Positions 1 to 64,000 of a stretch of DNA of 64,000 bases are shown piece by piece; within the stretch, counting starts at the first letter, position 1, and the number at the start of each line of letters is the position of its first letter. Location: assembly GCF_029626235.1 (NCBI RefSeq), contig NZ_JARUBO010000005.1:3814501-3878500 (forward strand), in the 5' to 3' direction. The notes beneath the pieces were generated by a model. The model saw nothing but the letters and a program-made list of their open reading frames with translations, did no database searches and was not told where the DNA came from. The stretch is from Micromonospora sp. WMMD1120. Its GTDB lineage: Bacteria > Actinomycetota > Actinomycetes > Mycobacteriales > Micromonosporaceae. The translations under genes and the position numbers were made by a program.

Positions 1-598
1 TCGACCGCCTGCCGAACAACGTCTCCAGCCGGTCCGCCGCGCCGCAGATCTCCCGCTTCTGGTGGTCGTACGAGCGGCCGGCCAGGGAGGTGTGGTTGAT
101 GGTGTGGTTCTCGACGACCCCGCCGGCCACCTGGATCGCCCGGAAGTAGACGTCGTGCTCCTCGGCCGCCGGCGAGTTGAGGAACATGGTGACCGGGATG
201 TGCGCCCGCCAGACGAACTCGGCCACCGCCGGTGGACGGGCCAGACCCCCGTCGTCGATGGTGATGAAGGCGACCTTCTGCTCCGTCGGCAGACGGTGCC
301 AGAACGCGGCGGTGCCGGTGGTGGGCAACGGCACCGGTTGCGGCGGTGGGGCGGCGGGGAAGGTCGGGACCTGGGACACGTACCACTCCAGGCTCCCCGG
401 CGCGGGCCGCGCCGGGGGCGACGCCGATGGCGTGGGCTGTGTCGTGGTCGACGGCGTCGGCGTCCCTGCGGACGGGCTCGGCTGGTCCGCTGTGATCCGT
501 CGGGCGTGCAGTGCCGGGTCGGCTGTGCAGGCGCTCAGCGCGAGCAGGGTCAGAAGTGTGACGACGGCGGAGATCCGGCGCGCAGGGGTCGCAGACAC
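1..598 (-). CDS. Polysaccharide deacetylase (NodB-type) lipoprotein, 3' end cut by window edge
   Basis: Predicted to remove acetyl groups from a cell-surface or environmental polysaccharide, outside the membrane. Reading from a GTG at 598, the first residues form a lipoprotein signal ending in the lipobox LALSAC. A Pro/Thr/Ser-rich linker follows, and then the NodB domain begins with the metal-binding ITIDDG motif. The His pair of the second motif (NHTINHTSL) is also present, so both metal-ligand motifs seen so far are intact. The gene continues beyond base 1, so its C-terminus is unknown. No other in-frame start gives a signal peptide. It is probably a single gene, 24 bases upstream (in transcription order) of nothing related. 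Family assignment is firm; the substrate is not predictable. Confidence 0.85.
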   Translation of the reverse strand, partial: MSATPARRISAVVTLLTLLALSACTADPALHARRITADQPSPSAGTPTPSTTTQPTPSASPPARPAPGSLEWYVSQVPTFPAAPPPQPVPLPTTGTAAFWHRLPTEQKVAFITIDDGGLARPPAVAEFVWRAHIPVTMFLNSPAAEEHDVYFRAIQVAGGVVENHTINHTSLAGRSYDHQKREICGAADRLETLFGRRS

Positions 599-622
599 GC
601 CCGGAAACCTACCGAGGCGCGG

Positions 623-1801
623 TCAGGCCCGGTCAGCCGGTGCGCGACGGACCACGAAGGCGTCCGGCATCCGGAAGGTCAGGTTGTCCGGGCACCAGGG
701 CGCGCGGACCACGTTCACCCCGTCCAGCAGCGACGTCGCCTCGGCCACCACCACCGCCGCCTCCATCCGGGCCAGCACGTCCCCCACGCAGCGGTGCGCG
801 CCCGCCCCGAACGCCAGGTGCCGGCGGGACCCACGCTGGCCCGGCCGGAACTCGTCGGGGAACGGCACGACGGCTGGGTCCCGGCCGGCGCGGGCCAGCC
901 ACAGCACCAGGCTGCTGCCGGCCGGCACCTCCGTCCCGCCCAGGGCGCTGTCTGTCGCGGCCACCCGCCGCCAGGTGACGATCGGCGGTTCCAGCCGCAG
1001 CCCCTCCTCGACCACGTCGGCCACGGCGACGTCACCGGCGCGCAGCCCGGCCCGTACCCCGGGCTCGCCGGCCAGTCGGTGCAGCAGCAGGGTGAGGAAC
1101 TGCGAGGTGGTCTCCTGCCCGGCGACGAGCAGGAAGAAGAGCGCGCCGACCACCACGTCGGGCGGGTGCCCGGCCGCGCGCAGCTCGGCGGCGAGCCCGC
1201 CGCCGGTGGCCGCGAAGGCGCGCAGCACGCTGTGGAAGCGGCCCACCTCGGCGGCGAGCGCCACCTGCCGGTCGGCGTCCAGCGGCGCCCAGAACAGCTC
1301 CAACGCGGCGCGGGCGAACTCCTTGACCACGTCGACCGACGCGTCCGGCAGCTCGACCAGCCGGGCGAGCACCAGCAGCGGCAGGTCGGCGGCGAGCGTC
1401 GCGTACAGGTCGACCGGCTCGCCGGCGTCGAGCGCGGCGCCGATGCCCGCGACCCGATCGTGAACCAGCGTGGTGAGCCACTGGCGTTGCGCGGCGACCC
1501 GGGCCGGGCGCAGCGCGTCGGCGACGATCGCCCGAATCGCCGGGTGGTCGACGCCGGAGTTGTTCGCCAGGGTCGGCGGTAGCCGGAACCGGTGCCCGGC
1601 GAGCACCCGGAGCGCGGTCACCGGCATCGGTGTCACCGCGTCCAGCGCGTTGTCCGGCCGGTAGGTGACCGGGTCGGCGAGAACCTGGCGGACCAGCGCG
1701 TGCCGGGTGACCACCAGGTGGGTGCCGCCGACGTGGTCCGGCACCCGGGCCACGTCCGGCCACGCGGGGTCGGACACCTGCGTCCAGCTGCGGAACAGCA
1801 C
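623..1801 (-). CDS. Cytochrome P450
   Basis: A soluble bacterial class I P450 monooxygenase of 392 residues, which is normal for the family. The I-helix oxygen-binding motif AGQETT is at residues 227-232, the ExxR pair at 266-269, and the heme-binding loop FGAGAHRCVG carries the ligand Cys338. It needs ferredoxin and ferredoxin reductase, neither of which is encoded nearby. The neighbours (a methyltransferase upstream in transcription and the deacetylase downstream) do not form a recognisable biosynthetic cluster, so the substrate cannot be inferred. The gap to the upstream methyltransferase stop is only 9 bases, so the two are probably cotranscribed. Confidence 0.93.
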   Translation of the reverse strand: MLFRSWTQVSDPAWPDVARVPDHVGGTHLVVTRHALVRQVLADPVTYRPDNALDAVTPMPVTALRVLAGHRFRLPPTLANNSGVDHPAIRAIVADALRPARVAAQRQWLTTLVHDRVAGIGAALDAGEPVDLYATLAADLPLLVLARLVELPDASVDVVKEFARAALELFWAPLDADRQVALAAEVGRFHSVLRAFAATGGGLAAELRAAGHPPDVVVGALFFLLVAGQETTSQFLTLLLHRLAGEPGVRAGLRAGDVAVADVVEEGLRLEPPIVTWRRVAATDSALGGTEVPAGSSLVLWLARAGRDPAVVPFPDEFRPGQRGSRRHLAFGAGAHRCVGDVLARMEAAVVVAEATSLLDGVNVVRAPWCPDNLTFRMPDAFVVRRAPADRA

Positions 1802-1810
1802 CCGGACACG

Positions 1811-2479
1811 CTAGCCGGAGGCTCCCGGCAACCCGGCTCGCAGCCGCCAGACGGTGGTGCGCTTCACCCGTACGCTCTCCAGCGCCTCCGGCACCGGCAC
1901 GTCGTACGCCGCCAGCTCGTCGAAGCGGTCCCGGGGCAGGAACGCCCGACCGGGGTCACCGACGAGCGCCGGCGCGCCGGCCCTGGTGGCGCGGAGCAGG
2001 AACCGCAGCACCCGGCGGGCCATCGCGGCGCTGTAGAAGACGTCCCCGGCGAGCACCACCTCGGCGTCCCCGGCGTCGGAGTCGAGGATGTCGCCGAACT
2101 CGGCGTCGACGCGTACCCCGTTGGCCTCGGCGTTGAGGGCGACGGCCGCGACGGCCAGCTCGTCGACCTCGACGGCCCGCACGGACGCCGCGCCGGCCCG
2201 CGCGGCGGCGATGGCCACCAGGCCGGAGCCGGAGGCGAGGTCGAGCACCCGGCGGCCGGCGACCAGCTCCGGGTGGTCGGTCACGTACCGGGCGAGGGCC
2301 TGCCCACCCGCCCAGGCGAAAGCCCAGAACGGCGGCGGCCGGTCGGTGGAGAACTGGCCCTCGGTCAGCTCCCACAGCCCGATCGGCTCGTCCGCCTGGT
2401 GCAGGCGCACCTCGGGGACGAAGGCGACCGGAGCCAGCCGGGCGTGCAGCCGGACGAACGTGCTGGAGAGCTCGGACAC
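1811..2479 (-). CDS. Class I SAM-dependent methyltransferase (METTL20/Nnt1-like)
   Basis: A 222-residue Rossmann-fold methyltransferase. Motif I reads VLDLASGSG and is preceded by PFWAFAWAGGQALARY, an arrangement typical of the small-protein lysine methyltransferase group that includes ETF-beta methyltransferases. The acidic end of motif II (AVEVDE) is present. I chose the GTG at 2479 because the alignable part begins there. An ATG at 2587 in the same frame would add 36 residues of low-complexity sequence and place the start within 64 bases of the divergent gene. It sits 9 bases upstream of the P450 gene in transcription order. The target (protein or small molecule) is unknown. Confidence 0.75.
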   Translation of the reverse strand: MSELSSTFVRLHARLAPVAFVPEVRLHQADEPIGLWELTEGQFSTDRPPPFWAFAWAGGQALARYVTDHPELVAGRRVLDLASGSGLVAIAAARAGAASVRAVEVDELAVAAVALNAEANGVRVDAEFGDILDSDAGDAEVVLAGDVFYSAAMARRVLRFLLRATRAGAPALVGDPGRAFLPRDRFDELAAYDVPVPEALESVRVKRTTVWRLRAGLPGASG

Positions 2480-2650
2480 CCGGCGATTCTCGCGTACCGG
2501 CGATCCGGGCGAGTCGGCGGCACCGGTGAGGGGTTCACCACTCTCGGTGAAAACACCACTCGCCATTGCCGCTCGATGCGAAGACACCCGTCTGTCCGGC
2601 CCGCCCGCTTCCTCCTAGCGTTGCCGGAAAGGACGAGAAGGAGCGAGGTG

Positions 2651-3502
2651 GTGGTGATCGTGTGGCGGTACGCGCTGCGGGTCGGGGCGTTGGTTGCCGG
2701 CGTGACCGGGACGGTGCTGACCCTGGGCACACCGGCGCAGGCGGCCTTCGCCACCGAGTTGGGCGGGCTGCCCGGACAGTTCACCGCCGGTGAGCAGGTA
2801 CGGACCATCTCCGCTGTGGTCTCGCAGACGGACCGGCGTGGCGGGTGCGCGAAGGTGCGCTGGTCGATGGTGCTCAGCGTGCAGGGCATCCGGCTCGACC
2901 AGGTGAAGATGGACCGGGTGGAGGAGAACGGCGAGTTCCCCGTGGAGATCCGCGCCGATGGTGACACCGCCCGGCTGACCGACCGGCAACTCGACCCGGG
3001 CACGCTCTGCCCGGGTCGCACCGTCACGGCCCGCTACCGGGTGGCCTTCGACCGGGACGTCACCCAGGGACGGGTGACGCTCGCCGCCGAGGCGTACGAC
3101 GTCAACCTCCGCCTGCTGGCCCGGCAGACGGCCACCCGCTCGGTGGTGGGGGCGGCCGTGCCGACCAGGTCGCCGAAGCCGAGCGCGACGACAGCGGCTC
3201 CCACCGAGACCGCGAGCGCGCCGGCCGAGAGCGCGGACACGGCGACCGAGGAGCCGGTGGTCGACTACCCGGCGGACGCCGTGCCTCCGGCGGCCAGTCG
3301 CCCGGTGTCGCAGTCCGGTGGGTTCGGTGTGGTGCAGGCCGCGTTCCTGCTCGGCGGGCTGCTGCTGTCGCTCGGGGTGGGGTTGCTGCTGCGACTGCGC
3401 CACCTGGCCCGGGAGAGCGCAGGCGAGGTCGACGACCCACCCGTGGACCGGCGTTGGGAGCGCCCGGTCGCCGTCGACCCCTGGCGACCGGCCCGCCGCT
3501 GA
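2651..3502 (+). CDS. Secreted protein with C-terminal membrane anchor
   Basis: Not a family I recognise. The N-terminus is a signal peptide ending in TPAQA. A globular domain of about 170 residues with two Cys (GGCAKVR and TLCPGR) follows, then a Ser/Thr/Pro/Glu-rich stalk, one transmembrane helix (about residues 232-254) and a short basic and acidic cytoplasmic tail. This layout fits a surface protein held by a C-terminal anchor. Several GTG codons in a row (2648, 2651, 2654) could serve as start; AAGGAG at 2638-2643 is best spaced for 2651. It is transcribed divergently from the methyltransferase and ends at a hairpin facing the M36 protease. Confidence 0.7.
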   Translation: MVIVWRYALRVGALVAGVTGTVLTLGTPAQAAFATELGGLPGQFTAGEQVRTISAVVSQTDRRGGCAKVRWSMVLSVQGIRLDQVKMDRVEENGEFPVEIRADGDTARLTDRQLDPGTLCPGRTVTARYRVAFDRDVTQGRVTLAAEAYDVNLRLLARQTATRSVVGAAVPTRSPKPSATTAAPTETASAPAESADTATEEPVVDYPADAVPPAASRPVSQSGGFGVVQAAFLLGGLLLSLGVGLLLRLRHLARESAGEVDDPPVDRRWERPVAVDPWRPARR

Positions 3503-3509
3503 TCGGGGG

Positions 3510-3545
3510 CGGTGGGGCCGACGGGACGACCCGCCGGCCCCACCG
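3510..3545. terminator. Hairpin terminator between convergent genes
   Basis: An 11-bp perfect stem (CGGTGGGGCCG with CGGCCCCACCG) and a 14-base loop lie in the 46-base gap between two convergent genes. There is no T-run, as is usual for GC-rich actinomycete terminators. It could serve both strands. Confidence 0.6.
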
Positions 3546-3548
3546 TGG

Positions 3549-6479
3549 TCACGACGAGAACGCCTGGAACTCGGCGATCCGGACCTGGTTGCGCGCCGGG
3601 CTGGCGGTCGCGCAGTCGGTCGTGGTGGCCGGGTCGTCGTCCTGCTCACCCGCGTACTGCGGGCCGCCGGTGCACTGGCTCGCCAGCACCTCCAGGCGCA
3701 GGTGGGTGGCGACAGTGGTGGGCACCGCGAACGAGCGGAGGTTGATGTCCCGGCTGTACGCCCGGTACGCCCCGCCGGGGAACGCGTCGGCGGCGCTGGT
3801 GTAGATGCGTCGCCAGCGCGCCGGGTCGGCGCAGTCGGTCGTCGTCGCGTCGCAGGCGGACACCGCGAACGAGCGCAGCGCGCTGAGCGCGTTCTGGCTG
3901 CCGGTGTCGGCGTCACCGGTGCTCGCCGGGCGCAGCATCGCGCTGACGTTCACCCGCCTGACCGGCTGCGGAGCGCCCCCGGCCAGCGCCACGGTGAGCT
4001 GCCGGCCGGCGACCCCGTCCAGCGAGGCCCAGTTCGTCGCCTCGGTGTCGTCGGCGACCCGGTCCAGGTTGACCCCGTCACCGCTGATCGTCGCCCCGGC
4101 GGCGGTCGAGGCCAGGTTGCGGCTCAACCGCAGGTCGACGTACCCCTGCTTGCCGGCCGTGGCGACCACGCTGAGCCGCTGGTGGCCGAAGCCCGGCGCG
4201 ACGGCGAGCAGGTCGTACGTGCCGGCGACCAGCTCCACGGTGTCCGGGATCGGCGTCGCCGGGTCGGTGTCGGCGACCGGCACGGCACGCGCCTCGTAGT
4301 GTCCGACGTAGACCCGGATCGGCGCGTCGGCGCTGTCCCCGCGCGGGCGCAGGGTGAACGTCGCGTTGCCGCCCTGCGGAGCGGCGAAGCTCGGCGTCGG
4401 GTCGGTGTCGCCGGCGCCGTTGGTGGCGGCGTCCCGGCCCATCCCGGAGCGGGCGAACTCGGCCCAGATCAGGTCCTGGTTGGCGCCGCCGAAGCGGAGC
4501 CGGTCGGCGGTGAGCATGTTGTCCCGCATGTCGAGCATGCTGACCTGGCTGGCGGCCTGGAGCAGGAACGAGTCGAAGACCAGTTGCGACCAGCGCCGGT
4601 TGCCCGGGCACTGGTCCGCGGCGACAGTGCCCTGCGCGCAGTCGAGCTGCCGCTGCGGTGTGCCGATGCCGTAGCGCTTGACCAGCGCGGAGCGGACCCG
4701 GAAGTTGGTGGCCCCCCAGATCTCCCCGTCGGCGTGCACCGCGGGGCCACCGGTGTTGTAACCGATGTCGGAGTAGTTGAGCGGGCTGCGGCTCAGGTCG
4801 TAGTTGCGGATGCCGCTGACCAGGTTGCCGGTGACATAACCACCGGTGATGAAGGGCGTCTCGCCCGGCGCGCGCAGCCCGTGCTGGAACAGGTACTCGG
4901 CGGCGAGCAGGTCGCCCCACGACTCACCCATGGCCCCGCCCTGGTGGCCGCTGATCCCGCTGTCCGGACCGGCGATCATCCGGTTGGTGATCGCGTGGGT
5001 GTACTCGTGGCCGATCACCGTCATGTCGTAGTCGCCGTCCACACAGGGCGGGTACGGCCCGCCCGCCTGCGGCTGCCACAGGTACATGTTCGTGGTCGGC
5101 GGCAGCCCGTCGCGCGGGGTGCCCTGGTTGGCGTTGTTCCGGTTGCCGGTCAGCGCGCCCTGCTGGGCGCGGCCCTGCTCGGCGTCGCCACCCAGCCCGG
5201 ACGCGGTGAGGTTGACCGCCTGGAGGTTCCACGCCGACTCGGTGAAGCCCAGCCGGTACGACCAGTCGTGCATCCGGTTGTGCATGGCGAACAGGTTGGC
5301 GATCGACGCGTCGGCGTCGTTGCGCTGGGCGGAGGTGAACACCGCCGGGTTGCACTTCGCCTGGTGCCACTGATCCGTGAACGGGTATTCGTAGCGCCGC
5401 TCCGGGCTGGGGGCGGCCGGGACGACAGGGGTGTTCGCGCCCCAGGAGAGCACCGTGTTGGCCGAGTTGCCGCGCGAGGTGAAGGTCGGTGTCGCGGTGG
5501 CCGCGTCGACGTCCCACGGTTGGCCGGTGGCCGGGTCGCGGGAGGCCGCCTGGCAGCCGGGCGCCGGGTCGCCGCACCAGCGCACCCTCGGGTCCACCCC
5601 GGGGCCGAGGTCACGCGGCGGGGTGGCGGGGAACACCGCCCAGCTCGGGTTGTCCGAGTCGAAGTCGACGAGGTCCTCGCGGACCAGCACCCGCCCGGTG
5701 ATGCCGTCCACGTAGCTGGTGAACGCGGCCGGGTGCTCGGTGTCCGCGCCGATCATGGTCACCTCGTAGGCGGCCCGTGCCCCGTCCAGCGGGGTGGGCA
5801 CGGCGACCTGCCGGACGGTGTGACTGGCCACCGCGTCGGCGGTCAGCCCGACGTCGGCGAGCGCGGCCGCGTACGCCTGCTCGGCGGTGCGGGTGGCGGG
5901 CGCCGGCGCGGCGGTGTCGCGGGCCAGCGACGAGCTGACCGAGAGCACCGTCCGGTCGGCGACCGCGAGGGTGACCAGCCCGTCCGGGCCGGCCGGCAGG
6001 TCACCGAAGCGCTGCCGCAGGGTGACCACGCTGCCGCTGCCGATCTGCCGGACCAGCACCCGCTCCATCCGGGTCACCGAGGCGGCGTCCATGCCGAAGA
6101 GGTCGCTGTTGGCGGTCAGGTAGGCGCGGGCGGCGGCCTCCGGGTCGGCGGGCAGCCCGGTGGCGAGCGGGGCGCGGCCGGGGCCGAGCGCCTGCGGGGT
6201 GCCGAGCCGGTTCCACCGGACGTCGGGGTCGGCGGCCCGGGCCAGGCCGCGCTGGCGGGCGTCGGGCGCCGCCGTGCCGATGCGGTTGTCGGCGTCGGCG
6301 GGTTCGTGCTGCCCCTGCGCGAACGGCCCGGACGTGCGTTCGGCGGACGCGGCGCCGCCGGCCGGAGCCGCGCTGCTGACGCCGGTGGGGAGCAGCGCGG
6401 CGACCGTCGTCGTCGCCAGGATGGCGATGAGCCGGCGTCGACGCCGGCTCATCGGGGGTGACCACTCCGGTTGTGACAC
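3549..6479 (-). CDS. Secreted M36 (fungalysin-type) metallopeptidase
   Basis: A zinc endopeptidase acting outside the cell, 976 residues. The N-terminus carries a run of arginines and a signal peptide ending near AAPA. An FTP-like propeptide (about residues 90-270) comes next. The catalytic domain has HEYTH at 491-495 and the downstream Glu in GESWGDL (E519) as third zinc ligand. The last 250 residues contain a carboxypeptidase-regulatory-like beta domain and a discoidin-like module, which probably bind the substrate or the surface. The GTG start at 6479 has GAGGAGGT just upstream; an internal ATG at residue 10 is an alternative. Fungal M36 enzymes are about 630 residues, so the C-terminal extension is what sets this protein apart. 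Confidence 0.9.
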   Translation of the reverse strand: MSQPEWSPPMSRRRRRLIAILATTTVAALLPTGVSSAAPAGGAASAERTSGPFAQGQHEPADADNRIGTAAPDARQRGLARAADPDVRWNRLGTPQALGPGRAPLATGLPADPEAAARAYLTANSDLFGMDAASVTRMERVLVRQIGSGSVVTLRQRFGDLPAGPDGLVTLAVADRTVLSVSSSLARDTAAPAPATRTAEQAYAAALADVGLTADAVASHTVRQVAVPTPLDGARAAYEVTMIGADTEHPAAFTSYVDGITGRVLVREDLVDFDSDNPSWAVFPATPPRDLGPGVDPRVRWCGDPAPGCQAASRDPATGQPWDVDAATATPTFTSRGNSANTVLSWGANTPVVPAAPSPERRYEYPFTDQWHQAKCNPAVFTSAQRNDADASIANLFAMHNRMHDWSYRLGFTESAWNLQAVNLTASGLGGDAEQGRAQQGALTGNRNNANQGTPRDGLPPTTNMYLWQPQAGGPYPPCVDGDYDMTVIGHEYTHAITNRMIAGPDSGISGHQGGAMGESWGDLLAAEYLFQHGLRAPGETPFITGGYVTGNLVSGIRNYDLSRSPLNYSDIGYNTGGPAVHADGEIWGATNFRVRSALVKRYGIGTPQRQLDCAQGTVAADQCPGNRRWSQLVFDSFLLQAASQVSMLDMRDNMLTADRLRFGGANQDLIWAEFARSGMGRDAATNGAGDTDPTPSFAAPQGGNATFTLRPRGDSADAPIRVYVGHYEARAVPVADTDPATPIPDTVELVAGTYDLLAVAPGFGHQRLSVVATAGKQGYVDLRLSRNLASTAAGATISGDGVNLDRVADDTEATNWASLDGVAGRQLTVALAGGAPQPVRRVNVSAMLRPASTGDADTGSQNALSALRSFAVSACDATTTDCADPARWRRIYTSAADAFPGGAYRAYSRDINLRSFAVPTTVATHLRLEVLASQCTGGPQYAGEQDDDPATTTDCATASPARNQVRIAEFQAFSS

Positions 6480-6619
6480 GGGACCTCCTCGTGGGAGCGG
6501 GATGGCCGGCGATCGCCGACATCGCTGCGCGGTGACGCATGCGCATCTGTGAATATCAGTCGATCGAGGTCACGGCAAGGTCCGGGCTACCGCCGAGGTC
6601 GCGAGTTCGAGACGCGTCA

Positions 6620-6648
6620 AATTTACAAAGAATCTACTATTGTAAATT
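6620..6648. promoter_or_regulatory. AT-rich palindromic operator candidate upstream of alkB
   Basis: The sequence AATTTACAA, 11 bases, TTGTAAATT is a perfect 9-bp inverted repeat in a strikingly AT-rich patch 50 bases before the alkB start. It looks like a regulator binding site rather than a terminator, since no gene ends here on the plus strand. Its cognate regulator is not obvious; the TetR gene at 8485-9087 is one candidate. Confidence 0.55.
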
Positions 6649-6698
6649 CGCCGCTCTGCTGGCACTGTCGGGGCAGGACCCGAGCGCGGGAGGTGGCC

Positions 6699-7832
6699 AT
6701 GGCCGTCGATGCCGACCCGACCGTCGAGCCCGCCGACTGGCGGGACCCCCGCAAACCGCTCTGGCCGCTGGCGCTGCTGGTGCCGGCGCTGCCCTTCGCC
6801 GGCTTCGTCCTCTGGCGCGCCGGCGTCGGCGCCTCGTCCTGGTGGCTCACGCCGGTCGTCGTCTTCGGGCTGATCCCGGTGATCGACCTGCTGCTCGGCG
6901 ACGACCGGCAGAACCCACCGGAGGAGGCGGTGCCCCGGCTGTCCGCCGACGGCTACTACCGCTGGCTGACCTACCTCTACCTGCCGGCCCAGTACGCGGC
7001 CCTGGTGCTCTGCTGCGCGGTGTGGACCGGCGACGCGCTCTCGGTGGCCGGCGCGGCCGGTCTGGTCGCCACCGTCGGCGTGGTCAACGGCATCGCCATC
7101 AACACCGCCCACGAGCTCGGCCACAAGCGGGAACGGGTGGAGCGCTGGTTGTCCAAGGTGGCGTTGGCGCCGACCGGGTACGGGCACTTCTTCGTCGAGC
7201 ACAACCGGGGTCACCACGTACGGGTCGCCACCCGGGAGGACCCGGCCAGCTCCCGGCTGGGGGAGGGTTTCTGGGCGTTCTGGCCGCGTACCGTCTTCGG
7301 CAGCCTGCGCTCGGCGTGGCGGTTGGAGACCGCCCGGTTCCGGGTGCGTGGCCGATCCCCGTGGACCCTCCGCAACGAGCTGTTCAACGCCTGGGCGCTG
7401 ACCCTGCTGCTGTACGTGGCGCTGACCCTGGCCTTCGGCCCTGGTGTGCTGCCGTTCCTGGCGCTCCAGGCGGTGGTCGGCTTCACCCTGCTGGAGGTGG
7501 TCAACTACCTGGAGCACTACGGTCTGGCGCGGCAACGCACGCCTGCCGGCCGCTACGAGCGGGTCGACCCACGGCACAGCTGGAACAGTGACCGCACGGT
7601 CACCAACGTCTTCCTCTTCCAGCTCCAGCGGCACAGTGACCACCACGCCAACCCGCTGCGCCGCTACCAGACGCTACGGAGCTTCGACGTCTCGCCGCGG
7701 TTGCCGGCCGGCTACGCCACGATGGTGGTCGTCGCGCTGGTGCCGCCGCTGTGGCGGAGGGTGATGGATCGCCGGGTGCTCGCCCACTACGACGGCGACC
7801 GGACCCGGGCCAACCTGCACCGCCGGGGCTGA
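6699..7832 (+). CDS. alkB: Alkane 1-monooxygenase / AlkB-type fatty acid desaturase-family hydroxylase
   Basis: An integral-membrane non-heme diiron enzyme that hydroxylates the terminal carbon of alkanes or related chains with electrons from rubredoxin. All the His boxes of the AlkB group are present: HELGHK (138-143), EHNRGHH (167-173), NYLEHYG and LQRHSDHHA. Hydrophobic segments near residues 22-65 and 93-135 form the membrane hairpins. The ATG at 6699 follows GGGAGGT; the open frame upstream has no ribosome site. At 377 residues it is slightly shorter than the usual 400. No rubredoxin or rubredoxin reductase gene is adjacent, so electron partners must be elsewhere. The alkane substrate is inferred from the signature boxes, not shown. 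Confidence 0.88.
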   Translation: MAVDADPTVEPADWRDPRKPLWPLALLVPALPFAGFVLWRAGVGASSWWLTPVVVFGLIPVIDLLLGDDRQNPPEEAVPRLSADGYYRWLTYLYLPAQYAALVLCCAVWTGDALSVAGAAGLVATVGVVNGIAINTAHELGHKRERVERWLSKVALAPTGYGHFFVEHNRGHHVRVATREDPASSRLGEGFWAFWPRTVFGSLRSAWRLETARFRVRGRSPWTLRNELFNAWALTLLLYVALTLAFGPGVLPFLALQAVVGFTLLEVVNYLEHYGLARQRTPAGRYERVDPRHSWNSDRTVTNVFLFQLQRHSDHHANPLRRYQTLRSFDVSPRLPAGYATMVVVALVPPLWRRVMDRRVLAHYDGDRTRANLHRRG

Positions 7833-7834
7833 CC

Positions 7835-8413
7835 TCAGTTCGGCGCCCAGTCCGGGTCGCGGCCGAAGGCGGCCAGCAGGTGGTCCTGTTCGTCGGCGTC
7901 GTCGGGCACCGACACCCCGCCGCGGACCAGGTTGTTGCGCCGGTAGTCGTCGATCTCGCCGGCGAACCACCGGGCGGCGGCGTGCACCGCGTCCGGGTCG
8001 AGCCGGGGCTGGGCGCCGATCGCGACCGCCACGTCCCATCCGTGGATGAGGTGTTCGGCGAGGAGCTGCTGGAGGTATTCGGCGGCCGGGGTGTCGCCGG
8101 CGGAGAGGTGCACCGTGCGGTCGACGGCGCCGGGATGGGTGGCGGCGATCTCGGCCTGCGCGGCGGCCTCCCGGGCCATCCCGATCGGGTCGGCGCCGAG
8201 CTGGTCGCCGTCGAGCCGGTCGCCGACCTCACCGATGGTCCGGCCGGCGAGCAGCGGGACGCTCCACCGGTCCTCGGTCACCACGTGGTTCACCAGCGTG
8301 CGGACGTCCCAGTCGGAGCAGGGCGTCGGGTCGGACCACTGGCCGGGTTGGATCTGGTCCACCCGGTCGACGAACTCGGCCAGGCTCCGGCGGTACGCCT
8401 CCAGCAGATCCAT
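7835..8413 (-). CDS. TIGR03086-family DinB-like metal-binding protein
   Basis: A 192-residue four-helix-bundle protein of the mycothiol-dependent maleylpyruvate isomerase/DinB superfamily. The three His positions that bind a divalent metal are visible in LVNHVVTE and in AEHLIHGWDVA. Members are thought to act in thiol-dependent transferase or isomerase reactions, but this subfamily has no assigned reaction. The WTP-type signature (SDPTPCSDWDVRTL) near residue 30 is typical. It ends 2 bases from the end of alkB, convergently, and lies about 70 bases downstream of the TetR gene, with which it could be cotranscribed. Confidence 0.8.
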   Translation of the reverse strand: MDLLEAYRRSLAEFVDRVDQIQPGQWSDPTPCSDWDVRTLVNHVVTEDRWSVPLLAGRTIGEVGDRLDGDQLGADPIGMAREAAAQAEIAATHPGAVDRTVHLSAGDTPAAEYLQQLLAEHLIHGWDVAVAIGAQPRLDPDAVHAAARWFAGEIDDYRRNNLVRGGVSVPDDADEQDHLLAAFGRDPDWAPN

Positions 8414-8484
8414 GCTGCGATTGTTCCGGCCTGCGGGGCCCGAGGAGCCGTTTTCGCCCGTCCCGGTGCCGCCGGCCGCCCGGC

Positions 8485-9087
8485 TCAGTCCAGGTCGGCC
8501 GGGTCCAGGCCGAGTTCCCGGGCGGTGACCAGGCGGACCCACTCGCCGAACTGCCGGCGGGAGATCACCCGGTCGTGGACGGCGAGCTGGACGGCCAGGC
8601 CGTCCATCACCGCGCTGATCCGCCAGGCGGCCCCGTCCGGGTCGGCGCACTGGAAGGTGCCGTCGGCCACCCCGGCGGAGATCACCGCGGCCAGGTCCTG
8701 CCGCCAGCGCAGGTCGAGCCGGCGGGACACCTTCTCCAACTCCGGGGTACGCAGCGACTCGGACCAGCCGTCGATCCACATCGACCAGGCGGTGGCCCGG
8801 CCGGCCGGGGTGTAGAGCTTGAGGATCCGGCGGAGCTTGGTCAGCGGCGGGGCCGCGGAGCGGGTCACCGCGTCCAGTCGGGCCAGATCCTGTTCGACCG
8901 CGTACGCGAAAGCCTGCGCGAGCAAGCGCTCCTTCGTCGCGAAGTGGTAGAACACCAACGCCTGACTGACGCCTGCGGCGTTCGCCACGTCCGCCGTCCG
9001 GGTGTTGGCCAGACCGCGCTCCACGATCACGTCGCAGGCGGTGCGCAGCAGGGCATCCAGGCGGATCTCGGCCGCACGTCTCGTCAC
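8485..9087 (-). CDS. TetR-family transcriptional regulator
   Basis: A 200-residue repressor. The N-terminal helix-turn-helix covers about residues 10-55 (TRTADVANAAGVSQALVFYH). The C-terminal ligand domain resembles the TetR_C group seen beside hydrolases and oxidoreductases. The GTG at 9087 begins the family-typical N-terminus. An imperfect palindrome 20 bases upstream suggests autoregulation. Likely targets are the downstream DinB-like gene and possibly alkB; this is inferred from position only. Confidence 0.88.
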   Translation of the reverse strand: MTRRAAEIRLDALLRTACDVIVERGLANTRTADVANAAGVSQALVFYHFATKERLLAQAFAYAVEQDLARLDAVTRSAAPPLTKLRRILKLYTPAGRATAWSMWIDGWSESLRTPELEKVSRRLDLRWRQDLAAVISAGVADGTFQCADPDGAAWRISAVMDGLAVQLAVHDRVISRRQFGEWVRLVTARELGLDPADLD

Positions 9088-9106
9088 GACCGTTACCGTA
9101 GCCCAT

Positions 9107-9128
9107 GTGACTGAACACGAACAGTTAC
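9107..9128. promoter_or_regulatory. Putative TetR operator
   Basis: GTGACTG, 8 bases, CAGTTAC: a 7-bp inverted repeat with one mismatch, centred 30 bases before the TetR start codon. Size and place fit a TetR-family autoregulatory site. Confidence 0.45.
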
Positions 9129-9504
9129 CACCGCGCGCCGATTCGCGCGGTGACAGTCGGAAGCCGGACACTTCCTCGGGGTGTCGTCGGTCGTTCCACA
9201 AGTGGTGTTCATCGAGGTCCGCAGCCTGGCCCCGACCTGCTGGGATATCCACCGACGGCCATGCGACACGGTGATGACGATGATTGCGTGCTGATGTCGG
9301 AATGTGACGCGCGGTGATGACCCGTGGAGCAGCGGGGCAGCCCCCTAGGAAGCTTGCCGGTAGTGGTCCCGACCCGTTCCGAACCCCTGCGACGCGCTTC
9401 CGCCACCGCGTCCGGCTCTGCTCCGACGGTTCCGCGCGGCTCCGGTCCGGAGGTGCCGCCCGGCCGTTCCGGGGTGCGGCGGGACGCGCCGAGGTGACCC
9501 CGAG
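9129..9504. other. Non-coding stretch before the tRNA cluster
   Basis: About 380 bases without a credible gene. The open frames here have no ribosome site and no recognisable domain, and those on the minus strand are read-through of the tRNA genes. Apart from the operator to its left and the tRNA promoter to its right I see no structured element. Confidence 0.6.
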
Positions 9505-9534
9505 TTGGCAGACGTTCGCCGGCTCGGCTAAAGT
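9505..9534 (+). promoter_or_regulatory. Promoter of the first tRNA cluster
   Basis: TTGGCA (9505-9510), an 18-base spacer and TAAAGT (9529-9534), which places transcription start about 25-30 bases before tRNA-Gly. This is a good housekeeping-sigma promoter by actinomycete standards. Confidence 0.6.
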
Positions 9535-9567
9535 TCTCATCCGTCACCGGGGAACACCCGGGGGCGT

Positions 9568-9640
9568 GCGGACGTAGCGCAGCTGGTAGCGCATCACCTT
9601 GCCAAGGTGAGGGTCGCGGGTTCGAATCCCGTCGTCCGCT
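9568..9640 (+). tRNA. tRNA-Gly (GCC)
   Basis: A 73-base cloverleaf. The acceptor stem GCGGACG pairs with CGTCCGC, the discriminator is T, the anticodon loop is TTGCCAA and the T-loop GTTCGAATC. CCA is not encoded. An identical copy lies at 10579. Confidence 0.97.
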
Positions 9641-9674
9641 CGGAGATGCCGCCACGCATGACGGGGGCAACCTC

Positions 9675-9745
9675 GGTGGGGTGGCCGAGAGGCGAGGCAA
9701 CGGCCTGCAAAGCCGTGTACGCGGGTTCAAATCCCGTCCCCACCT
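9675..9745 (+). tRNA. tRNA-Cys (GCA)
   Basis: A 71-base cloverleaf with acceptor GGTGGGG/CCCCACC, discriminator T, anticodon loop CTGCAAA and T-loop GTTCAAATC. It lies between Gly and Val in the first cluster and is missing from the second. Confidence 0.96.
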
Positions 9746-9759
9746 CGGCAAAAAAGCTC

Positions 9760-9834
9760 GGGCGATTGGCGCAGTGGGAGCGCGCTTCCTTGACACGGAA
9801 GAGGTCACTGGTTCAAACCCAGTATCGCCCACCA
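9760..9834 (+). tRNA. tRNA-Val (GAC)
   Basis: A 75-base gene including an encoded CCA end. The acceptor is GGGCGAT/ATCGCCC, the anticodon loop TTGACAC and the T-loop GTTCAAACC. An identical copy lies at 10691. Confidence 0.97.
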
Positions 9835-9838
9835 CAGA

Positions 9839-9877
9839 GAACGGCCCGTGACCGGAAGACCCGGTCACGGGCCGTTC
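9839..9877 (+). terminator. Terminator of the first tRNA cluster
   Basis: A perfect 17-bp stem (GAACGGCCCGTGACCGG and its complement) with a 5-base loop, starting 5 bases after tRNA-Val. Confidence 0.85.
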
Positions 9878-9969
9878 TGGTATGCGGCGGTGACCGCACC
9901 AAACGCTGCGCCGGTAGCCGATTCCGCGCACGATCTCCACCCGCAGCATGGCGTCGACGGCGGTTCCGG

Positions 9970-10191
9970 CTAGCCGGCCTCGCGGAGCAGCGCCTCGGCG
10001 AGGTCGGTGCGGGCGCTGATCAGCGTCCGGCCCCGCCGGTGGGTCAGCACCAGGCCGGCCGCCCGCAACGCGCCGAGGTGCTGGGAGACGCCGCCGGCCG
10101 TCATCCCACTGCGCCGGGCCAGCTCGGTGGTGCTCAGCGGAGCGACCAACTCGGTGAGCAGCCGGCCGGCTCGTGGCACGGACGACCTCAC
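9970..10191 (-). CDS. Winged-helix (ArsR-type) regulator stub
   Basis: Only 73 residues, consisting of one winged HTH (STTELARRSGMTAGGVSQHL then a basic wing). The sequence matches the C-terminal DNA-binding part of the large actinobacterial ArsR-like regulators of about 330 residues, so the N-terminal effector part appears to have been lost. Its GTG start overlaps the stop of the DUF6458 gene as GTGA, so it would be translated by coupling. It may be a decayed gene or a minimal DNA-binding protein; I cannot tell which. It lies between the two tRNA clusters, on the opposite strand. Confidence 0.55.
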   Translation of the reverse strand: MRSSVPRAGRLLTELVAPLSTTELARRSGMTAGGVSQHLGALRAAGLVLTHRRGRTLISARTDLAEALLREAG

Positions 10192-10430
10192 AGCGGAGGG
10201 GCGACGTCCCGCCGCTCCTCGACGTGGCGGTACTCCACCGGCTGCTCGGTGGTCGTGACCACCTGGCGGCGGCGACCCCAGATCAGCGTGGTCATGATCA
10301 GGCCGAGCACGCCCGCGCCCATCAGGATCCAGCCGACCACGTCGAGGTTGATGCCGCCGACGCTGGCGTCGAGCGCGAAAGTGAGGATCGCGCCGAGCGC
10401 GATCAGGAAGATGCTGGTGCCGATACCCAC
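10188..10430 (-). CDS. DUF6458-family small membrane protein
   Basis: 80 residues with two transmembrane helices (about residues 3-22 and 28-50) and a polar Arg/Glu-rich tail. The N-terminus MGIGTSIFLIALGAILTFA is typical of the family, whose function is unknown. GTG at 10430 follows AAGGAGG. Its stop overlaps the downstream winged-helix stub by four bases, which suggests the two are translated together. Confidence 0.8.
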   Translation of the reverse strand: MGIGTSIFLIALGAILTFALDASVGGINLDVVGWILMGAGVLGLIMTTLIWGRRRQVVTTTEQPVEYRHVEERRDVAPPL

Positions 10431-10578
10431 GACAGCCTCCTTAGGGGGTGTGGTGCGCTGTCGAGGTTCTTCAGTACCCCGCTGCCAACCAGCGCAATCG
10501 CGACAGTCCAGGGGGCCGCGCGAGGCGATCTTGGCATCGGGTAGAGTTTCCCCCGTCGCCGGCGCTCGTCGGCGACGT

Positions 10579-10651
10579 GCGGACGTAGCGCAGCTGGTAG
10601 CGCATCACCTTGCCAAGGTGAGGGTCGCGGGTTCGAATCCCGTCGTCCGCT
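10579..10651 (+). tRNA. tRNA-Gly (GCC), second copy
   Basis: Identical over all 73 bases to the gene at 9568. No strong -35 is visible upstream; TAGAGT about 35 bases before it could be the -10. Confidence 0.97.
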
Positions 10652-10690
10652 CGCGATCCACCCCCGACCGCCGACTCGGGCGGTCACCAC

Positions 10691-10765
10691 GGGCGATTGG
10701 CGCAGTGGGAGCGCGCTTCCTTGACACGGAAGAGGTCACTGGTTCAAACCCAGTATCGCCCACCA
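10691..10765 (+). tRNA. tRNA-Val (GAC), second copy
   Basis: Identical over 75 bases, including the encoded CCA, to the gene at 9760. It is separated from the second tRNA-Gly by 39 bases and has no tRNA-Cys between. Confidence 0.97.
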
Positions 10766-10785
10766 TCAGTAGAAGAACGCGTCGC

Positions 10786-10823
10786 CTGAGGCCCGCCACC
10801 GGACAGCCGGTGGCGGGCCTCAG
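10786..10823. terminator. Terminator of the second tRNA cluster
   Basis: A perfect 17-bp stem (CTGAGGCCCGCCACCGG and its complement) with a 4-base loop. It lies between the tRNAs and the convergent ABC transporter operon and could stop transcription from both sides. Confidence 0.82.
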
Positions 10824-10835
10824 CGGTTCAGCCCA

Positions 10836-13589
10836 CTACTCGCCGGCGCGGAGCACCTCGCTGAGCCGGTCGCGTCGGCGCAGTGTCGACTCGACAGGCA
10901 CGACGGTGGCGGCCGCCGCCACCAGCGCCGCGCCCAGCAGGCCCAGCAACCACCACGGCACGACCGCCGTCGGGTCGGCGGCCTGGCCGGTGAGCAGCCG
11001 CAGGTCGAGCGGGCCGAGTGTCAGTCGGGCGAGCAGGACCCCGAGGAGCGGGCCGCACACCGCGGCGACCACCACCGGCGGCAGCAGCTCCCCGGCGGCG
11101 ACCCAGCGGGCGTCGCGGGGCCGCAGGCCGAGGGTCCGCAGCCGGGTCAGGGTCTGCCACCGCTCGGACGCGCCGGCGGCCGCCGCGAGCGCGAGGCCGA
11201 GCACTCCCAGCGCCAGCAGCACCGCGACGGCCGTCCACGACAGCCCGAGCAGCCCGGCGGTCAGCGGCGCCACCCGCTGCTCCCGCAGGACGTCGGCCCG
11301 CAGCACCACATCGGCCGCGACACCGCTGTTCGACACGGCCCGCGCCGCGCCGGGACCGGTCACCCAGACGGTGTTCGGTACGGCGGGCAGCCCGGCCCGG
11401 CCGAGCGCCGTGGCGTCCACGATGACGACGTCGCCGGCGCCGCCGACGGGGGGAGCGGTACCGACCACGGCGAGACGGATCGCCGGGGCGTCCTCCCGCG
11501 GAAGTTGTAGGCGGGTGCCGATCCGCGGCGCACCGCCGCTGGACCGGACCAACGCGGGGACGTCCCCGGAGCCGGGTGCGGTGAGCCGGGCCAGCGCCGG
11601 CGCGTCGGGCAGCGGGGTGCTGGCCAGCAGGCGCTGGAACGCGGCGGCGTCCACGACCACCAGGCGGGGGGTGAGCGGTGCCGACTCGCTGAAGACGCGG
11701 GCCGAGTCGGTCACCCGCGCGACGACGACCTGCCCCACCCCGGGCGCGGCGGCGATGCGCTCGGCGAGCGCGGGCGTGGCGGCCTCGGCGTCCGCGGCGA
11801 CGTCGAGCCGGGCGTCGGCGCCGACGGTGCTCCACGCGCCGTCGGCCAGACCCCGGGTGACGGTGCCGGAGAGGATGAGCGCGAACGACGCGAGCGCGGT
11901 CGTGCTGACCAGCACCAGCAGCGGCAGGGCGCGGCCGGCCGTCGTGGCCGCCCGGGCGGCGCCGAACACGGCCAGCGGGCGGCGCGAGCGCAGCGCCTGC
12001 CGGAGCGCGAGCCGCGCTCCGAGGGGCAGCAGCCGGAGCAGGACGAGCGCGCCGACGAGCGCGCCCAGGGCGAGGAAGCTGGTCGGCAGGATCAGGTCCC
12101 CGGTCAGCGCGCCGGGCTGCCCGTCGGCGGCGACGGGCAGCAGCCCGCCCTGGTGCAGGGTGACGAGGGCGGCGACGGCGGCGGCCAGGACAGCGGCCTC
12201 CACCGCGGCGCGGCGTAGCTGGCCGGTGGCCCGCATCCAGCGCCGAGCAGCGGGGTTGGCGGGTTGCCGCCGGTCGCGGCTGGCCCGGGAGGCGGCGAGG
12301 GTGCCGAACGCCGGAGCGGCGACGACGCCGGCCAGGACCACGGGAGCAGCCCAGGCCCAGGAGACGCCCGTGGTGCCCACGCGGGCGAGCACGAGCCCCA
12401 CGGCGGCGGCCGACACGGACACCACAGCGGACTCGATGACCAGCTCCGCGCCGAGGTCGGGCAGCGCCGCCCCGCGCTGCCGGGCGGCGCCCAACACCGG
12501 GGTACGGCGGCGGGCCAGCAGGTCGGCGGCGAGCAGCAGGACCAGCACCGTGGCGGTCAGCATCCCGACGAGCAGGACGGCGGCCTGCGCCAGGGCGGCG
12601 CCGACGCGGCCCCGGGCGTCGCGCAGTGTGGCGTCGAGCTGGGACTCCCACCGCAGGGAGTCGTCGCGCGCACCGGACGAGCCGGAGGCCGCCTTCAGCG
12701 TGACCACCCGAGCGGCGAGCGTCGCGGTGCTGTCCCAGGTGAGCGCGGCGGGTTCGGGAGCGAAGTGGATCGTGCGCCGGAGCTGGTCCTCGTCGACGGC
12801 GAGCCGGGCGTCCGGTAACGAGTCGCGGGACAGCAGACCGGCGAAGCGGGTGATCCCCACGCCGTCGGCGCCGGGCACGGGGCGCAGCAGCGCCGGGGCG
12901 AGCCGCCAGGCGGGATCGGTGCCGTCCGCGGGCCGGTAGATGCCGCTGATCCGGACGTCCCTGTCGTGGCCCTGGCCGTCGACGACCGGGATCCGATCAC
13001 CGGGACCCAGGTCGAGCGCGGCGGCGTCCGCCTCGGAGAGGCCGACCTGCACCGGCCAGGGCGGTCCGTCGGAGGAGGTCTCGACGAACTCGTCCGGGAC
13101 AGCGGCACCGGGAGCGGTGCCGGCGACCCAGGTCACCGCCGGGCCACCGGCATCCCCGGCCAGGTAGGTGAAGTGGAACGTACGTGGGGCGGTGCCGTCG
13201 GTGACGGTGAGGATCGGGCCGTCGACGACCGCGACGGGCGGGAGCAACGCGGCGTCGAGGTCGGGCCCGAGCGCGTCGGTCGCGCGGGCGCGGAGGTCGT
13301 CGACGTCGTCGGCGAGGCGGGCGGTGCGCACCCGTCCGCCGGTCGGGCCGTCGTCGCGTGCCCAGTCGGCGTGGACGCGGACGTTCGAGTCGGTGCCGGC
13401 GCGGCGGACCGCGTCCTGGACGGCGTCGTCGGCGGCGACGCGGAGCAGCGCCGGCACGGCCCCGGCGAGCAGCACGACGGCCGCGATGACGGCGGCGGTG
13501 AGCAGCAGCGGTCCCGCGTCGGCCCGGCCACGACCGCGGATGCTGGGCCAGTGCGGCGCCGGCCACCGGCGGGCCAGCCACCCGTTCAC
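10836..13589 (-). CDS. FtsX-like ABC transporter permease (second of pair)
   Basis: 917 residues. It is a membrane subunit of a MacB/FtsX-type mechanotransmission or lipoprotein-handling ABC system. It has an N-terminal helix (about residues 25-47), a large extracytoplasmic domain, a bundle of helices in the middle, a second extracytoplasmic domain, and three C-terminal helices ending in RRRDRLSEVLRAGE. This is the double-FtsX architecture. The GTG start at 13589 overlaps the stop of the upstream permease as GTGA. It works with the ATPases at 16758 and 17477. The substrate is unknown. Confidence 0.85.
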   Translation of the reverse strand: MNGWLARRWPAPHWPSIRGRGRADAGPLLLTAAVIAAVVLLAGAVPALLRVAADDAVQDAVRRAGTDSNVRVHADWARDDGPTGGRVRTARLADDVDDLRARATDALGPDLDAALLPPVAVVDGPILTVTDGTAPRTFHFTYLAGDAGGPAVTWVAGTAPGAAVPDEFVETSSDGPPWPVQVGLSEADAAALDLGPGDRIPVVDGQGHDRDVRISGIYRPADGTDPAWRLAPALLRPVPGADGVGITRFAGLLSRDSLPDARLAVDEDQLRRTIHFAPEPAALTWDSTATLAARVVTLKAASGSSGARDDSLRWESQLDATLRDARGRVGAALAQAAVLLVGMLTATVLVLLLAADLLARRRTPVLGAARQRGAALPDLGAELVIESAVVSVSAAAVGLVLARVGTTGVSWAWAAPVVLAGVVAAPAFGTLAASRASRDRRQPANPAARRWMRATGQLRRAAVEAAVLAAAVAALVTLHQGGLLPVAADGQPGALTGDLILPTSFLALGALVGALVLLRLLPLGARLALRQALRSRRPLAVFGAARAATTAGRALPLLVLVSTTALASFALILSGTVTRGLADGAWSTVGADARLDVAADAEAATPALAERIAAAPGVGQVVVARVTDSARVFSESAPLTPRLVVVDAAAFQRLLASTPLPDAPALARLTAPGSGDVPALVRSSGGAPRIGTRLQLPREDAPAIRLAVVGTAPPVGGAGDVVIVDATALGRAGLPAVPNTVWVTGPGAARAVSNSGVAADVVLRADVLREQRVAPLTAGLLGLSWTAVAVLLALGVLGLALAAAAGASERWQTLTRLRTLGLRPRDARWVAAGELLPPVVVAAVCGPLLGVLLARLTLGPLDLRLLTGQAADPTAVVPWWLLGLLGAALVAAAATVVPVESTLRRRDRLSEVLRAGE

Positions 13590-16500
13590 GGCGTCACCCG
13601 CAGGTGCGCGGCGTCGGCCCGGCGGACCTGCACGGTGACCACGACGGCGACCGCCAGCAGGCAGCCGGCCAGCAGTACGCCGAGCAGCGCGGCCTCGGCC
13701 GGCCACGGCCAGTGTGGCTGGGCGGCCGGCACCGGCGCGGCGCCGGTGTCGGAGCGTACGAGCGGGGGCGCGATGACACGGGTGGCGAGCCCGCCGACGG
13801 CCGTGCCCGCCGCGAGCAGCGGCAGCAGAACCCCGGCGTGCTGCCCGAACAGCACGGCCCGGATGCCGCGCCGGGACATCCCCAGACCGCGCAGCCGCGC
13901 CACCTCGACCGCGCGGGCCCGCAGGTCACAGGTGACGTGCAGGACGACGCCGGCGAGCAGCAGCAGGGCCGCGGCCGGGACGACGAGGCGCAGCGCGGCC
14001 GGCAGCCCGGCCCGCAGCGGGCCACCGGCGAGGCGGGCGGTCTGTGCCTCCAGGGTCGTGACGGTGCCCAGGTGCAGGGCGGTGGCCCGCTCGGCGGCGG
14101 TGCCGGCGGGGTGGCCGACCCACCAGGCGTCGACCGGGAACGTCAGGTCGCCGGTCACGGCGCGGGCGCGCGACAGCGTGTCCAGGTCGGCCAGGACGGC
14201 GACGGCGCCGGGGGCGGACGGCACCGTCGGCACGACCTCGGTGACGATGATCGGGACGGGTGTGGTGCCGACGGTGACGCTGAGTTGGCTGCCGTTGTCG
14301 ACGCCGACCTCGTTGGCGAAGCGGGCGGAGACGGCGACGGGCACCCGACCGGGGTCGGGGAAGGCGGTGGCGACCAGGGTCCGGGAGGCGTCGTCGGCAC
14401 CGCCGAGGTCCACCGTCGCGGCCATCCGCAGCGCGGTTCCGGTCGGCGTGGCGGACAGCAGGACGCTGGGGTCGATCAGCTTGCCCGGGACCGGCGGCGC
14501 GGACGTGGCGGTCCAGTCCGATCCGTCGGTGGGGCGCTGCGCCGACCCGGCCGGCGGCACGGTGAGGGTTACGGCGACGGCCACGCGTCCGCCGGCCGGG
14601 TCGCCGGTGACCGGCAGGGCCACCGCGACGAGACGCAGCCCGTCAGCCGTCGCGCAGGCGGGCAGCCGAACCTCCCGGCCGTCGAGCGGTACGGCGGGAC
14701 CGGCGCAGGGCGTCCGGAGGCCGGTGGCGTCCTGGAGCAGCAGTTGGGGCGTCACGCTGAGCGGGCTGCCACCGGCGCTGGTCCCGCTGAGGACGAGCGG
14801 GGCGCCGGCCGGGATGGCGAGGCCGGTGGCGCGGGTGCGGGGGGCCAGCGCCGCGCCCACGTCCGCCCAGTCCCGGTCACCGTCCAGCCGCCCGCGCAGC
14901 AGCGCGTCGGCGCGCGTGGTGTCGACGGCGACCAGGCGCGGCGCGTCGCCGGCGGTGCCGAGCCACTGGCCGACAGTGGTGCCCCGGTTGATGGCGGGGC
15001 TCACCGCTCCCGCGGTGGCCGTGCCGACGACAGCGCCCTCTCCCGCCGCCGGCGCCGTGCCGAGGGTGAGTGCCAGGTCCGTTCCGACGGACAGCGCGGC
15101 CTGGTCGCGCTGCGACTGGTGCCACGTCCGGTCGAAGGCGAGCCCGAAGGTTCCGGCAGCGCAGGCCAGCCCGACGAGCAGCCCGGCGGCGACCGCCTGT
15201 GGCCGGCGGGCGGCCTCGGCGACCGCCAGGGGAATCGCCAGCCCGCGGGCGCGGTACGCGAGCCGGTCCGCGCCGCGCAGGGCGGGCAGCACCACCCGCA
15301 GGACCAGGGCGGCGCCCGCGGTGAGCAGCAGCGCCGGTGCGAGCACCCGGACCGCGTCGGCCCGGACGGTGGCGGCGGCGGGCTGCGCGTACAGCTGCCA
15401 CCACCCGACGGCGGCGAATACCGCGAGCAGCAGGTCGGCGCCGGATCGGGCCAGCAGTTCGCGGCCGCTGCGCCGGTCGCCGGCCGCCGGGACGGGCCGG
15501 ACCGCCAGGGCGGTGAGCACCGCGGCGAGCAGCAGCGCGCCGCCGGCGACCGCGAGGACCTGGACGCCGGTGACGGCGGGGCGGACGGCCAGGCCGGCGG
15601 CGTCCAGCGGTGGCAGGTGGGTCAGGCCGGCGTGCAGGACCGACGAGGCCGGTACGGCGAGCCCGGCGGCGACGGCGGCGACGAGCCCCGCCTCGACCGT
15701 GGCGGTGGCGGCGAGTTGGCGACGGCTGGTGCCGAGGGCGGACCGCAGGGCGGTCTCCTCGGCGCGGATGCCCGCGACCAGCCGGCCGGCGAGGACGAGC
15801 GCCGTCGCGGTCAGCACGCCGCCGAGGACGGCGACGGCGAGCACGACGGCGCCGGTGGCGTGCCGTTGGTCGGCGGCGGCGCGCAGGGTCAGCGGCAAAT
15901 CGGCGGCGACGCGCGCGAGCTGGACACGGTCGCCGAGGGTGGCGGCCAGCCGGCGGTCGGCGGTGCGCACGGCCGCGGCGGCGGTCTCCAGCTTGCGGCG
16001 GGTCCCGTGCGACAGGTCCGGATGGGCGGTGACCTGCATCCGGTCGACTGTGGCGCCGGTGGTGACCAGGTCGTCGAGGTCGACGAGGAACGGGCCGTAG
16101 GCGTTGACGGGCTGGAGGAAACGGCCGTCGCGGTAGCCGGTGGCGGCGCCGGCCGCGGCCAGTGGGTCGCGGTCCCAGCCGCGCCCGGCCAGCGGGCGTA
16201 CCACCCCGACGACTGTCACGTCGATGGCCGGGACGGGCGCGTGGGCCAGCTCGGCGCCGAGGCGCACCCGGCTACCGGGGGTGAGGCCGAGCAGCCGGGC
16301 GGTGGACTCCAGCAGCACCGCGTCGCCCGGCTGCCGCGGCCAGCGTCCGTCGACCAGTTCGGCTCGGGTCGGCAGGTCGTCCAGCCCGGACAGGTACGCC
16401 TGCGCGGGGACCGTGGTGCCCGGGGCGAGCGTGGGTGGCAGCGCCCGCAGCACCGTCGACGCCCGGGTGGCGGTCGTCACCGGGAACGGGGCGAGAGCGG

Positions 16501-16750
16501 AGTTCACGGCGGTACGGGTGTCGGCGGCGACGGACGACGCGTCCGGGCCCTCGACGGTGCCGGTGTAGACGGTCACGTCGACGTCGGCGGGATCGGCGCG
16601 GGCCATGGCGACCTCCAGCGCCCGCTCGGCGGTGCGGGTGACCAGCAGGGTGCAGGCGCCCAGCACCGTCGCGCCGATCGTGACGACCCCGAGCAGGGCT
16701 GCCAGCAACGGCCACTGCGCGCGGGCGCGCCGGCCGACCAGCCTCAGCAT
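13586..16750 (-). CDS. FtsX-like ABC transporter permease (first of pair)
   Basis: 1054 residues with a layout like its downstream partner: an N-terminal helix (residues 15-37), a long extracytoplasmic domain, a central helix bundle, and a C-terminal FtsX domain with three helices near the end. It starts with ATG 7 bases after the ATPase gene and overlaps the next permease by four bases. The two permeases have the same architecture but clearly different sequences, so they probably form a heterodimer rather than being recent duplicates. Confidence 0.85.
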   Translation of the reverse strand: MLRLVGRRARAQWPLLAALLGVVTIGATVLGACTLLVTRTAERALEVAMARADPADVDVTVYTGTVEGPDASSVAADTRTAVNSALAPFPVTTATRASTVLRALPPTLAPGTTVPAQAYLSGLDDLPTRAELVDGRWPRQPGDAVLLESTARLLGLTPGSRVRLGAELAHAPVPAIDVTVVGVVRPLAGRGWDRDPLAAAGAATGYRDGRFLQPVNAYGPFLVDLDDLVTTGATVDRMQVTAHPDLSHGTRRKLETAAAAVRTADRRLAATLGDRVQLARVAADLPLTLRAAADQRHATGAVVLAVAVLGGVLTATALVLAGRLVAGIRAEETALRSALGTSRRQLAATATVEAGLVAAVAAGLAVPASSVLHAGLTHLPPLDAAGLAVRPAVTGVQVLAVAGGALLLAAVLTALAVRPVPAAGDRRSGRELLARSGADLLLAVFAAVGWWQLYAQPAAATVRADAVRVLAPALLLTAGAALVLRVVLPALRGADRLAYRARGLAIPLAVAEAARRPQAVAAGLLVGLACAAGTFGLAFDRTWHQSQRDQAALSVGTDLALTLGTAPAAGEGAVVGTATAGAVSPAINRGTTVGQWLGTAGDAPRLVAVDTTRADALLRGRLDGDRDWADVGAALAPRTRATGLAIPAGAPLVLSGTSAGGSPLSVTPQLLLQDATGLRTPCAGPAVPLDGREVRLPACATADGLRLVAVALPVTGDPAGGRVAVAVTLTVPPAGSAQRPTDGSDWTATSAPPVPGKLIDPSVLLSATPTGTALRMAATVDLGGADDASRTLVATAFPDPGRVPVAVSARFANEVGVDNGSQLSVTVGTTPVPIIVTEVVPTVPSAPGAVAVLADLDTLSRARAVTGDLTFPVDAWWVGHPAGTAAERATALHLGTVTTLEAQTARLAGGPLRAGLPAALRLVVPAAALLLLAGVVLHVTCDLRARAVEVARLRGLGMSRRGIRAVLFGQHAGVLLPLLAAGTAVGGLATRVIAPPLVRSDTGAAPVPAAQPHWPWPAEAALLGVLLAGCLLAVAVVVTVQVRRADAAHLRVTP

Positions 16751-16757
16751 CGTGGCG

Positions 16758-17480
16758 TCACCCGGCGTCCGGCACCGGCGCGTACGGCTGCCCGGCCGCC
16801 TGTTCGTCGAGGTGCCCGTCGTGGATGCGGATCACCCTGTCGGCCAGGGACATCATCACCGGGTCGTGCGTCGACACCAGGACGGTGACGCCCTCGGATT
16901 CCACCACCGCGCGCAGCAGGGCCATCACCGACAGGCCCGTCTCGGCGTCCAGTTGCCCGGTGGGCTCGTCGGCGAGCAGGAGCCGGGGCGAGGCGGCCAG
17001 CGCACGGGCGATGGCCACCCGCTGCTGCTGCCCGCCGGACAACTCGGTCGGCCGCTGCCGGGCGTGGTCGGCGAGACCGATCAGCTCCAGCAGCAACCCG
17101 ACGCGGCGCTCACGCTCGGCCGGGGCGACGCGGGCCAGCCGCAGCGGCGCGGCGACGTTCTCCGCCGCCGACAGCACCGGGATCAACCCGAAGCTCTGGA
17201 AGACGTACGACACCCGCTCGCGCCGCAGCCGGGACAGGCCGTCCTCGTCGAGCGCGGTGACGTCGGCGCCGTCGACGTGCACGGTGCCCTCGTCCGGGCG
17301 GTCCAGGCCGCCGACGACGTTGAGCAGGGTGGTCTTGCCCGAGCCGGATCGGCCGACGAGCGCCACCATCGAACCGGCGGCCACGTCGAACGACACCCCG
17401 CGCAGGGCGTGCACGACGCTCGGCCCGGTGTGGAACCGGCGGTGTACGTCGCGCACGCGCAGCAGCGGCTCGCCGCTCAT
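16758..17480 (-). CDS. ABC transporter ATP-binding protein (MacB/LolD type)
   Basis: 240 residues with the complete set of ATPase motifs: Walker A GRSGSGKT, Q-loop FQSFG, signature LSGGQQQR, Walker B LLLADEP and switch His in STHDP. It belongs to the group that pairs with FtsX-type permeases. Its ATG overlaps the stop of the upstream ATPase gene as ATGA, and it lies 7 bases before the first permease. It powers the adjacent permease pair. Confidence 0.92.
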   Translation of the reverse strand: MSGEPLLRVRDVHRRFHTGPSVVHALRGVSFDVAAGSMVALVGRSGSGKTTLLNVVGGLDRPDEGTVHVDGADVTALDEDGLSRLRRERVSYVFQSFGLIPVLSAAENVAAPLRLARVAPAERERRVGLLLELIGLADHARQRPTELSGGQQQRVAIARALAASPRLLLADEPTGQLDAETGLSVMALLRAVVESEGVTVLVSTHDPVMMSLADRVIRIHDGHLDEQAAGQPYAPVPDAG

Positions 17481-18433
17481 TCGCCGTTTCCCGCATCGGG
17501 GCGGATCGTGATGTGGTCGGGCTCCAGGGCCAGCCGGACCCGGCGGGTCAGCGCCAGCGCCTCGCGGAACTCGCGGGGCACCTGGACCCGCCCGGCCCGG
17601 TCCATCACGGCGTACTCCTCGGCGACGAGCTGCGTGTCGCCCTCCGCGTCGGTGGTGGTGCGCCGCAGCACCTCGCTGCTGGTGCGCCCGTCCCGGATCG
17701 CGACGGTCCGTTCGACCTGGCCGCTGACCTCGGGGTCGTGGGTCACCACGACGACGGTGACGCCGTAGCGCCGGTTGACGTCGCGCAGCACGCCGAAGAC
17801 CTCCGCGGAGGTCGCCGCGTCCAGCTCGCCGGTCGGCTCGTCGGCGAGCAGGACCTTCGGCTGGTTGGCCAGCGCCACAGCGATCGCGACCCGCATCTGC
17901 TGCCCTCCGGAGAGCTGCCCGGGGCGGCGCTCGGCGCAGTCGGCGACGCCGAGGCTGTCCAGCAGTTCGGCAGCGCGCTCCCGGCGCTCCCTCTTCGGGG
18001 TACGGGCCGCCGTCATCGGCAGGTCGACCATCTCCCGAGCGGTCAGGTAGGGGATCAGGTTGCTCGCCGTCTGCTGCCGGACGAACCCGACGGTGCGCCG
18101 CCGGTACTCCACCCGGTCGGCGCGGGACATCGCCAGCAGGTTCCACCTGTCGACCCGGACCCGACCGGCGGTGGGGGCGTCGAGGCCGGCCAGGATGGAC
18201 AGCAGCGTCGACTTGCCGGACCCGGACGCCCCGACGACGGCGACCAGCTCGCCGCTCCGCACGGCCAGGTCCAGCCCCTGTAGGGCCTGCACCTCGATCG
18301 AGCCGGTCTGGTAGATCCGTACCAGGTTCTCGCAGACGATCAGCGCGTCCCGGCCGAACTCCGGCGCCCGCGCGGAGGGCTGCGGCAGGGTGAGCATTGA
18401 AGCAGTCTCGCAACCGGTGGCTCCGTTGACCAT
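17477..18433 (-). CDS. ABC transporter ATP-binding protein with AbrB-like C-terminal domain
   Basis: 318 residues. Residues about 30-255 form a standard MacB/LolD-type ATPase: Walker A GASGSGKST, a Q-loop Gln in the family position (VGFVRQQT), signature LSGGQQMR, Walker B VLLADEP and switch TTHDP-like VTHDP. The tail (about 276-312) has the look of a SpoVT/AbrB swapped hairpin: DRAGRVQVPREFREALAL followed by RVRLALEPDHITIRP. That is an uncommon addition to a transporter ATPase. It might serve in dimerisation or as a regulatory or DNA-binding module. The start could be ATG 18433 or ATG 18397; neither has a strong ribosome site. It is the first gene of the four-gene operon. Confidence 0.85.
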   Translation of the reverse strand: MVNGATGCETASMLTLPQPSARAPEFGRDALIVCENLVRIYQTGSIEVQALQGLDLAVRSGELVAVVGASGSGKSTLLSILAGLDAPTAGRVRVDRWNLLAMSRADRVEYRRRTVGFVRQQTASNLIPYLTAREMVDLPMTAARTPKRERRERAAELLDSLGVADCAERRPGQLSGGQQMRVAIAVALANQPKVLLADEPTGELDAATSAEVFGVLRDVNRRYGVTVVVVTHDPEVSGQVERTVAIRDGRTSSEVLRRTTTDAEGDTQLVAEEYAVMDRAGRVQVPREFREALALTRRVRLALEPDHITIRPDAGNGE

Positions 18434-18531
18434 GCCCGGGGTGGCTTTCCCGCAACTCGGGGGAGGGTCTGCGGGAGCGGATGGCGAACCTGCCGGGTCT
18501 CCGCGCCGACTGAACAGGCGAAGGAGGGCCG

Positions 18532-18792
18532 ATGAGCGATGAGTTGCTGGTGGTCCGCTGTCAGTTGGGCGAGCGGGAGGCGTTCGTCGAGTTGGTGCGG
18601 GGCTGGCATCCGGCGGTCGAGCGGTACGTCGTGCGGATGCTTGGCCGGTCCGACGACGACGTGGTGCAGGAGATCTGGCTGGCGGTCGTCAGGGGGCTGC
18701 CGAAGCTGCGCCAACCGGACCGCTTCACCCCGTGGCTGTTCGCCATCGCGCGCCGGGCGGCGCTGGCCCGGACCACGACGGAGGGTGGCTGA
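18532..18792 (+). pseudogene. Truncated ECF sigma factor (region 2 only)
   Basis: 86 residues that match sigma region 2 of an ECF factor, including the core-binding and -10 recognition helices (DDVVQEIWLAVVRGLPKL and RFTPWLFAIARR). The similarity then stops within nine residues (ALARTTTEGG, stop). Region 4, which reads the -35, is absent, and no other frame continues it. AAGGAGG six bases before the ATG shows that the 5' end is intact. The break lies just before the end of the convergent nitroreductase gene, so a deletion that removed the 3' half and any anti-sigma gene is likely. A functional small protein cannot be excluded. Confidence 0.65.
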
Positions 18793-18841
18793 ACGTCGGG
18801 GCGCCCCACGGCCGCCGGAGCCGGTGTCCGCACGGGCGCGT

Positions 18842-19816
18842 TCAGGCCGGCACCACCGGCAGGTCCAGCACGTCGGCGATGTCGCGTCGGGGGGTCGGCC
18901 GGCCGGGCTGGCCGTACCCGACGCGCAGCACCATCTGCGGAGTGCCGAACCGCCCCAACGCCAGCCGTAGCTGCTCCCGCGCCGAGGGCACCTCGATCGG
19001 CTGGGAGAGCAACGACACGCTGAGCCCGTCGTCGGTGGCGGTGAGCAGCAGTCGTTGCAGCGCCTGCCCGGCGACCACCTGGTCCACCGCGCTGTTGCCG
19101 GCCGAGCCCAGCACGCCCACCAGGGGCTCCGGCTCGAAGTCCCGCCCGGGGGCGCGGTCGCGTCCACCGTATCCGCGGGACGGGAGGACGTCCTGGGGTT
19201 CGCTGTGCGGGCCGCCGGCCGCGACGGGCACACCGTCGGGGCTGGGCTCGTCTCGCAGCCACCGTTCCCGTTCGGCCCGGTACGCGGGGTCGCGCTCCAG
19301 CACCCGGTGCGCGCCCCGGGCGACCTCGCCGAGCGCGGAGACCGCGCTCACCCCGATCAGCAGTTCCAGCCAGCACTGCTCGCCCCGGGCCGCCTCGCCG
19401 AGCCGCCACCGCGCGTCGGCCGGCACCGGGTCGGGCCAGAACGGCAGTCGGTTGCTGAACCGGCGCGGGATGGCCGCGTACAGGCTCTGCTCGGCGGGGG
19501 TGGGCCGGCGCGGCAGGTCCGGCACCAGCCGGGCCAGCAGATCCGGCTCGGCCGGGTCGGGGCGCAGCCGCACCCGCGCCGGCAGGCCGGTCACCGCCAG
19601 CGCCATCCGCAGGTTGAACACCAGCGCGCCGCAGGCGATCCGGACCCCCCACCCGCTCGGGTCGGTGGCCGGCAGCCGGCGCGTCGGGTCGGCCAGCACC
19701 TCGATGCCGCCGTCGCGCAGCCGCAGCCGCCACGGTTGGGTGTTGTGCAGCGACGGCGCCCGCACCGCGTCGACGGCGGCGGCCCGCAGGTGCGCCGGGG
19801 TGTAGCCGGTGTCCAT
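18842..19816 (-). CDS. Acg-family nitroreductase-like protein (1)
   Basis: 324 residues. It is a divergent two-lobed nitroreductase-fold protein of the Acg type, represented in Mycobacterium tuberculosis by DosR-regulon genes such as Rv2032. The signature PSLHNTQPWR lies near residue 21, and RRFSNR and ATDDGLSVSLLSQP mark the second half. Members bind flavin or a flavin-like ligand poorly and may sequester it rather than act as true nitroreductases. The ATG at 19816 follows GAGAGGAG. A DosR-like box lies 87 bases upstream in the proper orientation. The divergent gene is the DosR-like regulator. A second family member is at 22434. Confidence 0.87.
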   Translation of the reverse strand: MDTGYTPAHLRAAAVDAVRAPSLHNTQPWRLRLRDGGIEVLADPTRRLPATDPSGWGVRIACGALVFNLRMALAVTGLPARVRLRPDPAEPDLLARLVPDLPRRPTPAEQSLYAAIPRRFSNRLPFWPDPVPADARWRLGEAARGEQCWLELLIGVSAVSALGEVARGAHRVLERDPAYRAERERWLRDEPSPDGVPVAAGGPHSEPQDVLPSRGYGGRDRAPGRDFEPEPLVGVLGSAGNSAVDQVVAGQALQRLLLTATDDGLSVSLLSQPIEVPSAREQLRLALGRFGTPQMVLRVGYGQPGRPTPRRDIADVLDLPVVPA

Positions 19817-19903
19817 GGGTGGTGCTCCTCTCCCGCTGGGCCGACCGGGTGCGGTCACCACGGCCGGTGTATCCACCCTCCGCCGTCGCCGGGAGGGCGA
19901 GCA

Positions 19904-19917
19904 GGGCCGGACGTCCC
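19904..19917 (-). promoter_or_regulatory. DosR-like box 1 (for nitroreductase 1)
   Basis: Read on the minus strand it is GGGACGTCCGGCCC, which fits GGGACSNNCGGCCC at every fixed position. It ends 87 bases before the nitroreductase start. Confidence 0.6.
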
Positions 19918-19962
19918 GAGCCGCCGGGCCGACCGCCCACGACCACCGGGTTCGTGGTGGTC

Positions 19963-19976
19963 GGGACCTTCGGCCC
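19963..19976 (+). promoter_or_regulatory. DosR-like box 2 (for the dosR-like gene)
   Basis: GGGACCTTCGGCCC on the plus strand, ending 36 bases before the start of the response regulator. It suggests autoregulation, as for DosR in mycobacteria. Confidence 0.68.
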
Positions 19977-20012
19977 GTGTGCCGGGGCCGGGGCACCGGG
20001 TAGAAACGACTG

Positions 20013-20651
20013 ATGATCCGTGTGTTCCTCCTCGACGACCACGAGGTCGTCCGCCGGGGCCTGGCCGACCTGTTGCAGAGCGGCGGCGACATCGAGGTGG
20101 TCGGCGAGTCCGGCTCCGCGCAGGAGGCGGCCCGGCGCATCCCGGCCCTGCGGCCCGACGTGGCGATCCTCGACGCCCGGCTGCCCGACGGCAACGGCAT
20201 CGACGTGTGTCGCGACGTCCGCGCCGTCGACTCGTCCATCAAGGGCCTCATCCTCACCTCCTACGAGGACGACGAGGCGCTGTTCGCGGCGATCATGGCG
20301 GGTGCCGCCGGCTACGTGCTCAAGCAGATCCGCGGCACCGACCTGGTGGACGCGGTGCGCCGGGTGTCGGCCGGGCAGTCGCTGCTCGACCCGGCGATCA
20401 CCACCCGGGTGTTGGAGCGCATCCGCAACGGCGTCGAGCAGCCGCGTGAGCTGAGGTCGCTCACCGAGCAGGAACGGCGGATCCTGGAGTACGTGGCCGA
20501 GGGGCTGACCAACCGGGAGATCGCGGCCAGGATGTTCCTGGCGGAGAAGACGGTGAAGAACTACATGTCCAGCGTGCTGGCCAAGCTGGGCCTGGAGCGC
20601 CGCACCCAGGCCGCCGTCCTGGCCACCCGCCTGCTCGGCAGGAGCACCTGA
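20013..20651 (+). CDS. devR: DosR/DevR-like response regulator (NarL/FixJ family)
   Basis: 212 residues. The receiver domain (about 1-120) has acidic pocket DD at 8-9 and phospho-acceptor Asp54 in ILDARLPDG. The LuxR-type DNA-binding domain covers about 145-210, with SLTEQERRILEYVAEGL and recognition helix region AEKTVKNYMSSVLAKLGLE. The start VFLLDDHEVVRRGLADLL and the recognition helix are nearly the same as in mycobacterial DosR, the activator of the hypoxia/dormancy regulon. It is convergent with its probable sensor kinase (8-base gap). Five matching boxes around it suggest that it controls the local genes. Orthology is judged from sequence recall, without a search. Confidence 0.92.
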   Translation: MIRVFLLDDHEVVRRGLADLLQSGGDIEVVGESGSAQEAARRIPALRPDVAILDARLPDGNGIDVCRDVRAVDSSIKGLILTSYEDDEALFAAIMAGAAGYVLKQIRGTDLVDAVRRVSAGQSLLDPAITTRVLERIRNGVEQPRELRSLTEQERRILEYVAEGLTNREIAARMFLAEKTVKNYMSSVLAKLGLERRTQAAVLATRLLGRST

Positions 20652-20659
20652 TCGTCCGC

Positions 20660-23444
<2,785 letters not shown>

Positions 23445-23515
23445 CGTGCCTCACGACGCGGTGCCGCGCGGTGGGTTGCCGCTCCATCCTGTGGCAATCC
23501 GGTGCGCTCCCGCAC

Positions 23516-23529
23516 GGGCCGTAGGTCCC
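23516..23529 (-). promoter_or_regulatory. DosR-like box 3 (for nitroreductase 2 and devS)
   Basis: On the minus strand it reads GGGACCTACGGCCC, an exact fit, 71 bases before the start at 23444. It lies in the divergent region shared with the P-type ATPase. Confidence 0.68.
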
Positions 23530-23538
23530 GCCCGTACC

Positions 23539-23552
23539 GGGTCGTACCGCCC
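23539..23552 (+). promoter_or_regulatory. Degenerate DosR-like box 5 (for the ATPase)
   Basis: GGGTCGTACCGCCC matches 12 of the 14 positions in plus orientation and ends 56 bases before the ATG at 23609. It is weaker than the others. Confidence 0.4.
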
Positions 23553-23608
23553 GGACGAATCAGGCGGTGTGGCGTCGGTGCGCGGCGGTGGGCTGCGACG
23601 ATGCGCAG

Positions 23609-25954
23609 ATGGCAGCGGAGCCGACCGAGTGCGTCGAGCCGCAGCCGGCGCGCGGCCGCGTCCGGCGGTGGTGGGCGTGGACGCCGCTGTTCGGGCTCGG
23701 TGTGGCGGTACTCGCCGGCGCCGCGCTGCGGATCGGCGGGCAGCGGACCGCCGCCGAGGCGATCTGGGCGGCCGTCACGGTGGCCGCGCTGCTCCCCGCC
23801 GCGTGGTCGATGCTGCGCTCGCTGTGGCGTCGGCACTTCGGCGTCGACGTGATCGCCGTGCTGGCCCTGGCCGGCGCGCTCGCGGTCGGGGAGTACCTGG
23901 CCGGGGCGGTCATCGCGGTGATGCTGGCGACCGGACGCTCGCTGGAGGCGTACGCGCAGCGCCGCGCCACCCGCGACCTGCGGGCGCTCCTGGCCCGAGC
24001 CCCGCGTACCGCCCGTCGACGGGGGGCGGGAGGCGGCGTCGAGGTGGTGCCGCTGGATCAGGTGGAGGCGGCGGACCGGCTGCTCGTCGGCCCCGGCGAC
24101 GCGGTGCCGGTGGACGGGACCCTGGACGAGGCGGCCACCCTGGACGAGTCGGTGGTGACGGGCGAGTCCCGGCTGCTCCAGCGGGCGGCCGGGGAGACGG
24201 TCGCCAGCGGCGTGGTGAACGCGGGGGCCGCGTTCGGGATGCGGGCGACGAGGAACGCGGCGCAGAGCACGTACGCCGGCATCGTGCGGTTGGCCGAGGA
24301 GGCGACGGCGCACAAGGCCCCGATGGTCCGGCTCGCCGACCGGTACGCCGCCGCGTTCGTACCGTTCACGCTGGTCCTGGCCGGGCTGGCCGGGCTGCTC
24401 GCCGGTGACGTCGTCCGGTCGGTCGCGGTCTTGGTGGTGGCCACCCCCTGCCCGCTGCTGCTGGCCACCCCGATCGCCATCGTCTCCGGGTTGTCCCGGG
24501 TGGCCCGGCGTGGCGTGCTGGTCCGTGACGGCGGCTCACTGGAACTGCTCGGCCGGGCCCGTACCCTGCTGGTGGACAAGACCGGCACGCTCACCGCCGG
24601 CCGCCCGCGGGCGGCCGAGACCGTCGTCGCCCCCGGCGGCGACCGGGACGAGGCGCTGCGGCTGGCGGCCTCGGTGGAACAGCTCTCCCCGCACGTGCTG
24701 GCCGCCGCGCTGGTCCGGCAGGCCCGGGAGCGCGGGCTGGCGCTGACCGAACCGGCGGACGTGACCGAGGAGCCGGGCCGGGGGGTCACCGGCCGGGTCG
24801 ACGGCCGGTTGGTCAGTGTCGGTCAGGTCACCGGCGAGCTACCGGACTGGGCGGACCGGGCGCGGGCCCGCGCCGAACTGGCCGGCTGGTCGACGGTGTG
24901 GGTCAGCGCCGAGGACGCGGTGCTCGGCGCGATCCTGCTGGAGGATCCGGTACGCCCCGACGCCCGCCGGACCGTGCGCCGGCTGCGCGCGGCGGGGCTG
25001 CGGCGGATCGTGCTGGTCACCGGCGACCGACCGACGACCGCCGCGCAGGTGGCGGCAGCCGTCGGCGTGGACGACACGCTCGCCCGCTGCACACCGCGGC
25101 AGAAGGTCGATCGGGTCCGGGCGGAGGCCGACCGGGCGGTGACGGTGATGGTCGGCGACGGGGTGAACGACGCCCCGGCGCTGGCCCAGGCGCACGTGGG
25201 CGTGGCGATGGGCGCGACCGGGGCGAGAGCCTCGGCGGACGTCGCGGACGCGGTGCTCACCGTGGACCGGCTGGACCGGCTCGCGGACGCTGTGGAGATC
25301 GCCCGGTACGCCCGCCGGATCGCCGTGCAGAGCGCCGTCGTCGGGATGGGACTGGCCGTGCTGGCGATGCTCGCCGCGGCGGCCGGCCGGCTTCCCCCGG
25401 TGGTCGGCGCGTTCCTTCAGGAGGGCATCGACGTGCTGGTGATCCTCAACGCGCTGCGGGCCCTGCGGGGTGGACTGCGCCGCCGTGCCGTCGCGCCGCG
25501 TACCCGGGAACTGCTCGCCCGTGCCGCCGAGGAGCACCGGGCGGTACGCGAGGTGCTGGCCGGGCTGCGCGACACCGCCGACCTGGTCGCCACCGACCCG
25601 GCCTCGCCGGGGTGCCTGCCGGCGGTACGGGAGACGCACCGCCGCCTGACCGAACAGGTGCTGCCGCACGAGGATGCCGAGGACCGGCAGCTCTACCCCG
25701 CGCTGACCGAGCCGTTGGGCAGCGGCGAGGCGACCTCCACGATGAGCCGCGCGCACGTGGAGATCCGTCGTCAGGTCGACCTGCTCGGCGTTCAACTCGG
25801 GCAGTCCGACGACGGTCGGCTGCGCCGAGACCAGGTCCCGGACCTGCTCGCCACCCTGTACGGGTTGGACGCCGTGCTGCGCCTGCACCTGGCGCAGGAA
25901 GAGGAGGAGTTCTTCAGCCTCGACCCGGCCGAGCCGGCGCCCGAGCGGCGCTGA
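23609..25954 (+). CDS. Heavy-metal P-type ATPase fused to a C-terminal hemerythrin (HHE) domain
   Basis: 781 residues. The P1B-type pump has the actuator motif VTGES, the membrane motif TPCPLLLATP (Cys281), phosphorylated Asp323 in DKTGTLT, and the hinge GDGVNDAPAL. There is no N-terminal HMA or CxxC metal domain. After the last membrane helices (about residue 615), residues about 635-775 form an HHE four-helix domain: EEHRAV, VLPHEDAEDRQLYP, SRAHVEI and LRLHLAQEEEEFF supply the His and acidic ligands for a diiron site. Such a domain could sense O2 or iron. The ATG at 23609 starts just before a normal pump N-terminus; GTG 23567 is possible but would overlap the box. The transported ion is unknown. 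Confidence 0.88.
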   Translation: MAAEPTECVEPQPARGRVRRWWAWTPLFGLGVAVLAGAALRIGGQRTAAEAIWAAVTVAALLPAAWSMLRSLWRRHFGVDVIAVLALAGALAVGEYLAGAVIAVMLATGRSLEAYAQRRATRDLRALLARAPRTARRRGAGGGVEVVPLDQVEAADRLLVGPGDAVPVDGTLDEAATLDESVVTGESRLLQRAAGETVASGVVNAGAAFGMRATRNAAQSTYAGIVRLAEEATAHKAPMVRLADRYAAAFVPFTLVLAGLAGLLAGDVVRSVAVLVVATPCPLLLATPIAIVSGLSRVARRGVLVRDGGSLELLGRARTLLVDKTGTLTAGRPRAAETVVAPGGDRDEALRLAASVEQLSPHVLAAALVRQARERGLALTEPADVTEEPGRGVTGRVDGRLVSVGQVTGELPDWADRARARAELAGWSTVWVSAEDAVLGAILLEDPVRPDARRTVRRLRAAGLRRIVLVTGDRPTTAAQVAAAVGVDDTLARCTPRQKVDRVRAEADRAVTVMVGDGVNDAPALAQAHVGVAMGATGARASADVADAVLTVDRLDRLADAVEIARYARRIAVQSAVVGMGLAVLAMLAAAAGRLPPVVGAFLQEGIDVLVILNALRALRGGLRRRAVAPRTRELLARAAEEHRAVREVLAGLRDTADLVATDPASPGCLPAVRETHRRLTEQVLPHEDAEDRQLYPALTEPLGSGEATSTMSRAHVEIRRQVDLLGVQLGQSDDGRLRRDQVPDLLATLYGLDAVLRLHLAQEEEEFFSLDPAEPAPERR

Positions 25955-25973
25955 CGCGGGCCGCGGTCGGCTC

Positions 25974-25992
25974 GGGACGACTCCGGCGTCCC
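25974..25992. terminator. Short hairpin between convergent genes
   Basis: GGGACG, 7 bases, CGTCCC in the 38-base gap between the ATPase and the Usp gene. It is a modest stem, listed because of its position. Confidence 0.4.
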
Positions 25993-26838
25993 TCAGCGTT
26001 CGCGGACCACCGCGACCGGGCAGTTGGCGTGTTGGATGAGCTGTTGGCTGACCGACCCGAGCAGCATGCCGGCCAGCCCACCCCGGCCGCGGCTGCCGAC
26101 CACCACCAGCCGCGCGTCGCGGCTCGCCGCGATCAGCGTCGACGCCGGGCTGCCCGCGACCAGGTCGACGGTGATGTCCAGCTCGGGAAAGGTCCGCCGC
26201 CACGGCTCCAGCGCCGCCTCGACGGACGCCCGCTCGTCGGGGACCCCGGCCGCCCCACCGGGGCCCGGTGTCCAGGCGTGCAGGACGCGGAGCGGCACCC
26301 GCCGTCGCGCTGCCCGTTCGGCAGCGAAACCGAGCGCCACCAGCGACGGGTCCGAACCGTCCACACCGACCGCCACCGGGCCGTCCGGCCCGCCGGCCGT
26401 CCCGTCGCGGACCACCACCACCGGGCAGCGCGCGTGCGCGGCGACCGACACCGCCGTGGACCCGGCCAGCAGACCACCGAACCCGCCGTGGCCCCGGCTG
26501 CCGAGCACCAGCAGGCCCGCCTCGGCCGAGCGTTCCTGCAACACCAGGGCGGGCGGGCCGTCGTACACCTCGCCGGTGACCGTCAGGCCCGGGTTCGCGG
26601 CGGCGGCGTCGGCCGCCGCGCCGCGGACCAGGTCGTCGACCTGACGGCGGGCGGTGTCGTCCGGCCACACGCCGGGGGCCACGCCGGGACCGACCCAGCC
26701 GGCCACTGTCAGCCATTCGAAGACGTACGCCAGCCGCACCGGTTGTCCGCTGTGCCGGGCCTCCTCCAGCGCCCAGTTCAGGGCCACCGAGGCGTCGGTG
26801 GAGCCGTCGTAGCCGACCAGGATCTCCGCGTCGCGCAC
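25993..26838 (-). CDS. Universal stress protein, tandem Usp domains (1)
   Basis: 281 residues with two Usp domains of about 140 residues. Each ends in an ATP-binding loop of the GxxGxGG type: LGSRGHGGFGGLLAGS and VGSRGRGGLAGMLLGS. Tandem Usp proteins of this sort are prominent members of the mycobacterial DosR regulon. GTG at 26838 follows AAGGAGG and lies 10 bases after the phosphoketolase stop, so it is the second gene of that operon, under DosR-like box 4. Confidence 0.9.
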   Translation of the reverse strand: MRDAEILVGYDGSTDASVALNWALEEARHSGQPVRLAYVFEWLTVAGWVGPGVAPGVWPDDTARRQVDDLVRGAAADAAAANPGLTVTGEVYDGPPALVLQERSAEAGLLVLGSRGHGGFGGLLAGSTAVSVAAHARCPVVVVRDGTAGGPDGPVAVGVDGSDPSLVALGFAAERAARRRVPLRVLHAWTPGPGGAAGVPDERASVEAALEPWRRTFPELDITVDLVAGSPASTLIAASRDARLVVVGSRGRGGLAGMLLGSVSQQLIQHANCPVAVVRER

Positions 26839-26848
26839 GGGTCCTCCT

Positions 26849-29242
26849 TCAGGGGTTGGTGGGATCGGTCTCGCGGACCCAGCGCCACTCCGCGACCCGG
26901 GGGTCGTCCTCGCCGTACTGGCGGGTGTAGTCGCGGGCCGCCTGCCGGGCGTCGGCCATCTGCTGGCGCAGGTGCGCGGCGCGGGCGGCCAGCCCGGGCA
27001 CCCGGTCGATGACGTCGATGACCAGGTGGAAGCGGTCCAGGTCGTTGAGCATCACCATGTCGAAGGGCGTGGTCGTGGTGCCCTCCTCCTTGTAGCCGCG
27101 CACGTGCAGGTTCTCGTGGTTGGTACGGCGGTAGGTGAGCCGGTGGATCAGCCACGGGTAGCCGTGGTAGGCGAAGATGACCGGGCGGTCCTTGGTGAAG
27201 ATGGTGTCGAACTCGTTGTCGGTCAGGCCGTGCGGGTGCTCGGTGTCCGGCTGGAGTCGCATCAGGTCGACAACGTTCACCAGTCGCACGGTCAGCTCCG
27301 GCAGGTGCCGGCGCAGCAGGTCGGCGGCGGCCAGCGTCTCCAGGGTGGGTACGTCTCCGCAGCAGGCGAGCACGACGTCCGGTTCGTTGCCGGCGTCGTT
27401 GCTGGCCCACTCCCAGATGCCCAGACCGCGCCGGGTGTGTTGGATCGCCTCGGTCATGGTCAGCCAGTTCGGCGCCGGTTGCTTACCGGCCACCACCACG
27501 TTGATGTAGTGCCGGCTGCGCAGGCAGTGGTCCATGGTGGCGAGCAGCGTGTTGGCGTCCGGCGGCAGGTAGACCCGGACCACCTCGGCCTTCTTGTTCA
27601 CCACGTGGTCGATGAAGCCCGGGTCCTGGTGCGAGAAGCCGTTGTGGTCCTGGCGCCAGACGTGGCTGGACAGCAGGTAGTTCAGCGAGGCGATCGGCTG
27701 TCGCCAGGGGATGGCCCGGGTCACCTTCAGCCACTTGGCGTGCTGGTTGACCATCGAGTCGACGATGTGGATGAAGGCCTCGTAGCTGGTGAACACACCG
27801 TGCCGGCCGGTCAGTAGGTAGCCCTCCAGCCAGCCCTGACACAGGTGCTCGGAGAGCACCTCCAGCACCCGGCCGTCGGGGGAGAGGTGGTCGTCGCCGG
27901 GAACCGTGGCGGCCACCCAGGCCCGGTCGGTCACCTCGAAGGCGGCGCCCAGCCGGTTGGACGTCACCTCGTCCGGCCCGAACAGTCGGAACGTCTGCGG
28001 GTTGGCGCTGATGACGTCGCGGATCCACGGCCCGAGCGCCCCGGTCGCGCCCACCATCGGCTGGCCGGGCTCGGGGACCTCCACCGCGTAGTCACGGAAG
28101 TCCGGCAGGGTCAGGTCGCGTAACACCACGCCGCCGTTGGTGACCGGGTTGGCGCTCATCCGGCGGTCCCCACGCGGGGGCAGCGTGAGCAGTTCGTCGA
28201 CCGGCGCGCCGGTCACGTCGAACAGCTCCTCCGGCCGGTAGCTGCGCAGCCAGTGTTCCAGCTCGGCCAGGTGCGCCGGATTGTCGCGGACCCCGGACAG
28301 CGGCACCTGGTGGGCGCGGTAGGTGCCCTCCACCTGGGCGCCGTCGACGTCGCGCGGACCGGTCCAGCCCTTCGGCGTACGCAGGACGATCATCGGCCAG
28401 CGGGGACGTTCGACGGCGCCGCCGGAGCGCACCCCGCGCTGGATCGACGCGATCTCGTCCAGCGCCCGGTCCATCGTGGCGGCGAGCGCGCGGTGCACCT
28501 GCGGCGGGTCGTCGCCGGCCACCACGTACGGCTGGTAACCCGACCCGCGCAGCAGGTCGAGCAGGTCGGTCTCGGGGATCCGGGACAGCACGGTCGGGTT
28601 GGCGATCTTGTAGCCGTTGAGGTGCAGGATCGGCAGCACCGCGCCGTCGCGGGCCGGGTTGAGGAACACGTTGGAGAGCCAGCTACCGGCCAGCGGCCCG
28701 GTCTCCGCCTCACCGTCGCCGATCACGCAGGCCACCACCAGGTCCGGGTTGTCGAACGCGGCGCCGTAGGCGTGGCTCAGCGCGTACCCCAGCTCCCCGC
28801 CCTCGTGGATCGAGCCCGGCACGTCCGCCGCGACGTGGCTGGGGATGCCACCCGGGAAGGAGAACTGGCGGAACAGCCTGGCCATGCCGACCTCGTCGCG
28901 CCCCACGTCGTGGTAGCGCTCCGACCAGGTGCCCTCCAGCCAGGTGTTGGCCACGATCGCTGGGCCGCCGTGGCCGGGCCCGGTGACCAGCATGGCGTTC
29001 AGGTCGCGCGCCACGATCACGCGGTTCAGGTGGGCGTAGATCAGGTTGAGCCCGGGGCTGGTGCCCCAGTGCCCGAGCAGCCGCGGCTTGATGTCGTCGG
29101 GGGTCAGCGGGTCGCGCAGCAGCGGGTTGTCCAGCAGGTAGATCTGCCCGACGGTCAGGTAGTTCGCGGCGCGCCAGTAGGCGTCCAGCCGGCGCAGCTC
29201 GTCGTCGGTGAGGGCGTGGCGTACGTCGGGAGCGGTATCCAT
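26849..29242 (-). CDS. xfp: Phosphoketolase (xylulose-5-phosphate/fructose-6-phosphate)
   Basis: 797 residues, full length for the family. The thiamine-diphosphate enzyme splits xylulose-5-P or fructose-6-P to acetyl-phosphate plus a triose or tetrose phosphate. Visible signatures are [20 protein letters not shown] near residue 55, [23 protein letters not shown] and the TPP motif [14 protein letters not shown]. It can make acetyl-phosphate and ATP without oxygen, which fits its place in a hypoxia-type island. ATG 29242 follows GAGAGG. A DosR-like box lies 71 bases upstream, inside the 3' end of the preceding Usp gene. Usp (1) follows as the second gene of the operon. Confidence 0.95.
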
Positions 29243-29310
29243 CAGGCTGCCTCTCGCGGTTGGGAGTGGGGCGTCCGGTGTCCAGCCTGGCCGCCGCGGA
29301 CGCCCTCGGG

Positions 29311-30171
29311 TCAGGGCCGTTGGTCCCTCGACGAGGAGGGCTGCGACCCGGTCAGTGGCATCGTGGCGAGACCGCGGACGACGACCACCGGCGCCGGGGA
29401 GTGGTAGAGCAGGGATTGGGCGACCGCGCCCAGCATGGCCCGGCCGGGTTCGTCACCGCGGGCGGCGACGAGCGCCAGCTGCGCGGCGCGGGACGTGTCG
29501 ACGAGCACGGCGCCGGGGTCGCCGCGTACCACGCGACACTCGGTCGGCACCCCGCCGTGCCGGTCGGTGTGCTGGGCCAGGGCCGCGCCGAACTGCTCGG
29601 CGACCGCGTCGGTGTCCTCGTCGTCCTCGACGACGCGAAGCGCCAGCAGGCGGGCGTCCCGACCGGCGGCACAGCGCAGCGCCCATCGCAGGGCGAGGTG
29701 GGAGCTGGACGAGCCGTCCACGCCGACCAGCACCGGGCCGTCCGGCGGCGGCTCGCGCCGGACCACCAGCAGGGGGCAGCCGGCCCGGGCGGCCAACTGC
29801 ACGGCCGGCGTGTCGGCCGGGACGCACTGGCCGCTGCCGGCGATGCCGCTGTCACCGACGGCCAGCAGGAAGGCGCTCTCCGAGCGGCGGATGAGGGTGG
29901 GCAGCATGGCGCCCGCGACGATCTCGCCGCGGACGGTCAGCCCCGGCTCCGCCTGGTGCGCGCGTTGGGCGGCCTGGGTGATCAGTTTCTCGGCCTGGTC
30001 GCGTGGAGCGGCGACGGTGTCGGCGGAGAAGGCGGCGTGCCAGTCGAAGGTGTGCAGCAGGTGCAGCGGTCGGCCGTGTCCGGCGGCCTCCCGCGCGGCG
30101 TGGTCGACGATCGGGAGGTCGAGGTCCGACCCGAGGCCGACCAGCACCGCGGCGTCGGCGGGTGCGGCCAT
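29311..30171 (-). CDS. Universal stress protein, tandem Usp domains (2)
   Basis: 286 residues. The first Usp domain is degenerate: its ATP loop reads [12 protein letters not shown] and lacks the glycine pattern. The second has [19 protein letters not shown] in the corresponding place and also departs from the ATP-binding consensus, so nucleotide binding is doubtful. ATG 30171 follows GGAGGTGATATC. The final codons overlap DosR-like box 4, which serves the next gene. No box of its own is evident, only a GGGAC half about 40 bases upstream. Confidence 0.85.
29314..29327 (-). promoter_or_regulatory. DosR-like box 4 (for phosphoketolase operon)
   Basis: GGGACCAACGGCCC on the minus strand, an exact fit, 71 bases before the phosphoketolase start. 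It is embedded in the last codons of the upstream Usp gene. Confidence 0.65.
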
Positions 30172-30282
30172 CCGATATCACCTCCCGGGCGTCGCGCCCG
30201 GCACGACCAAGCTGTCCCTGACCGAGCGTAGTCGGATGAGCACGGTGGCGGAGCCGGATCGAGCGGCTGCGTCGCCCACACC

Positions 30283-30328
30283 GTCAACCAGGGTTGACAC
30301 GGTCGGCACTGTCAACGTATGTTGACAG
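30283..30328 (+). promoter_or_regulatory. Promoter covered by two identical-pattern operators
   Basis: Two palindromes share GTCAAC-N4-GTTGAC, at 30283-30298 and 30311-30326; the second extends to CTGTCAAC-GTAT-GTTGACAG (30309-30328). The first contains the -35 TTGACA (30294-30299). The second contains the -10 TATGTT (30318-30323), 18 bases further on. Transcription would begin at about 30330, the A of the ATG, so the mRNA is probably leaderless. A repressor binding both sites would block both promoter elements. Confidence 0.7.
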
Positions 30329-30329
30329 C

Positions 30330-30566
30330 ATGAGTCAGGCGACCGAACTCGCGGCGGCAGCCGGCAGCACCGACCCCCGGGTCGGGCTGCGCGCCGTCCG
30401 CGCGCTGCGCCGGCTGCTCGAGCGGCTCGAGGTGGTCCAGGTGGACAACGCCCGTCGACAGGGCTGGTCCTGGCAGGAGATCGCCGACGCGCTCGAGGTC
30501 AGCCGGCAGGCGGTGCACAAGAAGCACGCCGGGCGACCGGCGGTCAACACATCCTGGGAGGCGTGA
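30330..30566 (+). CDS. Small helix-turn-helix protein
   Basis: 78 residues with a central HTH (SWQEIADALEVSRQAVHKKH, about residues 48-67) and a helical N-terminal part. Proteins of this type sit next to single Clp N-domain genes in actinomycetes. It most likely represses its own operon through the paired GTCAAC-N4-GTTGAC sites. There is no Shine-Dalgarno sequence, and the expected transcription start coincides with the ATG. The stop and the next ATG overlap (TGATG). Confidence 0.82.
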   Translation: MSQATELAAAAGSTDPRVGLRAVRALRRLLERLEVVQVDNARRQGWSWQEIADALEVSRQAVHKKHAGRPAVNTSWEA

Positions 30567-31144
30567 TGTTCGAACGGTTCACCGACCGGGCGCGCGACGT
30601 GGTGCGGCGGGCGCTGGAGGAGGCGCGGGCCGAGGGTCAACGGCCCGTCGGCACCGAGCACCTGCTGCTCGCCCTCCTCGACGACGATGCCGGCCTGGCC
30701 AGCCGGGTGCTCGCCGACGCCGGTGTGCGCGCCGACGACCTGCGCGAACGCGTCCGCGCGCACACCGCCACCGGCGGCGCCGGTCTCGGCGACGCCGACG
30801 CGGCGGCCCTCCGGGAGATCGGCATCGACCTGGCCGCCATCGTGGCCCGCATCGAGCAGTCCTTCGGCCCGGACGCGCTGCGCGAGGCGGTGCCGGCGCC
30901 CCGCCGTCGCTGGGGGCGCAAGCGCTACCTCGGCACCCCGTTCTCGCCCCGCTCGAAGAAGGCGCTGGAGTTGTCCCTGCGGGAGGCGTTGCGCCTGCGC
31001 CACAGGCACATCGGCACCGAGCACATCCTGCTCGGGGTGCTGCGGGAGGGCGGCGGGCTGGGCGCGTTGGTGCTCACCGAGTCCGGCGTCGACCTCGACG
31101 ACCTGCGCCGGCGGGTGGAGGCGGCGCTGCGTACGGCGGCGTGA
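30566..31144 (+). CDS. Clp N-terminal domain protein (ClpC adaptor-like)
   Basis: 192 residues with two Clp-N repeats: FTDRARDVVRRALEEAR with GTEHLLLALL in the first half, and FSPRSKKALELSLREAL with GTEHILLGVL in the second. No ATPase module follows, unlike ClpC or ClpB. Such stand-alone Clp-N proteins may act as adaptors or anti-adaptors or bind misfolded proteins. The arginine-rich linker RRRWGRKRYLG separates a degenerate middle part. The ATG overlaps the HTH gene's stop; GTG 30563 is an alternative start. Confidence 0.88.
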   Translation: MFERFTDRARDVVRRALEEARAEGQRPVGTEHLLLALLDDDAGLASRVLADAGVRADDLRERVRAHTATGGAGLGDADAAALREIGIDLAAIVARIEQSFGPDALREAVPAPRRRWGRKRYLGTPFSPRSKKALELSLREALRLRHRHIGTEHILLGVLREGGGLGALVLTESGVDLDDLRRRVEAALRTAA

Positions 31145-31219
31145 CTGGCACGGCCGACCTGAAACCTGATTGTGGCACTTCCGACGCCTGTCGATCGCCG
31201 GGTCGCCGGAGCGGCCCGC

Positions 31220-32242
31220 ATGCCGCACACTGGCGCCGTGGATGCTGGACAGGACAGGCGGCCCGCGGGCGGTGACGGTGGGCTGCGCTCCGCCGTGGTG
31301 GTCAACCCGTCGAAGGTCGACGATCTCGACGAGCTGCGCCGCACCGTCGACGACGCCCTCACCGCGGCCGGCTGGCCCGCGCCGCAGTGGCACGAGACGA
31401 CAGTCGACGACCCGGGCCGGGGGCAGACCGAGCAGGCCGTCAAGGACGGCGTCGACCTGGTCTTCGCCTGTGGCGGCGACGGCACCGTGATGTCCTGCGT
31501 CAGCGGGTTGGTCGGCACCGACGTCGCCCTCGCCGTGCTGCCGCAGGGCACCGGCAACCTGCTCGCCGCCAACCTCGGGCTCTCCACCGACCTGGCCGCC
31601 GGGTTGCAGGTCGCCGTCGAGCGCGGTCGACGGCTGCTCGACGTCGGCGCCGTGGAGGACAAATACTTCACGGTGATGGCCGGCATGGGCTTCGACGCGC
31701 AGATGCTCGCCGCCACCAACGAGACCACCAAGGCCCGCATCGGCTGGCCGGCGTACGTGGTGGGCGCCGCCCGTCACCTACGGGACCGGCCGATGCGGGT
31801 GCAGATCCGGATCGACGACCGCCCGCCGGTCCGCCGACGGGCGCGCTCGGTTCTGATCGCCAACGTCGGCCGGCTCCAGGGCGGGGTGACCCTGCTGACC
31901 GAGGCCGAACCGGACGACGGCTGGCTCGACGTCGCCGTGCTCACCCCGCGCAGTCTGCGACACTGGCTCGCGCTCGGCTGGGCGGTGATCCGCCGCAGCG
32001 GTCAGGTGCCCCGGCTGGAGGTGTTCCGCGGCCGGCGGGTCGTGGTCACCAGCAACCGGGCCCAGCCCCGCGAGCTGGACGGCGACCTGATCGCCCCCGG
32101 CCGGCAGCTCCGGGCCGAGGTCCGCCCGCGGGCGCTCTGGCTCTGCGTCCCGCAGCCCGAGGAGGCCCCGGACCTGGCCGTCGACGCCGAGGGTGCCGGG
32201 GAGCGGGGCGAGCAGCTGATCGAGGAAGCGCGCCGTGAGTAG
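31220..32242 (+). CDS. Diacylglycerol kinase-family lipid kinase
   Basis: 340 residues. The DAGK catalytic domain shows VVVNPSKV at the start, the nucleotide motif CGGDGTVM and the downstream PQGTGNLLAANL. It probably phosphorylates diacylglycerol or a sphingoid or polyprenyl lipid at the membrane face. ATG 31220 is preceded by GGAG; GTG 31238 is possible. Its last codons overlap the start of the YihY gene by eight bases, so the two are coupled. Confidence 0.88.
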   Translation: MPHTGAVDAGQDRRPAGGDGGLRSAVVVNPSKVDDLDELRRTVDDALTAAGWPAPQWHETTVDDPGRGQTEQAVKDGVDLVFACGGDGTVMSCVSGLVGTDVALAVLPQGTGNLLAANLGLSTDLAAGLQVAVERGRRLLDVGAVEDKYFTVMAGMGFDAQMLAATNETTKARIGWPAYVVGAARHLRDRPMRVQIRIDDRPPVRRRARSVLIANVGRLQGGVTLLTEAEPDDGWLDVAVLTPRSLRHWLALGWAVIRRSGQVPRLEVFRGRRVVVTSNRAQPRELDGDLIAPGRQLRAEVRPRALWLCVPQPEEAPDLAVDAEGAGERGEQLIEEARRE

Positions 32243-33236
32243 CACCCGGATCGTGCCGGAGACGCGCCTGATGGCGGACGAGGAGCTGTCCGCCGACGAC
32301 GCCTGGCACACACTGCGCCGGCAGGGCGGCTGGCACCTGCTACGCGACGCGTTCATCAGGTTCCGCTACGGCGACGGGTTCAGCCACTCCCGGGCGTTCG
32401 CGCTGCAACTCTGCCTCGCCGTGGTGCCGTTCCTGATCGCCCTCACCGGGCTGATCTCCGAGCTGGGCGTCGAGGAGGGCGGCCAGGTGGTCGCCGACAC
32501 CGTCCTGGCGCTCACCCCCGGGCAGAGCGCGCAGATGGTCGCCGAGCTGCTCGGCGAGGGCGAACGCGTCGAGGACGCCGGCGAGCTGGCGCTCACCCTC
32601 GGTCTGCTCACCGGGCTGGTCGCGCTGACCACCACGATGGCCCAGATCGAGCGGGGCGCCAACCGCATCTACGGTGTGGAACGGGACCGGCCGGCGCTGC
32701 GCAAATACCTGCGGGCCGCCGTGCTGGCCGTCACCGCCGGCCTGCCCGCGCTCGCCGGCTTCCTGATCCTGGTCGGTGGCGGCGCGATGGGCGACTCGGT
32801 ACGCGAACACTACGAGTGGGGTTCGCTCGCCCACGGCATCTGGGACGTGATCCGCTTCCCGCTGAGCCTCGGGCTGACCGTCCTCGCCGTCGCCGTGCTC
32901 TTCCGGCACGCGCCCCGCCGCAACCAGCCCGGCGTGTCCTGGCTGCTGTTCGGCGCCGGAATCGCCACCGCCCTGTGGTGGTCGGCCAGCCTGCTGCTCG
33001 CCGGGTACGTGCGGTTCAGTGACGGTTTCGGGCAGACCTACGGCGCGTTGACCGGCATGATGGCGCTGCTGCTGTGGGCCAACCTGACCGGGATGGCGCT
33101 CTTCGGCGGGCTGGCCTTCGCCGCCCAACTGGAGGCGCTGCGCATCGGCGTGCAGGAGCCGGCCCAACCGGACCTGTGGGAGCCCGACACCGACCGCGTC
33201 GGGCTGTTCGACACCGGGGACATGACCGCCCTTTAG
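32235..33236 (+). CDS. YihY/BrkB-family inner membrane protein
   Basis: 333 residues with about six transmembrane helices, beginning near FSHSRAFALQLCLAVVPFLI (the family's conserved first helix) and including ATALWWSASLLLAGYV and GMMALLLWANLTGMALFGGL. Formerly called ribonuclease BN; the true function is unknown, perhaps lipid or phospholipid transport. GTG 32235 overlaps the lipid kinase gene; ATG 32271 is a second option. Coupling to a lipid kinase and the nearby PAP2 gene fits a membrane-lipid theme. Confidence 0.88.
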   Translation: MSSTRIVPETRLMADEELSADDAWHTLRRQGGWHLLRDAFIRFRYGDGFSHSRAFALQLCLAVVPFLIALTGLISELGVEEGGQVVADTVLALTPGQSAQMVAELLGEGERVEDAGELALTLGLLTGLVALTTTMAQIERGANRIYGVERDRPALRKYLRAAVLAVTAGLPALAGFLILVGGGAMGDSVREHYEWGSLAHGIWDVIRFPLSLGLTVLAVAVLFRHAPRRNQPGVSWLLFGAGIATALWWSASLLLAGYVRFSDGFGQTYGALTGMMALLLWANLTGMALFGGLAFAAQLEALRIGVQEPAQPDLWEPDTDRVGLFDTGDMTAL

Positions 33237-33283
33237 GGCGCGTGTCAAAGCCCCTGGCCGGACGAGGACTTTGACACACGCCC
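33236..33283 (+). terminator. Long-loop hairpin after the YihY gene
   Basis: A 15-bp stem (GGGCGCGTGTCAAAG with CTTTGACACACGCCC, one mismatch) and an 18-base loop, beginning at the last base of the stop codon. Confidence 0.6.
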
Positions 33284-33356
33284 CAGCCCCGCCGCGTGTA
33301 CGGCGGACGCGGATCGGGTAGAAGCGCCTCGCCAACGGCGACAAGGGAGGTGCGGG

Positions 33357-34847
33357 ATGACCGCGGTCAAAGAGGTGGCGCGGCGTCCGATCGGTCATTT
33401 CGCCGAGCGGAGCATCGCCGGTCTGCTGGCGGTCACCGGCGCCGGGGTGGCCTTCGGCCTGCTCCTGCTGCTGGTCCGGACGCGGTGGAGCCCCCTGCAG
33501 GACGCCGACCACGCGCTCGCCGAGTGGTTCAACGGGCTCGTCGCCCCGCACCACGCGCTGGTCACCGTCCTCCAGGCGGTCACCGACCTGGGCGGCCGGC
33601 CGATCCTCATCTGGTTGGTCACCATCGCCGTGGTCGGGCTGCTGATCCGGCGTCAGCCCCGGCTCGCCGTCTACCTGATCATCACCGGCGTCGGCGGCCT
33701 GATCCTGGACCCGTCCCTGAAGACGCTCGTCGGCCGACTCCGCCCGGTGGTGGACGTGCCGATCGCCAGCGCGCCGGGCAACAGCTTCCCGAGCGGGCAC
33801 GCGCTCGGCTCGTTCGTCGCGTACGGGGCGCTGCTGCTGGTGTTCCTCCCGGCGATGGCGCCGCGCTGGCGTAAGCCGGCGATCGTCGGAGTGGGCGTGC
33901 TGGTTGCCCTCATCGGCCTGACCCGGATCGCGCTGGGCGTGCACTTCGTCTCCGACGTGGTGGCCGCCTGGCTGCTCGGCGCCGCCTGGCTGGGCGTCAC
34001 CGCGTACGCGTTCCGGCTGTGGCGTCGCGAGCGGGGCCGGCCGGTGCCGCCGCTGACCGAGGGCCTGGAGCCGGAGGCGGGCCACGACATCGCCCCGGCC
34101 CCGGCCGAGGAGCACGTGCTGGCCCATCCCCGCTCGGCGGTGGCCGAGCTGCTGGTCGGCTGGGTGCTCGTCTTCGGCGCCCTCTACGGCTTCGGCATGT
34201 ACGTCAGTTACCACGCCAAGGGCACCTTCCTCGACACCCTCGACACCGACGTGCCGCGCTGGTTCGCCGACCGGCACACCGACGCGTTGACCGAGGTGAG
34301 CTGGTGGTGGAGCAAGTTCGGTGACACCCACGCCATCCTGCTGATCTCGCTGGTGTTCTGCCCGCTGGTGCTGGCGGTGTGGCGGCGCTGGCGGCCGGTG
34401 CTCTTCGTGGCGCTGGCGATGGTGGGTGAGCTGACCCTCTTCCTCGCCTCCGCGCGAGCCGTCGACCGGCCCCGCCCGGCCGTGGAGAACCTGGACGGTC
34501 CGATGCCCACCTCGTCGTTCCCGTCCGGACACATCGCCGCCACGATCTGCGTCTGGTTGGCGATCACCCTCATCGTGTTCCCGCGTACCGACCGCTGGTG
34601 GCGGTGGATCTTCGTGGGGCTGGCCGTGCTCATGCCGGTCGGGGTGGCCACCTCCCGGATGTACCGGGGGATGCACCACCCGACCGACTTCATGGGCGCG
34701 ATCCTGCTCTCGGCGCTCTGGATCGGGCTGCTCTACTTCGTCGTTCGTCCGAACGCCGACCTCGCCGAGGGCAACCGGCCGGCCATCGAGTCGGAGGACG
34801 TGGACACCCTCGACGACGAGCTGGCGCGGGCCGGCCGACCCGGCTGA
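33357..34847 (+). CDS. Tandem PAP2 phosphatase, membrane protein
   Basis: 496 residues: two PAP2 acid-phosphatase units fused head to tail, each with several membrane helices. Unit 1 has all three motifs: K122-to-R129P130, PSGH at 145-148, and R190, H196, D200. Unit 2 has PSGH at 389-392 and SRMYRGMHHPTD at 433-444, but its first motif (ARAVDRPRP) lacks the Lys, so it may be weaker or differ in substrate. It probably dephosphorylates phosphatidate, undecaprenyl-PP or a related lipid on the outer face of the membrane. GGGAGGT precedes the ATG. The next gene begins eight bases after its stop. Confidence 0.88.
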   Translation: MTAVKEVARRPIGHFAERSIAGLLAVTGAGVAFGLLLLLVRTRWSPLQDADHALAEWFNGLVAPHHALVTVLQAVTDLGGRPILIWLVTIAVVGLLIRRQPRLAVYLIITGVGGLILDPSLKTLVGRLRPVVDVPIASAPGNSFPSGHALGSFVAYGALLLVFLPAMAPRWRKPAIVGVGVLVALIGLTRIALGVHFVSDVVAAWLLGAAWLGVTAYAFRLWRRERGRPVPPLTEGLEPEAGHDIAPAPAEEHVLAHPRSAVAELLVGWVLVFGALYGFGMYVSYHAKGTFLDTLDTDVPRWFADRHTDALTEVSWWWSKFGDTHAILLISLVFCPLVLAVWRRWRPVLFVALAMVGELTLFLASARAVDRPRPAVENLDGPMPTSSFPSGHIAATICVWLAITLIVFPRTDRWWRWIFVGLAVLMPVGVATSRMYRGMHHPTDFMGAILLSALWIGLLYFVVRPNADLAEGNRPAIESEDVDTLDDELARAGRPG

Positions 34848-34855
34848 GGGCCGTC

Positions 34856-35665
34856 GTGCTGCGGGTGATGACCTGGAACATCCGCACCGGCGGCCGGGAT
34901 CGCGGCGGCGTCGACCGGCTGGACGGGGTGGTCCGGGTCGTCGACGCGCAGGCGCCGGACGTGCTGGCCCTCCAGGAGCTGCGGGGCTTCGACAGTGACG
35001 GGCTGATGGCCGACGTGGCGGACCGGGTGGGGATGACACCCCACCTGGCCCGGTCGTGCGTCGGGCAACCGGTGGCGGTGCTGGTCCGGCCGCCGTACCG
35101 GCTCCTCGACGCGGGGACGCTGCGCCGGCCGTTCCACCACGCCGCCGCCCGCGTGGTGGTGGCCACCGCCGCCGGGCCGCTGACCGTGCTCGGCGCCCAC
35201 CTATATCCGTACTCCGGTGGCCGTCGGCAGATGGAGGTCGACTGGCTGGTCGCCGCGCTGCGCCGCGCCCCGGGGCCGCTGACCCTCGTCGCCGGTGACC
35301 TCAACTCGCTCGACCCGGCTGTCGACCACACCGCCCGGCTCGCCGGTCTGCCCGCCCTGTACCGGCGGCGGCACCTGCGCCGACGCGGCGGCGCGGTGGA
35401 CACCCGCGCGGTCGCCCGACTGCTCGACGCCGGTCTGGTCGACCTCTGGCCCGCCCGCAACGCCGACGCGCCGGAGGCCGACGGTCACACAGTGCCGACC
35501 GGCCTGGGTGGGGCCGAGTTCGCCGGGATGCGGCTCGACTACCTGCTCGCCAGCCCGGCGTTGGCGCAGCGGGCCGGCGCCTGCCGGGTGGTCCGCGACG
35601 ACGGGGCCGGCACCGCGTCCGACCACTACCCCGTCATAGCCGACCTGGACCTCGCCGCCGGCTGA
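34856..35665 (+). CDS. Endonuclease/exonuclease/phosphatase-family hydrolase
   Basis: 269 residues, apparently cytoplasmic because no signal peptide is seen. The EEP motifs are present: MTWNIRTGG, catalytic Glu in LQELRG, GAHLYPYSGG, GDLNSLD and the final SDHYPVIADL. Such enzymes cleave phosphodiesters in nucleic acids, inositol phosphates or sphingolipids. GTG 34856 has GAGGG five bases upstream. Probably cotranscribed with the PAP2 gene, which points to a lipid or phospho-head-group substrate, but this is only inference. Confidence 0.85.
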   Translation: MLRVMTWNIRTGGRDRGGVDRLDGVVRVVDAQAPDVLALQELRGFDSDGLMADVADRVGMTPHLARSCVGQPVAVLVRPPYRLLDAGTLRRPFHHAAARVVVATAAGPLTVLGAHLYPYSGGRRQMEVDWLVAALRRAPGPLTLVAGDLNSLDPAVDHTARLAGLPALYRRRHLRRRGGAVDTRAVARLLDAGLVDLWPARNADAPEADGHTVPTGLGGAEFAGMRLDYLLASPALAQRAGACRVVRDDGAGTASDHYPVIADLDLAAG

Positions 35666-35739
35666 GCCGACGGTCCGCCGGTCCGCGTGCAACCGGCATC
35701 GCGTCCGCGCCCATCCAAGGGTGACAGTGTCGGAGCGCC

Positions 35740-35859
35740 TCAGAGCACCAGGTTGAGCAGCACGGTCAGCACCACCGAGGCCAGGATCGAGAAGAGGATC
35801 ATCAGGAGGCAGCCGAGGCCGCCGCCGAGCGGGCGGATCTCCACGTTGCCGAAGCGCAT
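35740..35859 (-). CDS. Small conserved-looking membrane peptide
   Basis: 39 residues: a short polar start (MRFGNVEIRPLGGG) and one long hydrophobic helix. The clean start, the distinct hydrophobic character and its position 5 bases after the hydrolase gene argue for a real gene. I recall similar short proteins in other actinomycetes, but no function is known. Confidence 0.6.
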   Translation of the reverse strand: MRFGNVEIRPLGGGLGCLLMILFSILASVVLTVLLNLVL

Positions 35860-35864
35860 CTGGT

Positions 35865-36701
35865 TCACCTGTCCGTGAGAACGGGAAGCGGGGCGAGCAG
35901 GCGGCGGATCACGTCCGCCACCGCTGTCGGATGTGTCGTCGGCGCGTTGTGCGGCGCACCGGCGACCACGGCCACCTCGGCGTCCGGCACCAGCCGGGCC
36001 GCCTGGTCGCGCCACGCCCCCGGCGCGACCGGGTCCTGGGCACCGCCGAGCACCACCGTCGGCGCGGCGATCCGCACCAGGTCCGCCTCGATGGCGTTGC
36101 GGACCGAGTGCGACAGCGTCGCGAGGACCCGCCAGGGTCGGGCGTTCCAGACGTCCCGCACCAGGATCGGGGCCTGCAACGGCGCCTCACGGGTGCTGTC
36201 CACCAGCCACCGGCCGACCTGCGCCCGGCGGGAGCGGGCGGTCGGGTCGCTGGTCGGCCCGGCCAGCACCAGCGCGCGTACCGCGTCCGGCTGGGTCGCG
36301 GCGAGCGCGGCGGCCACCTCCGCGCCGAACGAGTGCCCGAGCAGACAGACCGGCGGCAACCCGTACGCGGCCAGCCAGGCCGACAGGTGCGCGGCGTGCC
36401 GGCGCACGTCGTACGCGCGGCGGGGGTGCTCGCTCAGGCCGAAGCCGGGCAGGTCCGGCACGTACACCGGATGGGTGCCGGCGAGCGCGGCGGCCAGCGG
36501 GGTGAGATACCGGTGCGAGACGGCCAGCCCGTGCACCAGCACCACGGGCGGCGCGTCGGTCCCCGGGCGGACGCCGAGCCGGGTGTGGGTGCGCAGCCCG
36601 TCGACGCGCCGCCAGTCACTGGTCAACCCCGCCGCCGGCTCGGGCGCGGCCATGGCGAGGCGCAGCTCGGCGAGCCCGAACGTGCCGGGGAAGAAACTCA
36701 C
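35865..36701 (-). CDS. Alpha/beta hydrolase
   Basis: 278 residues. The alpha/beta-hydrolase core has VLVHGLAVSHRY (oxyanion region), the nucleophile elbow GHSFG, the acid in GGAQDPVAP and the terminal His in AGAPHNAPTTHP. The catalytic triad is complete. The substrate is unknown. GTG 36701 overlaps the stop of the F420 oxidoreductase gene as GTGA, so the two are translated together. Confidence 0.87.
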   Translation of the reverse strand: MSFFPGTFGLAELRLAMAAPEPAAGLTSDWRRVDGLRTHTRLGVRPGTDAPPVVLVHGLAVSHRYLTPLAAALAGTHPVYVPDLPGFGLSEHPRRAYDVRRHAAHLSAWLAAYGLPPVCLLGHSFGAEVAAALAATQPDAVRALVLAGPTSDPTARSRRAQVGRWLVDSTREAPLQAPILVRDVWNARPWRVLATLSHSVRNAIEADLVRIAAPTVVLGGAQDPVAPGAWRDQAARLVPDAEVAVVAGAPHNAPTTHPTAVADVIRRLLAPLPVLTDR

Positions 36702-37660
36702 AGTTCGCGCAGCCGGGGCAGCAACTGGTCCTGCGCCCAATCCAGGAACATGGGCTGGCCGTCCCCGCCGACCTGGATGATCGCCACGTGCGTGAAGCCC
36801 GCGTCGACGTACTTGCGGAACGCCTCGACGTGCGCGTCGACGTCCGGGCCGCAGGTGATGCCCTCGGCGACGTCCTCCTCCCTGACGAACTGGGTGGCGG
36901 CGGCGAAGGACTCCGGGCCGGGCAGGTCGGCGTTGACCTTCCAACCCATCCCGAACCAGCGGAACTGGTCGTGCACGATCTTGCGGCACTCCGCCTCGTC
37001 CGGCCCGTAGCAGATGGCCACCTGCCCGTACCGGGGCTGGCCGGCGCCGCCGGCGTCGTCGTACATCTCGATGATGTGCCGGTCGGGCTCGGTGGCGATG
37101 ATGCCGTTGCCGTAGTCGGCGGCGAGCGTCGCGGACTGCCGACCGGACGCGGCGACGGCCATCGGCACCGGCCGCTCGGGACGGTCCCAGACGTAGGCGT
37201 CGGGCACGTCGAAGTGGTTGCCGGAGAAGGTCAGCGTCTCGCCGTTGAGCAGCGGTCGGATGATCTGCAACGCCTCCTCGAACATCTCGTGCCGCTGCTG
37301 CACGTGTGGCCAGCCGCCGACCACGTGCTCGTTCAGGTTCTCCCCGGCGCCCAGGCCGAGGGTGAACCGACCGTCCGAGAGCACCCCTACGGTGCTGGCC
37401 TTCTGCGCGATGACCGCCGGGTGGTAGCGGCGGATCGGGCAGGTCACGAAGGACATCAGCTCCGCGCGGGAGGTGGCGTGGGCGACCGCGCCGAGCACCG
37501 ACCAGGCGTACGGGGAGTGGCCCTGCGAGTCCAGCCAGGGGTAGTAGTGGTCGGACATCACCAATTGGTCGAAGCCGGCCGCCTCGGCCCTCACCGCGTG
37601 GTCCACCAGCTGCTTGGGACCGGCCTGCTCGCACATCAGGGTGTAGCCGACGTTGACCAT
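36698..37660 (-). CDS. F420-dependent LLM-class oxidoreductase (TIGR03557 type)
   Basis: 320 residues, a luciferase-like TIM barrel related to F420-dependent glucose-6-phosphate dehydrogenase. Typical features are VGYTLMCEQAGP at the start, SDHYYPW, the non-prolyl cis region FVTCPIRRYHPAVIAQ and LGLGAGENLNEHVVG. It transfers hydride between coenzyme F420 and an unknown substrate. First gene of a two- or three-gene operon with the hydrolase and the small membrane peptide. Confidence 0.9.
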   Translation of the reverse strand: MVNVGYTLMCEQAGPKQLVDHAVRAEAAGFDQLVMSDHYYPWLDSQGHSPYAWSVLGAVAHATSRAELMSFVTCPIRRYHPAVIAQKASTVGVLSDGRFTLGLGAGENLNEHVVGGWPHVQQRHEMFEEALQIIRPLLNGETLTFSGNHFDVPDAYVWDRPERPVPMAVAASGRQSATLAADYGNGIIATEPDRHIIEMYDDAGGAGQPRYGQVAICYGPDEAECRKIVHDQFRWFGMGWKVNADLPGPESFAAATQFVREEDVAEGITCGPDVDAHVEAFRKYVDAGFTHVAIIQVGGDGQPMFLDWAQDQLLPRLREL

Positions 37661-37748
37661 CCTGGTTTCCCCTTCCCACCGACGGATCGTTCCCGGGATA
37701 CCCCGCTGGGCGGCGCTCAACCCTCCGTCCGGTTCACCCCCGGAGTGC

Positions 37749-37777
37749 TTGACGGATCGGGGTGAGCTGCCTACCGT
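37749..37777 (+). promoter_or_regulatory. Promoter of the mannanase gene
   Basis: TTGACG (37749-37754), a 17-base spacer and TACCGT (37772-37777). The start of transcription would be at about 37784, leaving a leader of about 250 bases. Confidence 0.55.
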
Positions 37778-37790
37778 CGCTCTTAACCGG

Positions 37791-37806
37791 TTAAGACCCG
37801 GAGGGT
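37791..37806. promoter_or_regulatory. Perfect 16-bp palindromic operator
   Basis: TCTTAACCGGTTAAGA is its own reverse complement. The CG-centred symmetry and the position just after the promoter fit a LacI-family sugar repressor. A second AACCGGTT occurs at 37899-37906 within an imperfect inverted repeat (ACTGGTTC at 37882, GAACCGGT at 37898). Confidence 0.7.
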
Positions 37807-38035
37807 GGCGCGCATCCTGTGGTGGGGATGATCGCCCCGCGACGGCCCGCGCCCGCGTGGGCCGTTGCGGCTGTCTGGGTCACTGGTTCGCCGTACTGAA
37901 CCGGTTGCGACGGCAAACCCATCGCCCTACGCTGATGCCTGCGCCGAGAGTCGGGCGCGGCTGCCGGGCTGCAGCCGCCTTCCCCTGTCACGTCCCACCC
38001 CTGTCGGGCACCGGGGGTCCCCCCTGAGGAAGGCC

Positions 38036-39382
38036 ATGAAGACTCGACTCTCCGTCGCCGGCGCGGCAGTGTTGGCGATGCTCGTCGCCGCGCTGACGTT
38101 CGGCCAGCCGGCGCAGGCCGCGGCCGGTTTCTCCGTCGCCAACGGCAAGCTGTACGACGCCAACGGCGCCGAATTCGTGATGCGCGGCGTCAACCACGCG
38201 CACACCTGGTACCCGCAGCAGACCAGCTCGTTCGCCGACGTGAAGGCGCTCGGCGCGAACACCGTGCGTGTGGTGCTCTCCAGCGGCGACCGGTGGACCC
38301 GCAACACCAACGCCGACGTCGCCAACGTCATCTCGCTGTGCCGGGCCAACCGGCTGATCTGTGTGCTGGAGGTGCACGACACCACCGGGTACGGCGAGCA
38401 GAGCGGGGCGATCACCCTCGCCCGCGCCGTCGACTACTGGCTCAGCATCGCCGACGTCCTCACCGGCCAGGAGCCGTACGTCATCGTCAACATCGGCAAC
38501 GAGCCGTACGGCAACCAGAACTACGCCTCGTGGGCCACCGACAACGCCGCCGCGATCAAGCGCCTGCGCGCCGGCGGGCTGACCCACACGATCATGGTGG
38601 ACGCGCCGAACTGGGGCCAGGACTGGTCGTTCACCATGCGCGACAACGCCGCGTCGGTCTTCGCCGCGGACCCGGCGCGCAACACCGTCTTCTCCGTCCA
38701 CATGTACGGGGTGTTCGACACCGCCGCGGAGATCAGCGACTACCTGGGCCGGTTCCGCGCCGCCGGGCTGCCCATAGTGGTCGGCGAGTTCGGCTTCAAC
38801 CACTCCGACGGGGACCCGGACGAGGACGCCATTCTCGCGTACAGCCAGGCCAACGGGATCGGCTGGCTGGGCTGGTCGTGGAGTGGTAACGGCGGCGGCG
38901 TCGAATACCTCGACCTGGCCACCAACTTCAACCCGGCCAACCTGACCACCTGGGGGCAGCGGCTGTTCAACGGGGTCAACGGCATCCGGCAGACCGCCCG
39001 GGAGGCCAGCGTCTTCGGCGGCACCCCGCCGCCGACCACGCCCCCGCCCACCACGCCTCCACCGACGACGCCCCCGCCCGCCGGTGGGTGTACGGCGACG
39101 TACACGGTGACCAACCAGTGGCAGGGCGGCTTCCAGGGCGAGGTACGGGTGACCGCCGGCGCCAGCGCGATCACGGGCTGGACCACCCGGTGGACCTTCG
39201 CCAACGGCCAGAGCGTCACCCAGTCCTGGAACACCGCGCTGACCAGCAGCGGAGCCACGGTGACCGCGCGCAACGTGGGGCACAACGGCCGACTCGCGGC
39301 CGGCGCCAGCGCCAGCTTCGGCTTCCTCGGTAGCTGGACCGGCAGCAACACCACACCGCAGGTGAGCTGCACCGCCAGTTGA
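38036..39382 (+). CDS. Secreted GH5 endo-beta-mannanase with CBM2
   Basis: 448 residues. The signal peptide ends in QPAQA near residue 28. The GH5 catalytic domain (about 30-320) has acid/base E156 in NIGNEPYGN and nucleophile E251 in VVGEFGF. The stretch MRGVNHAHTWY with LICVLEVHDTTGYGE is characteristic of the actinomycete mannanases (GH5_8) more than of cellulases. A PPPTT repeat linker follows, then a CBM2 (about 352-448) with paired Cys and the surface Trp residues that bind cellulose or mannan fibres. AGGAAGG precedes the ATG. Control by the operator at 37791 is likely; no LacI gene is in the window. Confidence 0.92.
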   Translation: MKTRLSVAGAAVLAMLVAALTFGQPAQAAAGFSVANGKLYDANGAEFVMRGVNHAHTWYPQQTSSFADVKALGANTVRVVLSSGDRWTRNTNADVANVISLCRANRLICVLEVHDTTGYGEQSGAITLARAVDYWLSIADVLTGQEPYVIVNIGNEPYGNQNYASWATDNAAAIKRLRAGGLTHTIMVDAPNWGQDWSFTMRDNAASVFAADPARNTVFSVHMYGVFDTAAEISDYLGRFRAAGLPIVVGEFGFNHSDGDPDEDAILAYSQANGIGWLGWSWSGNGGGVEYLDLATNFNPANLTTWGQRLFNGVNGIRQTAREASVFGGTPPPTTPPPTTPPPTTPPPAGGCTATYTVTNQWQGGFQGEVRVTAGASAITGWTTRWTFANGQSVTQSWNTALTSSGATVTARNVGHNGRLAAGASASFGFLGSWTGSNTTPQVSCTAS

Positions 39383-39394
39383 CCATCAGACCGG

Positions 39395-39421
39395 TGGCCG
39401 GGTCCGATCCGGGCCCGGCCA
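39395..39421. terminator. Hairpin after the mannanase gene
   Basis: An 8-bp stem TGGCCGGG/CCCGGCCA with an 11-base loop between two convergent genes. Confidence 0.5.
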
Positions 39422-39437
39422 ACGGCATCCGTCAGGG

Positions 39438-39758
39438 TCAGTGCTCCCCGGTCAGGTTCACGATGACCACCCCGGCGATGATCAGAGCGATGCCGGTGAG
39501 CTTGACCGGGCCCACCGACTCGCCGAGGAACACCGCCCCGATCGCGACGATCGTCGCGGTGCCCAGGCCCGACCAGAGGGCGTACGCGACGCCCACCGGT
39601 ATCTCCCGGACGGCCTGGGCCAGCAGGAGGAACGCCAGCGCGTACCCGGTCAGGCAGCCCAGCGTCGGCCAGAGGCGGGTGAAGCCGGCGGTGCTCTTGA
39701 TCAGGCTGGTCGCCAACACCTCGGCGAGGATGGCGATCCCCAGCAGCACGTACGCCAT
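39438..39758 (-). CDS. SMR-family multidrug/cation transporter
   Basis: 106 residues and four membrane helices, the standard size. Helix 1 carries the essential Glu13 (ILAEVLATSLIKS), and helix 3 has the VGVAYALWSGLG motif of the QacE/EmrE branch rather than of the Gdx/SugE guanidinium exporters. A proton-coupled exporter of quaternary ammonium compounds or other cations. Single gene. Confidence 0.92.
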   Translation of the reverse strand: MAYVLLGIAILAEVLATSLIKSTAGFTRLWPTLGCLTGYALAFLLLAQAVREIPVGVAYALWSGLGTATIVAIGAVFLGESVGPVKLTGIALIIAGVVIVNLTGEH

Positions 39759-39930
39759 AGGTGTCGCGCCATCCTTCCTGGTCGGTGACATCGTCCGCGC
39801 CCAGGCTAGTGCCGTCGGAAGCCGGCCGGCGCTCACCGCCGCCGACTCCGCCAAGAGGCTGGCAGGGCAGATCTGGGACAGTTCCCGCCCGCGCACCGGC
39901 ACGTGTCCACGAAGGACAGTGCGTGCGGCG

Positions 39931-41190
39931 TCAGCCGGGGCCTGATCCGGCGGCGAGGCGGGCCGCCCGCATGGTGAGGTAGAGCTGTTCCGGACGGCTG
40001 CTCGTCCGCGCGGCGGCGTCCCGGTAGTCGACGATCGCCCGCGCCCGGTCGCCGGCCATCTCGTGCAGGTGGGCGCGAGCGGCGGCGAGCCGGTGCTGGC
40101 CGGCCAGTCGTGGGTCGTCGGCGAGCGCGTCGAGGGCGGCCAGTCCGGCGGCCGGCCCGTGCACCATGGCGGTCGCGACGGCCCGGTTGAGGGCCACCAC
40201 CGGAGTGCCGGCCAGGCGTTCCAGCACCTCGTAGAGCGCCAGGATCTGCGGCCAGTCGGTCTGCTCGGTGTTCGGCGCCTCGTCGTGCAGCGCGGCGATG
40301 GCGGCCTGCACCTGGTACGGGCCGACCGGTCCGCGCGGGAGCGCCCGGGTGACGAGGGCGACGCCCTCGTCGATCGCCGCCGCGTCCCAGCGGCTCCGGT
40401 CCTGGTCGGCCAGCGAGATCAGCTCACCGGACGGCCCGGTCCGCGCCGGCCCGCGTGCCTCGGTGAGCAGCATCAGCGCCAGCAGACCCGCCGACTCGCT
40501 GTCGTCGGGCAGCATCGTGTGCAGCGCACGGGTCAACCGGATGGCCTCCGCCGCGAGGTCGACCCGGCGCAGGTCCGGGCCGGTGGTGCTGGTGTGCCCC
40601 TCGGTGAAGACCAGGTAGAGCACCTGGCGGACGGCCGCCAACCGTTCGGCGCGCTCCGCCGGCTCGGGCATCCGGAACGGCAGCCCGGAGGTCGTGATGC
40701 GGTGCTTGGCGCGGCTGATCCGCTGCGCCATTGTCGCCTCCGGCACCAGGAACGCGCGGGCGATCTCGGCGGTGCTCAGGCCACCGACGGCGCGCAGGGT
40801 CAGCGCGACCGCCGACGCCGGGGCGAGCGCCGGGTGGCAGCAGAGGAAGAGCAGCACCAGTGTGTCGTCCCGCTCGGCGGTCAGCTCCTCGTCCGCCGGG
40901 GAGGCGTACCGCCGGTCGTCCGGGTCCTGCCGGGCGACCAGGTCCTCGCGGCGGCGGCGGGCCTGCTCGCCGCGGACCAGTTCGATCATCCGGCGGTAGC
41001 CGACCTGGATCAGCCAACCCCGCGGGTTCGCCGGCAGTCCCTCGGTCGGCCACTGCGTGGCGGCGGCGAGCAGCGCCTCCTGTACGGCGTCCTCGGCGGT
41101 GGCGAAGTCGCCGAAGCGGCGGGTGAGCACGCCGAGGACCTGCGGCGCCAGATCGCGCAGCAGGTCCTCGACGTGGGTGTCGACGGTCAG
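39931..41190 (-). CDS. ECF42-like RNA polymerase sigma factor with C-terminal TPR-like extension
   Basis: 419 residues if translation starts at CTG 41190. Sigma region 2 contains GDFATAEDAVQEALLAA, region 4 contains GLSTAEIARAFLVPEATMAQRISRAK (two stretches), and a long helical domain (SnoaL-free, TPR-like) fills residues 200-419. The ECF42 group is known to pair with DGPF/YCII proteins, and one is located immediately upstream. A start at GTG 41130 would cut off the first helix of region 2. The only codons after the upstream in-frame stop are GGG then CTG, and AGGAGG lies eight bases before this CTG. The annotated start is therefore non-canonical but well supported. Confidence 0.82.
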   Translation of the reverse strand: MTVDTHVEDLLRDLAPQVLGVLTRRFGDFATAEDAVQEALLAAATQWPTEGLPANPRGWLIQVGYRRMIELVRGEQARRRREDLVARQDPDDRRYASPADEELTAERDDTLVLLFLCCHPALAPASAVALTLRAVGGLSTAEIARAFLVPEATMAQRISRAKHRITTSGLPFRMPEPAERAERLAAVRQVLYLVFTEGHTSTTGPDLRRVDLAAEAIRLTRALHTMLPDDSESAGLLALMLLTEARGPARTGPSGELISLADQDRSRWDAAAIDEGVALVTRALPRGPVGPYQVQAAIAALHDEAPNTEQTDWPQILALYEVLERLAGTPVVALNRAVATAMVHGPAAGLAALDALADDPRLAGQHRLAAARAHLHEMAGDRARAIVDYRDAAARTSSRPEQLYLTMRAARLAAGSGPG

Positions 41191-41193
41191 CCC

Positions 41194-41595
41194 TCACACC
41201 TCCTGCGGCGGGGCGGACATCACCGGGTGCACCTCGATCGGCATGTTCAGCGGCCGACCACCCGGGCCGGGCGCCGTGGAGATGTACGCGGCCAGCTCCA
41301 CCGCCCGCTCCGGGCTCGCGCAGTCCACGACCCAGAAGCCGGCCAGGAACTCCTTCGTCTCGGCGAACGGCCCCTCGGTCACCACCGGCGCCCCGCCGTC
41401 CCCGGCGCGGACGATCCGGGCCTGCTGCGGACCGCCGAGGCCCTGCCCGTCGACCCACTCACCGGCGGCGGTCAGCTTGTCGTTGACCTCGCCCATGAAG
41501 GCGATGTGCGCCCGGATCTCCTCCGGGGTCCAGGTGTCGATGCTCGGGAAGTCGGTCCCGGCGGCGCTGAACTGCATCAGCAGCATGTACTTCAT
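41194..41595 (-). CDS. YCII/DGPF-family protein
   Basis: 133 residues. The start MKYMLLMQF and the signature EGPFAETKEFLAGFWVVDC define the DGPF branch of the YCII superfamily. The pairing with ECF42-type sigma factors is conserved in actinomycetes, and the protein is thought to act in that signalling system, perhaps as an enzyme or regulator. ATG 41595 follows GAGGAG. It ends three bases before the sigma factor's probable CTG start. Confidence 0.9.
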   Translation of the reverse strand: MKYMLLMQFSAAGTDFPSIDTWTPEEIRAHIAFMGEVNDKLTAAGEWVDGQGLGGPQQARIVRAGDGGAPVVTEGPFAETKEFLAGFWVVDCASPERAVELAAYISTAPGPGGRPLNMPIEVHPVMSAPPQEV

Positions 41596-41691
41596 CGTCG
41601 TACTCCTCACGACCGCGCACCCGTCGTCGGTGCTCTCACACTGAGGTAGAAGCCAGCGACACCGTTCTCGACACTCCGCGCACAGAAATTT

Positions 41692-43827
41692 CTAGCCGGC
41701 CTCGTCCACCTCGAGCACCAGGCTCTGCTCCGGGTGCAGGGAGGGTATCTGCACGCCCACCCGGGCCAGCGCGGCCCCGCTCACCGTGACACCTTCGGCC
41801 AGCCAGGCAGGCCCGGACAGGTCGATGGCCGCCGGGGCCGGCACGTCCGGGACCGGCCGGACCCGGTACCGCCGGGCCGGGTCCAGGCCGGGCAGCCGCA
41901 CCGCGCCGGGCACCTGCGTCACCGACGTGGTCAGGCGCGCCACCGCGTACACCGCTCGGGTCTGGTCGGTCGCGACCACGCCGTGCGCCCAGACGGCCGG
42001 GTCCGGGTGGTCGACCCGGACCACCCGGCCGGCGTGCAGCAGCGGGCGCAGCCGTTTGTGCAGCGCCACCCAGGCGGCCAGCTCGGCCTGCTCGGCGGCG
42101 CTGATCGAGGCGATGTCCCACTCGATGCCGTGGTGGCCGAAGAGCGCTGTCGCGGCCCGGAACCCCAGATCGTGTACGCGTCTGGTGGTGTGCGAGCGCT
42201 CCGGGCCGATGTGCGTGCCGATCAGCTCCGGCGGCAGCAGCAACCCCGTCCACCGCTGGATGCCGAGCCGTTCCAGGGCGTCGTTGCAGTCGCTGGCCCA
42301 GACCCGGTCGGTACGGGCCAGGATGGCCAGGTCCACCCGCGCGCCGCCGGACGAGCAGCTCTCGATCTCCACGCCCGGGTGACGCCGGCGCAGCTCGTCG
42401 AGGAGCCGGTAGACGGCGAGGGTCTGCCCGTGCACCCCGGGCCGGCCGTGGTGCCCCGCCTCGGTGAGGTCCCGGTTCTGGTCCCACTTGAGATACCTGA
42501 TCCCGGGGTGGGCGCTGAGCAGCGTGTCGAGTCGTTCCCACACGTAGTCGTACGCCTCGGGGCGGCCCAGGTCGAGCGCCTGCTGGTGACGCCAGGCCGG
42601 TGGCAGACGCCCCGGCACGGCCAGCACCCAGTCGGGGTGCGCGCGGAACAGGTCCGAGTCGGGGTTGACCATCTCCGGCTCGACCCAGAGCCCGAACTCC
42701 AGGCCCCGGCCGGTCACGTGTTCGATCAGCGGTAGCAGGCCGTCGGGCCAGACGGTCTCGTCGACGTACCAGTCACCGAGCCCGGCGGTGTCGTCGCGCC
42801 GGCCGCGGAACCAGCCGTCGTCGAGCACGAACCGCTCCACACCGATCCGCGCGGCCCGGTCGGCGAGCGCCCGCAGGCGGTCCAGGTCGTGGTCGAAGTA
42901 CACCGCCTCCCAGACGTTGAGGGTCACCGGTCGGGGGGAGCGCGGGTGCCCGGGACGGGCCCGCAGGTGGGTGTGCAGCACGTCGCTGAGCCCGTCCAGC
43001 CCGGCGTCGGACCAGACCGCGTAGAGCACTGGAGTGTCGTACGACTCGCCGGGGGCGAGCCGGATCTCCCCGGGAGCCAGTAGCTCCCCACCACCGAGGG
43101 TCGACTCCCCGGTGGGCCGGCGCTCGGCGACGGTGACGTGGTTCCCGCTCCACGCGGTGTGCACCGCCCAGACCTCACCGTGGCCGAAACCGAACCCGGC
43201 GGTGCCGGCCACCAGCAGCAGCGGGGCGTCGTGCCCGGTCCGGCCGTGTCGCCCCTCGCGGACCCAGGCGCCGTGCTGCCACCGGTGCCGCTGCGGCGAG
43301 CGTTCGCGGCACCACCGGCCGGTCAGGTCGAGCAGTTCGGTGGCGACCGCTGGGACCGGCAGCACCGGCGTCAGCTCCCGCACCTCGTACGCGCGGTCGC
43401 CGTCGTTGCGCAGCCGGTGCCGCAGGGTCAGCAGGCCGTACGGGTCGAGGGTGAGTTCGATGGTCAGTCCGAGGCCGGCGGCCGGGTCCGACGCCCGTAC
43501 CGTCACCCGGGCCGGCCCCTCGGCGGGCTGGTCGACGTCGAGACCGTCCAGCCGGAACGCGGTGGACCAGTCGGCGCCATCCCGGTGCCCGGCCAGCCCC
43601 GGTCGACCGCTCCAACCGGCGCTCGCCTCGGGCAGCAGGGACAGCACTGTCGGCGCGTCGAAGCTGCTGGGCACCACCGGTGGCACCGTGGCGCGGGTGA
43701 GCTGGCGCAGGCCCTCGTCGTCGAGGTCGCCGACGTCGCCGCCCCAGTGCACGACCCGGGGCAGCCCCGGGCCGCGCGCGTCGAGCACCAGGCTGGTCCG
43801 CGCGCGGCGCAGGTGCAGGATCGTCAT
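41692..43827 (-). CDS. GH36 alpha-galactosidase
   Basis: 711 residues, cytoplasmic, cleaving terminal alpha-galactosyl residues from raffinose-type sugars or galactomannan oligosaccharides. The GH36 barrel shows FVLDDGWF, LWVEPEMVN, the nucleophile Asp in YLKWDQNRDL and the acid/base region SSGGARVD with WASDCNDALERL. The N-terminal beta-supersandwich and the C-terminal beta-domain are of normal size. The ATG overlaps the stop of the upstream permease gene as ATGA, which ties it to the importer operon. Confidence 0.95.
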   Translation of the reverse strand: MTILHLRRARTSLVLDARGPGLPRVVHWGGDVGDLDDEGLRQLTRATVPPVVPSSFDAPTVLSLLPEASAGWSGRPGLAGHRDGADWSTAFRLDGLDVDQPAEGPARVTVRASDPAAGLGLTIELTLDPYGLLTLRHRLRNDGDRAYEVRELTPVLPVPAVATELLDLTGRWCRERSPQRHRWQHGAWVREGRHGRTGHDAPLLLVAGTAGFGFGHGEVWAVHTAWSGNHVTVAERRPTGESTLGGGELLAPGEIRLAPGESYDTPVLYAVWSDAGLDGLSDVLHTHLRARPGHPRSPRPVTLNVWEAVYFDHDLDRLRALADRAARIGVERFVLDDGWFRGRRDDTAGLGDWYVDETVWPDGLLPLIEHVTGRGLEFGLWVEPEMVNPDSDLFRAHPDWVLAVPGRLPPAWRHQQALDLGRPEAYDYVWERLDTLLSAHPGIRYLKWDQNRDLTEAGHHGRPGVHGQTLAVYRLLDELRRRHPGVEIESCSSGGARVDLAILARTDRVWASDCNDALERLGIQRWTGLLLPPELIGTHIGPERSHTTRRVHDLGFRAATALFGHHGIEWDIASISAAEQAELAAWVALHKRLRPLLHAGRVVRVDHPDPAVWAHGVVATDQTRAVYAVARLTTSVTQVPGAVRLPGLDPARRYRVRPVPDVPAPAAIDLSGPAWLAEGVTVSGAALARVGVQIPSLHPEQSLVLEVDEAG

Positions 43828-44705
43828 CCTTTGGAGGCTCCCAGGGTCAGGCCCCGAACGAAGTGCCGCTGGAGCATAAAGAAGATCACCAGGGTGGGGA
43901 TCGCGACGAGGACGCTGCCCGCCGAGACCAGGTTGTTGTCGGTGAAGAACTCGCCGCGCAGGTTGTTGAGTGAGCTGGTCACCGGGAACTTGTCGCCGGT
44001 GCGCATGAGGACGGTGGCCCAGAAGAACTCGTTGTAGATCCAGGTCACCTCCAGGGTCGCCAGCGCGGCCAGGGCCGGCCGGCACAGCGGCATGGTGACC
44101 TGCCAGTACTGCCGCCAGACGCTCGCCCCGTCGACCATCGCGGCCTCGTACAGGTCGCTCGGCAGCGCCTTCATGTAGTTGCTCAGCACGAAGACGCAGA
44201 AGCCACACTGGAAGGCCACGTTGATCAGGATCAGCCCCCAGTAGCTGTCGTAGAGCAGCTCGGAGTCGCTCAGGAACTCCGGCAACGGCACCTGCGTGAA
44301 CAGTCGGAACAGCGGGATGAGCAGCGCCTGCTGGGGGAGCAGGTTGGCGGCGGTGAACACCCCGAGCAGCACGAGGTTGAGCTTCCAACCGAACCGGGCG
44401 ATGACGAACGCCACGCAGGAGGCGAGGAAGAGGGTGAGCAGCACGGCCGGAACGGTGATGTAGACCGAGTTGAGGAAGTGCTGGCCGAACTCCGCCGTCC
44501 GCCAGGCGGTGACGTAGTTGTCGATCGTCCAGCCGCCGAAGGAGACGTACCCGTTGGCGGCGGTGTAGTCGTACGAGCGGAACGACGTCAGGATCGCCCA
44601 GCCGATCGGGAAGAGCCAGGCCAGCGAGATGACGATGAGGAAGCCGTGCAGCACCATCCGTGCCGGGGTCACTGTGCGGCGGCGGGCCGCGGCGTCGACG
44701 CTCAT
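43824..44705 (-). CDS. Sugar ABC transporter permease (MalG type)
   Basis: 293 residues with six transmembrane helices. The EAA loop that contacts the ATPase reads EAAMVDGASVWRQYWQVTMP. Member of the CUT1 importer family. Overlaps its neighbours on both sides by four bases. No ATPase gene is in this operon, so it probably uses a shared MsiK-type ATPase encoded elsewhere, as is common for actinomycete CUT1 importers. Confidence 0.93.
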   Translation of the reverse strand: MSVDAAARRRTVTPARMVLHGFLIVISLAWLFPIGWAILTSFRSYDYTAANGYVSFGGWTIDNYVTAWRTAEFGQHFLNSVYITVPAVLLTLFLASCVAFVIARFGWKLNLVLLGVFTAANLLPQQALLIPLFRLFTQVPLPEFLSDSELLYDSYWGLILINVAFQCGFCVFVLSNYMKALPSDLYEAAMVDGASVWRQYWQVTMPLCRPALAALATLEVTWIYNEFFWATVLMRTGDKFPVTSSLNNLRGEFFTDNNLVSAGSVLVAIPTLVIFFMLQRHFVRGLTLGASKG

Positions 44706-45658
44706 TCGCGGTTCTCCCTCATCACTGTCGCCAGGTAGATGGTGATGAAGACGAGCGAGACGACCAGCATGATCGTCGCGAGTGCCGAGCCGAAGCCGAT
44801 CCGGCTCGCCTCGCCCACCACGTTCTGGGTGACCAGCGCGGAGATCAGCTCCAAGCCGTTGCGGCCCTTGTTGACCACCCAGACCAGGTCGAACGCGCGC
44901 AGCGACTCGATCACGGTCACCACCAGCACGATGATGTTGATCGGCCGCAGCACCGGGAACACCACCCGGAAGAAGGTGCGGCTCTCCGACGCGCCGTCGA
45001 CCGCCGCGGCCTCGCGCAGCGACGGGTCCACGCCCTTCAGGCCGGCGAGGTAGAGCAGCATGATGTAGCCGACGTGCCGCCAGCCGGAGGCGACCAGGAC
45101 CGCCCAGATGTTGACGTTCGAGTCGCCGTACCAGTCGACGTTGCTGCCGAAGACGGCGTTGATCAGTCCTTGGTCGCGCGAGTAGAGCAGTTGCCAGACG
45201 AAGCCGATCAGCGCCAGCGAGAGCACCACCGGCAGGTAGAGCGCGGTCTGGTAGAAGCGGCTGCCGCGCAGCTCCTTGTCGAGCAGGACGGCCAGGAACA
45301 TGCCGAACGGGGTGGCGACCACGAACAACGCCGCCAGCCAGAGCAGGTTGTGCTGGATGGCCGGCACGAACGGCGGGTAGATGTTGACCACGTCGCTGTA
45401 GTTGCGTCCGCCGACGAACTCGATCTCGTTGAGTGGGCCGATGCCGTCCCAGTTGGTGCCGGAGAGCAGCACGGTGGCCGCCGCCGGCAGCCAGACGAAC
45501 CCGGTGACGAGCAGCAGCGGGACGAGCACCATCAGCGTGATGACCACGCGGTCGGTACGGGACAGGAGCCGTAGCCGTCGGCGGCGGCCACCGGTGGAGG
45601 TGGTCGTCGCCGGCGGCGGCACGGCGCGATCCGCTTGGATCAGGGGCAGGTCGGACAC
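44702..45658 (-). CDS. Sugar ABC transporter permease (MalF type)
   Basis: 318 residues, six helices after a 35-residue cytoplasmic start. The EAA loop reads REAAAVDGASESRTFFRVVFP. GTG 45658 follows GGGGGAGGAC. It pairs with the MalG-type subunit, whose ATG overlaps its stop. Confidence 0.93.
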   Translation of the reverse strand: MSDLPLIQADRAVPPPATTTSTGGRRRRLRLLSRTDRVVITLMVLVPLLLVTGFVWLPAAATVLLSGTNWDGIGPLNEIEFVGGRNYSDVVNIYPPFVPAIQHNLLWLAALFVVATPFGMFLAVLLDKELRGSRFYQTALYLPVVLSLALIGFVWQLLYSRDQGLINAVFGSNVDWYGDSNVNIWAVLVASGWRHVGYIMLLYLAGLKGVDPSLREAAAVDGASESRTFFRVVFPVLRPINIIVLVVTVIESLRAFDLVWVVNKGRNGLELISALVTQNVVGEASRIGFGSALATIMLVVSLVFITIYLATVMRENRE

Positions 45659-45679
45659 GATGTCCTCCCCCTTCCGCCG

Positions 45680-47008
45680 TCAGTCAGTGAAGATCGACTT
45701 CTTCTGGTTCTCGATGGACGTGGTGAGCCCGCCGATGTCCTTCGGGTCCTTGATGAACTGCTGGAGCGCCGGGATGATCACCGTCGAGGCGAAGTCCGGC
45801 CGGGTGTCCCGGTCGAGGAACTGGGCGATCTCGGTGGCCGACCCGACCAGTTCGGCGGCCTTTTTCTGCAGGGCCGTGTAGCCGCCGACGTTCGCGCCGC
45901 TGTTGGCGACGAGGACGGCTGGGTCGTTCTTCAGCGTGATGTCGGCGGACTCCTTGCCGCCGAGGTATTCGAGCAGCTTGCGCGCGTTGTCCTCGTTCTT
46001 GGGCTTGCGGGCCATCATGTAGCCGTCGATCGGAGCGTCCAACGCCTTGGCGCCGATCGCCGGGTCGATCTCCGGGAACGTGAAGAAGTCGAGGTCGTCC
46101 TGCTCCTCGTTGCTGAACTGCTGACCGACGAAGAGGCCGAGCAGGTACATCCCGCTCTTCTTCTGCTGCAACGACTGGGCGGCCTCCTGCCAGGTGCGCC
46201 CGAGCGCGTCCGGCTGGTGCAGGGGGAGCAGGCCGGCCCAGGTGTCGAAGACCTTCCTGACCTTGTCGGAGGTCCACGCCTCCTTTCCGGCCATCAGGTC
46301 GACGTGGAACTGGTAGCCGTTGATCCGCAGGTTGAGGATGTCGAAGGTGCCCATCGCCGGCCAACCGTCCTTGTCGGCGAAGGCGATCGGGGTCAGGCCG
46401 TCCTTCTTCATCTGCGCGCCGAGGGCGGTGAAGTCGCTGAGGGTCTTCGGCACCTGGTAGCCGTACTGCTGCCAGACCGACTTGCGGTAGAAGACCGCCC
46501 ACGGGTAGTACGTCGCCGGGACGAAGTACTGCTTGCCGTCGTCCCCCGTGGACGCCTTCTTGAAGGCGTCGGAGAAGCCGGAGAGCTTGCCCCACACGTC
46601 GCTGATGTCACCGGTCAGGCCCTTCGCGGCGAAGAAGCGCATCCGGTAGCCGGCGAACCAGGTGAACACGTCGTCCGGCTTGCCCTGCAGGTAGTTGTTG
46701 ATGTTCTCCTGGAACGTGTTGTGGTCGACGGTGTTCACCGCGACCTGGACGCCGGAGGCGGTCTTGAACCCGTCGGTGACCTTGGCCAGGACGTCCTTCG
46801 GCTTCGGGTCGGACTGGTTCGAGCCCAGCGAGACGTCTGTGCTGGACCCGCCGGAGCCGGAGTCGTCGCCGCAGCCGGCGAGCATGCCGGTGCCGAGCAA
46901 CGCGCCGGTGCCGGCCGCGCCGGCCAGCAGCGCGCGCCGGTTGATGCCGGCGACCGAGGGCGGTACGAGTCGAGCCAGGTACTCGGCTTGGGATCGGGGA
47001 CGGGACAT
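45680..47008 (-). CDS. Sugar-binding lipoprotein of ABC importer, Tat-exported
   Basis: 442 residues. The N-terminus combines a twin-arginine motif (NRRALLAG, R24-R25) with a lipobox (LAGC, Cys46), so it is exported folded and then lipidated. A Gly/Ser linker leads into a type I extracellular binding fold rich in Trp and Tyr, as expected for oligosaccharide binders. AGGAGGCACC precedes ATG 47008. First gene of the importer and alpha-galactosidase operon, so the ligand is likely an alpha-galactoside or galactomannan oligomer. Confidence 0.93.
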   Translation of the reverse strand: MSRPRSQAEYLARLVPPSVAGINRRALLAGAAGTGALLGTGMLAGCGDDSGSGGSSTDVSLGSNQSDPKPKDVLAKVTDGFKTASGVQVAVNTVDHNTFQENINNYLQGKPDDVFTWFAGYRMRFFAAKGLTGDISDVWGKLSGFSDAFKKASTGDDGKQYFVPATYYPWAVFYRKSVWQQYGYQVPKTLSDFTALGAQMKKDGLTPIAFADKDGWPAMGTFDILNLRINGYQFHVDLMAGKEAWTSDKVRKVFDTWAGLLPLHQPDALGRTWQEAAQSLQQKKSGMYLLGLFVGQQFSNEEQDDLDFFTFPEIDPAIGAKALDAPIDGYMMARKPKNEDNARKLLEYLGGKESADITLKNDPAVLVANSGANVGGYTALQKKAAELVGSATEIAQFLDRDTRPDFASTVIIPALQQFIKDPKDIGGLTTSIENQKKSIFTD

Positions 47009-47115
47009 CGGTGCCTCCTGTTGATGAAGAGGTGCTAGACCCAACGGTCATCAGGGGTGGTGAAGGCAGGTCCGGCGTCGTGATCACACAAAGATCCACC
47101 GAGAATCCACATTGG

Positions 47116-47127
47116 CGAACACGAACG
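47116..47127. promoter_or_regulatory. Direct-repeat candidate site for the DeoR regulator
   Basis: CGAACACGAACG contains two GAAC units (GTTCGTGTTCG on the other strand), similar in type to the short direct repeats bound by DeoR/GlpR regulators. It falls just after the predicted start of the importer operon's transcript. Confidence 0.35.
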
Positions 47128-47141
47128 GCCATTGGGGCCTC

Positions 47142-47169
47142 AAGCTACCTGCCCGTCGGGCGCTGTCAA
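47142..47169 (-). promoter_or_regulatory. Promoter of the sugar importer operon
   Basis: On the minus strand: TTGACA (47169-47164), a 16-base spacer, TAGCTT (47147-47142). The transcript would start at about 47135, giving a leader of about 125 bases. Confidence 0.5.
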
Positions 47170-47238
47170 TAGGGCAGTTCGCCTCCGCTGACCCAGTCGT
47201 GATACGGCTGTTACCCGACAGGAGGCAAAAGAAGATCA

Positions 47239-49293
47239 ATGTTGGAACCTGTTGACTTCCGCCGCACGGGGGGTGCACGCTCAGCTGTCATGCGGCGATG
47301 GCAGGGCGACGGCATCTCTTTCGGCGGCGACTACAACCCCGAGCAGTGGCCCGAGGAGACCTGGTCGGAGGACGTCGACCTGATGCGTCGGGCCGGGGTC
47401 AACCTGGTCTCCGTCGGGATCTTCTCCTGGGCACTGCTGGAGCCGACCCCGGGACGATTCGAGTTCGGCTGGCTGGACCGGGTGCTGGGCCTGCTGCACG
47501 ACGGGGGCGTCCAGGTCGACCTGGCCACCGCGACGGCCAGCCCGCCACCCTGGCTGGCCCGACAGCACCCGCAGACGCTGCCCCGCCGGGCCGACGGCGT
47601 GACCCTGTGGCCGGGCGGCCGGCAGGCGTACTGCCCCAGTTCGCCGATCTTCCGGGAGCGGTCGCTGGACCTGGTCCGCGCGGTCGCCGGCCGGTACGCC
47701 GAGCACCCCGCCGTCGTCATGTGGCACGTCTCCAACGAGCTGGGCTGCCACAACGTGCACTGCTACTGCGACGTCAGCGCCGAGGCGTTCCGGGGCTGGC
47801 TGCGCGAGCGCTACGGCGACCTGGACCGGCTCAACGACGCCTGGGGCACCGCGTTCTGGAGCCAACGCTACGGCGACTGGGCCGAGATCAATCCGCCGCG
47901 CGCCGCGCCGACCTTCGCCAACCCCACCCAGCAGCTCGACTTCCTGCGGTTCTCCTCCGACGAGCAGCGCGCCCAGTTGCGCGCCGAACGCGAGGTGCTG
48001 AGGACGCTGGTCCGCCAGCCGGTCACCACCAACTTCATGATCGGCCTGGGCGTGAAGCACATGGACTACCACTCCTGGGCCGCCGACGTGGACCTGGTCT
48101 CCAACGACCACTACCTGACCGCCGCCGACCCGCTGGCACACCTCGGACTGGCGCTCGCCGCCGACCACACCCGGGGCGTCGCCGGCGGCGCGCCGTGGCT
48201 GCTGATGGAGCACTCCACGAGCGCCGTCAACTGGCAGCCCCGCAACGTGGCCAAGCTGCCCGGGCAGCTCCGCCGCAACAGTCTCGCGCACGTGGCCCGG
48301 GGCGCCGACGGGGTGCTCTTCTTCCAGTGGCGCGCCTCCCGGGCGGGAGCCGAGAAGTTCCACTCCGCCCTGGTCCCGCACGCCGGGCCAAACACCAAGG
48401 TGTTCCGCGAGGTCTGCCAGCTCGGCGCCGACCTCAGGGCGCTCGCCGAGGTGCGCGGCAGCCGGGTCGACGCCGACGTGGCGATCCTGTTCGACTGGGA
48501 GGCGTGGTGGGCGGTCGAGCTGGATTCGCACCCCAGCGTCGACGTCACCTACGCCGACCGGTTGAACGCCCTGTACGGCGCGCTTTGGCGGGCCGGCGTC
48601 ACCGCCGACATCGTCCACCCGTCGGCCGACCTCGGTGGCTACCGGCTGGTCCTGGCGCCGACCCTCTACCTGGTTCGGGACGCCGACGCCGAGGCGCTAC
48701 AGCGCTACGTCGAGGCCGGCGGCACGGCGCTGGTCACCTACTTCAGCGGGATCGTGGACGCCAACGACCACATCCGGCTGGGCGGCTACCCGGGTGCGTT
48801 CCGGGATCTGCTCGGCGTGCGGACCGAGGAGTTCTTCCCGCTGCGCGAGGGTGAGCGGGTGCACCTCGACGACGGCAGCGTGGCCGACGTGTGGACCGAG
48901 TGGCTGCACGCCGAGGGCGCGGACGTGCTCGCGTCGTACACCGATGGGCCCCTGCCGGGCGTGCCGGCGCTGACCCGGAACGCGGTGGGCGACGGCGCCG
49001 CCTGGTACGTCGGCACCCGGCTGGACGAGCCGGCCACCGACCGGCTGGTCGCCCGGCTGCTCGCCGAGGCCGACGTCCGCCCGGCGGCGCCGGCGCCGTC
49101 CGGGGTGGAGGTGGTACGCCGCCGCGACGGCGACCGGACCTGGCTGTTCGCAATCAACCACACCGACGACGAGGTACGCGTCGCGGCGACCGGCGTCGAC
49201 CTGTTGACCGGCGGGCGTTGCGGCGGTGAGCTGGGTCTGCCGGCCGGTGGGGTGGCCGTCGTCCGGGAGGACCGGGCCGACGGGCCGAGCTGA
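47239..49293 (+). CDS. GH42 beta-galactosidase
   Basis: 684 residues from ATG 47239. The GH42 barrel has GGDYNPEQWPEETW, acid/base E167 in VSNELGCHN and nucleophile E324 in LLMEHSTSAVNW. A zinc-site Cys cluster (CHNVHCYC) follows the acid/base, as in the metal-binding GH42 group. The trimerisation and C-terminal domains are complete. ATG 47290 begins the conserved part and is an alternative start; AGGAGG at 47219 is rather far (14 bases) from ATG 47239. It is divergent from the importer operon and followed by the DeoR gene. No signal peptide, so it acts inside the cell on imported galactosides. Confidence 0.94.
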   Translation: MLEPVDFRRTGGARSAVMRRWQGDGISFGGDYNPEQWPEETWSEDVDLMRRAGVNLVSVGIFSWALLEPTPGRFEFGWLDRVLGLLHDGGVQVDLATATASPPPWLARQHPQTLPRRADGVTLWPGGRQAYCPSSPIFRERSLDLVRAVAGRYAEHPAVVMWHVSNELGCHNVHCYCDVSAEAFRGWLRERYGDLDRLNDAWGTAFWSQRYGDWAEINPPRAAPTFANPTQQLDFLRFSSDEQRAQLRAEREVLRTLVRQPVTTNFMIGLGVKHMDYHSWAADVDLVSNDHYLTAADPLAHLGLALAADHTRGVAGGAPWLLMEHSTSAVNWQPRNVAKLPGQLRRNSLAHVARGADGVLFFQWRASRAGAEKFHSALVPHAGPNTKVFREVCQLGADLRALAEVRGSRVDADVAILFDWEAWWAVELDSHPSVDVTYADRLNALYGALWRAGVTADIVHPSADLGGYRLVLAPTLYLVRDADAEALQRYVEAGGTALVTYFSGIVDANDHIRLGGYPGAFRDLLGVRTEEFFPLREGERVHLDDGSVADVWTEWLHAEGADVLASYTDGPLPGVPALTRNAVGDGAAWYVGTRLDEPATDRLVARLLAEADVRPAAPAPSGVEVVRRRDGDRTWLFAINHTDDEVRVAATGVDLLTGGRCGGELGLPAGGVAVVREDRADGPS

Positions 49294-49329
49294 CCCCGGC
49301 GACGGTCACGGCGCGAAGGAGGTTCCCAG

Positions 49330-50103
49330 ATGCTCGCCCAGCAGCGGCAGACCGCCATCCTCGATCTGATCCGCCAACGTGGCGGCGTACGGGTGAGTCA
49401 CCTGGTCAGCAGGTTCGGCGTGTCCGACATGACGATCCGGCGCGACCTGGAGGTGTTGGCCGAGCGCGGCCTGGTGGACAAGGTGCACGGCGGGGCGACC
49501 CTCGCCGGGCCGGGCTCGGCCGACGAGCCCGGCTTCGCCGCCAAGTCGATCCGCCAGCAGGCGGAGAAGCGGGCCATCGCCGAGCGGGCCGCGACGATGG
49601 TGGAGCCCGGGATGGCCATCGCGCTCTCCGCCGGCACCACCACCGCCGCGCTGGCCACGCTCCTGTCCGACGTACGCGGGCTGACTGTGGTGACCAACTC
49701 GATCCCGGTGGCCGACGCGCTCTACCAGGACCCGCGCGCCGACCAGACAGTCGTGCTGACCGGCGGCATCCGTACCCCGTCGGACGCGTTGACCGGGCCG
49801 GTCGCCGAGGCGGCGATCAGCGCCCTCAACGTCGACCTGCTCTTCCTCGGCGTGCACGGGCTCAGCCCGCGTACCGGCCTCACCACGCCGAACCTGCTGG
49901 AGGCGGGCGTCAACAGGTGCCTCATCGGCGCCGCCCGCCGGCTGGTGGTCCTCGCCGACCACACCAAGTGGGAGACGATCGGCATCGCCACCATCGCCCC
50001 GCTGGAGGCCGCCGACGTCCTGATCACCGACGCGGGCCTGCCGGCGGAGGCCCGCACCACGATCGGCGAACAGGTCGGCGAACTCGTCGTCGTGGACCCG
50101 TGA
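49330..50103 (+). CDS. DeoR/GlpR-family transcriptional regulator
   Basis: 257 residues. N-terminal HTH with the family motif DMTIRRDLEVLAERGLV and VHGGAT. The C-terminal DeoR effector domain contains SAGTTTAALA, TNSIPVADAL, TGGIRTPSDALTGP and DHTKW, all typical of sugar-phosphate sensing. AAGGAGG precedes the ATG. It probably represses the beta-galactosidase and importer operons until a galactose or tagatose phosphate appears. Ends directly at palindromic repeat A. Confidence 0.93.
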   Translation: MLAQQRQTAILDLIRQRGGVRVSHLVSRFGVSDMTIRRDLEVLAERGLVDKVHGGATLAGPGSADEPGFAAKSIRQQAEKRAIAERAATMVEPGMAIALSAGTTTAALATLLSDVRGLTVVTNSIPVADALYQDPRADQTVVLTGGIRTPSDALTGPVAEAAISALNVDLLFLGVHGLSPRTGLTTPNLLEAGVNRCLIGAARRLVVLADHTKWETIGIATIAPLEAADVLITDAGLPAEARTTIGEQVGELVVVDP

Positions 50104-50105
50104 CA

Positions 50106-50184
50106 GTGATCGACTCGGGTTTCTGAAAGTCGGGGTGTTCTCTTCGGCGGGACACCCCGACTTCTAGGAACACGAGTCGATCAC
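50106..50184. repeat. Long palindromic intergenic repeat, copy A
   Basis: Two 33-base arms (29 positions pair) and a 13-base loop. The left arm begins GTGATCGACTCGGGTTTCTG. Starts three bases after the DeoR stop codon. Confidence 0.88.
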
Positions 50185-50206
50185 CCTGTCACCGGCTCGC
50201 GGGCGT

Positions 50207-50539
50207 CTAGGGTTCGTCGACGGGCAGGCAGCCGCCGTCGTGGTCGGCCCGCCGCCCGCACCGCCGGCGCTCCGGCATGATCCGGTCGCAGAGAACCCAG
50301 TGTCGTACGTGCTGCGCGTCCTCGGCCGACACGGTGGTGCCGCCGACGTCGACCTGTGGCGTCGGAGCCAGCGACCGGGCGAGCCGACGGGCCAGGCTCA
50401 GCGCCTCGGTCAGGTCGGCGACCGCCACCGGCAGGTGGATCACATGCCGGGGTGGCGGTTCGGCCGAGTCGGTCGGCTCGGTGAAGGCCAGCGCGGCGGC
50501 CCGGGGCAGCGGTACGAAGATGCACTCCGGCGGGATCAC
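50207..50539 (-). CDS. Hypothetical protein coupled to DivIVA-like gene
   Basis: 110 residues from GTG 50539 (GTG 50542 is equally possible). Not recognised. The middle (AVADLTEALSLARRLARSL) is helical, and the C-terminal part has Cys and His residues (CDRIMPERRRCGRRADHDGGC) that could bind a metal. The GTG overlaps the stop of the DivIVA-like gene as GTGA, so the two are made together. Confidence 0.6.
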   Translation of the reverse strand: MIPPECIFVPLPRAAALAFTEPTDSAEPPPRHVIHLPVAVADLTEALSLARRLARSLAPTPQVDVGGTTVSAEDAQHVRHWVLCDRIMPERRRCGRRADHDGGCLPVDEP

Positions 50540-50784
50540 CACTGCCGCCTCTCGGGCCAGGCGCTCTGCCGGGCCCGCAGCGCACGCTTGACCCGCGCGT
50601 TCTCCTCGCTGAGCAGCGCCAGATCGTGGTGCAGCGCAGTCAGGTCGAGCGCAATCCGGTGCAGGAACCGCCGCACCTCCCGGGGGTCGAGGCCCCGACG
50701 GCCGAAGCCCACGGTGGCGAACTGATGGTCGCGTACGTGCCGCGGATGCAGCCGGCCACCGTCGTGGAACGCGCCTCTGATCAT
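50536..50784 (-). CDS. Short DivIVA-domain protein
   Basis: 82 residues. After a His-rich start the DivIVA hallmark appears (FGRRGLDPREVRRFLHRIA), followed by a short coiled coil. Full-length DivIVA/Wag31 is far longer, so this is an accessory member, possibly placed at curved membrane or poles by its N-terminal domain. ATG 50784 follows GAGGAGAGG. Divergent from the XRE regulator. Confidence 0.78.
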   Translation of the reverse strand: MIRGAFHDGGRLHPRHVRDHQFATVGFGRRGLDPREVRRFLHRIALDLTALHHDLALLSEENARVKRALRARQSAWPERRQW

Positions 50785-51116
50785 CGGGCACCTCTCCTCA
50801 TCGGTCGATGGGTGGGTCGGGGTCGCGAGAGCGCCCTTCTTCGTGGTAGGTATTCGGTCAAGTCGGTTCGGAGCCGGGATTCCGCATATCCCGACGCTCT
50901 AGTTGAGACCCGACGAGAGCCGGTATGCGACTGCCACTCGCGAGGCCGTCTCTCGTCACCTTCTCGGCTGTTGGCACAGCCGCGGTTGCCGTGTTGGCAC
51001 CGGGTATCCCGGGGACCGGCGATCACCCTCACCCGGAGGCCACGTTTCCACTGGCCTCGGCATTGGTGCAACGACACCAACAAGTCCGTCATGAGGGACG
51101 TCGAAAGAGGGGACCC
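50785..51116. other. Divergent intergenic region with an operator candidate
   Basis: About 330 bases, less GC-rich than its surroundings, between the DivIVA-like and XRE genes. I see no gene in it. A 6-bp inverted repeat TTGGTG-N6-CACCAA lies at 51063-51080, 37 bases before the XRE start, and may be its operator. Confidence 0.45.
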
Positions 51117-51986
51117 ATGCCCGCCAGGCGTGAATCGTTCGTCCAGACATTGCGTGCCCAGTGGCTCGGCCAGCAGATGCGTCAGTTGCGGGAACAGCGC
51201 GGCATCACGCTCAAGCAGGCGGCCGAGTTTCTGGAGCGGGACTTCTCGTCCATCGCCCGCTGGGAGCGTGCCGAGTGGCCGTTTCGACGGGGAGTTGTCG
51301 AATCTCTCCTCGACCTGTACGGCGAGCACGACGGGCGGGAACGCAACCGCTTCCTCCAGCTCGCCGAAGACGCCTGGCGGACCGACCGTTGGGACGACGA
51401 CTACGACGAGTTGGTGGACGCCTCATTCATCGACTTTCCCTGGTTGGAGACTAGAGCCGAGCGCATCTGCTCGTGGGATGCCTTTCTCATGCCGGGGCTC
51501 ATGCAGACGGCGGCCTACGCGGAAGCCGTGATCCGTAACGCCGAGGGAGAACAGGCGACAGGCTTCTCGATCAGCAAGTGGCTGCAATTGAGGATTGACC
51601 GTCAGCGTGTGCTCACACGCGAGCCCGCCGTCCGGGTAGCGGCCGTCATCGACGAGAGCGTTCTTCGTCGACCAGTCGGGAGCCCTGCCGTGATGCGCGG
51701 CCAACTACAGCACCTCGCCGAGTTGATGCGACGGCAGAACATCGACGTCCGCGTTCTGCCGTCACGGGTCGGCCTGCACGCCGGGCTCGACGGCTCGTTC
51801 GTCCTTTTCCCGATGCCCAAGCCCTACCCCGAGGTGGCCTATGCCGAGACTCGGGGTGGGCGCCGGTTCATGGAATCTCCGAAGTCGAGACGTTACGCGC
51901 TTGCGTACCATCGCCTTCAGGATGTCGCGCTTGGTCGGCGCGAGACGGCCGAGCTGATCGCGAAGATCACGGAGGAACTGCCATGA
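51117..51986 (+). CDS. XRE-family regulator with DUF5753 domain
   Basis: 289 residues. N-terminal HTH (LGQQMRQLREQRGITLKQAA with FLERDFSSIARWERAEW, about residues 20-60), then the actinomycete DUF5753 domain with the typical start of its core (IDFPWLETRAERICSWDAFLMPGLMQT). Family members work with small DUF397 proteins encoded next door, in WhiJ-like systems affecting development. ATG 51117 follows AGAGGGG. Codon use is slightly less GC-rich than around it, a hint of transfer. Confidence 0.9.
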   Translation: MPARRESFVQTLRAQWLGQQMRQLREQRGITLKQAAEFLERDFSSIARWERAEWPFRRGVVESLLDLYGEHDGRERNRFLQLAEDAWRTDRWDDDYDELVDASFIDFPWLETRAERICSWDAFLMPGLMQTAAYAEAVIRNAEGEQATGFSISKWLQLRIDRQRVLTREPAVRVAAVIDESVLRRPVGSPAVMRGQLQHLAELMRRQNIDVRVLPSRVGLHAGLDGSFVLFPMPKPYPEVAYAETRGGRRFMESPKSRRYALAYHRLQDVALGRRETAELIAKITEELP

Positions 51987-52222
51987 ACGAGGCACTGCCG
52001 GCCGTGGCCTGGCACATCAGCACTCAGAGCAACAGCAACGGCGGAAGCTGTGTCGAGGCGGGGCCGGTTCTGGACGGCTCTGGCCGGGTGGCGGTGCGCG
52101 ACAGCAAGGACCGCGCGGCGGCGACCCTGGTCTACCCGGCAGACGGGTGGATGTCCTTCGTAGCCGGGGTGAAGGACGGCGACTTCGTAAGCACCGAGCC
52201 CTTGATCGACTCGGGTTCCTGA
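51983..52222 (+). CDS. DUF397 protein with repeat-derived C-terminus
   Basis: 79 residues. The DUF397 core is visible (SNSNGGSCVEAGP, VAVRDSKDR, WMSFVAGVKDGDF). The ATG overlaps the XRE stop as ATGA. The last residues (LIDSGS) and the stop codon are encoded by palindromic repeat B, so insertion of the repeat has replaced or extended the native end. Confidence 0.88.
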   Translation: MNEALPAVAWHISTQSNSNGGSCVEAGPVLDGSGRVAVRDSKDRAAATLVYPADGWMSFVAGVKDGDFVSTEPLIDSGS

Positions 52223-52281
52223 AACTCGGGCTGTTCCGGTCGTGGTGACAGCCCGAGTTTCAGGAACCCGAGTCGATCAAG
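52201..52281. repeat. Long palindromic intergenic repeat, copy B (perfect)
   Basis: Two perfectly complementary 34-base arms (52201-52234 and 52248-52281) and a 13-base loop. The left arm begins CTTGATCGACTCGGGTTCCT. The perfect pairing shows it is recent or under selection. Confidence 0.93.
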
Positions 52282-52297
52282 AACTGGGTGGCGCTGC

Positions 52298-53353
52298 GTG
52301 CGGGTCGGCGGGCACCATCCGGTGGTGGGAGCGCGCGGGTTGGCGGACGTGTTCGACCGGGCAGTGCAACGGTTGCGTCGTACCGTCGAGAATGGCGACT
52401 CTGACGACGGCTCGGAGCTGCTCCGGCAGGCGGCCGACGGGGGGGCGTCGGCGGTCCGCCTGGCGGTCGGGCACCTTGCCGATCCGGACCGCGTCGTGCG
52501 CGCGGCGGCGTGCGACCTGCTCGGCTTCGCGAGCGACGTGCACGGGGACGACCTGCGCGCGGATGCCGCGGCGGCCCTGATCTCGCTGGCCGCCACCGAG
52601 ACCGATCACGAGGTGCACTGCTCGATCGCCCGCGCGTTGGGCGCCACCTGCGACCCTCGCACCCTGCCGACCCTGGTCACGCTCGCGCGCAGCCCCGACA
52701 GCGACGTACGGTTCCAGGTCGCCGTCGCGGTGCCGGCGGTCCTCGACGATCCTCCGGCCGAAGCCGGCGAGGCGGTGCTGATCGACCTGTGCAGCGACCC
52801 CGACGCGAGGGTGCGGGAGTGGGCCACGTTCGGGCTCGGCTGGGTGAGCACCGCCGACGGGAACGCCGTTCGGCAGGCGCTGTGGGACCGTACCCGCGAT
52901 GTCGACCCGGAGGTCCGCGCGGAGGGCGCCCGAGGGCTGGCCCGGCGGCGGGACGCTCGGGCGCTTCCCCTGGTACGCGAACTTCTCGCCCAGGACGAGG
53001 TCCACAACTTCACCTTCGAGGCCGCCGCCTACCTCGGTGACCCGTCACTGCTGCCACTGTTGGAGGGCTTCGATTCCGACGCCGACCGCGTCGCCGAGGC
53101 CCTGCTCGAGTGCGATCCGGTGCGTCGTTCCCAGCGCGACGAGTCTGCGTGGCGGCTCTTCGACGCCATCCACCGCCGTCGCCCCGACCTGCGGCTCACC
53201 ATTTTCGGCGAGCGGTGCGACCTCGGTCTGCACCTCGACGTCACCGGCGGCTCGGGCGTCACCGGCCACTGGTTCGCGGATGCGCTGCTCAGTCGGGCAG
53301 GGAACGATCCGGATCGGGCCGCCGAGCTGGTGATTACGGCGGTTCAACGCTGA
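52298..53353 (+). CDS. HEAT-repeat protein
   Basis: 351 residues from GTG 52298; starts further in are possible because no clear ribosome site is present. At least five HEAT units are visible, with recurring patterns such as DPDRVVRAAACDLLG, DSDVRFQVAVAVPAVLDD, DPDARVREWATFGLG and DPEVRAEGARGLARRRD. It is a protein-protein interaction scaffold. It fills almost exactly the interval between palindromic repeats B and C, and its last codons abut repeat C. No enzymatic domain is seen. Confidence 0.82.
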   Translation: MRVGGHHPVVGARGLADVFDRAVQRLRRTVENGDSDDGSELLRQAADGGASAVRLAVGHLADPDRVVRAAACDLLGFASDVHGDDLRADAAAALISLAATETDHEVHCSIARALGATCDPRTLPTLVTLARSPDSDVRFQVAVAVPAVLDDPPAEAGEAVLIDLCSDPDARVREWATFGLGWVSTADGNAVRQALWDRTRDVDPEVRAEGARGLARRRDARALPLVRELLAQDEVHNFTFEAAAYLGDPSLLPLLEGFDSDADRVAEALLECDPVRRSQRDESAWRLFDAIHRRRPDLRLTIFGERCDLGLHLDVTGGSGVTGHWFADALLSRAGNDPDRAAELVITAVQR

Positions 53354-53429
53354 TCGACTCGGGTTTCTGAAAGTCGGGGTGTCACCACGACCGGGAGACC
53401 ACGATTTCCGTGAACCCGAGTCGACCAAG
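53350..53429. repeat. Long palindromic intergenic repeat, copy C (decayed right arm)
   Basis: The left arm (53351-53382) is identical over 32 bases to the left arm of copy A. The right arm still ends GAACCCGAGTCGACCAAG but has many changes in its inner half, so pairing is partial. Confidence 0.82.
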
Positions 53430-53551
53430 CGCGGGAAGGGGGCGCGGACACGGCGCGCTTCACAGCCACCTCACAGGGGGTCTGGATAGGGTGCCGTTCG
53501 AGTCAACGTCCGACTCCAGCCTGGAGCGGTCGGCGTCGCACAGGAGTTCCG

Positions 53552-54508
53552 ATGGTCTTCAAGAAGATGTTGAGCGCGTTCGGTGTGGGCGGTCCCAGTG
53601 TGGACACTGTGCTGACCAACCCCAACACCCGGCCCGGCCTCACCCTCGACGGGCAGGTCAACCTGGTCGGCGGTGACGCCCCGGCGGCCATCGAGCAGGT
53701 GGTGATCGGTCTCGTGACGCGGGTCGAGGTCGAGGGGCACGACACCGAGTACGCGGGCACCATGGAGTTTCACCGGATGGCGGTGAGCGGCGCGTTCGAG
53801 CTGGCCCCGAAGCAGCAGCTGTCGATCCCGTTCCAGCTCCCGGTGCCGTGGGAGACCCCGATCACCGACGTGTACGGGCAGCGCCTGCACGGCATGACGA
53901 TGGGCCTGCGCACCGAGCTGGCCGTCGCCCGAGCTGTCGACAAGAGCGACCTGGACCAGGTGGCGGTGCACCCGCTGCCGGTGCACGAGCGGATCCTGGA
54001 GGCGTTCCAGCGCCTCGGTTTCGGGTTCAAGCACGCCGACCTGGAGCGTGGGCACATCCGGGGTGTGCAGCAGACGCTGCCGTTCTACCAGGAGATCGAG
54101 TTCTTCGCCTCCCCGCAGTATTCGAGCAGCATCCGCGAGGTCGAGCTGACCTTCGTGACCAGCCAGCGCGGCGTCGAGGTCATCCTGGAGTGCGACAAGC
54201 GCGGCGGGTTCCTCAGCTCCGGGCACGACGTGTTCGGCCGCTACCAGGTGTCGCACGCCGACGCCGACCGGGTGGACTGGACGCAGGTCGTGGACGGCTG
54301 GCTGCGGGAGACGACCTCCCACTACGGCAACCTGCGCGCGCAGTACGGCCACGGCCACGGGTACGGCCCGGGTCACGGGCACGGCCGCGGCGGAATGGGC
54401 GGCATGGTGGCCGGCGCGGCGCTCGGCGTCGCCGGCGGCATGATCGCCGGCGAGATGATCGAGGACGCCTTCGAGGGCGACTTCGGCGACTTCGGCGGCG
54501 ACGAGTAA
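53552..54508 (+). CDS. spo0M: Spo0M-like sporulation-control protein
   Basis: 318 residues. The arrestin-like Spo0M fold covers about 1-245 (MVFKKMLSAFGVGGPSVDTV at the start, IPFQLPVPWETPIT in the middle). The tail holds a Gly/His-rich segment (GHGHGYGPGHGHGRGG, about 270-285), a short hydrophobic glycine-zipper helix and an acidic end. In Bacillus, Spo0M acts in sporulation and cell division; in actinomycetes the role is unclear. AGGAG precedes the ATG. Confidence 0.9.
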   Translation: MVFKKMLSAFGVGGPSVDTVLTNPNTRPGLTLDGQVNLVGGDAPAAIEQVVIGLVTRVEVEGHDTEYAGTMEFHRMAVSGAFELAPKQQLSIPFQLPVPWETPITDVYGQRLHGMTMGLRTELAVARAVDKSDLDQVAVHPLPVHERILEAFQRLGFGFKHADLERGHIRGVQQTLPFYQEIEFFASPQYSSSIREVELTFVTSQRGVEVILECDKRGGFLSSGHDVFGRYQVSHADADRVDWTQVVDGWLRETTSHYGNLRAQYGHGHGYGPGHGHGRGGMGGMVAGAALGVAGGMIAGEMIEDAFEGDFGDFGGDE

Positions 54509-54520
54509 CAGCCACCGACG

Positions 54521-54557
54521 ACAGTGGCCTCCGGGAGATGCTCCCGGAGGCCACTGT
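54521..54557. terminator. Terminator between Spo0M and the convergent membrane gene
   Basis: A perfect 17-bp stem (ACAGTGGCCTCCGGGAG and its complement) with a 3-base loop. Confidence 0.85.
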
Positions 54558-54574
54558 GTTCCCGTACCACGGGG

Positions 54575-54949
54575 TCAGTGCTTGCTGCGCTCCTTGCCGG
54601 ACCGGCGCGCGGAGCCGGCCTTCGACAGACCACGGCTGACCAGGTAGCCACCGGTCAGAATGGTCAGGAACAGCCACGCCTGGCTCGGGTTGTCGATGTT
54701 CAACCCGTTGGTGGTGCCGCCCCGCCAGAACGCGGAGATCACCAGCAGCGCGACAGCGGCGGCGTAGACCCAGAATTCCGTCGTCAGGAACGCCTGCTTG
54801 GTCTCCGTACCCGGCGACGGCATCGGGTCGCGGTGCCCGTCCCGCATCGACGGCATCTGCTGGGTCGGCATGTCCCGCATCGCGGCGGGGTTCTGCGGGT
54901 CGTTCATGGGCCGGTTCATCGGCCGGGTGGAAGCAGCCTGCGTGCTCAT
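54575..54949 (-). CDS. Small membrane protein with Met/Pro-rich N-terminus
   Basis: 124 residues. A disordered Met/Pro/Arg/Gln-rich start (about 1-50) is followed by two transmembrane helices (FWVYAAAVALLVISAFW and AWLFLTILTGGYLVSRGL) and a basic tail. Not a family I can name. ATG 54949 follows GAGGAGGACC, which is a strong ribosome site. Probably a single gene. Confidence 0.72.
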   Translation of the reverse strand: MSTQAASTRPMNRPMNDPQNPAAMRDMPTQQMPSMRDGHRDPMPSPGTETKQAFLTTEFWVYAAAVALLVISAFWRGGTTNGLNIDNPSQAWLFLTILTGGYLVSRGLSKAGSARRSGKERSKH

Positions 54950-55080
54950 CTGGTCCTCCTCAGGATGCGATGAGTCGTTCCTGCTTTTCCCTCGCCCCGC
55001 TACCGCGTGTCGGCCACGGCACGGTTGGCTGTCATGGCGGGGACGACCATCGACTACCCGACGCCGCCGAGCAGGTAACA

Positions 55081-55116
55081 CCGATCGCCGGCCGGAAAAA
55101 TCCGGCCGGCGATCGG
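55081..55116 (-). terminator. Terminator of the glycerophosphodiesterase gene
   Basis: A perfect 15-bp stem (CCGATCGCCGGCCGG and its complement) around AAAAAT, 12 bases beyond the stop codon. Confidence 0.82.
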
Positions 55117-55127
55117 GCTGGTCGGGG

Positions 55128-57170
55128 TCAGCGCAGGCCGTTGCGGATGGCCACCCGCACCAGCAGGTCCGGGTCGTCGGTGATGAGGCCGTCGACGCCG
55201 AGGTCGATCACCCGCTGCATGACCGCCGCGTCATCGACGGTGTACGGGATCACCTTCAGGCTGTCCCGCGTCTGCAGGGTCCGGACGTCCGGTCCGTGGA
55301 AGTATGCCGGGTTCTCCCGCAGGTACCAGTCGGTCGAGGCGACGGTGCCCTGCTTCGGGTCGTGCACCTGCCAGTTGGCCGACACGGTGCCCGCGCCCGC
55401 GGCCCGGGTCAGCCTGCCCAGGTCCTGGTACTTCCACCAGTCCAGCCCGCCGGTCCACGGGCTCTTCACCGACGGGTCGCCGTACACCGCCTGGAGCGAG
55501 CACTCGTCGGCGAGGCTCGCGCACTCGGCCGGGCCGTACTGCCAGACCAGGGCGACGGTGCCGATCCGCCGGTCGAGCTGGCGGGCGTACGTGATGGTGC
55601 GCCAGTCGAACGACTGGATGGTGGCCCGGCTGGTGAAGCCGGCCCGCTGGATCGCGTCGACGAGCTTGCGGGTGAAGCTGCGGTACGGCTCGGTGTCGTT
55701 CACCACCGGGCTGATCTTCGTCTCGATGTTCATCCCGATGTCGGTCCGCCCGCTCGCCCTCACCAGGGCGAAGACCTCGTCCAGGGTGGGGATCCGGGCG
55801 CCCGGCGCGGGCACCTGGGCGGGCAGCTCGGGCAGCGTCTTCGTGCCGCAGTCAACGGTCTTGAGCTGCGCCAGGGTCAGCTCGTGCACCGGCTTGCCCA
55901 CGTACGGGAACATCGGGTCGTTACGGCGCACCGGCCTGGTGTCGACGCAGTGCGACCCGTTGACGGTGCGGTCGTGCAGCACCACGAGCGTGCCGTCGGC
56001 GGTGACCCCGGTGTCCAGCTCCAGCGTGGAGATGGCCCGGTTGGACAGCGCGTTCGCGAACGCGGGCAGGGTGTTCTCCGGCCGGGTGGCCCGACCGCCC
56101 CGGTGCGCCTGGATGTCGAACGGGGCCGCGTACGCCTTCGGCAGCCGGTAGCCGCGCTGCGCCAGCACCCCCCGCAGCCGGTCCGGGTAGTCGGTGATGA
56201 TGCCGTCCACGCCGTCGTCGATCAGCTTGGTCATGGTCGGCACGTCGTCGACGGTCCACGGGATCACAGTGATCCCGTAGCGGTGCGCCCGCGTGACCAT
56301 CTCCTTCGTCACGTACGGCTGGTAGCCCGGGTCGGTGACGGTGCCGTTCTGCGGCATGCCGTGCACCGGCGAGAAGGCGCTCGCGCCGAAGCTGCGGATC
56401 GCCTCGATCGGGTCGCCGCCGAAGTCGTCGATGTCCAGCCCGCCCAGCCACGGCGAGGCGCCCGGCTGACCGGTCTGCAGGAAGTCGTAGTTGGTCAGGG
56501 CGACCAGCGGCAGCTTCGGCTCGACCTGGCGCATGCGCATCAGCGCGCCCCAGTCGAAGCTCTGGATGGTGACCTGCCTGAGCAGCCCGGCGGCGCGGAC
56601 CTCGGCCGCGGTGACCTGGACGAACTGCTCGCGGGGCGCGGTCTCGGCCGGCGCGCCGGCCTCCACCTTGGTCTCGACGTTGAGCGTCACGTCCTTCGCC
56701 CGGTAGCGGTTCACCAGCGCGAAGACCTCACGCAGCAGCGGCATCCGGGCGCCCGGGACGGCGAGCTGGCCGGGCTTGTCCGGCAGCGTCTTCGAACCGC
56801 AGTCGAGCGAGCGCACCTGGGCCAGGCTGAGCGTGTTGACGTACTTCCCGACGTACGGGAACTCCGGGTCACCCGGCGTCACCGGGGCGGTGTCGACGCA
56901 CTTGGCGCCGCTGACCTTCCGGTCGTGGGTGACGACGGCCTGGCCGTCCTCGGTGATCTGCACGTCCAGTTCGAGGGTGCTCACCCCGAGTTGCAGGGCG
57001 TTGCCGAAGGAGGCGAGGGTGTTCTCCACCCGCAGCCCGAGGCCGCCCCGGTGGGCCTGCACGTCGAATGTCCGGTCCGGTCGCGGCTTCGCCTGGGCGG
57101 GCACCGCGAGCCCGGTCGTCACCGTCGCGGCCACCAGGGCCGCGACGGCGGTACGGCGTACTGTGCGCAC
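55128..57170 (-). CDS. Secreted tandem glycerophosphodiester phosphodiesterase
   Basis: 680 residues: a signal peptide ending VPAQA and two complete GDPD domains in one chain. Domain 1 (about 35-345) has QAHRGG with H40 and VTHDR; domain 2 (about 350-680) has QAHRGG with H356 and VLHDR. Each also has the ELD metal residues and an ETK. They should hydrolyse deacylated phospholipids or teichoic-type glycerophosphodiesters outside the cell. GTG 57170 follows GGAGGGG. The domains are clearly homologous but not near-identical, so the duplication is old and both active sites have been kept. Confidence 0.9.
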   Translation of the reverse strand: MRTVRRTAVAALVAATVTTGLAVPAQAKPRPDRTFDVQAHRGGLGLRVENTLASFGNALQLGVSTLELDVQITEDGQAVVTHDRKVSGAKCVDTAPVTPGDPEFPYVGKYVNTLSLAQVRSLDCGSKTLPDKPGQLAVPGARMPLLREVFALVNRYRAKDVTLNVETKVEAGAPAETAPREQFVQVTAAEVRAAGLLRQVTIQSFDWGALMRMRQVEPKLPLVALTNYDFLQTGQPGASPWLGGLDIDDFGGDPIEAIRSFGASAFSPVHGMPQNGTVTDPGYQPYVTKEMVTRAHRYGITVIPWTVDDVPTMTKLIDDGVDGIITDYPDRLRGVLAQRGYRLPKAYAAPFDIQAHRGGRATRPENTLPAFANALSNRAISTLELDTGVTADGTLVVLHDRTVNGSHCVDTRPVRRNDPMFPYVGKPVHELTLAQLKTVDCGTKTLPELPAQVPAPGARIPTLDEVFALVRASGRTDIGMNIETKISPVVNDTEPYRSFTRKLVDAIQRAGFTSRATIQSFDWRTITYARQLDRRIGTVALVWQYGPAECASLADECSLQAVYGDPSVKSPWTGGLDWWKYQDLGRLTRAAGAGTVSANWQVHDPKQGTVASTDWYLRENPAYFHGPDVRTLQTRDSLKVIPYTVDDAAVMQRVIDLGVDGLITDDPDLLVRVAIRNGLR

Positions 57171-57352
57171 GCTATCCCCTCCTGCCGGCGGGCATCTCCC
57201 ACCGGTCGCCGGCCAGCATGGGCAGCGCGGGCGGCGGGCAGGCGGCCGGTGGGCGGCGCGCCGGTGAACCGCCGTGGACGACCTCAGGGCCGGGCCGGGT
57301 TTGGTCGGCCGGTGGCCGGGCACGCAGTCGGTTCCACAGCTTCTGCGAGGTG

Positions 57353-57778
57353 ATGGACGTGCGTGAGGACGACATGCGGCAGGACGCCGCCCGCGAGGCC
57401 GAGGACCGGATCGCCGGCGGCGTGTACGGCAAGGGCGCCCTCGACGAGGTGACGGTGCCCCGCACCGATGTGGAGAGCCAGATCCAGCGCGACGACCCGC
57501 TCGATCCGGCGGACGAACGGATCGATCCGCGGGTGCTGCACGACGGCGGTCCGGTCGGCGGGCAGGGCGCGGTGACCACCACCGGCGGCACCGCCGGGCC
57601 GGCGAGCGTACGCCGGGTGGCCCGGCAGCCGGAGCGGCACCGGGGCATCGTCGCCCCGACCACCACCGGTGACGCCACCACCGGCGGCCTGAGCACCCCG
57701 ATGGGCGGTGGCACCAGCGACCAGTCCACGTCCGCCACCGGCCCGGCCAAGTCCATCCGGGACCGGTCCTCCGACTGA
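57353..57778 (+). CDS. Hypothetical hydrophilic protein
   Basis: 141 residues, charged at the start (MDVREDDMRQDAAREAED) and rich in Gly, Thr and Ser later. No domain recognised and no membrane segment or signal; it is probably disordered. ATG 57353 is close to GAGG; ATG 57374 with GAGG five bases upstream may be the true start. Divergent from the phosphodiesterase gene and convergent with helR. Confidence 0.6.
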   Translation: MDVREDDMRQDAAREAEDRIAGGVYGKGALDEVTVPRTDVESQIQRDDPLDPADERIDPRVLHDGGPVGGQGAVTTTGGTAGPASVRRVARQPERHRGIVAPTTTGDATTGGLSTPMGGGTSDQSTSATGPAKSIRDRSSD

Positions 57779-57784
57779 CCACCC

Positions 57785-57827
57785 CGCGCCGCCCCCGTTC
57801 GACAAGGGTGTCGGCGGGGGCGGCGCG
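57785..57827. terminator. Bidirectional terminator between hypothetical gene and helR
   Basis: A 13-bp GC stem (CGCGCCGCCCCCG with CGGGGGCGGCGCG); the 17-base loop contains a further CGAC/GTCG pairing. Confidence 0.75.
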
Positions 57828-57835
57828 TCCGTCGG

Positions 57836-60127
57836 TCAGCGCGGGCGCAGGACGCCCAGGCGTTGGGTGGCACGCGTGAGCGCCACGTACAGGTCGCTGC
57901 GCCCGCGCGGGGACTCGGCGACCATCCGGTCCGGGTCGACCACCAGCACCGAGTCGAACTCCAACCCCTTGGCCTGGGCGACGGTCAGCACCACCACCCG
58001 ACTCTCCAACTCCGGGTGCTCACCCACCGCGGCCTCGGGCACCGCGGCGGTCACCGCCGCGCCCAGCTCGCCCACCCGGCCCGCCGGCACCAGGACACCG
58101 AGCCGGCCGTCGGTCAGCCCGGCCGCCTCCCGGGTGACCTCGGCGACCAACTCCGCCGCCAACCGCTCGTCGGGCACCGTCCGGTCCCACGGGGGTACGC
58201 CGCTCTCGCGCACCGAGCGCGGCGGACGCAGCGCCGGGTCGATAGCGGCCAGCACGTCGGCGGCGACCGCCATGATCTCGGATGGGGTGCGGTAGCTGAC
58301 CGTCAACTCGGTCAGCCGCCACCGCTGCGCGACGTACGGGGCGAGGGCGTCCGCCCAGGACGGTGTGCCGCTGAGCGCGCCGGTCTGGGCGACGTCCCCG
58401 ACGATCGTCATCGACCGGCTCGGGCAGCGGCGCATCAACAGCCGCCAGGCCATCGGCGACAACTCCTGCGCCTCGTCCACGATGACGTGCCCGAACGCCC
58501 AGGTCCGGTCCGCGGCGGCCCGCTGCGCGGTGGTCAGCCGGTCCGCCTCCTCCTGCCGTTCCAGCAGCCGGTCGGCGTCGATCAGGTCGGTCACGCCGAG
58601 GATCTCGCCGCCCTCGGCCTCGTCCTCGACGTCGATCGAGCGGGAGCCCCGGGCGATCTCCAGCACGCCCTCGGCGTACTCCCGTTCCATCATCCGGATG
58701 CGGTCCCGCCGGGCGGCGGCGGCGCGCTCGTCCTCGCCGAGCAGCTCGGCGGCCTCGTCCAGCAACGGGACGTCGGCCGGCGTCCAACCCCCCGGCTCCC
58801 GGTGCAGCAGCGCCCGCTCGTCGGCGCTGAGCATCGGCGCGGCGGCGGCGATCCGGTCCGGGTCGGCGTACAGGTCGGCGAGCAGCCGCTGCGGGGTCAG
58901 CACCGGCCACAGCCGGTCGAGCGCGGCCTGGATCTCCGGCTCCTCACGCAGCTCCCGCCGGATCTCGGCCCGGTCGGCCTCGTCGAGGAGGTTGTCCCCG
59001 CCCAGCGGGTCGGCGCCGATGCGTTCGGCCACCTGCTCGGCGAGCGCGTGCACGATCTCCACGTCGAACAGCGCGCGGGCCAGGTTGTGCGGCCGGTCGA
59101 TTCGACGCACCCGGTCCCGGGCGGCCCGTACGGTCTCCGGGTCGAGGGTCAGCGTCTCCCGCTCGACCTCGATCTCCAACGGCTCGTCGGGCACCCACTG
59201 CCGGTCCCGCACGGCCAGCGCCACCACCTCGGCCAACGCCGCCCGGCCCTTCAGCGCCGCGGTTTCGGCCGGTTCGGTCCGGCGGGCGTTCACACCGGGA
59301 AAAAGATCAGCCTGGGTACGCAGCAGCACGCCGGTCTCGGCCAGCGTCGGCAACACCTGGGAGATGTAGCGCAGGAAGGTCGCGTTCGGGCCGACCAGCA
59401 GCACGCCCCGGCTGGAGAGTTCGCGGCGGTGCGTGTAGAGCAGGTACGCCGCCCGGTGCAGCGCGACAGCGGTCTTGCCGGTTCCGGGGCCGCCCTGCAC
59501 CACCATGACGCCCGGCAGTTCCGCCCGGATGATCTCGTCCTGCTCGGCCTGGATGGTCTCGACGATGTCGCGCATCCGGCCGGTCCGGCCCGCGTTCAGA
59601 GCGGCGAACAGCGACGCCTCGCCGGTCAGCTCCTCGTGGGCGCCGGGGGAGGCGGTGTCGATGTCGAGCACCTCGTCGTTGAGCCCGGTCACCTTGCGCT
59701 GCCGGGTACGCAGGTGCCGACGACGGCGTACGCCCTGGGGGTTGGCGGCGGTGGCGAGGTAGAACGGGCGGGCGGCGGGGGCCCGCCAGTCCATCAGCAG
59801 GGGGTCGTAGTCGCCGCTGGTGTCGAAGATGCCGATCCGGCCGATGTAGCGGCGGGAGTCGTCGTCACCGTCGAGACGGCCGAAGCAGAGCCCGTTCTCC
59901 ACGGCGGAGAACTGCTCGACCTGGTCGGCGTACATCGCCACCGAGCTGTCGCGCTGTGAGCGGTCCTGGAGGGTGCCGCCGGTGTTGCGCAACTCCGCGG
60001 TGAGCCGGCTCGCGGCCTGCTCACGCAGCCCGTCCAGTCGGTCGTAGAGCATCGAGACGTACTCCTGCTCGCGACCGATCTCGTCGTCGAGCGGCAATTC
60101 GCCGGAACCGCCGGAGTGCCTTGACAA
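57836..60127 (-). CDS. helR: RNA polymerase recycling motor ATPase HelR (HelD family)
   Basis: 763 residues. A UvrD-like SF1 ATPase that binds core RNA polymerase, removes stalled or drug-bound enzyme and, in Streptomyces, gives rifamycin tolerance. Visible features: an N-terminal coiled-coil arm with REQEYVSMLYDRLDGLREQA, Walker A GGPGTGKTA (K218), Walker B and DEAQELSPMAW, a motif III-like GDVAQTGAL, YRTP and VAQAKGLEFDSV. It starts with TTG 60127, with AGGGAG five bases upstream. The start codon overlaps a -35 sequence of an opposing promoter, described separately. Confidence 0.9.
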   Translation of the reverse strand: MSRHSGGSGELPLDDEIGREQEYVSMLYDRLDGLREQAASRLTAELRNTGGTLQDRSQRDSSVAMYADQVEQFSAVENGLCFGRLDGDDDSRRYIGRIGIFDTSGDYDPLLMDWRAPAARPFYLATAANPQGVRRRRHLRTRQRKVTGLNDEVLDIDTASPGAHEELTGEASLFAALNAGRTGRMRDIVETIQAEQDEIIRAELPGVMVVQGGPGTGKTAVALHRAAYLLYTHRRELSSRGVLLVGPNATFLRYISQVLPTLAETGVLLRTQADLFPGVNARRTEPAETAALKGRAALAEVVALAVRDRQWVPDEPLEIEVERETLTLDPETVRAARDRVRRIDRPHNLARALFDVEIVHALAEQVAERIGADPLGGDNLLDEADRAEIRRELREEPEIQAALDRLWPVLTPQRLLADLYADPDRIAAAAPMLSADERALLHREPGGWTPADVPLLDEAAELLGEDERAAAARRDRIRMMEREYAEGVLEIARGSRSIDVEDEAEGGEILGVTDLIDADRLLERQEEADRLTTAQRAAADRTWAFGHVIVDEAQELSPMAWRLLMRRCPSRSMTIVGDVAQTGALSGTPSWADALAPYVAQRWRLTELTVSYRTPSEIMAVAADVLAAIDPALRPPRSVRESGVPPWDRTVPDERLAAELVAEVTREAAGLTDGRLGVLVPAGRVGELGAAVTAAVPEAAVGEHPELESRVVVLTVAQAKGLEFDSVLVVDPDRMVAESPRGRSDLYVALTRATQRLGVLRPR

Positions 60128-60150
60128 GCCGTCTCCCTAAAGATTAGAAT
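60121..60150 (+). promoter_or_regulatory. Strong promoter facing away from helR
   Basis: TTGACA (60121-60126), an 18-base spacer and TAGAAT (60145-60150), close to the housekeeping consensus. The -35 overlaps the TTG start codon of helR on the other strand. Confidence 0.6.
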
Positions 60151-60159
60151 CCTTTGCAG

Positions 60160-60184
60160 GAACGGCTTTCAGCCGTTCTTTTTT
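60160..60184 (+). terminator. Intrinsic terminator directly after the promoter
   Basis: GAACGGCT-TTC-AGCCGTTC followed by six T: a textbook rho-independent terminator, rare in this GC-rich sequence. It starts only about four bases after the expected transcription start, so the product would be under 30 nucleotides unless it reads through to the SGNH gene. Confidence 0.75.
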
Positions 60185-60274
60185 GTGCCCTCGAACTGTT
60201 GAAGATAGCGCGTTCCGCCGGTCCGCACCAAGCCGGTCGGTCCGGCGCGCCGGTGATCGCGAGGTGGCGGCGAC

Positions 60275-60907
60275 ATGATCCTGCGAGCCGGCCAGCGAGT
60301 GGTGTTCATCGGCGACAGCATCACCGACTGCGGGCGGCGCGACGCCGCCGCGCCCTACGGCGACGGCTACATGAGCCTGGTCCGTGCCTTCGTCGACGCC
60401 CGGCACCCCGAGCTGGAGCTGACCTGGGTCAACCGGGGTGTGAGCGGGGACACCGTGCGGGACCTGGCCGCCCGCTGGGAGGACGACGCCATCGCCGAGC
60501 GCCCCGACTGGCTCGCGGTGCTGATCGGCATCAACGACATCTGGCGACACTACGGTGACCGGCCGCACGAGGCGGTCGGCATCGAGGAATACGAGCGCAC
60601 CCTGCGGGACCTGCTCCGCCGGGCGGTCACCGCCACCGGCTGCCGGTTGATCCTCGGCGACCCGTTCTTCATCGAGCCCGACCGCGCCGTCCCCCAGCGC
60701 GCAGACACCGACCGGTACGCGGCGGTGATGGCGGGTCTGGCCGCCGAGTTCGACGCGGTGCACGTCGCCAACCAGGCGGCGTTCGACAGGGTGTTGGCGG
60801 TGAGCCCGGCGCGACGCTGGGCCGACGACCGGGTTCACCCGTACCTGCCCGGCCACGCCGTGCTGGCCGACGCCTACCTCACCGCCCTCGGCGCGGTCGC
60901 CCACTGA
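60275..60907 (+). CDS. SGNH/GDSL-type esterase or lipase
   Basis: 210 residues, cytoplasmic. The four SGNH blocks are present: catalytic Ser in FIGDSITDCG, Gly in NRGVSGDT, Asn in IGINDIW, and the DxxH pair in DDRVHPYLPGH. It hydrolyses an ester or removes acetyl groups from a carbohydrate (it resembles the rhamnogalacturonan acetylesterase group). GAGG lies about 10 bases before the ATG. Transcription may come from the promoter at 60121 if the terminator is bypassed. Confidence 0.9.
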   Translation: MILRAGQRVVFIGDSITDCGRRDAAAPYGDGYMSLVRAFVDARHPELELTWVNRGVSGDTVRDLAARWEDDAIAERPDWLAVLIGINDIWRHYGDRPHEAVGIEEYERTLRDLLRRAVTATGCRLILGDPFFIEPDRAVPQRADTDRYAAVMAGLAAEFDAVHVANQAAFDRVLAVSPARRWADDRVHPYLPGHAVLADAYLTALGAVAH

Positions 60908-60970
60908 CCAGGGGTGCGTCGCGCACCCCGCGCGTGGTCCTCCGCGTGCCCGGTGGCTGGATGTACTGAA

Positions 60971-61018
60971 GAGCGGTATACCTCACAGGCATATTCATAC
61001 CCATGAGGTATACCGCTC
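60971..61018. terminator. Inverted repeat between convergent genes
   Basis: Perfect 15-bp arms (GAGCGGTATACCTCA and complement) with an 18-base AT-rich loop. Each arm contains the self-complementary GGTATACC. It lies between the ends of the SGNH and LolA-like genes and probably terminates both. Confidence 0.65.
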
Positions 61019-61054
61019 ACCAGCGTGTCCGCCCCGACGCGGAGACCGTGCGGA

Positions 61055-62170
61055 TCAGCCGCGGGCGACCTGGTAGAGCCGCTCCGGAGTGACCGCACCG
61101 GCCAGCACCCGACCGTCGTCGGTGAGCAGCACGGTGACCAGCTTGCTGCTGAACAACCGACCGCTACCCCAGTCACCGCTGACCGCGGGCAGCCCGCCGA
61201 GCAGCTTCGCCACGTCGACGTCGGGTGCGGCGCCGGTCGGCTTCGCGCTGGCCGGCCTGCCGCCGGGGCGGGCGTCGACCCGGGCGACCAGGACCGTGGT
61301 CCAACCCTCGCCCACCGCGCGGACCGGCGGCTCACCGCCGGGTACGCCGTGGCCAGGGCGCTCCGGCGCCGGCCGCTCGGCCTTCTCCTCGGTGACGGTC
61401 ACCCCCGGCGGCGGGTTGAACCGGAACTGGTCGGCGTCGGGGCGACGGTAGTCGACCTGCGTGAAGGCCACCTCGAAGGCCGGCTTGTCGCTGCCCTTGG
61501 CGAGCACCTCGAAGCGCAGCGGCACGTGCTGCCTGGCGTCGATGGCGATCCGTAGTTGGTGCACCAGCGAATCGGTGTCGCGCGGCTGGAGCACCAACTC
61601 GTACGCGTCCTGACCGGCGACCGTCGCCGAACGGCCGACGCTGACCTCGGTGCTCGGGTCGATCGCGCCCAACGCCAGGTCGGCGGCCTGCTGCGGGGTG
61701 GCCGGCAGGTTCGGCACGCGCTCGGCGGCGGGCTTCACGGCCCCGGGGTCGCCCAGCGTGAGGTGGCGGGCGGTGTTGGTGTGGCTCTGCCAGGTCCACA
61801 CGTCCCGGCCGTCGCGGATCAGGTCCTGCTCGCCGAGGGTGTCCAGCAACGCGACCCGCTGCTTGTCCGGGCCGGAATACCAGACCCGCAGCGTGTGCGT
61901 GCCGCTCAGCAGGGTGGTCAGTTCGTTGCCGGGCACCAGCCCGACGAGTTCTGGCAGACCGAGGTCGGCGCGCTGCACGACGGTCCCGGACAACCCCTCC
62001 AGCCGGGAGGTCTGGAGATCGACGAGCAACTGGGCGGCGGTACGGGGCGGCAGGCTCGGCTCGGCCTCGGCGGCGAACGTGCCGACTGCTGCGCCACCGC
62101 CGATGACGGCGACGGCCGCGGTGGCCGGGACCAGCCACCGAAGGACGGGACGGCTTCTCAGGACGGACAT
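61055..62170 (-). CDS. LolA-like/DUF2092-type exported protein
   Basis: 371 residues. An N-terminal membrane or signal segment (WLVPATAAVAVIGGGAAVG) precedes a half-barrel domain (about 40-260) like LolA, LppX or RseB proteins, which hold a lipid or sense it at the outer membrane face. A Pro-rich spacer follows and then a second small domain containing LFSSKLVTVLLTDDGRVLAGAV. AGGAGGT precedes the ATG. Divergent from a two-component system, which may control it or respond to the same envelope signal. Confidence 0.8.
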   Translation of the reverse strand: MSVLRSRPVLRWLVPATAAVAVIGGGAAVGTFAAEAEPSLPPRTAAQLLVDLQTSRLEGLSGTVVQRADLGLPELVGLVPGNELTTLLSGTHTLRVWYSGPDKQRVALLDTLGEQDLIRDGRDVWTWQSHTNTARHLTLGDPGAVKPAAERVPNLPATPQQAADLALGAIDPSTEVSVGRSATVAGQDAYELVLQPRDTDSLVHQLRIAIDARQHVPLRFEVLAKGSDKPAFEVAFTQVDYRRPDADQFRFNPPPGVTVTEEKAERPAPERPGHGVPGGEPPVRAVGEGWTTVLVARVDARPGGRPASAKPTGAAPDVDVAKLLGGLPAVSGDWGSGRLFSSKLVTVLLTDDGRVLAGAVTPERLYQVARG

Positions 62171-62263
62171 GGTGGCACCTCCTGAGCCCATCCTGCCCCC
62201 ACCCTGCTGTGAACGCGCTGAGGACGCCGAAGGATCGATTGACCCGGGTGGCACCCTTGAGCT

Positions 62264-62920
62264 GTGCGTGTGCTGGTGGTGGAGGACGAGGCCCGGTTGG
62301 CGACCGCGCTCCAGCGTGGCCTCCAGGCGGAGGGATTCGCCGTGGACGTGGCCGGGACCGGCCCGACCGGGCTGGAGGCGGCCCGACACGGCGGGTACGA
62401 CGCGATGATCCTCGACGTGATGTTGCCGGGCCTCTCCGGCTACGAGCTGGTTCGGCGGTTGCGCGCCGAGCAGCACTGGTTGCCGGTGCTGATGCTCTCC
62501 GCCAAGGACGGCGAGTACGACCAGGCCGACGGCCTCGACTGCGGCGCCGACGACTACCTGACCAAGCCCTTCTCGTACGTGGTGCTGCTGGCCAGGCTGC
62601 GGGCGTTGCTGCGTCGGGGCGCGCCGGAGCGGCCGACCGTGCTGACCGTCGGAGACCTGCGGCTGGACCCGGCCCGCCGGCGGGTCACCCGCGCGGACAC
62701 CGAGGTGGCGTTGACCGCGCGGGAGTTCGCGCTCCTGGACTACCTGATGCGCCGCCCCGGCCAGGTGATCTCCAAGGTCGAGTTGCTGGACCACGTCTGG
62801 GACGCCAGCCTGGAGACCGCGCCGAACGCCGTCGAGGTGTACGTCGGCTACCTGCGACGCAAGCTCGGCCGGGACCGACTGGAAACCGTTCGGGGTGCCG
62901 GCTACCGGTTGGCGACGTGA
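62264..62920 (+). CDS. OmpR/PhoB-family response regulator
   Basis: 218 residues. Receiver domain with acidic pair ED at 7-8, phospho-acceptor Asp in MILDVMLPG (about residue 50) and the Lys of LTKPF. The winged-helix effector domain begins near residue 125 (LTAREFALLDYLMRRPG) and ends RGAGYRLAT. The start is GTG 62264 with no ribosome site, so a leaderless transcript is likely. Its stop overlaps the kinase start as GTGA. Confidence 0.93.
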   Translation: MRVLVVEDEARLATALQRGLQAEGFAVDVAGTGPTGLEAARHGGYDAMILDVMLPGLSGYELVRRLRAEQHWLPVLMLSAKDGEYDQADGLDCGADDYLTKPFSYVVLLARLRALLRRGAPERPTVLTVGDLRLDPARRRVTRADTEVALTAREFALLDYLMRRPGQVISKVELLDHVWDASLETAPNAVEVYVGYLRRKLGRDRLETVRGAGYRLAT

Positions 62921-64000
62921 CCACCACCGGCCGGGCGTCCGTCGCCCGGGGGTGGCGCCGCTGGGCGCCGATGCTCGGGCTGCGCGGGCGACTGCTGGCG
63001 ATCGGCGTGTTCGGCCTCACCGTCGGGCTGGCCCTGGGCGGGATGGTGCTGCTCGGCGCGCTCGGCTACGTGCTCGAGCGGACCGTCGACACCGAGGCGT
63101 TCCGGACCGCCGACGCCGTCGCGTTGCTCGCCGCCGAGGACGCGCTGCCCGATCCGCTGCCGGTGGCCGGAGGACAGGTCCGGGTGCAGGTGATCGACGC
63201 GCAGGGGCGGATCCGGGCCGCCTCGATCGACGCCGATCGGATGGTGCCGATGGTCCGGCCCGAGCGGCTGAACCGCGACGGCCGGCAGCGACTGGAGGCG
63301 GCGGCGGAGCGGGTCGGGCTGGTCGGCCCGGTCCGGGTGGTCGCCGTGCCGGCCGGCACGGCGGACGACCCGCGCTTCGTGCTGGTCGCCCGTTCGATGG
63401 CCGACGTGCGACACAGCATGCACGTGGTCCGGACCATCCTGTTGATCGCGTTTCCGCTGCTGGTGGCGGTGCTCGCCGCTGTGGCGTGGCGGGTGGTCGG
63501 CGCCACCCTGCGGCCGGTCGAGGCGTTACGCCGAGGCGCCGAGGAGATCACCGGGCGGGCCGGCGCCGGTCGACTGCCGCTGCCCGCGTCGGCCGACGAG
63601 ATCCACCGCCTGGCGGTCACCCTCAACGGCATGCTCGACCGGCTGGAGTCCGCCCGCGCCCGTCAGCGGGCCTTCGTCTCCGACGCCGCCCACGAGCTGC
63701 GCAGCCCGTTGACCAACATCCGTACCGAGCTGGAGGTCGCCCAGCGACTGGCGGACCGCACGGACTGGACGGCGGTGACCAGCAATCTGCTCGCCGACAC
63801 CGACCGGTTGAGCCGGCTGGTGGACGACCTCCTGCTGCTGGCCCGGCTGGACGAGACCCCGCCGGTCCGGGGGACCGGTCCGGTGGAGCTGGGCGCCCTG
63901 CTGGCCGAGGTCGCGGGCCGCTACCCGTCGCCGCCGGTGCGGGTGACGCCGTCGGCGGGCCCGCTCTGGACGGTCGGCAACCCCGACGAGCTGCGGCGGG
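62917..64000 (+). CDS. Sensor histidine kinase, 3' end cut by window edge
   Basis: 361 residues visible. Two membrane helices (about 25-55 and 170-193) enclose an extracytoplasmic sensor domain. HAMP (about 195-245) and the HisKA dimerisation helix with the H-box SDAAHELRSPLTNIRTE follow. The ATPase domain begins near the window end at the N-box region (NPDELRR) and is incomplete here. Translated by coupling with the preceding response regulator. Confidence 0.92.
   Translation, partial: MTTTGRASVARGWRRWAPMLGLRGRLLAIGVFGLTVGLALGGMVLLGALGYVLERTVDTEAFRTADAVALLAAEDALPDPLPVAGGQVRVQVIDAQGRIRAASIDADRMVPMVRPERLNRDGRQRLEAAAERVGLVGPVRVVAVPAGTADDPRFVLVARSMADVRHSMHVVRTILLIAFPLLVAVLAAVAWRVVGATLRPVEALRRGAEEITGRAGAGRLPLPASADEIHRLAVTLNGMLDRLESARARQRAFVSDAAHELRSPLTNIRTELEVAQRLADRTDWTAVTSNLLADTDRLSRLVDDLLLLARLDETPPVRGTGPVELGALLAEVAGRYPSPPVRVTPSAGPLWTVGNPDELRR

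Follow-up and report, generated by a model that had tools for sequence, protein, structure and literature searches.

A predicted DosR/OsdR-type hypoxia and redox regulon in Micromonospora sp. WMMD1120

The window analysed here, a stretch of 64,000 nt from the genome of Micromonospora sp. WMMD1120, contains a gene cluster whose features are listed in Table 1. In line with a preliminary description of this DNA, the cluster encodes two Acg-family oxidoreductases, a LuxR-type response regulator, a GAF-GAF-HisKA_3 kinase, a P-type ATPase, a phosphoketolase and two Usp proteins. The Acg-family assignment of ntr1 and ntr2 is based on scores above the curated NCBIfam cut-off. Short palindromic boxes precede ntr1, dosR, ntr2 and xfp. 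They are oriented toward these genes, as had been described, and are conserved in the genus.

Table 1. Genes and predicted promoter elements of the cluster (window coordinates)
Feature	Position	Strand	Remarks
ntr1, Acg-family (Rv3131-like) FMN oxidoreductase	18842..19816	-	NF047509 305 bits, cut-off 199
ntr1 -10-like hexamer GAGGGT	19875..19880	-	23 nt after box; position conserved across genus; hexamer weak
ntr1 primary box GGGACGTCCGGCCC	19904..19917	-	at most 2 mismatches in 40/40 scored loci
ntr1 weak partner box TGGGCGGTCGGCCC, 22 bp upstream	19926..19939	-	G at -22/-21, C at -11/-10 in 87-92% of 40 loci
dosR primary box GGGACCTTCGGCCC (candidate autoregulatory box)	19963..19976	+	at most 2 mismatches in 41/41 loci; exact to GGGACCNNCGGCCC in 27
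dosR -10-like hexamer TAGAAA	20001..20006	+	24 nt after box, 6 nt before ATG
DosR/OsdR-type response regulator (dosR)	20013..20651	+	58% identity to M. tuberculosis DosR over 207 aa
DosS/DosT-type kinase (dosS)	20660..22393	-	two GAF domains, HisKA_3, HATPase
ntr2, second Acg-family FMN oxidoreductase	22434..23444	-	NF047509 281 bits, cut-off 199; directly upstream of dosS, same strand
ntr2-dosS -10-like hexamer CAGGAT	23486..23491	-	24 nt after box
ntr2-dosS primary box GGGACCTACGGCCC	23516..23529	-	at most 2 mismatches at 18/38 ntr2 promoters
ntr2-dosS partner box GGGCGGTACGACCC (- strand reading), 23 bp upstream	23539..23552	-	7/8 key positions in this strain
P1B-5-like heavy-metal ATPase, C-terminal hemerythrin domain	23609..25954	+	GTG start at 23567 also possible
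Double-domain Usp	25993..26838	-	PF00582, two stretches; 10 bp downstream of xfp, same strand
Phosphoketolase Xfp	26849..29242	-	
xfp -10-like hexamer CAGGCT	29284..29289	-	24 nt after box
xfp primary box GGGACCAACGGCCC	29314..29327	-	at most 2 mismatches in 37/37 scored loci
xfp partner position CGGGTCGCAGCCCT	29337..29350	-	degenerate in this strain, better in relatives
Second double-domain Usp	29311..30171	-	no box with at most 1 mismatch within 200 nt upstream

The regulator is a NarL-type response regulator that carries Asp54 (D54) and the recognition-helix residues of DosR; T82, K104, K179, K182 and N183 are also present. Lys179 and Asn183 are residues that we take to have roles in DosR. 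Excerpts of the DosR literature give Asp54 as the phosphorylation site and assign a role to Lys182. None of the NCBIfam models identifies the regulator as DosR; the best match is MadR (164 bits, cut-off 300). The first of the two tandem GAF domains of the kinase finds its best match among DosS/DosT-type GAF structures and contains His150 within the HPPM motif common to these; this histidine is presumably the heme ligand. A Gly of the kinase is, we assume, a DosT-like trait. Wild-type DosS (2w3d) has Glu at this position. The preliminary assignment to a DosR/DevR-type two-component system is upheld by the 58% identical regulator and by the GAF histidine kept in the kinase.

The ATPase joins a P1B pump core to a C-terminal hemerythrin domain, a feature absent from the preliminary description, with HxxxE and HxE present; a TPC motif and a final HxxxxE, sought as HxxxxD, were read by eye. 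P1B-5 ATPases of Acidothermus cellulolyticus and Sinorhizobium meliloti have the same architecture and the same HxxxE and HxE ligand motifs (PMC9388753). They differ in the last motif, which is HxxxxD there and, as read by eye, HxxxxE here, and the putative pump of Micromonospora is set apart by its place in a DosR-type cluster.

A pattern search of the window finds the motif GGGACSNNCGGCCC exactly at 19904 (-), 19963 (+), 23516 (-) and 29314 (-), the positions originally given. Four copies compare with 0.29 expected, and none of 100 shuffles reaches four. A further site at 23539 (+) has two mismatches; because 91 such matches (at most two mismatches) are found in the window against 125 expected, this site is not significant by count alone. 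The box at 29314 overlaps the last codons, at the 3' end, of the Usp reading frame 29311-30171, which the preliminary description did not mention. In the 200 nt before that Usp gene there is no box with at most one mismatch, and the Usp gene at 25993-26838 lacks an exact box of its own, exact boxes being what was looked for. A ranking of the window by a position weight matrix was dropped as evidence, as the matrix had been built from orthologues of the same boxes and was thus circular.

In the 7.15-Mb genome the exact motif occurs at 16 places, four of them in the cluster, compared with 58 for the reversed control. For four out of 16 random sites to fall inside 9.4 kb has a probability of about 2e-5 (200,000 simulations). 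Relaxed forms give no genome-wide excess: GGGMCSWWSGKCCC occurs at 7 places (3 in the cluster) versus 6 in the control, and GGGACCWWCGGCCCTG with at most two mismatches at 24 (4 in the cluster) versus 52. The published-consensus form followed by TG occurs at two places in the genome versus one in the control, the xfp box being one of the two. Nine of the 12 exact matches outside the cluster look like background, because they lie inside called reading frames. Two others, L001 and L007, are intergenic and without further support, and the last forms half of a box pair discussed below. L007, which precedes an aminotransferase gene and has TATCGC at 24 nt and no partner, was not adopted as a target. 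A near-match lies 34 nt before a gene resembling a sigma factor. In the genome scan that had been proposed, exact matches thus show no genome-wide tendency to gather before redox genes; in this strain they are concentrated nowhere but in the cluster.

These counts bear on the possibility that the boxes are GC-rich palindromes such as arise by chance when a genome is rich in G and C. With two mismatches allowed, shuffled sequences hold more copies of the motif than the window does, and the exact motif is rarer genome-wide than its reversed control, as such an explanation would allow. Against it stand the genome-wide clustering of the boxes and a footprint that is conserved while the surrounding sequence drifts; the footprint argues less strongly in the case of ntr2 than in that of dosR, ntr1 and xfp. 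Chance can thus be given practically no credence.

Conservation was scored in this locus and in relatives, 40 of the 53 with a dosR orthologue having been fetched; boxes of related strains cannot count as independent. The dosR box lies 35-37 nt before dosR in all 41 loci. The ntr2 box is poorly conserved: in 20 of 38 promoters the interval searched held no box with two mismatches or fewer. These were dropped from further scoring, as was one ntr1 locus (L088, below 60% identity). Across 121 genomes of the family, 251 copies of the motif versus 134 of the reversed control occur in the 100 genomes that match dosR at E <= 1e-60, and 17 versus 33 in the 21 that do not, the twenty-first of these (G166) being counted by inference. 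Among 80 named loci, a box with at most one mismatch is found within 200 nt of dosR in 43, versus 2 of 160 control blocks, and is missing in 37.

Half-sites can be similar within the NarL/LuxR regulator family. As this genome is rich in NarL-type regulators (113 first-look candidates), another member could in principle be the main protein binding the boxes, with the neighbouring DosR-like protein incidental. This is made very improbable by the box immediately ahead of dosR in every one of the 41 loci, by the motif excess that accompanies a dosR match, and by DNA-contact residues that are those of DosR, the related OsdR binding regions with the same sequence.

The coordinates reproduce the originally reported distances from box to start codon (87, 36, 71, 71 and 56), but the supposed agreement of these distances does not extend to the relatives: in the scored loci they range over 54-134 nt for ntr1, 35-37 for dosR, 55-72 for ntr2 and 68-100 for xfp. 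Box-to-start distance was therefore rejected as a conserved quantity. Instead, in each of the four promoters a -10-like hexamer follows the box at 22-25 nt, with a score peak at the same spacing, and the common distance is that from box to predicted -10 element, not to the start codon. This analysis is descriptive, as spacings were scanned and the peak was read off afterwards; the hexamers are weak, that of ntr1 most of all, and dosR has a second, equally high peak at a spacing of 33-36. The predicted -10 element of dosR lies so close to the ATG that it would give rise to a leaderless mRNA.

Three of the promoters also have a second site. The mean score of the partner dyad is 6.8 of 8 for ntr1, 6.7 for ntr2 and 6.8 for xfp, compared with 4.0-4.1 for shuffled flanks; for dosR no partner site was found (3.7 versus 4.0 when shuffled). 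Accordingly, ntr1, ntr2 and xfp, and not dosR, have close-packed boxes of which the proximal one overlaps the predicted -35 region.

The site at 23539 had been described as a separate box of the ATPase gene, as part of a scheme of five independent boxes, one per gene. It is indeed a two-mismatch copy on the + strand, 56 nt before the ATPase ATG, and has three mismatches on the - strand. Nevertheless, it is separated from 23516 by 23 bp, as in the other paired promoters, and its distance to the ATPase start varies. The ATPase aligns over 500 aa in 27 of 41 loci, and in all six scored relatives in which the gene is absent or a fragment the site is kept, at 6-8 of 8 key positions; eight more loci without a full ATPase gene were left unscored, as the ntr2 box or gene was missing. 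An independent ATPase box was rejected on these grounds and the five-box scheme is unlikely; 23539 is better read as the partner of 23516.

Contrary to what had been supposed, the regulon is not fully self-contained. At a distance of 2.9 Mb from the cluster, an adhE-type gene with a Usp gene next to it is preceded by a box pair with a -10 element, one half of the pair being the exact match L016. In relatives, flavohemoglobin, Hsp20 and Crp-type genes have the box in front of them, as do Usp-like and NarK-like genes. These targets in relatives come from 40 hand-picked stretches outside the cluster, mostly matches followed by TG, with 44 sites, six of them without a reading frame; the search pattern ends in NG and so misses the dosR box (GGCCCGTG). 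In the WMMD1120 genome, the relatives of this flavohemoglobin are only 28-39% identical and neither of the two Hsp20 loci has a box scoring above 9. Typical targets of DosR are thus represented by both Acg genes, which are boxed, and in relatives by Hsp20, Usp-like and NarK-like genes, the Usp genes of the cluster being without boxes of their own. Overall, the genes predicted as outside targets in relatives resemble those known to be controlled by DosR or OsdR.

The motif is not new, since three of the four boxes fit the published DosR consensus GGGHCNWWNGNCCC. These three match GGGHCNWWNGNCCCB, from which 19904 departs at a single position within the WW core. Among the relatives, it is matched by the dosR box in 41/41, xfp in 33/37, ntr1 in 3/40 and ntr2 in 1/18. 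Nor does the preliminary statement that the motif is not identical to known boxes hold. GGGACCTTCGGCCC is letter-identical to listed sites of Streptomyces coelicolor OsdR, the core being the same before SCO0216 (narG2), SCO0167 (usp) and SCO5979, and one listed site with this core lies in a region bound in EMSA (PMC5069765). The OsdK/OsdR system (SCO0203/SCO0204) is also alike in autoregulation, which is predicted here, and in clustered Usp and nitroreductase targets; its listed targets include Crp-like, PPOX, nitrate transporter and hemerythrin-domain proteins (PMC5069765). However, osdR and osdK form one operon there (PMC5069765), whereas in Micromonospora regulator and kinase genes are convergent and separately boxed. 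The main text of that paper has no words beginning 'ketolase' or 'atpase'.

With the M. tuberculosis DosR/DevR-DosS/DosT system the cluster shares a 58% identical regulator, a kinase with a DosS/DosT-type GAF domain and the box consensus. It also shares the Acg-family and Usp genes of the DosR regulon, the link between Acg and Rv3131 coming from the NCBIfam name. Excerpts of the literature describe paired DevR boxes in which the proximal one covers -35, and the same arrangement is predicted here. The Micromonospora cluster differs in having one kinase, in gene order and in part of its genes (xfp, the hemerythrin ATPase). The Rhodococcus equi genome paper, in the passages available, mentions Xfp and DosR boxes separately, and a link between the two is possible there.

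Taken together, the cluster is real, conserved and of a known kind, an oxygen-stress cluster shared in kind with Streptomyces and Mycobacterium. With a probability of about 0.87, judged from sequence, it represents the DosR/OsdR-type hypoxia and redox regulon of Micromonospora. The GAF-heme kinase would sense loss of O2 (or NO/CO) and phosphorylate the regulator at Asp54. Once phosphorylated, the regulator would bind as a dimer to GGGACC-NN-CGGCCC, at the -35 position or immediately upstream of it, about 24 nt before -10. A second dimer would occupy the weaker site 22-23 bp further upstream in the promoters of ntr1, ntr2-dosS and xfp. Acting presumably as an activator rather than a repressor, the regulator would switch on transcription from the predicted starts of ntr1, dosR itself, the putative ntr2-dosS operon and xfp, plus the adhE-type gene elsewhere. 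As regulator and kinase lie in separate convergent units, each with a box, both arms would feed back positively.

No report of DosR/OsdR in Micromonospora was found in the titles and abstract openings among the literature matches listed. A tentative interpretation, to which we would give well under even odds, is that the switch has been rewired in this genus from nitrate respiration and dormancy to fermentation and metal handling. It would drive phosphoketolase and, elsewhere, an AdhE-type enzyme, with overflow to acetyl-phosphate, acetyl-CoA and ethanol under hypoxia; the division of kinase and regulator between two boxed units would provide double positive feedback that could be bistable, and the hemerythrin-tailed metal pump may serve as a second oxygen sensor. 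Regardless, the analysis adds to the reach of the DosR/OsdR regulon a soil genus, Micromonospora, that is known for its antibiotics. It maps the promoters base by base (a box, a partner site 22-23 bp upstream of it and a -10 element some 24 nt after it), offers testable predictions and a list of candidate targets for the genus, and places phosphoketolase and an AdhE-type gene under a predicted oxygen switch.

The DosR-type gene cluster at 18842-30171 of the window, together with its boxes, is real and conserved, and its box type is already known. Its eight genes lie within a genome of 7.15 Mb. The gene names in the preliminary description all hold, except that the two Usp genes, described as tandem, are not adjacent but stand either side of xfp.

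Genes and boxes of the cluster, in gene order. Positions count within the window and boxes are named by their start; box-to-start-codon distances (nt) are ranges over the scored loci.
Gene	Strand	Position	Box	Box to start codon	-10-like hexamer
1. ntr1, Acg-family oxidoreductase	-		19904	54-134	GAGGGT (poor)
2. dosR, response regulator	+		19963	35-37	TAGAAA
3. dosS, kinase	-			
4. ntr2, second Acg-family oxidoreductase	-		23516	55-72	CAGGAT
5. Heavy-metal P-type ATPase with C-terminal hemerythrin domain	+	23609-25954			
6. First Usp gene	-				
7. xfp, phosphoketolase	-		29314	68-100	CAGGCT
8. Second Usp gene	-				

All four boxes first reported as exact copies are present as exact 14-mers, while a fifth, at 23539, departs from the motif at two positions, and the window contains 91 matches of that quality against 125 expected. 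Genome-wide, the exact 14-mer occurs 16 times, compared with 58 for its reversed pattern (the reversed control), and 4 of the 16 are inside the cluster; any four of 16 sites fell within 9.4 kb in 2e-5 of 200,000 simulations. The stricter symmetrical form GGGMCSWWSGKCCC is found at 7 places in the genome versus 6 in the control (3 of the 7 in the cluster), and GGGACCWWCGGCCCTG, with up to two mismatches, at 24 versus 52 (4 of the 24 in the cluster). Nine of the 12 exact matches outside the cluster lie inside called reading frames. Thus, scanned as these patterns, the motif shows no genome-wide enrichment in this strain; what stands out is its concentration within the cluster.

A regulator orthologue (89-97% identity, or the strain's own gene) is present in 54 of 61 sampled Micromonospora genomes; six of the seven genomes without one are in 370 to 890 contigs and the other in about 130. 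Across 41 loci, comprising 40 fetched relatives and the window, 36 have all seven non-ATPase genes at no less than 50% identity, and in 27 the ATPase alignment exceeds 500 residues. Allowing two mismatches, a box precedes dosR in 41/41, ntr1 in 40/40 and xfp in 37/37 scored promoters, but ntr2 in only 18/38. Among 121 genomes of the family, the 100 with a dosR match have 251 copies of GGGACCWWCGGCCC versus 134 of the reversed control, and the 21 lacking a match have 17 versus 33. In 43 of 80 named loci, whose range extends to Nocardioides and Frankia, dosR has a box with no more than one mismatch within 200 nt; the corresponding figure for control blocks taken from within the dosR gene is 2 of 160. 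The 43 are mostly Micromonosporaceae. The six Frankia loci have no such box except for one (L286), where it abuts the start codon.

The OsdR consensus of Streptomyces coelicolor is AGGGCCGATCGGCCCT, and the sites listed in PMC5069765 include AGGGACCTTCGGCCCC at SCO0216 and SCO0167, and CGGGACCTTCGGCCCT in the SCO5978/SCO5979 intergenic region, which is bound in EMSA. The core of these listed sites is letter-identical to box 19963. For Rhodococcus equi, the caption of a table in PMC2947987 gives a DosR/DevR consensus, NNNGGGHCNWWNGNCCCBNN, which matches three of the window boxes and nothing further in the window. Given the identical OsdR core and this fit, describing the motif as no more than similar to known boxes is incorrect.

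Agreement in the distance from box to start codon had also been claimed. These distances vary among the scored loci, and the constant is instead a -10-like hexamer 22-25 nt past the box in all four promoters. The best TA...T score at this spacing has a mean of 1.94-2.00 of 3 in all four, and at non-overlapping spacings it is at most 1.25, with the exception of dosR, where the score rises again to as much as 1.95 at about 33-36. As just 6 nt separate the dosR hexamer from the ATG, dosR is predicted to have a leaderless transcript. At ntr1, ntr2 and xfp another, weaker dyad, the partner, is located 22-23 bp 5' of the box (means of 6.8, 6.7 and 6.8 of 8; shuffled flanks 4.0-4.1), but dosR has none (3.7 of 8). 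On sequence grounds, box 23539, first assigned to the ATPase gene, is the partner site of ntr2, and it persists at 6-8 of 8 in the six scored loci in which the ATPase gene is absent or a fragment; the ATPase gene has no convincing box of its own. Close-packed DevR boxes, the proximal one over the -35, are described for M. tuberculosis in PMC3029386. In this strain an inverted repeat, CGACCAC...GTGGTCG (19940-19962), immediately precedes the dosR box; by eye it is not apparent in aligned relatives.

The regulator shares 58% identity with M. tuberculosis DosR across 207 residues and keeps the DosR residues at positions 54, 82, 104, 179, 182 and 183; its closest named relatives are from Micromonospora (M. 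arida, M. parva and M. inaquosa, 97%). The best match of kinase GAF1 is chain 2vzw (E 7e-53), which we take to be DosT, followed by chains named DevS. The domain retains the HPPM-motif histidine, presumably the heme ligand, and carries Gly, as does 2vzw, at a place where DevS chain 2w3d has Glu. The ATPase is P1B-5-like, its hemerythrin-tailed architecture resembling that of the P1B-5 ATPases described in PMC9388753, and its last ligand motif reads, by eye, HxxxxE in place of HxxxxD.

The cluster, first described as self-contained, is not quite so. Elsewhere in the genome (G000:C5:6783620-6783657) there is a pair of boxes 22 bp apart. The exact one is in opposite orientation, and the nearer is followed at 24 nt by the -10-like TACGTT and then by an AdhE-type gene, which adjoins a Usp gene and encodes aldehyde and Fe-alcohol dehydrogenase domains. 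In relatives, 40 stretches away from the dosR locus were chosen, and the 44 sites that they contain stand before genes of a cNMP-binding (Crp-type) family (9), flavohemoglobin (6), Hsp20 (5), phosphoketolase (5, labelled by eye, all on contigs with no dosR match), Usp-like genes (3, labelled by eye) and singletons (10), or have no reading frame (6); for the first three groups one member each was scanned and the remainder grouped by BLAST similarity. The singletons include a pyridoxamine-oxidase-like, a CBS-domain and a NarK-like gene. The NarK-like and flavohemoprotein matches are both below their NCBIfam cut-offs (191 of 312 and 369 of 432 bits), and the label of a nitrate reductase alpha chain at L156 was given by eye alone. 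The OsdR target list (PMC5069765) likewise contains Crp-like, PPOX, nitrate transporter, NarG and Usp genes. Near G000:C5:3302810 (L173), a near-match, AGGACCAACGACCCTG, followed by TAGCCT, lies 34 nt 5' of a sigma-factor-looking gene, a possible extra target. At a relative's locus (L150, G046:C1:4435300-4439400) the palindrome ATACCCCCGGGGGTAT comes after a box site that precedes an MBL-fold-hydrolase-looking gene; we take this palindrome to resemble a CsoR-type operator.

Tandem operators, CGTCAAC-N4-GTTGACA and TGTCAAC-N4-GTTGACA, 28 bp apart at 30282-30327, lie just 5' of a small reading frame at 30331 (HTH-like by eye) and a Clp N-domain-like ORF (30563-31144), divergent from usp. Of 35 loci, 8, among them the window, have GTCAAC-N4-GTTGAC upstream of usp.

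We infer all the biochemical steps of the working proposed here. Most likely, loss of ligand or sensing of NO/CO by the kinase would lead to phosphorylation of the regulator, dimers of which would occupy the -35-proximal box and its partner, recruiting RNA polymerase at ntr1, ntr2-dosS and xfp; the dosR promoter has a single box. Since the kinase gene, behind ntr2, would be under box 23516 and the regulator gene under box 19963, both arms would self-amplify. The presence of xfp and the AdhE-type gene suggests a fermentative overflow route in hypoxia. Distinctive here are the promoter layout as mapped and the phosphoketolase and AdhE-type genes as candidate targets.
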